From positions 1 to 23,355 of the IMG/VR virus record IMGVR_UViG_3300020178_000262: 23,355 nucleotides of DNA. One strand, 5' to 3'. The translations under genes and the position numbers were made by a program. The stretch is from a virus. A model generated the notes under the pieces. That model saw only the letters and a program-made list of their open reading frames with translations. It had not been told where the DNA came from and made no database searches. Below are positions 1 through 23,355 of the stretch, one piece after another; position 1 is the stretch's first letter, and every line of letters begins with the position of its first letter.

Positions 1-7
1 CTTCCAT
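1..7 (-). CDS. start of a downstream gene running off the left edge
   Basis: The stop codon of the 128-aa gene (TAA at 9-7) shares its last base with an ATG at 7-5, giving a TAATG overlap followed by a GAA codon before the window ends. The same 1-base TAATG coupling occurs at 18430 in this window, so a translationally coupled next gene is likely. Only two codons are visible, so nothing can be said about its product, and the ATG could be chance. Confidence 0.3.
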
Positions 8-393
8 TATGCGTACATGTTTACTAGGTCAACTGGAAGTTTGTATGTCTTACCGTCAGAGCATTTAGCCAAGATTGGGTACTTTTTGCTACGTGGTTTA
101 AGACCCACGATTGTAAATGTTTTACCGCTGCGTTGGAACTCTTGTCCAAGGTCCATGTTAATCCCAAGGATTGTCTTGTAGCGATTAAAATCAGTGGCCT
201 CTTTTGACATTGTGATGCCACCTTCAGCAACTGTAGCTACTTGAACTTTAGTGGTAAAATTATCGCCAGTAAAGCGAGTGCTTCCAAGTTTAACCTCTAG
301 ACCGTATTTTTCAGCCACTTGCTTAAGAGCTGCTTCAAGTTCAGAGTTGATTTGACGGATGTTTTGACGGTTGAATGCTGTTACTTTTTTCAT
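7..393 (-). CDS. conserved phage protein of unknown function, 128 aa
   Basis: A soluble, basic 128-residue protein with no membrane segment or signal peptide. The N-terminal half (about residues 8-40) is a predicted helix ending in an LEVKLGSTRF-type strand. The C-terminal half (about residues 75-125) reads as a small beta domain with the pattern GKTFTIVGLKPRSKKYPILAK followed by DGKTYKLP. From memory, this C-terminal pattern recurs in many tailed-phage hypothetical proteins, but no biochemical function is known to me. The gene has its own promoter-like region (414-452) shared with the nuclease operon, which suggests expression outside the late class. Its stop overlaps a possible next ATG at the window edge. 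The start at 393 follows an A-rich leader without a Shine-Dalgarno sequence. Confidence 0.8.
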   Translation of the reverse strand: MKKVTAFNRQNIRQINSELEAALKQVAEKYGLEVKLGSTRFTGDNFTTKVQVATVAEGGITMSKEATDFNRYKTILGINMDLGQEFQRSGKTFTIVGLKPRSKKYPILAKCSDGKTYKLPVDLVNMYA

Positions 394-413
394 TGTGATT
401 GTTTTATGTTTAA

Positions 414-452
414 CTTTTAATTACAGTATAAATATAATAAAAAGGATTGACA
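414..452 (-). promoter_or_regulatory. putative host-type (early/middle) promoter of the 128-aa gene
   Basis: Read on the minus strand this region has TGTCAA, a T-rich spacer, then TATTATATTTATACTGTAA and TTAAAAG before the ATG at 393. It matches the region upstream of the nuclease gene (19713-19752) at almost every position. The core TATATTTA (436-429) is one base away from the Bacteroidota -7 consensus TAnnTTTG. No clear -33 TTG lies at the expected distance. Near-identity of two intergenic regions 19 kb apart is what is seen; promoter function is inferred. Confidence 0.55.
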
Positions 453-496
453 TAAAAAAATCATGTGGCAACTTTTTTGCACAAAGTTATTAACAA

Positions 497-1681
497 TTAC
501 TGTTTTGTAACTGTCATGTGTCTAAAGAAGTACCACCAGCCATAACCAAACATCTTGCCCTTAATAGTATCAAGTACTTTCTGGTGATCTGTATTAAAAT
601 GGTTGTTAGCATCTTCCATGTTGTCAAATTCACCTTCAGCATGGTTGTATATTGTAACCCGATCAAATGTGCTCAGGCTTGCCAAAAGTCGTTCTCTGCT
701 ACTTTCTGCTAACTCTTTCCAGGGCACAATTATATTTGGACAGCTATAATCATTGAAGAGAATATTCTTGTCGTGGTAAATTGTCTTAATCAGCGCTTGG
801 TCTACATCAGATACGTCTGCAATAAGGCTTACTCGATCCACAGAGTCTAAGAATTTACAAGCTGAAATGGCCGATGTGTAATTGTAAAGATGGTCGTAGA
901 CTGGAATGTGGCCGGTTGGTTCCATGTTAGCATACTTGTTAATATAGTAACTTGCGTTCGTGTTAAAATCAGCATATTCTTCAGCTGACATCCGGCCTGA
1001 ATCTGAACCATCTCTGCGTACATAAGTATACATCCTTCTTGGTATATGTAGATGCTTACCTCGAGTTAAATTATAGAACGTAAACAGAGTGTCCGTTGAG
1101 GTTCTAGTATTTTTGTTCATATGCATGGCGCTTTCGGTCGGTCTACGCATACATCTAGCATGGCCGTACATATTATATGAGGATCTGTCTTTCCAAAGTT
1201 GGTTGACATCATTCGTGGAACGATAGTTAAACTCGGCGACATAGTCTTCCGGTGGCTTTACAAAGAAGTACTGTTGTAATTGACCTTCGGTGTTGGTCAT
1301 TGTTGAGTCACCATAAATACTCATAGCTTCCGGGTACATCTCGAAATGATTATGGTATGTCTGTAGAATGTTTGGGTCGATTATATCATCTGAGTCCAGA
1401 TCGAAATAATAATCATAGTCCAAATGCTGAAAGAAGTTCTGATAGAGATAGAGTTCTCGCTTCTCCTTCACATCATAGTACATAATCCTCGGATCATTGA
1501 CCTTTAAGATCTCATTCTTAAGCCAAGTTCTGTATTCTGGATCTGCACTAAAGTCATCACCAATGATTAAAACCCAGTTCTGATAAGTTTGACTAAGCAC
1601 ATTCTTAAACGTTAGTTCAAGATGTTCTTGTGGGTTATTATAGAACGATGTTACTAGTAGAAACTTCTTATCTTGATTCAT
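497..1681 (-). CDS. family 2 (GT-A fold) glycosyltransferase, 394 aa
   Basis: The N-terminal 120 residues carry the GT2 hallmarks: an opening beta strand (FLLVTSFYNN), the QTYQNWVLIIGDD strand at about 30-43, and the metal/nucleotide-sugar motif DLDSDD at 94-99 preceded by hydrophobic YYF. About residues 120-250 contain acceptor-domain features including a conserved-looking H-x-R-C-M-R-R segment. The C-terminal third is specific to this protein. It presumably transfers a sugar from a nucleotide-sugar in the host cytoplasm; donor and acceptor cannot be read from sequence. Its start lies inside the end of the upstream GT9-like gene (14-base overlap), so the two are translationally coupled and probably act in the same pathway. 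It is not similar to the T4 alpha/beta DNA glucosyltransferases as far as I can tell. Confidence 0.85.
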   Translation of the reverse strand: MNQDKKFLLVTSFYNNPQEHLELTFKNVLSQTYQNWVLIIGDDFSADPEYRTWLKNEILKVNDPRIMYYDVKEKRELYLYQNFFQHLDYDYYFDLDSDDIIDPNILQTYHNHFEMYPEAMSIYGDSTMTNTEGQLQQYFFVKPPEDYVAEFNYRSTNDVNQLWKDRSSYNMYGHARCMRRPTESAMHMNKNTRTSTDTLFTFYNLTRGKHLHIPRRMYTYVRRDGSDSGRMSAEEYADFNTNASYYINKYANMEPTGHIPVYDHLYNYTSAISACKFLDSVDRVSLIADVSDVDQALIKTIYHDKNILFNDYSCPNIIVPWKELAESSRERLLASLSTFDRVTIYNHAEGEFDNMEDANNHFNTDHQKVLDTIKGKMFGYGWWYFFRHMTVTKQ

Positions 1682-2669
1682 TCTTTACTTCTAATATTTT
1701 CATTAAGACTTGATCTGGTGATGGCTGACACTTAAACTCTGTAAATCCTTCAGCACATTCTGGCACATAGTGCATTCCGTTGATACTGCCCCATTCTTTA
1801 ACCGAATACTTTGGATTAGAAGCACAGAAGAGCTTACATTCACCACCAATAAAATGGAATTTGTAGTCTTGTGAACCATTGCGCCATGGTGCAATCTTTT
1901 CTGGTCTGATTGAAGAACCAATCGTAAATATCTCTGATTCTGTTGTACCGGCGACATGCATCGGTCCAGCATCAAAAGTTACAAGACCATAAGCATTATT
2001 TAAGATGTGCCAAAGTTCACTGATCGGACTATCTGTAAGATCGCAGTAGTTTAGATCTACGCCTTCAAGTTGAATTGTATTCTTATCTAGATGGCCGTTA
2101 AATGTAGCCTCTTTATGGCTCATGCCAATCGTTACAATCTTAAAGTCAGTATGTTTTTTAACAAGATCAACCATGCGCTGCCACTTCTCAATCGGCCAAG
2201 TTCTTGAAGGCCAATTCTCGGTAACGTGAAAGACTAGATAGTTCTTGTCTATCTTAGCTGCTCTTTCGCCAATTGGATCTGGAATAAACTCACAATGTAA
2301 TTCATCTGGATATAGGTACATCCCAACGCCCATTGCATGAAGTTGTCTAGCCTCTACATTGTGCAACTTCATTTCAATTGCTCTATTGTAGAAATTATCA
2401 CCGGCCATGCCGTAGTTGGTCTTGATAAACTGGTTGTAAGTCTCAAAGACCTCAGCCCATTCACCTGGCCATTCTTCTGTGTAAGGAATAATATTGTCTA
2501 CATACGGATTATTCTTAAAGATCTCTGCTCTGTGGGTCATCACGTCGATCTTATGCCCATAGGAGAGTGCTACCTTTCTAATCGTAGGAGTCGAGCACAG
2601 AGTGTCTCCAAGCGGCTTACACGATACCTTAACAAGTACCTTCTTGTTGTTCGGTCCTAGTTCTAGCAT
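1668..2669 (-). CDS. family 9 (heptosyltransferase-like, GT-B) glycosyltransferase, 333 aa
   Basis: The fold signature of GT9 (ADP-heptose:LPS heptosyltransferase family) is clear. The N-terminal Rossmann segment has LGDTLCSTPTIR at about 20-31 and NPYVDNIIPY at about 54-63. The second domain has HVTENWPSRTWPIEKW at about 149-164 and the donor-binding motif FDAGPMHVAG at about 233-242 (Asp, Gly and His conserved as in D-x-G-x-x-H-x-A). The C-terminus carries four cysteines (about 279, 283, 306, 315). In bacteria this family adds heptose or related sugars to LPS core. In a phage it could remodel the host surface or glycosylate a virion component. It overlaps the KTSC gene upstream by 7 bases and the GT2 gene downstream by 14. 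Specific sugar donor is unknown. Confidence 0.85.
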   Translation of the reverse strand: MLELGPNNKKVLVKVSCKPLGDTLCSTPTIRKVALSYGHKIDVMTHRAEIFKNNPYVDNIIPYTEEWPGEWAEVFETYNQFIKTNYGMAGDNFYNRAIEMKLHNVEARQLHAMGVGMYLYPDELHCEFIPDPIGERAAKIDKNYLVFHVTENWPSRTWPIEKWQRMVDLVKKHTDFKIVTIGMSHKEATFNGHLDKNTIQLEGVDLNYCDLTDSPISELWHILNNAYGLVTFDAGPMHVAGTTESEIFTIGSSIRPEKIAPWRNGSQDYKFHFIGGECKLFCASNPKYSVKEWGSINGMHYVPECAEGFTEFKCQPSPDQVLMKILEVKNESR

Positions 2670-2896
2670 TCTTCTTCAGCATTGATCTTCTCAAATTCAT
2701 AATTAGGCTTGATGAACTCATTCAAGGCTCTGCCCTGTGAGTCTGCCATGTTGAAAAGATTCCAATCTGCTAGTTCAACGTCCTTATAAACATAAGTCGC
2801 ATGGTTAAAATGAACTGTCAACGTTTTATGTTCAACGTTATACGCAGCTGTTTTAATCGTAGATGAATTGTACTGTGAAATTGTGCTCGTTATCAT
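2663..2896 (-). CDS. KTSC-domain small protein, 77 aa
   Basis: The whole protein fits the KTSC domain (named after the lysyl-tRNA synthetase C-terminal-like region). It has an SSTIKTAAYNVEHKTLTVHF strand pair at about 11-30, then YVYKDVELADWNLFNMADSQGRALNEFIKPNYE, equivalent to the family's 'Y.Y..V....F....S.G..fn..I' pattern. KTSC proteins are small, common in phages and bacteria, and mostly uncharacterised; nucleic-acid binding has been proposed for the family only by analogy. It is the first gene of the glycosyltransferase cluster and overlaps GT9 by 7 bases. The 41-base leader contains TTATATAAG, a possible degenerate version of the late element found elsewhere. Confidence 0.75.
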   Translation of the reverse strand: MITSTISQYNSSTIKTAAYNVEHKTLTVHFNHATYVYKDVELADWNLFNMADSQGRALNEFIKPNYEFEKINAEEEC

Positions 2897-2937
2897 ATGT
2901 AAGTCTTTACAACTTATATAATCAACTTAGAGATTGT

Positions 2938-5900
2938 TTATCTTTCTTTGATCTTAATGCCTTGTGTTGTTAGAATATCTTCTAACTCTTGGATCGCTCT
3001 AACGATACTACTAACGTCAATCTCTTGAGTACCTGTATTACCACCTCCACCGGCAGCTTGAGCTCGAGGAGCAGGTGCAGGACTACTGTCACTACTAAAG
3101 AATCCTGTAAGTTTATCCACAAGATTAGAAGCAGCGTTCGAGATGCTAGATGAAGCTTGATTGTTTGTATCACCGGCTTCAGCAACAGTACCTTCAAAGT
3201 CAGCGATCATACTTGCTAGTTCTTTAACTGCGAGGATCAGCTTATCTCCAAGTTGAGCAAGAGCATTGTTTTTACCAGCGCTAGCAAGATATGCTAGAGC
3301 CTTAAACATGTCAGTAGATGCCTTAATTGCTTCTACGTTCATTGAATTTGAATGTGCTGCAATTTGACCGTATGCACCAGCAACTTTTGTCATTGAACTT
3401 GCATAAGTTTTCAGATATGCATTCATATCTGAAATTCCTAGTGCTTTTGCTGATTCAGGACCAATTGGTTGTACAACCGCATTTACAAGTTTACCTATTT
3501 TTTCAACAGCACCACCAGCAACAAGTCGCGTAAATTTACCAAATGCATCGGCAATCATGTGAAGTGGTTCTGCAAGTGTCTTTAGTTTAGGTGCCAGTTC
3601 AGCAAGTTTAGTAAGTATTTCAAGAGGCGAAGGTTGATCTCCTCCAAATAAACCTGCAATACCTTTTAAAAGACCTCCAATAAGTTCACCAGCTCCTCCA
3701 ACTACGCTTGCACCTGCAGTTGCTCCTACAAAGACTAACCATGCAACACCCAGTGCTGCTACGCCTAATGCAAGACTTAATAGATTGTCAACACCGAGTT
3801 CATTCTTGATTCTTGCGAATGCATCGATGATAGCATTGATCGGTGTCATCAAGGCATCTGTAAAGTTTTTCGAGATAGCACCTAAATCTGGCATAGCGCT
3901 TAAGATCCAGGCAACTGCTAACATACCTGCTGCGATTACAATCATACCAACCACACCTAATAAAAGACCTACTGCACCAATACCGCTTGTTGCAATCAAG
4001 CCAATAACAAGTGCGGGTACTGTAAATAATACAAGTGAAAGTGCAACTGCCATACTCCAGTCCATTGGAGGTGCACTGTTAAAACTATCTGGCATCCATG
4101 TAAATATCCATGCTACACCAACTATTGCAAGTGCAACTACAACCATACCGATTGCTCCTTTTAGCATACCGCCGTAGCCAATTCCCATCTTGTCGAATAA
4201 CATAGTCAGAACTGCAAATGAGATACCAAATGCTAAGATAGCTATACCTGAACTTTTAGACCATTCGATCGGAGGTGCACTCCAGGTGCCTTCTAGGAAT
4301 GAGAATATCCAAGACACTGCGCTGATGGTTACTGCAACTAGAATAGTCGCCAGAGCACCTTTAAACATATCATTGTAGCCAACTCTAAATTTAGCAAAGA
4401 GTACGGTAAGTATTGCAAACGGCGCTCCGAATGCTAAGAGTGCAAGACCAGCTGTTTGTGTCCATTCTACTGGAGGCGCATTCCAGGTATTGCCTAACAT
4501 ACCGAATATGAATGAAATACCTACGATTGAGGCTGCAATAGCCGCCATCGCTACGGCACCTTTAGCAATATCTTTAAAGCCAACCTTTCTTGACTGTAAA
4601 GCTTTAGTAACTAAGGCGTATGTAATACCAAATGCCAGTATTGAAAGACCAGCAGTCAACGACCAAAGAGGTGGTGGTGCGATCCATGTGTTACCTAAAG
4701 CGCCAAAGATATATGCAATACCGGTAACTGATGCTGCAATAGCCAACATTGCAGCTCCACCTTTAGCAATATCTTTAAAGCCAACTCTTCTTGATTTTAA
4801 GGCTTTAGTAACTAGAGCATATGTAATTCCGAATGCAAGTATATTTAAACCTGCTTTAAGTGACCATTCTACAGGTGGTGTTTTATATGTACCTGGTAAG
4901 AGTGAAAAAGCTAACGCTGTCGCAACTATACCTGCTGCAATTATTGGTATAATTAAAGAAGATTGTAAAGTATCTTTTATGTTCATTTTACCAGGCCTGC
5001 TATTGCCAGCTCTAAGGAAACCTTTACTACCCCTAGACTTTCCTTTCATTAGTTGAACAACTAAGCCTAACGCAGTTCCGAATATGAGAACAGCTATACC
5101 TGCTGTAAAGACAAATGCAAGTGTATTACCTGTAATATTTGGAATTCCTACTGATTCAAGAGCTTTAAATGCAAGAGCAGCTGAGACAATACCTATTGCT
5201 ATCATTGGTATCACTAACGCTGACATAACTATATCATTCTTTGATAATTTAGCTGGTTTTGATTTTGCAGTTCCAGTAAGATTCATTAGTCCTGGCGTCT
5301 CAGTCTGTTTACCTTTTACCATACTGACCACCATACCAATCGTAACACCAAAAGCAAGAATTGCTAAACCAGCAATTGCGATGAATTTAATCAGACCTGT
5401 ATAGTCTAGACTATTCATGGCTGTAATTCCTTTTTGTAAGTAAGGTGCTGCCTTTGCAAGAGCTACTGCCATTAAACCACCAATAGCAAGGTAGGTTACT
5501 GCTTTAAGAGCAAAGATACCTATTCCTTTAAGATCCATCTTCTGGTTTCTTTTCCTAGAATTATCCCTTTTAAGGAGTGATTCGGTCTCGCTACCTCTCT
5601 TAGAAACTACAACCTCTTTAGCTAGTAATGTTAAACTTGACATAAGTGCAACTACACCTGCTATCGGCACCAATATTTTAATTAGACCTTCAACCTTGGC
5701 AACGTCAGCATCAGTTACATTAATCGCAGCAAGCGCACGTGCTGCTAATCCAACTGGAATTAAAGCAAGTGCCATGGCGGCCATTGTAGCCCCTAATAGA
5801 GCAACCTGTCTTGGGCCAATCTTATTTAACATCGGTAACGCAAATCTAACAACAAAAAGTGCTCCAGCAAGTGGTATCATTGCTGCAGATGCAATTACAA

Positions 5901-6690
5901 ACGATGCCGCAGTTTTAGGGCTAACATCGGGCATCATACTTACTGCTCCTGCAATAATGATAGTATTTAATGACATAACTACCATTGCCTGCATGATCTC
6001 ATTAGTGTTGTTTGCGTTCAAGAACTTATTCATTAAACCCGAGAACTGCCATGCATTGATTAATTGAATAAAAATCTGACCCTGTATATAGAGTGCTGCA
6101 GAGATTGCTATAAATGTTAAAAGTTTAGAACCATCTGGAGTAGCCATACCTGCAAGTGCATATGATGTTGCAACTACCATGGTTACCATGGCCATAATAC
6201 CTGCTGTAAAAATTAAAAGTTTCTGTGTCGATCGAAAAAGACCGTCACCTGATTCACCGTTTAATAAAGGCTCAATCGCTTTCATCATAGGTACTAAACC
6301 TGCCATGATTAGAGTACCCATGGCTATGTCTTTTACAGAAACACCGCGCGTTGCTTGGAATGCCTGTGATAATGTGAATACACCAAAGCCAACCACTGCA
6401 ATTAAGCCACCAAGACCTAGCATCTTTTCAATAGTAATACCAGTCTTTAGTTTGGCTCCTTGATCGACGGTCTTTTTCATAAGAACGTCTTTAATGTCTT
6501 TAAGTACTGCTGTATTTTCTGCTATACTAGCGGCTAGACCAGAAGTAACAGAAAGACTAGTCTTTGAGATTTCCTCAATCCTAGTCATTGACTCCTTAGT
6601 CTCAGCAGCAATATACTCAATCTTCGATAGTAAAGAATTAGTGCTTATTGCATGGCCAATGAGTATCTTATCAGTATTTTGATTTGCCAT
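2938..6690 (-). CDS. probable tail tape measure protein, repetitive and hydrophobic, 1250 aa
   Basis: The N-terminus (1-75) is polar and helical. Residues about 85-1000 are a chain of hydrophobic helical segments rich in Ala, Gly, Ile and Val. Residues 1020-1180 are amphipathic helix, followed by a Ser/Pro/Gly-rich linker (about 1198-1220) and a short C-terminal coiled coil (1224-1250). Five copies of a 67-residue unit run from about 605 to 878, marked by PPVEW-type motifs with tryptophans at 609, 676, 743, 810 and 878. Two more diverged copies of the AGLAILAFG core sit at about 440 and 530. Size, hydrophobic segments and position just after tail tube and gp26-like genes fit a tape measure, which sets tail length and may cross the host membrane on infection. 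T4 gp29 is only 590 aa and I see no direct similarity, so another large tail or membrane protein remains possible. Confidence 0.55.
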   Translation of the reverse strand: MANQNTDKILIGHAISTNSLLSKIEYIAAETKESMTRIEEISKTSLSVTSGLAASIAENTAVLKDIKDVLMKKTVDQGAKLKTGITIEKMLGLGGLIAVVGFGVFTLSQAFQATRGVSVKDIAMGTLIMAGLVPMMKAIEPLLNGESGDGLFRSTQKLLIFTAGIMAMVTMVVATSYALAGMATPDGSKLLTFIAISAALYIQGQIFIQLINAWQFSGLMNKFLNANNTNEIMQAMVVMSLNTIIIAGAVSMMPDVSPKTAASFVIASAAMIPLAGALFVVRFALPMLNKIGPRQVALLGATMAAMALALIPVGLAARALAAINVTDADVAKVEGLIKILVPIAGVVALMSSLTLLAKEVVVSKRGSETESLLKRDNSRKRNQKMDLKGIGIFALKAVTYLAIGGLMAVALAKAAPYLQKGITAMNSLDYTGLIKFIAIAGLAILAFGVTIGMVVSMVKGKQTETPGLMNLTGTAKSKPAKLSKNDIVMSALVIPMIAIGIVSAALAFKALESVGIPNITGNTLAFVFTAGIAVLIFGTALGLVVQLMKGKSRGSKGFLRAGNSRPGKMNIKDTLQSSLIIPIIAAGIVATALAFSLLPGTYKTPPVEWSLKAGLNILAFGITYALVTKALKSRRVGFKDIAKGGAAMLAIAASVTGIAYIFGALGNTWIAPPPLWSLTAGLSILAFGITYALVTKALQSRKVGFKDIAKGAVAMAAIAASIVGISFIFGMLGNTWNAPPVEWTQTAGLALLAFGAPFAILTVLFAKFRVGYNDMFKGALATILVAVTISAVSWIFSFLEGTWSAPPIEWSKSSGIAILAFGISFAVLTMLFDKMGIGYGGMLKGAIGMVVVALAIVGVAWIFTWMPDSFNSAPPMDWSMAVALSLVLFTVPALVIGLIATSGIGAVGLLLGVVGMIVIAAGMLAVAWILSAMPDLGAISKNFTDALMTPINAIIDAFARIKNELGVDNLLSLALGVAALGVAWLVFVGATAGASVVGGAGELIGGLLKGIAGLFGGDQPSPLEILTKLAELAPKLKTLAEPLHMIADAFGKFTRLVAGGAVEKIGKLVNAVVQPIGPESAKALGISDMNAYLKTYASSMTKVAGAYGQIAAHSNSMNVEAIKASTDMFKALAYLASAGKNNALAQLGDKLILAVKELASMIADFEGTVAEAGDTNNQASSSISNAASNLVDKLTGFFSSDSSPAPAPRAQAAGGGGNTGTQEIDVSSIVRAIQELEDILTTQGIKIKER
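4057..4878 (-). repeat. 201-bp coding tandem repeats (67 aa unit) in the tape-measure candidate
   Basis: The strongest repeats lie between codons 605 and 878. Each unit has a proline-proline-acid/leucine-tryptophan motif, then an AGL-x-ILAFGITYAL-type hydrophobic helix, a short basic turn (SRRVGFKDIAKG in the best pair) and a second hydrophobic helix ending in LGNTW or a variant. The tryptophan spacing is 67, 67, 67 and 68 residues. Units 1 and 2 are nearly identical in the turn region, while units 4 and 5 have drifted. Diverged copies upstream extend the array to about base 5382. Confidence 0.8.
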
Positions 6691-6705
6691 CTAGTGTTTA
6701 AAAAA

Positions 6706-7152
6706 TTATACAGATCTTTTAGCTTCTTGCTTAGCAGCTTTCAGTATTTTAGTCAGCTCATCACTGTCCATAGATGCTAATTCTTGCTCTAGATCCTTTC
6801 TTGTTCTTGAATCTTTCTCAAAGTCAGATATAGTTCGATCATCAGATTCTCTCTTATCTATTAGACTTTCTATTTGAGCTTGAATCTGATCTACTTTCTC
6901 TTGAGCTTCAGCTGCATGATGGTCTAGACCCTGTCTTTCCAGCTTTTTAACTTTAGCCTCTGCCTTCTTCTTAAGCTTTTCAAGTTCTTTAAGATTGGCC
7001 TTTGAGATCTTTCTATTCATGTAAGCATTTTTGATCTGTGGACCAAAAGCAATACCTATACCTGCAATAGCAAATGCTAGTGTAATAGGGTCTACGAACT
7101 CATTAATCATAGCCTCATTTAAGAACTGGTTATAGCCTTTAATCTTCTTCAT
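6706..7152 (-). CDS. membrane-anchored coiled-coil protein with capsid-targeting-like leader, 148 aa
   Basis: Function unrecognised. The N-terminus MKKIKGYNQFLNEA resembles the T4 capsid-targeting peptide MKTYQEFIAE|A, which gp21 protease cleaves after Glu. Residues about 20-40 form one hydrophobic helix (DPITLAFAIAGIGIAFG). Residues about 50-145 are a highly charged Lys/Glu/Arg coiled coil. The gene is preceded by a GATATATA late-promoter candidate (7172-7181) and ends 15 bases before the 1250-aa gene, so the two form one late unit. A small internal head or tail-associated protein is a reasonable guess. The leader similarity is seen in the sequence; packaging into heads is inferred. Confidence 0.8.
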   Translation of the reverse strand: MKKIKGYNQFLNEAMINEFVDPITLAFAIAGIGIAFGPQIKNAYMNRKISKANLKELEKLKKKAEAKVKKLERQGLDHHAAEAQEKVDQIQAQIESLIDKRESDDRTISDFEKDSRTRKDLEQELASMDSDELTKILKAAKQEAKRSV

Positions 7153-7171
7153 ACTGGAAATTATAATTTAT

Positions 7172-7181
7172 TGTATATATC
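7172..7181 (-). promoter_or_regulatory. putative late promoter (GATATATA) for the 148-aa / tape-measure unit
   Basis: GATATATACA on the minus strand, starting 29 bases before the ATG at 7152. It is one of six copies of this octamer placed 27-41 bases before late-type genes in the window. It also lies just beyond the terminator of the preceding unit (7186-7217), as expected where one transcription unit ends and the next begins. Confidence 0.6.
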
Positions 7182-7185
7182 ACAC

Positions 7186-7217
7186 AAAAAAATAAGGAGA
7201 CGCAGGGTCCCCTTATT
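7186..7217 (-). terminator. rho-independent terminator after the gp26-like / overlapping ORF unit
   Basis: On the minus strand AATAAGGGGA (7217-7208) can pair with TCTCCTTATT (7200-7191) over 10 positions with one G-T wobble, around a 7-base loop. A T-rich tract follows at 7192-7186. It begins 8 bases after the stop of the 90-aa ORF. Confidence 0.8.
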
Positions 7218-7224
7218 CTTTAGT

Positions 7225-7497
7225 TTACATTTTCGGAACTTTGATATTAGGTACCTTGATATTAGGTACTTTCATTCCGCTTGCAGCTCCGCCTGCTGCT
7301 TCGTTTTGGCTCTTGTTCGCCTCGTTCTCTTTCTTTAAGTCGTCAATTAAATCTTTGACAATGTAATGGTATTCATAGTATTCCATCTCGTTAAGCTCTG
7401 ATGGCTGTATATGGAGATGTTTATACACATAAAACCTAACTTTAAAGAAGTTCTTGAGAGAGATCTTGAACAATGAAAAGAGATTTGATGCCGTCAC
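7225..7497 (-). CDS. tail-assembly chaperone-like extension, probably made by +1 frameshifting from the gp26-like gene
   Basis: This 90-codon frame overlaps the end of the gp26-like gene by 56 bases, in the +1 frame. As a separate gene it could only start at GTG 7497 or a weaker codon; the first in-frame ATG is codon 38, too late to include the conserved-looking core KVRFYVYKHLHIQPSELNEM (codons 19-38). That core begins exactly after a CTT_TAA sequence at the end of the upstream gene, so a +1 slip there would give a fusion of about 405 residues. Residues 19-60 are helical and charged. Residues 61-75 are an Ala/Gly linker. Residues 76-90 are a KVPNI-type repeat. The position, after tail tube and before the tape measure, matches tail-assembly chaperones. 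Frameshifting is inferred, not shown. Confidence 0.6.
   Translation of the reverse strand: MTASNLFSLFKISLKNFFKVRFYVYKHLHIQPSELNEMEYYEYHYIVKDLIDDLKKENEANKSQNEAAGGAASGMKVPNIKVPNIKVPKM
7228..7272 (-). repeat. 15-bp repeats encoding a KVPNI repeat tail
   Basis: The last 15 codons of the 90-aa frame read KVPNI KVPNI KVPKM, so a 15-base unit is present twice in full and once diverged. Adjacent copies differ by one base (ACTTTGATATTAGGT against ACCTTGATATTAGGT on the plus strand). Confidence 0.85.
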
Positions 7498-8443
7498 GAA
7501 AGTTGATAGGAATAGAGGCCTCCTCGTCCTCTACCACGACTTTCATCTCTGGTTGTATTCCTATTTTCATTTGCTCTGCCAACTTATATAGTAATAAATA
7601 TTTCTTGTTCTCCCAACCGTTCATTTCAACCTCAAGCTCCCAAAGTCTTTTTTGATTGAAAGTTCTCCAGTCTGTAGCAACGAAAGGTGCAATCTGTAGA
7701 AGTGATTGGTCTATCTCTTGCTCTTTATCTCTACGCTCCTTGATATATCTTGTAATTTCTGACATTACACCAATTGAAGGCGGTCTCATTATGATTTCAC
7801 CATAAGATCTAGTTTTGATCAAGAATGCTTTATGCTCTTTGCTGTAATACTTCTCAAGCTCTGCTGGAATATCGAAATACTCAAAATATTCTCTTTTGAT
7901 TTCAATCTCATGTTTAACGCCTCTTCTGTTAGACCAATCAACCTTAAGGCTGTTTTCTGGTTCTGGGAATGTTAAATCTCTAATTGCTAGAATCAAGATA
8001 AATCTATCCTCTTCACATATATCTTTAAATGAAGTTCTAGACTTTTCGTTGGTAACCTTTGTACAAGATTCTACAATTGCATTAAGCTTCTCGTCAATGT
8101 CCAATAGATTGTTTTCATCCATTGTTGAGAAATGTCTAATCTCAGCTACCTTTGCAGATCTAATTTGTATGGTTGTTCCTTCTGGATAGAATCTACCTCT
8201 AGATGGTAAGCTATCTAATGGTAAATCGTGCCAGCCTAATAGATTATCTGATTTCTCAGGAACGGCTGGTCCAAAGTTTGCCATGTTGACAGAGCCTAAA
8301 CCCTGTTTTTCTACAGCAGCTTCCATAGCATCTACCTCAGCATTTGCCTTTTGATCTTGATGCACATTGGTGTTAACACCTTGATCTTTAGCATCTAACT
8401 GTTTTGCTAGTTCTTCTTGATTCATATTGTTGTTGTCTTTCAT
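7442..8443 (-). CDS. T4 gp26-like baseplate hub / tail assembly protein, 333 aa
   Basis: Residues 1-65 are polar and probably disordered. From about residue 70 the protein shows LPLDSLPSRGRFYPEGTTIQIRSAKVAEIRHFSTMDEN, the typical opening of the T4-type baseplate (gp26) family: a 'LPSkG.fYP' turn followed by a beta strand. The remainder is helical with an EDRFILILAIRDLTFP segment and a Trp-rich helix near 265-290. T4 gp26 (208 aa) takes part in central hub assembly of the baseplate. The present protein is longer, mainly through its N-terminal extension. The start lies 1 base after the stop of the 73-aa gene. The final codons are CTT CTT TAA A, a candidate +1 frameshift site into the overlapping frame at 7497-7225. 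Confidence 0.65.
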   Translation of the reverse strand: MKDNNNMNQEELAKQLDAKDQGVNTNVHQDQKANAEVDAMEAAVEKQGLGSVNMANFGPAVPEKSDNLLGWHDLPLDSLPSRGRFYPEGTTIQIRSAKVAEIRHFSTMDENNLLDIDEKLNAIVESCTKVTNEKSRTSFKDICEEDRFILILAIRDLTFPEPENSLKVDWSNRRGVKHEIEIKREYFEYFDIPAELEKYYSKEHKAFLIKTRSYGEIIMRPPSIGVMSEITRYIKERRDKEQEIDQSLLQIAPFVATDWRTFNQKRLWELEVEMNGWENKKYLLLYKLAEQMKIGIQPEMKVVVEDEEASIPINFRDGIKSLFIVQDLSQELL

Positions 8444-8444
8444 G

Positions 8445-8666
8445 TTACTTATCTTTTAAGTTTTTAAGGTCTCTTTTTATAGTTGTTTTTTCTTCGGCTG
8501 AACGTTTACTCAGTTCTTGTTGGATTAATATACGTATGAACGCACTGATAGAAACTGGTCTTTCCTCCTTTTCTAATGCATCATTCAATATAATCCTATT
8601 GACCTGATTAACCTCATCCTCTGTCAAAAGTACTTGCAACTTCTTTGTCAGTTTATGGTTGTTCAT
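8445..8666 (-). CDS. small ribbon-helix-helix-like protein, 73 aa
   Basis: The layout suggests an Arc/MetJ-type ribbon-helix-helix fold: a short strand (KKLQVLLT, about 8-15), a first helix from TEDEVNQVNRIILNDALEKE, then a PVSISAFIRILIQQELSKR helix like the second RHH helix, with a charged C-terminal tail. RHH proteins usually bind DNA as dimers and repress transcription, so this may be a phage regulator. It sits first in a unit between two terminators and is followed after 1 base by the gp26-like gene, which is unusual company for a repressor. Structural role cannot be excluded. No GATATATA element is visible in its leader. Confidence 0.7.
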   Translation of the reverse strand: MNNHKLTKKLQVLLTEDEVNQVNRIILNDALEKEERPVSISAFIRILIQQELSKRSAEEKTTIKRDLKNLKDK

Positions 8667-8703
8667 AGTATATTATGTTGGTATTGTAATATGTTTCAAG
8701 TTT

Positions 8704-8736
8704 AAAAAAAGAGAGAGACTTTTTAAGGCCTCTCTC
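8704..8736 (-). terminator. rho-independent terminator after tail tube
   Basis: On the minus strand the arm at 8736-8728 (GAGAGAGGC) pairs with GTCTCTCTC (8719-8711) over 9 positions including one G-T wobble, with an 8-base loop and seven Ts at 8710-8704. It lies 21 bases beyond the stop of the tail tube gene. Confidence 0.8.
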
Positions 8737-8757
8737 CTTATGTATTCTAAATACTTA

Positions 8758-9315
8758 TTAGTTTAATTCTTCAGCGTATACGTCACTTCTCCATGTAACT
8801 TCAAGAGTTTGTGGATCAGTTGTCTCGTAGCTTAATTCTCCAGTGAAACCTATACCTGATGTAATGAAACAATCATCAAGTGTTACTTTTCTGAAGATGT
8901 CACCTTCTCTGTTGAATTGAACAATTACGATCGTACCAACATAATTCTTTTTCAAGCCCATTTCACCAGTTTCTGGGTTGTATGCATTTCTGTACCATTG
9001 TCTCATGGTCTTATACAAGTAAGCTTGATTTGAATCATTTAGGTTTAACGTAAAGTTAACTGTTACGTCAATCGCAGTACTGTCAGGCATACCTGCATAA
9101 GATCTAGTTGAGAACTTATACTTCTGCTCGACTGCCGCAACTTCTCTATGAAGTTGTTCCAAACCCGAGATTGAGTTTATGTGTTGTAATAACAGTGATT
9201 GACCCGATACGTTTGCTGGAGGTAAAATAGTTACCTCAAACAGGTTAGCTTGTACTGGTTCGAACTGCTTACCTTTCTTGCTGGTTTGGTCTTCTGAATA
9301 ATGTGGTAAAGCCAT
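8758..9315 (-). CDS. 19: tail tube protein, T4 gp19-like, 185 aa
   Basis: It forms the inner tube of the contractile tail through which DNA passes. The protein has the gp19 build: an N-terminal strand after a short polar stretch (ANLFEVTILPP, about 24-34), a helical ISGLEQLHREV segment, the beta region KYKFSTRSYAGMPDSTAIDVTVNFTLNLND, a Tyr-rich helix AYLYKTMRQWYRNAYNPETGEMG, then paired strands (GTIVIVQFNREGDIFRKVTLDDCFITSG) and a final LEVTWRSDVYAEELN strand. Length is close to T4 gp19 (163 aa). It follows the sheath gene as in T4, has its own GATATATA element at 9333-9342 and is closed by a terminator, which suits a highly expressed structural protein. The start is supported by an A-rich leader. 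Confidence 0.85.
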   Translation of the reverse strand: MALPHYSEDQTSKKGKQFEPVQANLFEVTILPPANVSGQSLLLQHINSISGLEQLHREVAAVEQKYKFSTRSYAGMPDSTAIDVTVNFTLNLNDSNQAYLYKTMRQWYRNAYNPETGEMGLKKNYVGTIVIVQFNREGDIFRKVTLDDCFITSGIGFTGELSYETTDPQTLEVTWRSDVYAEELN

Positions 9316-9332
9316 TTTTATCTTTCTTTTAT

Positions 9333-9342
9333 TTTATATATC
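9333..9342 (-). promoter_or_regulatory. putative late promoter (GATATATA) for tail tube
   Basis: GATATATAAA on the minus strand, starting 27 bases before the tail tube ATG at 9315. It would allow the tube to be transcribed separately from the sheath gene upstream. Confidence 0.65.
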
Positions 9343-9351
9343 TTTCGTTTC

Positions 9352-12285
9352 TTATGCAAAGTTTCCTGTTGCGATTTCACCAGTGTTCAAAATAGTAACA
9401 CGTGATACAAGAATTTCAAGACCTTTAACCGGTTCAACGTATGTATCTAAGATACCCATGTTGTTATCGATTACTTCGTTAGTGTTATTTGTAGTGTCCA
9501 TAATGTTTCTATAGTCGTAAACACCACCGTCTTTCTTAACCGACTCCATGAAGTTGTCAGCTAGAGTTTGGATCTCTAATCTTGTTTGTGCGTTGTTAAA
9601 CTCGAACAAGTAGTTTTGTAAGATTGCAGCTAGACCGTCTTCGATGTAGATCATTGCTTCTCTTACGTGAGCTGATGAAAGAGCTGACTGGATTGACTGT
9701 TGAGCAGTCTTGTTACCTTTAATTACAATACCAACTCCTCTTTCGAATACGATTGGGTTGTAACCAAATGGCTCAAGTACGTCTCTGTCATTCTTGTCGA
9801 ACGCAAATTCAACACCTTGTACGCCAGTACCACCTACAACACCTCTTCTTGGACCTGCCACGATTGACCATGGTAGAGCGTCAGAATACTTGTCGATGTA
9901 GTTGTTTGATACGTATGCTGCTGGTGGAATTACTTTAGTTCTTCCGTTCTCTAATACATTCAGACCTGGACCGTAGTAGAACGCAAAGTTTGCGCCTTCG
10001 TTTAGTGAAGGTAGAGTGTATAGTGCAGTTGGGTTAAGGTTTAAGTTACCACCTGTTCCAACGTATCTTGTTTCAAATTCACCGGTAAACTCATTCATGA
10101 ACGATGGGTTTTCAGAGTTTTTAAGTTCTTTAACCATCGGTGCATTCAAGATCGCACTTGCATTTTGTCTCTCTTTACAAAGTTGAGCAATTTCTTCTTT
10201 GTTTAAGATACCGCCAGCTTCTAATGAACCGAATGTATCAACAACGTATCTGAAGTCGATTGCGTCTTTGTCGATAAGAGTATTAGAAAGACCGTTACCT
10301 GGCTTTAACATTGTTAAAAGCTCTGCAATTGTCTTATCAGTTTGAGTTGCACCTTCGATCGGGAACATCTTGTAAACTTCAGTTGCTTCTTCGTATGATC
10401 TAAGAGCATACTCTGGCTCAACTGACATGTTTCTGTGACAGATAAACTCGAATGAGTATTCTGTGTCTCCGTTACCGTCAACTACTGGTGTTAACTTCTT
10501 AATTTGCTTGATTCTAGCCAAATCGCCTTGATCTGCATTTGTTGGTAAGTACATACCAACTTTGATGTGCATCATCTCGCTATCTGAATCTAGTGGATTG
10601 TAGTTCGGGTTGAACGCTGGTTCAGAACCACCTGCTAGAACTAGTTTAGACATTGTGAAGATACCCGCACCTTTGTCTAAGAATGTCCATCCTGTTGGGA
10701 AAACAGCTGTTCTTGCGTTTGCGCCAATTGTTACTACGTTAAATGGATTGTTAAGTGTATCACCAGTTACTGCTCTTGAATAAGACGTTAATGCAACTGC
10801 TGTTTGTCCAGAGAATACTGAAGCTGAGAAGCCGTCGTTACCGTCTGGTGAAATAACAACCTTATTAGGATCTGAAGTATCGATGTTAGCAATCTTAACG
10901 TACTCACCTAAGTTTTCTGAAGGTAAGAATGTTGTACTGTTTACGTCGTTAGCAACCCATGATGCTGAAACGCCCGCTGCAGTAATCTCTAGTTCACCAT
11001 CGTTGTTGATACTTAGAACTGCTGAGTTAAATGCAGCTGGAGCAGCTACTGCGCTAAAGTTTTCGTAGATAGACTTGCTTGGAGCATCACTACCTGCGAT
11101 TGTTAGAGTAGAATCAGTACCGTCATCTGTAACTACGTCAATCTGTACGTATTCATCTGCGATTTCTGAGTATAACCATTCTCCTGCTTCAATGCCAATT
11201 GCTTGTAGCTGAGCTGCAGTGATGTTTCTAATAATCATATCACCACCTGCAGTGATTTCAACGATTCTACCATCAGGGTTAACGCCATCTGTTAATACAA
11301 CACCGTTATTTACGTCTTCTTGTACTACTAAGTGTGATAGTAATTCATAGTCTTGGTAGATGTTAAAGTCTACACCAACCATGTCGATTGCTGCAATTGC
11401 ATCTTCATTAACCGCACAGAAAAGACCAGTTCTTCTAGCCTCTCTATTGATTAGGGTCTCGATGTAAAGCTGACGACCTTCGTTGTCTAAGAATTCTGGA
11501 ATCATTGAACCAGTGTATTGAGCTATTAACTCAACTTCTCTCAGTGCTGTGAAGTTAGATAGAAGATCTTTTCTAAGACCATCACCTGTAAACATTGCAC
11601 CGTAAACTGGATCGTTGTTTAATTCTGTTGAATCAAACTTACCTTTGAATACTAATACGTCGATCATATAGTCTGATACGTATTCTAGTGGATCTACACC
11701 TTCTGGTACATTACCTTCACCATACCACTCTCTTGCTGTTACGTTAAAACCGTCTGTGTTTGCAGCTTGTCTAACGATGATTGTGATTGGATCTTGCTTA
11801 ATGTTTACGAAAGTAAGAGCGTTTGTTGAAGATGCTGTAGTGTTACCAGCTATTGCTAGTACTTTTTCATCATCTGGTGCCCAGAACTTACCGGTATCGA
11901 AAGCCTTGCTAAACTCATCAGTTAGAGTTGCAGCAGTTAGACCTTGATCGCCACCTGCAGTTACTGGTGAAACGCCGTTGATTAGATCGTTTTCGTCTTT
12001 TGCGGTTAGGTTCATTGCCAAGATTGGGCCTCTTGAAAGAGCTTCAAGCGCTGATCTGTGGAAGAACATTCCTTTTCTTTCTAAAGACTTGTCAATACCG
12101 CCGAATACTTGAACGAACTGCTCAGTATCTTCGATTAAGACTGGTGTGTTGTAAGGTCCTTTTTTAGAACGACCAACAACTAGTCTAATAGTCTCAGAAG
12201 GAATATTAACCGTCTGTGATTTGTCGAACTCTAGACGATATACGCCTGAGCTCTTGAACTGTTGTAATTGAGGACTTAATGCCAT
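9352..12285 (-). CDS. 18: tail sheath protein, T4 gp18-like, enlarged to 977 aa
   Basis: It is the contractile sheath around the tail tube. The N-terminal domain is typical (SSGVYRLEFDKSQTVNIPSETIRLVVGRSKKGPYNTPVLI, then a Phe-Val-Gln-Val-Phe-Gly-Gly segment near 57-63). The C-terminal 350 residues include YGPGLNVLENGRTKVIPPAAYVSN, a GPRRGVV loop, the long helical ALSSAHVREAMIYIEDGLAAI region and the final strand VEPVKGLEILVSRVTI that links neighbouring subunits in contractile sheaths. T4 gp18 has 659 residues. The excess is mostly about residues 325-620, beta-rich with at least two and possibly three repeats of a small domain around G-EYV-I-xI. By analogy with gp18 and phiKZ-type sheaths such inserts face outward. 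The gene has its own GATATATA element and ends 36 bases before the tail tube start. Confidence 0.9.
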   Translation of the reverse strand: MALSPQLQQFKSSGVYRLEFDKSQTVNIPSETIRLVVGRSKKGPYNTPVLIEDTEQFVQVFGGIDKSLERKGMFFHRSALEALSRGPILAMNLTAKDENDLINGVSPVTAGGDQGLTAATLTDEFSKAFDTGKFWAPDDEKVLAIAGNTTASSTNALTFVNIKQDPITIIVRQAANTDGFNVTAREWYGEGNVPEGVDPLEYVSDYMIDVLVFKGKFDSTELNNDPVYGAMFTGDGLRKDLLSNFTALREVELIAQYTGSMIPEFLDNEGRQLYIETLINREARRTGLFCAVNEDAIAAIDMVGVDFNIYQDYELLSHLVVQEDVNNGVVLTDGVNPDGRIVEITAGGDMIIRNITAAQLQAIGIEAGEWLYSEIADEYVQIDVVTDDGTDSTLTIAGSDAPSKSIYENFSAVAAPAAFNSAVLSINNDGELEITAAGVSASWVANDVNSTTFLPSENLGEYVKIANIDTSDPNKVVISPDGNDGFSASVFSGQTAVALTSYSRAVTGDTLNNPFNVVTIGANARTAVFPTGWTFLDKGAGIFTMSKLVLAGGSEPAFNPNYNPLDSDSEMMHIKVGMYLPTNADQGDLARIKQIKKLTPVVDGNGDTEYSFEFICHRNMSVEPEYALRSYEEATEVYKMFPIEGATQTDKTIAELLTMLKPGNGLSNTLIDKDAIDFRYVVDTFGSLEAGGILNKEEIAQLCKERQNASAILNAPMVKELKNSENPSFMNEFTGEFETRYVGTGGNLNLNPTALYTLPSLNEGANFAFYYGPGLNVLENGRTKVIPPAAYVSNNYIDKYSDALPWSIVAGPRRGVVGGTGVQGVEFAFDKNDRDVLEPFGYNPIVFERGVGIVIKGNKTAQQSIQSALSSAHVREAMIYIEDGLAAILQNYLFEFNNAQTRLEIQTLADNFMESVKKDGGVYDYRNIMDTTNNTNEVIDNNMGILDTYVEPVKGLEILVSRVTILNTGEIATGNFA

Positions 12286-12316
12286 TGTTATTTGTTCTTT
12301 TTTTTTAGATTCTTTG

Positions 12317-12326
12317 TTTATATATC
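12317..12326 (-). promoter_or_regulatory. putative late promoter (GATATATA) for tail sheath
   Basis: GATATATAAA on the minus strand, starting 41 bases before the ATG at 12285. The leader between them is A-rich (AAAAAAAAGAACAAATAACA) with no Shine-Dalgarno sequence. Confidence 0.65.
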
Positions 12327-12343
12327 TGTGCTACTCACGTTTT

Positions 12344-14173
12344 TTACTTCAGTAGATCGTAAATATCGAATTGTAAATCTCCTTGTGCGTCATTGTCTTT
12401 ATAGAGTACTCTTTCCATCTCTGTGTGTAGGCTATCATCAATCACGTCAAGTAGTTCTTCAATGTAGTCTGCGTAGTCAGTTGTGTTTAAAAATTCAGTC
12501 GCAGTAATGGCAGTAATGATAATATCGTCATGTCCCATTTGAGCTGCATAACCACCACTTCTACCTTTACCAAAAAGACTAGCTTCTTGTACTGTTTCTT
12601 CGTCTGTTATATTTATTCTATTGTTCTTATATAATTTTGCAAAGTTCTGACAGAAAATTGCTTTATTATCTGCTTTTAATTTAATACCTGGTTTAAGAGT
12701 TCTAGAATCATGTCTGTGTTTAAATCTTACAATCATCTCATCGTCAAAGTCATTTCTTTGTGGAAACACGGTTGATAGGTATTTGAATAAGACTGTACCG
12801 TAAGTATTGTATTCCACAATCATCTTCACGTTTTCGTTGTAGAAGACTTCAACTGCTAAAGTATAAAGTATCTTTGCAAAGTCTTCAATCACATGTTCAT
12901 TACTTCTAAAACGACCAACCTGCTCTAGTTTAAAAAAGTCATACATTGCACCTGGATTATTTACCAGGTTAATCTCTTTGGTGGTCATCGGTTGAATCTC
13001 AAAGATATTAATTACCGAGAAGTCACCACCGTTACCTTCAGCAATATCTACTGTAAATAGCCAGTAGCGATCTTCGGTTCTACACTCTTCAACGTCAAAA
13101 TCTGGGTGGAATTCTAAGAAGCCTTCCACATCAATGCTAATATCTTCGAATTGATCTAGCTCTCGACTGACGTATTTTGTTTTTGACTTACGCATCTTCT
13201 TTAAGTCAACCGGGTCTAAGAGTAAATTAGATGAACTAACAAACTCATTACCATACTGTCTATTAAAAGCTTCAATAGAACCTAAATTCGCGAGCTCTCT
13301 ATTGTACCATTCATCATCTCTGTCTGGGTGTTCCCACCAGTCAATTCGCATTGGGTGATATTCATTCTCATTTCGTTCCGCAGCAGCATAGATCTGATAG
13401 AACTTATTAAAACCATTTGGTGTTGAAGTAATCGTGATCCTTGATACCTTAGATGCTGAAAGCGTTGGATAAACGTTTTCATAGAACGCATCTACAATCG
13501 CAGGGTGAATATGTGCGAACTCATCTAGGAACAGGTTATGAATGGTAAAACCAATACCTGCTTTTGCTGTAGTTGATTGACCGGCCAGGCGACAACCGTT
13601 GTCACATCGCACGTTCATTACATCATACTTGATAATACCAGGCTTCATAAAGAAAGGTAAGTTCTCAACAACAACCTTAGTCTTATCAATAATTTCTTTT
13701 GTAGTATCTGACTTGTTTGCCAGAATTAGTGTATTCTTATCTGTATTAAATATTAAGTACCATGCATTATAGATTGATGCTGTAATTGTCTTACCCATCT
13801 GTCTGGATGCTAGTACAATATTAAAACGTTCATGTTGAAAATTACGTAACATACGCTTCTGGTAGTCACGCAGCATAACGTTTTTAATTCCATCATCTGT
13901 CATTACTACTGCATATTTCTCTGCAAAGTAGACAATGTCAGTGGCACATTTTGCCAGCTCTGAAATCTCAGCGTCGGTATATTCAAAGACGATGTTACCT
14001 CGGCGCAGGAATTGTTTACCCTCATAGAAAGGCATCTTCACTTTAGGTCTATACCCTTGGTCAAGTGCTAACAAAAGGTCATTAATCTGCTTAGTAGACC
14101 AGACAATACGGTCCGAGTCCACATCAGATTCACCCTTTGGGATCCATTTGTTATCTCCTACGTAATCGCTCAT
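12344..14173 (-). CDS. 17: terminase large subunit (packaging ATPase-nuclease), T4 gp17-like, 609 aa
   Basis: It powers DNA translocation into the prohead at the portal and cuts the concatemer. ATPase domain: Walker A LASRQMGKT at 121-129, very close to the T4 form SRQLGKT; Walker B NLFLDEFA at 213-220 with Asp217 and catalytic Glu218; coupling motif TITSTPNG at 247-254. Nuclease domain (RNase H fold): Asp376 in LFTVDIAEG, Glu454 in MIVEYNTYG and Asp549/Asp550 in GHDDIIIT supply the expected acidic cluster. Length equals T4 gp17 (610 aa). It follows the 115-aa gene after 2 bases in the gp16 operon and precedes gp18 as in T4. All key residues are intact, so it should be functional. Confidence 0.95.
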   Translation of the reverse strand: MSDYVGDNKWIPKGESDVDSDRIVWSTKQINDLLLALDQGYRPKVKMPFYEGKQFLRRGNIVFEYTDAEISELAKCATDIVYFAEKYAVVMTDDGIKNVMLRDYQKRMLRNFQHERFNIVLASRQMGKTITASIYNAWYLIFNTDKNTLILANKSDTTKEIIDKTKVVVENLPFFMKPGIIKYDVMNVRCDNGCRLAGQSTTAKAGIGFTIHNLFLDEFAHIHPAIVDAFYENVYPTLSASKVSRITITSTPNGFNKFYQIYAAAERNENEYHPMRIDWWEHPDRDDEWYNRELANLGSIEAFNRQYGNEFVSSSNLLLDPVDLKKMRKSKTKYVSRELDQFEDISIDVEGFLEFHPDFDVEECRTEDRYWLFTVDIAEGNGGDFSVINIFEIQPMTTKEINLVNNPGAMYDFFKLEQVGRFRSNEHVIEDFAKILYTLAVEVFYNENVKMIVEYNTYGTVLFKYLSTVFPQRNDFDDEMIVRFKHRHDSRTLKPGIKLKADNKAIFCQNFAKLYKNNRINITDEETVQEASLFGKGRSGGYAAQMGHDDIIITAITATEFLNTTDYADYIEELLDVIDDSLHTEMERVLYKDNDAQGDLQFDIYDLLK

Positions 14174-14175
14174 TC

Positions 14176-14523
14176 TTAGTCTTCTTTTTCGTCAACTAGG
14201 TACATGAAGTTAGATGGGATAACCATCTTTTGTATTTTTAGAGCTTTGAGTAAAAGGCCAACAATTAAGCCACCTGGCATAACTGCTATTGCACTTAACC
14301 CAATAGTCTTTAATACATCTTTAAGTTGATTGCCAATTTCTGTGCGCTCTTCGTCTGTTATCTCTTCTCCATGTCTTACGGATCTGTAGATTTTAGAAAA
14401 GGCATCTTTAGTTTCTTTACTCTCTTTTGCAAGAGCTTTAAAGAATTTAGAAGTTGACTTACCTAAACTTTTTAAACGTGTGTCCTCATTAACAAAACCT
14501 TCAAATAATTGTACTTTTCTCAT
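14176..14523 (-). CDS. unknown 115-aa protein with capsid-targeting-like leader and LETM1-like segment
   Basis: Inserted between the two terminase genes, with 2-base spacers on both sides. The N-terminus MRKVQLFEGFVNE|D has the same F/Y-x-x-F-hydrophobic-x-Glu pattern as the T4 capsid-targeting peptide and as the 148-aa protein at 7152. The middle is Lys-rich and helical. Residues about 57-95 (ITDEERTEIGNQLKDVLKT followed by IGLSAIAVMPGG and a hydrophobic helix) recall the LETM1-like domain seen in many Bacteroidota proteins; I hold that weakly. One membrane-like helix lies at about 75-95. It may be an internal head protein that is cleaved by the prohead protease; placement in the packaging operon fits but does not prove this. 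T4 has no gene here. Confidence 0.75.
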   Translation of the reverse strand: MRKVQLFEGFVNEDTRLKSLGKSTSKFFKALAKESKETKDAFSKIYRSVRHGEEITDEERTEIGNQLKDVLKTIGLSAIAVMPGGLIVGLLLKALKIQKMVIPSNFMYLVDEKED

Positions 14524-14525
14524 CT

Positions 14526-15194
14526 TTATATTTCATCTGTTTCTACATCTTCAACATCTTCGATGTCTTCAATGTCTTGTTGGTTAATACCTTGCTGGAT
14601 GGCATGCATTAGGTCTTTAGTTCCACGCTGTACGTTTCTGCTGCTACTGTCACCACCGGCTTCTTCAATCTCACGTTTGTCATCTCTCTTCTTATAGATC
14701 TCAATATCACGTGCTATTCTTTTAGTAGCCTCTTCAGCTGCCATCAGGTACATGGTTTGAGATTTGATGATGTCTAACATTGATTTCTGCAGAGTTGCAA
14801 GTACTTCAAACATTCTTGGTGCTAATTCACCATCGTCAATTGTTTGTAGCAATGTAGTCAGGGCTCTTTCACCAGCTTGGAGCTGATAGATTAATGATGA
14901 CATTGTCATCTCATCCATCTTCTTTTTGGCTTGAATATATTCATCTTTCTCGATAATATCTGCATCGAGATAGAATTTCATTAGACTTGTAATGGTCTTC
15001 TTGGCCTTCTTGGTTGAGCTTGCTTTCATCTCACCATAGTTAGCCGGAGCCATTAGTTGTGTGTTTCTCTGTGTTGCTGGCAGGTCTCTTGGATCAGACT
15101 CAACGTCAATTGAGTCTTCGTCACCGATTAGATTATCAAGTTCACGTCTAATCTCGTCTGCCTGCTCAGATATACTTCTTTTATCTTCGCTCAT
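14526..15194 (-). CDS. 16: terminase small subunit, T4 gp16-like, 222 aa
   Basis: It recognises phage DNA and stimulates the gp17 ATPase. The central region aligns by eye with T4 gp16: ELAPRMFEVLATLQKSMLDIIKSQTMYLMAAEEATKRI (about 122-160) against the T4 'SPRHMEVFATLMGQM' helical pair, the part that forms the oligomerisation coiled coil. The N-terminal 65 residues are acidic and probably flexible, with an extra helical segment (TITSLMKFYLDADIIEKDEYIQAKKKMDE) compared with the 164-aa T4 protein. The C-terminus ends in an acidic run (EDIEDVEDVETDE). It is the first gene of the gp16-115aa-gp17 operon and has a GATATATA element at 15212-15221. Confidence 0.8.
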   Translation of the reverse strand: MSEDKRSISEQADEIRRELDNLIGDEDSIDVESDPRDLPATQRNTQLMAPANYGEMKASSTKKAKKTITSLMKFYLDADIIEKDEYIQAKKKMDEMTMSSLIYQLQAGERALTTLLQTIDDGELAPRMFEVLATLQKSMLDIIKSQTMYLMAAEEATKRIARDIEIYKKRDDKREIEEAGGDSSSRNVQRGTKDLMHAIQQGINQQDIEDIEDVEDVETDEI

Positions 15195-15211
15195 AAGTTG
15201 TGCTTTTATAT

Positions 15212-15221
15212 GCTATATATC
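15212..15221 (-). promoter_or_regulatory. putative late promoter (GATATATA) for the packaging operon
   Basis: GATATATAGC on the minus strand, starting 27 bases before the gp16 ATG at 15194. It overlaps by two bases a near-palindrome made of two TCTAGA hexamers (15220-15234), which also covers the stop codon of the upstream gene. Confidence 0.6.
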
Positions 15222-15225
15222 TAGA

Positions 15226-17166
15226 TTATCTAGACTGACTGTACCTTCTTAATTGAATTGAAGGAATAGCATTGTCGATTACATGTGCTAACTGCGAGTC
15301 TCTAACAACATACTGCTGTAAGACATTCATCTGTTGATTTTGACCTATTGTCTGGCCAAAGATTCGAATATTGGTGACATCTAGTTTAGCTGGTTGTAAC
15401 ATCCAGTTCTTAGTAGGTTCCCAGGTACGAGCATTCGTAAACGACTTGGTTTGATTTAGTTTAGAAACTAGAGTTTTACTAGAGTTGCTAGGTGCCTGTC
15501 TGTTGCTATTAGGATCTAGACGATATAAATTACAAGACATCTGCTTGTACTTATTGCTTAGATTATAGACTAGACCATACCAAACATTATTCTCAAGTGC
15601 TAAAGCACTACCGAATATATGTGTCCCGTTGTTTAGATAGACTTTAATGCTAGAGCCGTTGGTTGTTATTTTTAAACCATTTTGATTAGAATAGCCATCG
15701 ATGATAACCTGTTCTGTTGTATCAACCAGCTTTGGTCTAAACCAAATAGTCACTGCAAGATTCTCTTCCTCTGTTAAGCTTGAAACCTTATTGTAAGCTA
15801 CAAGTTCCATTGATTTATCCGGAGTTGAGTCTAGATCATAATTGTTCTTAGAGACTACAGTCCACTGATTTCTTAATTCAGCATCTGAGATTGTAAGTTT
15901 CTTGTGTAGTCTAGCTCTAACGCCGTCGCCGACCTCAGCAAATACAGTTTTGTACTGTGTTGGTTTAGTTACCTTCTCGAATTCTTCTTGTCTCTCTTCA
16001 CCAAAGATTTCTTCTTGGCCAACTGTTAGATCTGCAAGTTCTTGTTCGACTTGTGTGTCCTCATGGATGTTGCTTGTACGTTCTTCATACTTGCGCAACA
16101 TTAACTTCCAGTAAGTTAATTCCAGATTAAATTCATCAGCATATGCAACAGTGTTTACTTCATACATGCGATTAATTCTCGGGAAATAGAGATAGTCTCT
16201 GCTACGTGGACTTGGTCCAATACCAAATGCTTTCTCAAACTGAGTCTTGGTTAGATGAATTTCAAACTCATCAAAGCCCATACCAAAAATGTCGTAGTTG
16301 AACTCTCTTGTCGGGAACTCATTGCCCGGTACCATGATCTTTAACTCGGCCGACTCTTTTACGTTATAGAGTGAATACTCTTTCAAGATTACGTCGCGGC
16401 TGCGATTATCCGGCTCAACTCTAAAGTATTTTACTGGATGGCCCCACATTTCAGTTGAAACGTCTGAAATCTGACGATAGACTGAAGTTGGCTTAGTCAA
16501 GGCATAAGGATCCCACATCTCATCTGTACATTCTGCGATAATGTTTGCACATCCTGTCATTGCATAAGGATCTACACACTCGCCACAGAATTCTGGACAG
16601 CTGATAATTGTACCTGCTGCAGTACTCAATTCATACGTCAATGAGAGTAGTGTTATCTTGTTAACATTGCTCAATCTATCGACTTCCAGTCTAAGTTCAA
16701 TCCAGAGTGGTTGATCTGGGTTAAAGTTAAGTCCTAACAGATCATAAGGCCCGTTGTTAGTCGTCAAAGGCAATAGCTGGCTCATTTCACCAGGCTCTTC
16801 ACCCTGTGACCAACGGTATTGATAAGTAAAAAGATTATTTGCGTCTTCTGGTAAATAGAAAGTTAGACCGCTTGCCGTAAACGTAGGTGCTTCGATAACT
16901 GTAAACGTATTCGCGTCAACTACTTGATCGACTGTATAGTATTCGTTACCCACGATAAACTGATCACCTGAGCTTAGGTTTAAGTTCGTATTTGTGCCGG
17001 TAACTGTGGTGGATGCAGCTACAAAGTTAAGAGTACCTGAAGTGTTTGGTGTACTAACACCAACAACTGATGTCCAGCTTAAAACATTCTGTACGTTTAA
17101 GTATGGATTTTCTAGCTTTGCATATATTACATCACCGATCTGGTCTGCTGTAAAATTATTTACCAT
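15226..17166 (-). CDS. virion structural protein with C-terminal LamG-like domain, 646 aa
   Basis: Not matched to a named T4 gene. Residues about 40-110 contain a small beta domain (GTLNFVAASTTVTG, then GDQFIVGNEYYTVDQVVDANTFTVI) of a kind often inserted in phage tail proteins. A cysteine cluster follows: Cys190, 194, 197, 206 and 213 in CPEFCGECVDPYAMTGC and AECTDEMWDPYALT, which could bind a metal. Residues about 290-365 hold a conserved-looking core (RDYLYFPRINRMYEVNTVAYADEF). Residues about 430-610 resemble a LamG/concanavalin-like sandwich (MELVAYN, LAVTIWFRP, VWYGLVYN, NIRIFGQTI). Such domains bind sugars or stabilise virion surfaces. The GATATATA element upstream and the position before gp16, where T4 has neck and tail-completion genes, suggest a neck, tail or decoration protein. 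Confidence 0.75.
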   Translation of the reverse strand: MVNNFTADQIGDVIYAKLENPYLNVQNVLSWTSVVGVSTPNTSGTLNFVAASTTVTGTNTNLNLSSGDQFIVGNEYYTVDQVVDANTFTVIEAPTFTASGLTFYLPEDANNLFTYQYRWSQGEEPGEMSQLLPLTTNNGPYDLLGLNFNPDQPLWIELRLEVDRLSNVNKITLLSLTYELSTAAGTIISCPEFCGECVDPYAMTGCANIIAECTDEMWDPYALTKPTSVYRQISDVSTEMWGHPVKYFRVEPDNRSRDVILKEYSLYNVKESAELKIMVPGNEFPTREFNYDIFGMGFDEFEIHLTKTQFEKAFGIGPSPRSRDYLYFPRINRMYEVNTVAYADEFNLELTYWKLMLRKYEERTSNIHEDTQVEQELADLTVGQEEIFGEERQEEFEKVTKPTQYKTVFAEVGDGVRARLHKKLTISDAELRNQWTVVSKNNYDLDSTPDKSMELVAYNKVSSLTEEENLAVTIWFRPKLVDTTEQVIIDGYSNQNGLKITTNGSSIKVYLNNGTHIFGSALALENNVWYGLVYNLSNKYKQMSCNLYRLDPNSNRQAPSNSSKTLVSKLNQTKSFTNARTWEPTKNWMLQPAKLDVTNIRIFGQTIGQNQQMNVLQQYVVRDSQLAHVIDNAIPSIQLRRYSQSR

Positions 17167-17188
17167 TGAGGCTTAAGTCTGTATTTTG

Positions 17189-17198
17189 TTTATATATC
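17189..17198 (-). promoter_or_regulatory. putative late promoter (GATATATA) for the LamG-like structural gene
   Basis: GATATATAAA on the minus strand, starting 32 bases before the ATG at 17166. It overlaps the stop codon of the upstream 221-aa gene, so the promoter would begin a new unit directly at the end of the replication operon. Confidence 0.65.
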
Positions 17199-17855
17199 AG
17201 ACTCAATATCAGTGATTAAAAGTATTTCTGGGTTATCAGTCTCATATGCCTCAAAATATTGTATCATAGCATTGAGTATAGTGAAGATTTCATTTGTGTT
17301 GTTTGCAACAAGATAGTTATCAATCTTATTCATTAACTCATTAGTCTTAACTACTTTAAAATATTCACCTGAGTTTAACAGATCCATCTTATTTAAAAGC
17401 TTATTAATAACATAAGTTTGATGGCTGTTAAAATGGTCAAAGACTCTGAAAGTACCTCTTAGTGTTTTAATACTGAACTTGATAGTTTTAATCTGCTCGA
17501 TCTCAACTATGCGTTTATAGCTCATGTTCTTATTGAGATTGACTTTAAGCCATCTAAGACTAGTCATATTCTCAAAAATCTTTTTAATAAAGTAGATTGT
17601 AGTCGCTTCTTTGTGTAATAGACTTTCACCGACTGAGTCTATTCTGTTTAGATCATCATAGAAGTATTCGTTAACTACATTTTTAAGATCATTTGCGGAA
17701 ATTAAGACTGACTCCTTAGCTAACTCTTTAGAATTATAATGGCGCTTGAGTAAGCCCCATAGTTTTAAATCTATTGAGTTATACTTGTAGAGTGTAATAT
17801 CTACAACTTCTGAAAATGTATCTTTATTTTGAGTAAACATCAACCTGCTCTTCAA
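17190..17855 (-). CDS. unknown 221-aa protein at the end of the nuclease operon
   Basis: No family recognised. The protein is polar, Asn/Lys/Ile-rich and mostly helical, with no membrane segment or obvious catalytic motif. Features visible are an N-terminal LYKYNSIDLKLWGLLKRHYNSKE helix pair, a central SLRWLKVNLNKNMSYKR basic stretch and a C-terminal helix FTILNAMIQYFEAYE with an acidic end. Its start overlaps the upstream gene by 32 bases; Met6, which would cut the overlap to 17 bases, is an equally good start. Coupling to the probable clamp-loader gene suggests a role in replication, repair or late transcription, but that is context only. Confidence 0.7.
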   Translation of the reverse strand: MKSRLMFTQNKDTFSEVVDITLYKYNSIDLKLWGLLKRHYNSKELAKESVLISANDLKNVVNEYFYDDLNRIDSVGESLLHKEATTIYFIKKIFENMTSLRWLKVNLNKNMSYKRIVEIEQIKTIKFSIKTLRGTFRVFDHFNSHQTYVINKLLNKMDLLNSGEYFKVVKTNELMNKIDNYLVANNTNEIFTILNAMIQYFEAYETDNPEILLITDIESDI

Positions 17856-18252
17856 TCTTTTTTAAGTCGGCGTATAGACTTTCTTTGGCAAACTGCTCAA
17901 GTTCTTTAAACTCTCTGTTGCCAATTTCGTTCTTCTCCATATAGATTCTAACGGCGCCTTCGCTTGGAGTATATTTATCCTTGGCCGTGGTCTTAGCCTT
18001 TTTAGTTTTAGTGTACCACCAGCCGGGCACAGACTTAAATCGCATAGCGACCATGCTCCAAGATTCTACAACTGCAGCTCCGTTGATCCCGTTGTGATTA
18101 AAGAGATTAGCGTTACTTGGGAACTTAATAGCAAAGAAGCGATTAATCATAAAGTGATGGCGCTTCTTGTTGTGGTTCTTAATTTTATCAAATTGATCTC
18201 GCTTCGTAAACATGATCTTTACGAAGTCAAATAGTTTAGTTTCGTCTAACAT
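17824..18252 (-). CDS. 62: probable clamp loader small subunit, T4 gp62-like, 142 aa
   Basis: In T4, gp62 joins four gp44 subunits to load the sliding clamp gp45. The protein begins LFDFVKIMFTKRDQFDKI, followed by a basic KNHNKKRHHFMINRFFAIKFPSNANLFNH (about 25-53). The 'F-M/I-I-N-R-hydrophobic-S/A-x-x-x-P' core resembles the F-I-I-N-R-G-L-S segment I associate with gp62 proteins of cyanophages and gut T4-like phages. A VPGWWYTKTKK segment follows near 76-86, and the C-terminus is an acidic helix. T4 gp62 has 187 residues, so this form is short. Presence in the nuclease operon and near gp44 supports it. The start is 1 base after the 58-aa ORF stop. Similarity is recalled by pattern, not computed. 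Confidence 0.55.
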   Translation of the reverse strand: MLDETKLFDFVKIMFTKRDQFDKIKNHNKKRHHFMINRFFAIKFPSNANLFNHNGINGAAVVESWSMVAMRFKSVPGWWYTKTKKAKTTAKDKYTPSEGAVRIYMEKNEIGNREFKELEQFAKESLYADLKKIEEQVDVYSK

Positions 18253-18253
18253 A

Positions 18254-18430
18254 TTATTTTATCCAGTCTAAAAATGCTAAATGGTAAGCATCCAGTAAAG
18301 TAAATTCTGAGACGGATGAACGTTCTTTCCATATTTTTTCAGCACTCTCTTTGACTTCTAGCCTTAAACCATGTGCATTAGCCTCAGCTAAAATCTCTTG
18401 TATCGTAATCTCTTCTTGTAAAGTATGCAT
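18254..18430 (-). CDS. small ORF of 58 aa between nuclease and gp62-like genes
   Basis: The ATG at 18430-18428 shares one base with the TAA stop of the nuclease gene (TAATG), and the TAA stop at 18256-18254 is 1 base before the next ATG (18252). The exact fit between its neighbours is the main evidence that it is real; otherwise a 177-base hole would interrupt a tightly packed operon. The product is acidic and helical (ITIQEILAEANAHGLRLEV, then a Lys/Glu helix, then LLDAYHLAFLDWIK). The 'EA...GL..EV......A...W' style is common among small phage proteins of unknown role. No function can be assigned. Confidence 0.75.
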   Translation of the reverse strand: MHTLQEEITIQEILAEANAHGLRLEVKESAEKIWKERSSVSEFTLLDAYHLAFLDWIK

Positions 18431-19704
18431 TAGAATAATTTGTTTAAGTTTTTAGTCTTAGGTGCTGCTTTTGTTTCTCTGTCCGTGCTCTTTTTACCAA
18501 CCAGTTTCATCGGCTTTACAGGCTCTTCTTCTGGAATATCCATACCTGCAAATACATCTGGACCAGCATTATGCTTCTTCTCTAGCCAATCGGTACCTGC
18601 TAGGATCTTATCCATTTCAAGTAGAGTTTCAACGTTGTTTAAAGCACCTTCCCAGTCATTTTCAATGGCTGCAAAGATAGCTTTCTGAATAGCATCTGGA
18701 ATAGTTCTAGTATGTAACAGCATCAATGCAATATTCTTAGTCAGGCCAGCCTTAATCAAGTTTGTATTACTGTGGCCGACAACTCTATAGATAATGTCTG
18801 AGAGTGCGTCTTTATGTTCGGTAGAGAATAGATAGTCGATTGTAAAATCTGCATGTTCTTTTGTAAACTGATCGTAGATCTTATCAGCCATCTTATCAGT
18901 AATTGAGTAGGTTCTCAACTTACCATTCTTCATCTCTTTCTGCCAAGTCACAACTGACTGGATGTTATCCGACTTGTCACCTACAAGCATCTTAGTAAAG
19001 ATAAAACGATCACAGTCAACTTCTTCAATTGTAACTTTATTTTCTTTTACCCAGTCTAAGATTCTAGTCTGATAATCGTCTCTAAGCATATGCTGGCCAC
19101 CCATGTTGAATAACATGTCGTCTCTATCCATTTTCTGTGCTGCAGACTTTTCCATGTCTTCAACAAAGCCAGGATATGCATACAGAGTTCTCTTAGTGTT
19201 ATAGTACCAGATTGTATGTGCGTCGTTTGCAGTTGAATGATTAACTAATTGGATTAAGTCACGGTCACCAGTCCAAACGATACAGCTTTTGCCGCGATCG
19301 TTCAGCATTGTTGACCAACCAAAGAGAACATCATCTGCTTCAGCACCGCTGATCTGATGTACTGTTACACCATGCTCTTGCATGATCTTTTGGAATTCTT
19401 CATAAATTGAGTAAACTGCTGTCCAGTCTACGTCGCTCTTTTGTTTTCTAGTACCTTTGTATTCTGCTTCTGGGTATAGGTCTTTACGCCAAGACTTAGA
19501 GTCAACTGCAATGACAACGTCATCCACAAAACATTTAAGCTTGCGCATCTCAGATGCAAAGTCAATTGACAGTTTACGCATAAACTGTGCTTTTTGTTTA
19601 TCATCACCTAGAAGCATACCGCTCTTAGGTTTAGGCAGAACAAAAAGGCGGCTAAAGACAAAGTAGTTGCCGTCTATTAATAGTGTATGTTTTCCCACCT
19701 TCAT
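18430..19704 (-). CDS. rnh: FEN-family 5' nuclease (T4 RNase H-like), 424 aa
   Basis: It removes RNA primers and 5' flaps during lagging-strand synthesis. The metal-binding acidic residues of the FEN/5'-nuclease family are all present: Asp11 (LLIDGNY), Asp68 (IAVDSK), Glu122/Asp124/Asp125 (GAEADD), Asp147/Asp149 (TGDRDL) and Asp243/Asp246 in GDKSDNI of the H3TH region. Residue Arg/Lys-rich YKGTRKQKS near 83-90 matches the helical arch. At 424 aa it is longer than T4 RNase H (305 aa). The extra part includes a segment after the H3TH and a C-terminal Lys-rich linker ending in NLNKLF, which looks like a clamp-binding peptide. The gene has its own promoter region (19713-19752) and leads a four-gene overlapping operon. 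Confidence 0.9.
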   Translation of the reverse strand: MKVGKHTLLIDGNYFVFSRLFVLPKPKSGMLLGDDKQKAQFMRKLSIDFASEMRKLKCFVDDVVIAVDSKSWRKDLYPEAEYKGTRKQKSDVDWTAVYSIYEEFQKIMQEHGVTVHQISGAEADDVLFGWSTMLNDRGKSCIVWTGDRDLIQLVNHSTANDAHTIWYYNTKRTLYAYPGFVEDMEKSAAQKMDRDDMLFNMGGQHMLRDDYQTRILDWVKENKVTIEEVDCDRFIFTKMLVGDKSDNIQSVVTWQKEMKNGKLRTYSITDKMADKIYDQFTKEHADFTIDYLFSTEHKDALSDIIYRVVGHSNTNLIKAGLTKNIALMLLHTRTIPDAIQKAIFAAIENDWEGALNNVETLLEMDKILAGTDWLEKKHNAGPDVFAGMDIPEEEPVKPMKLVGKKSTDRETKAAPKTKNLNKLF

Positions 19705-19712
19705 ATTGTTAT

Positions 19713-19752
19713 CTTTTACTTACAGTACAAATATAATAAAAATATTTGACAC
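19713..19752 (-). promoter_or_regulatory. putative host-type (early/middle) promoter of the nuclease operon
   Basis: On the minus strand the region holds TGTCAA, a T-rich spacer, TATTATATTTGTACTGTAA and GTAAAAG, ending 9 bases before the ATG at 19704. TATATTTG (19735-19728) fits the Bacteroidota primary-sigma -7 consensus TAnnTTTG exactly. A matching -33 TTG at the usual spacing is not seen. The element is nearly identical to 414-452. Confidence 0.6.
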
Positions 19753-19778
19753 TGAAAAATTATTTTACAAAAATCTTG

Positions 19779-20735
19779 TTATTCTCTTACAATAGTCTGG
19801 ATCTCGTATACACAGCTTAACATGGTTACAACAGGATCGATTACATGGACTCTTTGTGCTTGGTGCTTAGCCACTGTAATAATGATCTGTGGTATATGTT
19901 TTACGCTTTGAGATCTTTCTTGTTTTATATATTCGACAAAGTCATCGCCTAGTGTCTGTAAGATGTCATCTGTCTTTGAAGCGTAATTGCTTACCAAGAG
20001 CTGATAGTTCTTAGCTGGATCTGTCTCGTTAAAGATTAGATCAAAAACATCTTTATAGACTGAGTTGAAGCGTTTAACTTCTGCTTCAGTAATATGGTTT
20101 GTGCCTTGTGTTTTATAGCCTTGTAGCTTATTCAAGGTGCTTCTTAGATCTGGGAAGTTACGACGTACAAACTCAACTAATGCTGGTTTTTCAATTGTCA
20201 TCTCTTCTTGGTTACAGATGTTATAAACACGCTTGATATATTTCTTAGTCAATTCAGCCTCTTCTTCCTTGTCAAAGTCAAAGTTAATTACTTCAAATCT
20301 GCTTAAGATTGGATCTGGTAATTTATTGATGTAGTTACATGTTGCAATAAAGCGGCTGTTACTTGCGAATGTTTCCATTGTTGCGCGCAGCGCTTTAAAG
20401 AACTGATCAGATACACCGTCAACCTCATCCAGGATTACAACTTTAAAGCTGCCTGGTTTGTCCATAATTGAAACCGTTGAACAGAAGTCAGTGATTCTAG
20501 TTCTAATCACGTCAACCGAAGTATCTGTTGATGCGTTAATATAAAGATAAGGCAATTCAAACTGATTAACGATTGCTTTAGCTGCTGATGTTTTACCAGT
20601 TCCAGGACTACCTGCAAACAGCATATTCTGAACTAGGCCATCTTTAAACTTATTCATTACACGATCTGGTAAGATCAACTCGCTTAAATCTTTTGGACGA
20701 TACTTCTCTGTGAAGAGCTGGTTTATTGACTGCAT
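19779..20735 (-). CDS. 44: clamp loader large subunit (AAA+ ATPase), T4 gp44-like, 318 aa
   Basis: It loads the sliding clamp onto primer-template DNA using ATP. AAA+ motifs in order: YRPKDLSEL opening typical of RFC/gp44 (12-20), Walker A AGSPGTGKTS (41-50), Walker B VVILDEVD (99-106), sensor 1 RFIATCNY (128-135) and the arginine-finger motif LSRFE (144-148; SRC in most RFC proteins, with Phe in place of Cys here). The C-terminal 130 residues are the helical collar domain. Length matches T4 gp44 (319 aa). It is separated from the nuclease gene by a 74-base gap containing that operon's promoter. Upstream lies a 62-base divergent region shared with the only rightward gene. Confidence 0.93.
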   Translation of the reverse strand: MQSINQLFTEKYRPKDLSELILPDRVMNKFKDGLVQNMLFAGSPGTGKTSAAKAIVNQFELPYLYINASTDTSVDVIRTRITDFCSTVSIMDKPGSFKVVILDEVDGVSDQFFKALRATMETFASNSRFIATCNYINKLPDPILSRFEVINFDFDKEEEAELTKKYIKRVYNICNQEEMTIEKPALVEFVRRNFPDLRSTLNKLQGYKTQGTNHITEAEVKRFNSVYKDVFDLIFNETDPAKNYQLLVSNYASKTDDILQTLGDDFVEYIKQERSQSVKHIPQIIITVAKHQAQRVHVIDPVVTMLSCVYEIQTIVRE

Positions 20736-20741
20736 ATAAAT

Positions 20742-20749
20742 TACTTTTG
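20742..20749 (+). promoter_or_regulatory. possible -7 element for the rightward gene
   Basis: TACTTTTG fits TAnnTTTG, 49 bases before the ATG at 20798, in the 62-base divergent region between gp44 and the rightward gene. A TTG at 20726-20728 is only 13 bases upstream, shorter than usual for Bacteroidota promoters. This match could easily arise by chance in AT-rich DNA. Confidence 0.25.
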
Positions 20750-20797
20750 TATCTTATATGAAAGCTGGCCTCTTAGTTTCACTGATAGATAGTATAT

Positions 20798-21310
20798 ATG
20801 GCTAGATCTTACGCTGACATTAGAATTGAGAGAACCGGTGGTAGTTATCCAATCAACCGATACGGTATTAAACTGAAGCCTCTTCAGAAAAAACACCGCA
20901 GATTCTTAGTTGAGAATAGGCATATTAAAAAGTGGGCGGATGATGACCAGTTCATCCATTGCGTCCTTAGAATGCAAAAAGTCAGCACAAAGGATAGTAC
21001 CGCTTACAAAACATACTTTGATTGGCATTCTAACGCGCCTGTTGACATTAATGGCTTAAAAGAGAGTGCTAATACAATCGACTGGCAATGTGCGCTCAGC
21101 GGCAAACCAATCAAGTCTAAGTTTATGAATTTTGATCTTGAGAACTTTGTCCACCCAGAATACCTAGATGTTTTAAAGGCTCCAATGGTTGACAGCCGAA
21201 TCCTGAAAAGTTCAATTGAGTTTCGCCGTAAATGCAAAGAACTCCTGCTCAATGAGAGACAGGAGTTCCTTATGCTTGCCAAGAAAAACGCTAAGCGTAA
21301 TCTTGAATAA
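20798..21310 (+). CDS. unknown 170-aa protein, the only rightward gene
   Basis: No family recognised. It is basic and soluble, starting MARSYADIRIERTGGSYPINRYGIKLKPLQKKHRRFL in short elements (Arg/Lys-rich, about 1-45), with a central Trp-containing part (FDWHSNAP, TIDWQCALSGKPI) and a C-terminal Lys/Arg-rich helix (RRKCKELLLNERQEFLMLAKKNAKR). The composition suggests nucleic-acid binding but that is not specific. It is accepted as real because it fills the gap between two leftward genes with a long, well-formed frame, while the best minus-strand frame there (21282-21004) is only 92 aa. Its stop is 2 bases from the stop of the convergent 609-aa gene. Confidence 0.75.
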   Translation: MARSYADIRIERTGGSYPINRYGIKLKPLQKKHRRFLVENRHIKKWADDDQFIHCVLRMQKVSTKDSTAYKTYFDWHSNAPVDINGLKESANTIDWQCALSGKPIKSKFMNFDLENFVHPEYLDVLKAPMVDSRILKSSIEFRRKCKELLLNERQEFLMLAKKNAKRNLE

Positions 21311-21312
21311 TA

Positions 21313-23142
21313 TTACATTAAGTTTCTGAATCTATCAGCGATTGAAGCTGATTGAAAACCAAATGACTCAGTAAGAGGTTTACCAGCTGGAACGTTTACA
21401 CTTGAAGTTTCAGTGTAAGGAATAGGTTTAGCTACCCAGACTACGTCATCGTCTGAACCATCTTCTTTCTTACCTTTGAAATCTTTTTGACCTTCATATT
21501 TTGGTTTTTCCTCGTCTTGATCAGTTTCTGCATTTCTAACAGTAACTTTTGCATCTTTTTCTTCAGCAGAAACAACTTTAAACCCTTCATTATCTGCAAT
21601 GAATTCATCAGCTAGTTGTTTAGACGTTTTTTCGTTATTACCGCCACCATCTAGGTCTGTGATTTTTTGTTGAAGTTCAGCAATTTTAGTATCGAACTTA
21701 GCAGAGTCCTCATTGTTTGCTTCTGCATCAGCCTTTTTAGCTTTTTGAGTTGCAATTTGAGCTTCGAAATAAGTTTTCTGTGTTGCTTTAATGTCTTCTT
21801 CACTACCGCTATCCTTAACTAGGTCTAGTTCATTTTTAGCATCATCCTCTGCTTTCTCTGCAGCTTCAATAGCTTCTTCAGTTTTAGTCTTCTTAGAACC
21901 TGCTACTTCCAGAATATCATCATATTCGTTCAGTGCAGCTTCAATGTTACCATCAATATCGTCTTTAATACCTTGTGCTTCTGTTTCTTCTTTAGCAACA
22001 CCAGCGTCAATGAATGTTTTGGCTGAGATTGCACCTTTAGCGGCATTATAGTCTTTCTCTGCTTTCTTGATAGCTGCTACCTGTTCGTCAGATGGATCTT
22101 CAGCATCAACAGCTTTAAGCGCGTTGATAAGAACATTAGACGTAGAATAGAGTGCTTTTAGCTTTTCATTAGCTTTCTTCTCTTTTTCTGAACCGGCCTG
22201 CGCTCTTTTTTCTGATTCCGCCTCTAATTCTTTAAGTTCTGCTTCTCTTTCTGCTTTCTTAGCTTGAGCCTTCTTATTCTCTTCTGCCATTTCTTTGGCA
22301 CCTCTTTCTTTTAATTTTTTAGCAAAATCAGGATTATCTGATTCATCATACTTAAGCTGAACTTCAACTTTATCCATGATATGTTTTTGGTCCATTTCGG
22401 CCTTTATATCGCCTTTAGCTGTAGTCCACCTTTTTTTGATTAGTTCTGCTTCAATTGTATTAGCGTTTTCAAAATCAGTAAGTTTTGTTGTAATGTCTTG
22501 TAATTTTTTAGCGCCCTTTGCTTTAAGCTGTTCAAGTTGAGCATCTAACTTCTTACCAATTTTTGCCTCAATCTTGTCCTTCTGTTCTGCGAAAGCTGCA
22601 TCAATTTGAGCTCTTTGCTCTCTTTTCTTTTCACCAGGAATGTTTAAATCTTTGACTTTAGCCTTCTTAGCGTCAAACTTAGCTTCAACTTTTTTAAGTA
22701 GCTGTTTAATCTTCTCATCTTTTTGTGCTCCGAATTGAGTTTCTGCTTCAAGATTAGCAAGTTCCTGTTTTAATTGAGACTTATATATTTTTGGCCAAGC
22801 TGCACTTAGTTTTGCAAAGTTTTTCATAGACTTGAAAGTCTTCATCATCTCTTCAAAAAACTTATTCTCGTAAATAGGTTGTAAAAGTGCTTCTTCAATA
22901 ATAGCGTCAACTTCTATCATAAGCTCCTCTTCAATTCTATCTGAGAGCTTTGCTAGATTATCAATGATACTGTCTACATCTTGAATAATTTCAGATCTTG
23001 TAGTATCTGAATTACTTGGTTTAGCATCTACTGTAACTTCAGTAGTTTCTTTTTTTACTGTAGCATTATTAGAAACACTTTGATCCACGTTAGCAGTCTC
23101 AAAGTCTTCAAACATTTTTATTCTAGTTTTAAATTTCATCAT
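21313..23142 (-). CDS. Lys/Glu/Ala-rich coiled-coil protein, possible internal head or scaffold-type protein, 609 aa
   Basis: No named family recognised. Residues 20-50 are Ser/Thr/Asn-rich linker. Residues about 50-120 form a helical domain (a FFEEMMKTFKSMKNFAKLSAAWPKIY segment is its most hydrophobic part). Residues about 120-520 are nearly continuous charged coiled coil with many KKAEA-type stretches. Residues about 525-585 form a small beta-rich domain (FKVVSAEEKDAKVTVRN, VVWVAKPIPY). The end, KPLTESFGFQSASIADRFRNLM, looks like a docking tail. No cysteine is present. The start KFKTRIKMFEDFETA weakly recalls the capsid-targeting leaders found on two other proteins here. A GATATATA element precedes it. 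Scaffold/core protein (gp22-like role) or packaged internal protein are the main options. Confidence 0.75.
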   Translation of the reverse strand: MMKFKTRIKMFEDFETANVDQSVSNNATVKKETTEVTVDAKPSNSDTTRSEIIQDVDSIIDNLAKLSDRIEEELMIEVDAIIEEALLQPIYENKFFEEMMKTFKSMKNFAKLSAAWPKIYKSQLKQELANLEAETQFGAQKDEKIKQLLKKVEAKFDAKKAKVKDLNIPGEKKREQRAQIDAAFAEQKDKIEAKIGKKLDAQLEQLKAKGAKKLQDITTKLTDFENANTIEAELIKKRWTTAKGDIKAEMDQKHIMDKVEVQLKYDESDNPDFAKKLKERGAKEMAEENKKAQAKKAEREAELKELEAESEKRAQAGSEKEKKANEKLKALYSTSNVLINALKAVDAEDPSDEQVAAIKKAEKDYNAAKGAISAKTFIDAGVAKEETEAQGIKDDIDGNIEAALNEYDDILEVAGSKKTKTEEAIEAAEKAEDDAKNELDLVKDSGSEEDIKATQKTYFEAQIATQKAKKADAEANNEDSAKFDTKIAELQQKITDLDGGGNNEKTSKQLADEFIADNEGFKVVSAEEKDAKVTVRNAETDQDEEKPKYEGQKDFKGKKEDGSDDDVVWVAKPIPYTETSSVNVPAGKPLTESFGFQSASIADRFRNLM

Positions 23143-23168
23143 ACTTGTATTTTTTTAAGTAGCTATAG

Positions 23169-23178
23169 ACTATATATC
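23169..23178 (-). promoter_or_regulatory. putative late promoter (GATATATA) for the 609-aa gene
   Basis: GATATATAGT on the minus strand, starting 36 bases before the ATG at 23142 and just beyond the terminator at 23191-23220. Confidence 0.6.
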
Positions 23179-23190
23179 AGGCTTCTATTT

Positions 23191-23220
23191 AAAAAAAAGA
23201 GGCCCTCAAATGAGAGCCTC
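23191..23220 (-). terminator. rho-independent terminator of the gene at the right edge
   Basis: On the minus strand GAGGCTCTC (23220-23212) pairs with GAGGGCCTC (23207-23199) over 9 positions with one wobble pair, with a 4-base loop, followed by eight Ts (23198-23191). It is 30 bases beyond the stop codon at 23251. Confidence 0.85.
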
Positions 23221-23250
23221 TCCTATATAAACGTTTTATCTAGTTAAAGA

Positions 23251-23355
23251 TTATAGTTCAACGTTTTCAACTTTGAACTCAACGTATTGAGTTTCTGGGT
23301 GGAATCCAGCTTCAACCAATGCGAATCTAGACTTAACAGCTACTTTAGGAGCCAT
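23251..23355 (-). CDS. small or truncated ORF at the right edge, 34 codons visible
   Basis: An open frame ends with TAA at 23253-23251 and reaches the window edge, where an ATG occupies the last three bases. It reads MAPKVAVKSRFALVEAGFHP and then ETQYVEFKVENVEL. Whether the edge ATG is the real start or an internal Met cannot be decided. The strong terminator downstream supports a real, well-expressed gene. The sequence suggests two beta strands. No family recognised. Confidence 0.55.
   Translation of the reverse strand: MAPKVAVKSRFALVEAGFHPETQYVEFKVENVEL

Follow-up and report, generated by a model that had tools for sequence, protein, structure and literature searches.

Candidate capsid-targeting leaders of the T4 kind on a small phage protein and on many unrelated proteins of its uncultured lineage

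The internal proteins of phage T4 are the nearest described counterpart of the protein considered here. According to the available excerpts of two reports, T4 Ip1-3 have only the leader in common and differ in the type IV restriction enzymes that they inhibit (PMC12373910, PMC3012670), and the three proteins enter the host with the DNA by injection (PMC12373910). The same excerpts report at least 10 such leader proteins from related phages (PMC12373910, PMC3012670), so that recognising packaged proteins by their leader is already established for T-even phages. In the available part of a further source, residues 4 and 7 of T4 IPIII serve in targeting and residues 8 and 10 in processing, and gp21 cuts after L/I-x-E (PMC9026906). 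That source also describes many head proteins of phiKZ and SPN3US as cut after Glu by a gp21-like protease, a point of likeness to the lineage examined here; the phiKZ site is S/A-x-E, with other determinants unreported there (PMC9026906), whereas in this lineage [LIV]xE closes a fixed short leader. Searches of the open-access literature in PubMed Central brought up, among the matches listed, no such leader set beyond T4 and its close relatives, which is weak evidence of absence.

We analysed the whole of a 23-kb virus record, IMG/VR IMGVR_UViG_3300020178_000262 (23,355 nucleotides; hereafter the window). G002, an IMG/VR record of 176 kb, runs collinear with it, and the two are about 92% identical in DNA (22.5 kb in matched pieces, some overlapping). 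The terminase of the lineage is 29-30% identical to those of T4-like enterobacterial phages among the matches listed. There was no isolate of the lineage among the best 40 of 2542 terminase records, where the best cultured match reached 33.7%, and the best 12 of 1499 capsid records were all uncultured. A search of genome contigs for host-borne relatives found none.

p148, its leader and its neighbourhood

The window encodes a 148-aa protein, p148, that starts with MKKIKGYNQFLNEAMINEF (Table 1). In its leader, MKKIKGYNQFLNE/A (a slash marks a predicted or known cut, here predicted after Glu13), an aromatic residue, Phe, an aliphatic residue and Glu stand at the same spacing as in the T4 leader MKTYQEFIAE/A. 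Aligned by this spacing, Tyr7, Phe10, Leu11 and Glu13 correspond one-to-one to T4 IPIII positions 4, 7, 8 and 10: Tyr7 and Phe10 match the targeting positions (aromatic plus Phe), and Leu11-Asn12-Glu13 matches the processing positions ([L/I]-x-Glu). As in T4 IPI, IPII and IPIII, the aromatic residue lies six, Phe three and the aliphatic residue two residues before the Glu of the cut.

All six frames of the window were read for M-x(2-14)-[FYW]xx[FYLM][LIVMF]xE, which occurred three times: at the start of p148, at the start of a 115-aa protein, p115, and at an internal Met near the end of p115. The p115 protein starts with MRKVQLFEGFVNED and carries the leader MRKVQLFEGFVNE/D. Both leaders have 13 residues, within the 10-19 of an N-terminal capsid-targeting propeptide, and the occurrence of one leader on several unrelated phage proteins, which also marks such signals, extends to two ORFs within the window alone.

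Table 1. Positions of p148, its parts and other features in the window
Feature	Position	Strand	Basis
p148 (148-aa leader protein)	6706..7152	-	ORF call, ATG start
Capsid-targeting-type leader, p148 residues 1-13, MKKIKGYNQFLNE	7114..7152	-	sequence, motif statistics, T4 residue roles
Ala14 of p148	7111..7113	-	residue after the predicted cut
Hydrophobic segment, p148 residues 18-36, borderline transmembrane	7045..7101	-	Kyte-Doolittle 1.66 over 19 residues
Helical hairpin / coiled coil, p148 residues 37-113	6814..7044	-	AlphaFold2 model
GATATATA, putative late-promoter core	7174..7181	-	22-29 nt before p148 ATG, after hairpin
Terminator-like hairpin between hub-catalyst-like ORF and p148	7187..7221	-	-18.1 kcal/mol, z -5.1, U-rich 3' arm
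Baseplate hub assembly catalyst-like ORF, upstream neighbour of p148	7225..7497	-	phrog_634 E 6.7e-5
Tape-measure-like ORF, 1250 aa, directly downstream of p148	2938..6690	-	place and size; no Pfam match
Large terminase (T4 type)	12344..14173	-	PF03237 E 1.4e-18
p115 (115-aa leader protein)	14176..14523	-	between small-terminase-like and large terminase ORFs
Second leader of the window, MRKVQLFEGFVNE/D, p115 residues 1-13	14485..14523	-	sequence; motif including Asp 14482..14523
Small-terminase-like ORF	14526..15194	-	phrog_735, weak, E 0.0069, and place
609-aa highly charged ORF, N-terminus MMKFKTRIKMFEDFETA	21313..23142	-	sequence

Relatives of p148 were found at five further loci at 91-100% protein identity (96% for the G002 copy). 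The sole substitution among them within the leader, Gln9 to Arg, falls on a free position; because p148 is known only from such close copies, evolution offers little test of its own leader.

The AlphaFold2 model of p148 (mean pLDDT 72.3) has a low-confidence start and two short helices, followed by a helical hairpin (37-73/77-113), with residues 51-100 at 89-93. A short helix lies at residues 22-31, where blocks have a pLDDT of 61-62. The hairpin agrees with the coiled coil proposed in the initial annotation, and the membrane helix proposed there proved borderline, being one 19-residue stretch of modest mean hydropathy. Pfam and PHROG matches of p148 were weak and of coiled-coil type only, and look like coiled-coil noise. 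The tape-measure-like ORF begins 15 nt downstream of p148 on the same strand, which fits the placement of the gene in a tape-measure operon.

The terminator-like hairpin upstream of p148 was absent from the consensus scan output. GATATA occurred within 70 bp upstream of 29/50 structural genes, 25/79 leader genes and 152/1074 other ORFs (those of at least 80 aa); the word was picked by an enriched-word search in the very data used for these counts, and its p values are therefore optimistic. The usual distance to the start was 11-20 nt in leader genes (16/26 sites) and 21-40 nt in structural genes (24/30 sites), and p148 has GATATA at the structural-gene spacing. Because the usual distances differ, GATATA need not be the same signal in the two groups, and one late promoter common to both is only a suggestion. 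The T4 late promoter TATAAATA was not enriched (4/79 leader genes, 2/50 structural genes, 33/1074 other ORFs).

In 40 loci with a recognised p148-upstream gene, the next item was p148 in 5, an ORF of at least 300 aa in 33, a cut-off ORF in 1 and the contig end in 1. A role for p148 as a conserved tape-measure partner was ruled out by its presence in so few of these loci. A p115-family ORF was present at the terminase junction in 2/46 loci; relative L282 has p148 without a p115-family ORF there, and two leader ORFs occupy this junction in the huge phage LR756500. Judged by this distribution, p148 and p115 behave as accessory inserts. HTVC008M gp021 (locus L242, 16021-16353) is a small, leaderless protein encoded beside the tape measure; by eye, its start resembles an EF hand and its helices are hydrophobic.

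Other ORFs of the window were also compared. The 609-aa ORF keeps the F-x-x-F half of the motif without [LI]xE, and its first 72 residues match a 286-aa ORF after the G002 capsid gene (E 2e-10), homologs of which have 513, 534 and 709 aa in relatives. The family of post-capsid ORFs thus ranges from 286 to 709 aa and starts as if targeted and left uncut. A 170-aa ORF (20798-21310), on the opposite strand between a clamp-loader-like gene and the 609-aa ORF, is kept in G002 and has a copy in LR756500 at 27% identity. Downstream of the tape-measure-like gene, the overlapping ORFs 497-1681 and 1668-2669 carry what we take to be glycosyltransferase-like motifs.

Leader counts and labelled proteins across genomes

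The survey for further leaders covered 17 genomes or contigs, whole or nearly whole. The strict motif was [FYW]xxF[LIVM]xE within the first 22 residues, and a wider form admitted Tyr or Trp for Phe. The motif had to begin at residue 4 or later, so that shorter leaders such as MKFQDFLNE were missed. ORFs were called mechanically (longest from ATG/GTG/TTG, at least 40 aa, overlaps removed by length), so that the counts include some ORFs that are no genes and some with a wrong start. Long records were divided into 20-kb pieces with overlaps of 500-1000 bases (50-kb pieces for HTVC008M), and edge-crossing ORFs longer than the overlap were missed. Lineage contigs were selected for length from the 80 best of 305 capsid-gene loci, and several are incomplete genomes.

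The strict motif stood at the start of 13/229 ORFs in G002, against a shuffle mean of 0.24 and a maximum of 3 in 2000 shuffles; the rate within proteins predicts 0.42 N-terminal motifs. With the wider motif the counts were 14/229 in G002, 17/226 in G010, 13/252 in G013, 8/337 in G017, 5/147 in G016, 6/147 in G008, 9/147 in G012, 7/178 in G015 and 22/723 in LR756500, with shuffle means of 0.29-1.91. These nine genomes, eight lineage contigs and LR756500, carry the leader on 101/2386 ORFs vs about 5.5 expected; chance would account for about 5 of the 101.

The 80 best of the 305 capsid-gene loci had the motif on 75/1405 ORFs vs 1.85 expected (56/1105 after identical ORFs were removed) and at least one motif ORF in 53 of the 80. 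The 80 best of 498 tail-tube loci gave 8/944 ORFs, of which p148 or p115 copies make up seven, and the motif is therefore not a general N-terminal feature in these phages. A chance origin of the leader motif was ruled out by the shuffles and internal counts. By these sequence statistics we regard the leader on p148 as real.

The usual leader form was M-K-[HYK]-I-K-[LT]-[FY]-[EN]-[EDQ]-F-[LIV]-N-E, with Glu at residue 13 in 73 of the 101 leaders. The next residue was Ala in 23, Lys in 15, Gly in 11 and Ser in 11. The lineage leader therefore differs from that of T4 in its usual length (13 residues vs 10) and in the residue after the predicted cut, which is mostly not Ala. Neighbouring leader genes differed in codons in G010 and G013, the two genomes looked at.

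Scanned in the same way, T4 had the motif on 4/286 ORFs, compared with 5-17 leader ORFs per lineage contig. The T4 matches included two neighbouring MKTYQEFIAE/A ORFs of 100 and 193 aa, which we take to be IPII and IPIII, and a 54-aa ORF with MKTFKEFIKE/D; IPI was not identified among the four. T4 gp23 shows the same pattern, FGSFLTE/AEI, with Glu at residue 65, presumably the gp23 cut site.

When the part behind residue 20 was compared (E 1e-5), the 101 leader ORFs formed 60 cargo clusters, 19 of which include homologs without the strict motif, many with variant starts. The lineage thus resembles the T4 internal proteins in having the leader on otherwise unrelated proteins in a phage with an S77 protease. 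The mature parts of the 101 cargos showed no similarity to IPI, IPII or IPIII among the matches listed to T4 ORFs (best 8 per cluster), where a single T4 protein appeared, as partner of the 450-aa cargo. A Pfam scan took in 19 of the 101 ORFs (window copies for p148 and p115), and 7 of the 19 were above the cut-off: DUF5661, a GNAT acetyltransferase, a metallopeptidase with vWA domain, a polynucleotide kinase 3'-phosphatase, leucine-rich repeats, an ATP-grasp protein and a cytidylyltransferase-like protein. The labelled proteins of the lineage therefore include recognisable enzymes, unlike the T4 internal proteins. A stretch of hydropathy above 1.6 behind the leader was found only in p148 (1.66) and p115 (1.83) among the 101, and membrane action is therefore not a property of the leader set.

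Two cargo families with leader are common to G002 and LR756500 (44% and 34% identity). In the leaders of a 427-aa cargo family, Phe10 and Glu13 never change, while the next residues vary (n=7, 29-70% identity to the first; an eighth homolog, from G012, was left out, its called start lying upstream of a leader-like start). The search for a solved relative of this family gave a best E of 0.29, none convincing. Its KxDG and EG..K motifs presumably point to a nucleotidyltransferase, which we do not count among the named enzymes. The G002 GNAT ORF has a second, internal leader near residue 106, and a 220-aa G015 homolog begins at that leader, an arrangement consistent with either the fusion of two labelled proteins or internal initiation. 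Internal leaders near residue 106 were noted in G002 ORFs 19947-20867 and 77169-77927 as possible fusions or internal starts. In LR756500, a C-terminal tail resembling NADDFGFFDN is common to 13 ORFs, and 8 of these also have a strict N-terminal leader; the 13 include 13446-14282, 180972-181730 and 197835-198746, and several are leucine-rich repeat proteins. The shared tail is possibly a second, C-terminal label.

Motif counts were low in the other phages compared: PTm1 2/335, PAU 0/332, MaF61 1/232, S-PM2 0/332, HTVC008M 0/210, KVP40 3/433 and P-SSM2 6/395, the last with two convincing-looking leaders, MKSFKQFLEE/A and MKSFSQFLTE/T. Two 50-kb stretches of the 541-kb Lak-A1 phage (TAG read as Gln) had 0 leaders among 77 and 60 ORFs. 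An S77 match was found in PTm1, PAU, S-PM2, HTVC008M, KVP40 and P-SSM2 and not in MaF61. The notion that an S77 protease means leaders was ruled out: presence of the protease does not imply the leader, because four S77 phages (PTm1, PAU, S-PM2 and HTVC008M) carry it at chance level only. Expansion of the leader therefore belongs to this lineage and LR756500 and is not shared by every phage with the protease.

Head protease and scaffold-like region

PF03420 and PF07068 had no match within the 23-kb window, but an S77 protease was found in the collinear G002 (PF03420 at 104823-105182, E 4.9e-14, 48.9 bits vs a cut-off of 27; also phrog_207 head maturation protease, E 1.1e-43) and in 12/12 long lineage contigs tested, 7 of which were read whole or nearly so. 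Through G002, a gp21-type protease accordingly accompanies the leader in the same phage. The G002 gene lies between portal (phrog_213, E 4e-75) and major capsid gene (PF07068 E 1.1e-46), in T4-like order. Likeness to T4 gp21 extends from the Pfam match to Peptidase_S77 to a GELDHP that resembles T4's GELNHP. The ORF between portal and protease occupies the place of T4 gp67/gp68 and bears the strict motif in 4/8 genomes and a variant in 4/8.

The G002 protease ORF (104769-106973) differs from T4 gp21 in length, 734 aa vs 212, with coiled-coil-like repeats and an acidic stretch behind the protease domain. Head protease and scaffold-like region are one ORF in G002, and separate genes 21 and 22 in T4. 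Behind residue 200 the ORF contains 24 [LI]xE vs 10.7 expected (z 4.9), with no excess of [ASG]xE or [KR]xE. T4 gp22, a known gp21 substrate, has 16 [LI]xE vs 5.8 expected (z 4.9; reversed motif z 0.8). Among eight lineage protease ORFs z ranged from 1.1 to 5.6, the excess being absent in G017 (z 1.1). The SbcC-like protein of G002 gave z 2.6, and no [LI]xE excess was seen in the 286-aa post-capsid ORF, its G010 homolog, the 609-aa window ORF, portal or sheath. All eight protease ORFs were enriched in the reversed motif E-x-[LIV] as well (z 1.5 to 4.4), and in G017 and G012 it surpasses forward [LIV]xE; helix (coiled-coil) periodicity therefore explains part of the excess. On balance, the tripeptide counts suggest that the lineage protease cuts after [LI]xE, with which the leader ends.

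Interpretation of the leader set

The explanation we favour, and consider quite probable, is that p148 bears a T4-type capsid-targeting leader, removed by protease and common to a large packaged set, in which p148 is one accessory and probably late member. We consider it very probable that the leader serves as a T4-type packaging signal, and p148 is likely packaged and cleaved. We see p148 as one accessory member of the set because the leader labels 5-17 ORFs per lineage contig and about 20 in LR756500. By its aromatic-x-x-Phe face the leader would attach to the scaffold core and bring p148 into the prohead, where the S77 protease would cut after Glu13 and mature p148, from Ala14, would stay in the head with the DNA. 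Expression would be late, probably from the gene's own promoter and together with the tape-measure-like gene. After ejection, the hydrophobic segment and hairpin might, at a guess, act on the host envelope or DNA entry.

The leader reading of the initial annotation is thus strongly supported: the pattern is real by spacing and by its excess over shuffles, the search for further proteins with the same leader succeeded many times over, and relatives have the gp21-like protease. The cargo role proposed with it, a membrane-active protein delivered with the DNA, is a suggestion from one borderline hydrophobic stretch.

Possible, if less probable, is that the leader directs p148 to head or core as a structural part of core or neck that is not delivered to the host. 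This alternative shares the leader reading with the favoured explanation, and the probabilities we give the two overlap. The p148 gene does lie among tail and packaging genes, and some leader proteins are probably core parts, because a leader ORF lies between portal and protease, the position of gp67/gp68 in T4. However, p148 follows its upstream gene in only 5 of the 40 loci, with a long ORF directly next in 33, and accessory cargo therefore fits better than a structural part.

We think it very unlikely that the N-terminal motif binds something else, such as late transcription machinery or the sliding clamp, and merely resembles the T4 leader. Some bearers are enzymes able to act in the cell (GNAT, polynucleotide kinase 3'-phosphatase), and a tRNA nucleotidyltransferase has a variant start (outside the counts). 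Yet the motif is far more frequent at N-termini than inside proteins, it ends in [LIV]xE, which fits the T4 targeting and processing positions, and the scaffold-like region of the protease ORF is rich in the same tripeptide. Least probable of all is a coincidental leader-like start on a small, otherwise ordinary membrane protein from the tail operon, such as HTVC008M has, without leader, at the position of p148 beside its tape measure, since a chance match occurs in about 1 in 1000 ORFs (0.24 of 229) and twelve other ORFs in the collinear G002 share the start pattern.

Under the favoured explanation of a packaged, protease-processed set, the leader may reveal proteins travelling inside the particle, because relatives carry it on several unrelated proteins each. 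It seems to us rather probable, from sequence comparisons, that a widespread uncultured lineage uses one short N-terminal label to load its head with a large array of exchangeable, injected proteins, and that this payload, with which infection starts, can be read from the genome. The enzymes we name in this payload are the polynucleotide 3'-phosphatase, acetyltransferase, ATP-grasp protein, metallopeptidase with vWA domain and cytidylyltransferase-like protein, in addition to the leucine-rich repeats. The T4 internal proteins are the precedent; new here are the size and enzymatic range of the leader set in a distant lineage, one that reaches hundreds of metagenomic relatives (305 capsid-gene matches). 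If this is true, with the label on 5-20 proteins per genome, dozens of unidentified families would be candidate injected counter-defence or takeover proteins, and the question of which phage proteins are injected would become a sequence search, checkable by the proteomics of one isolate.
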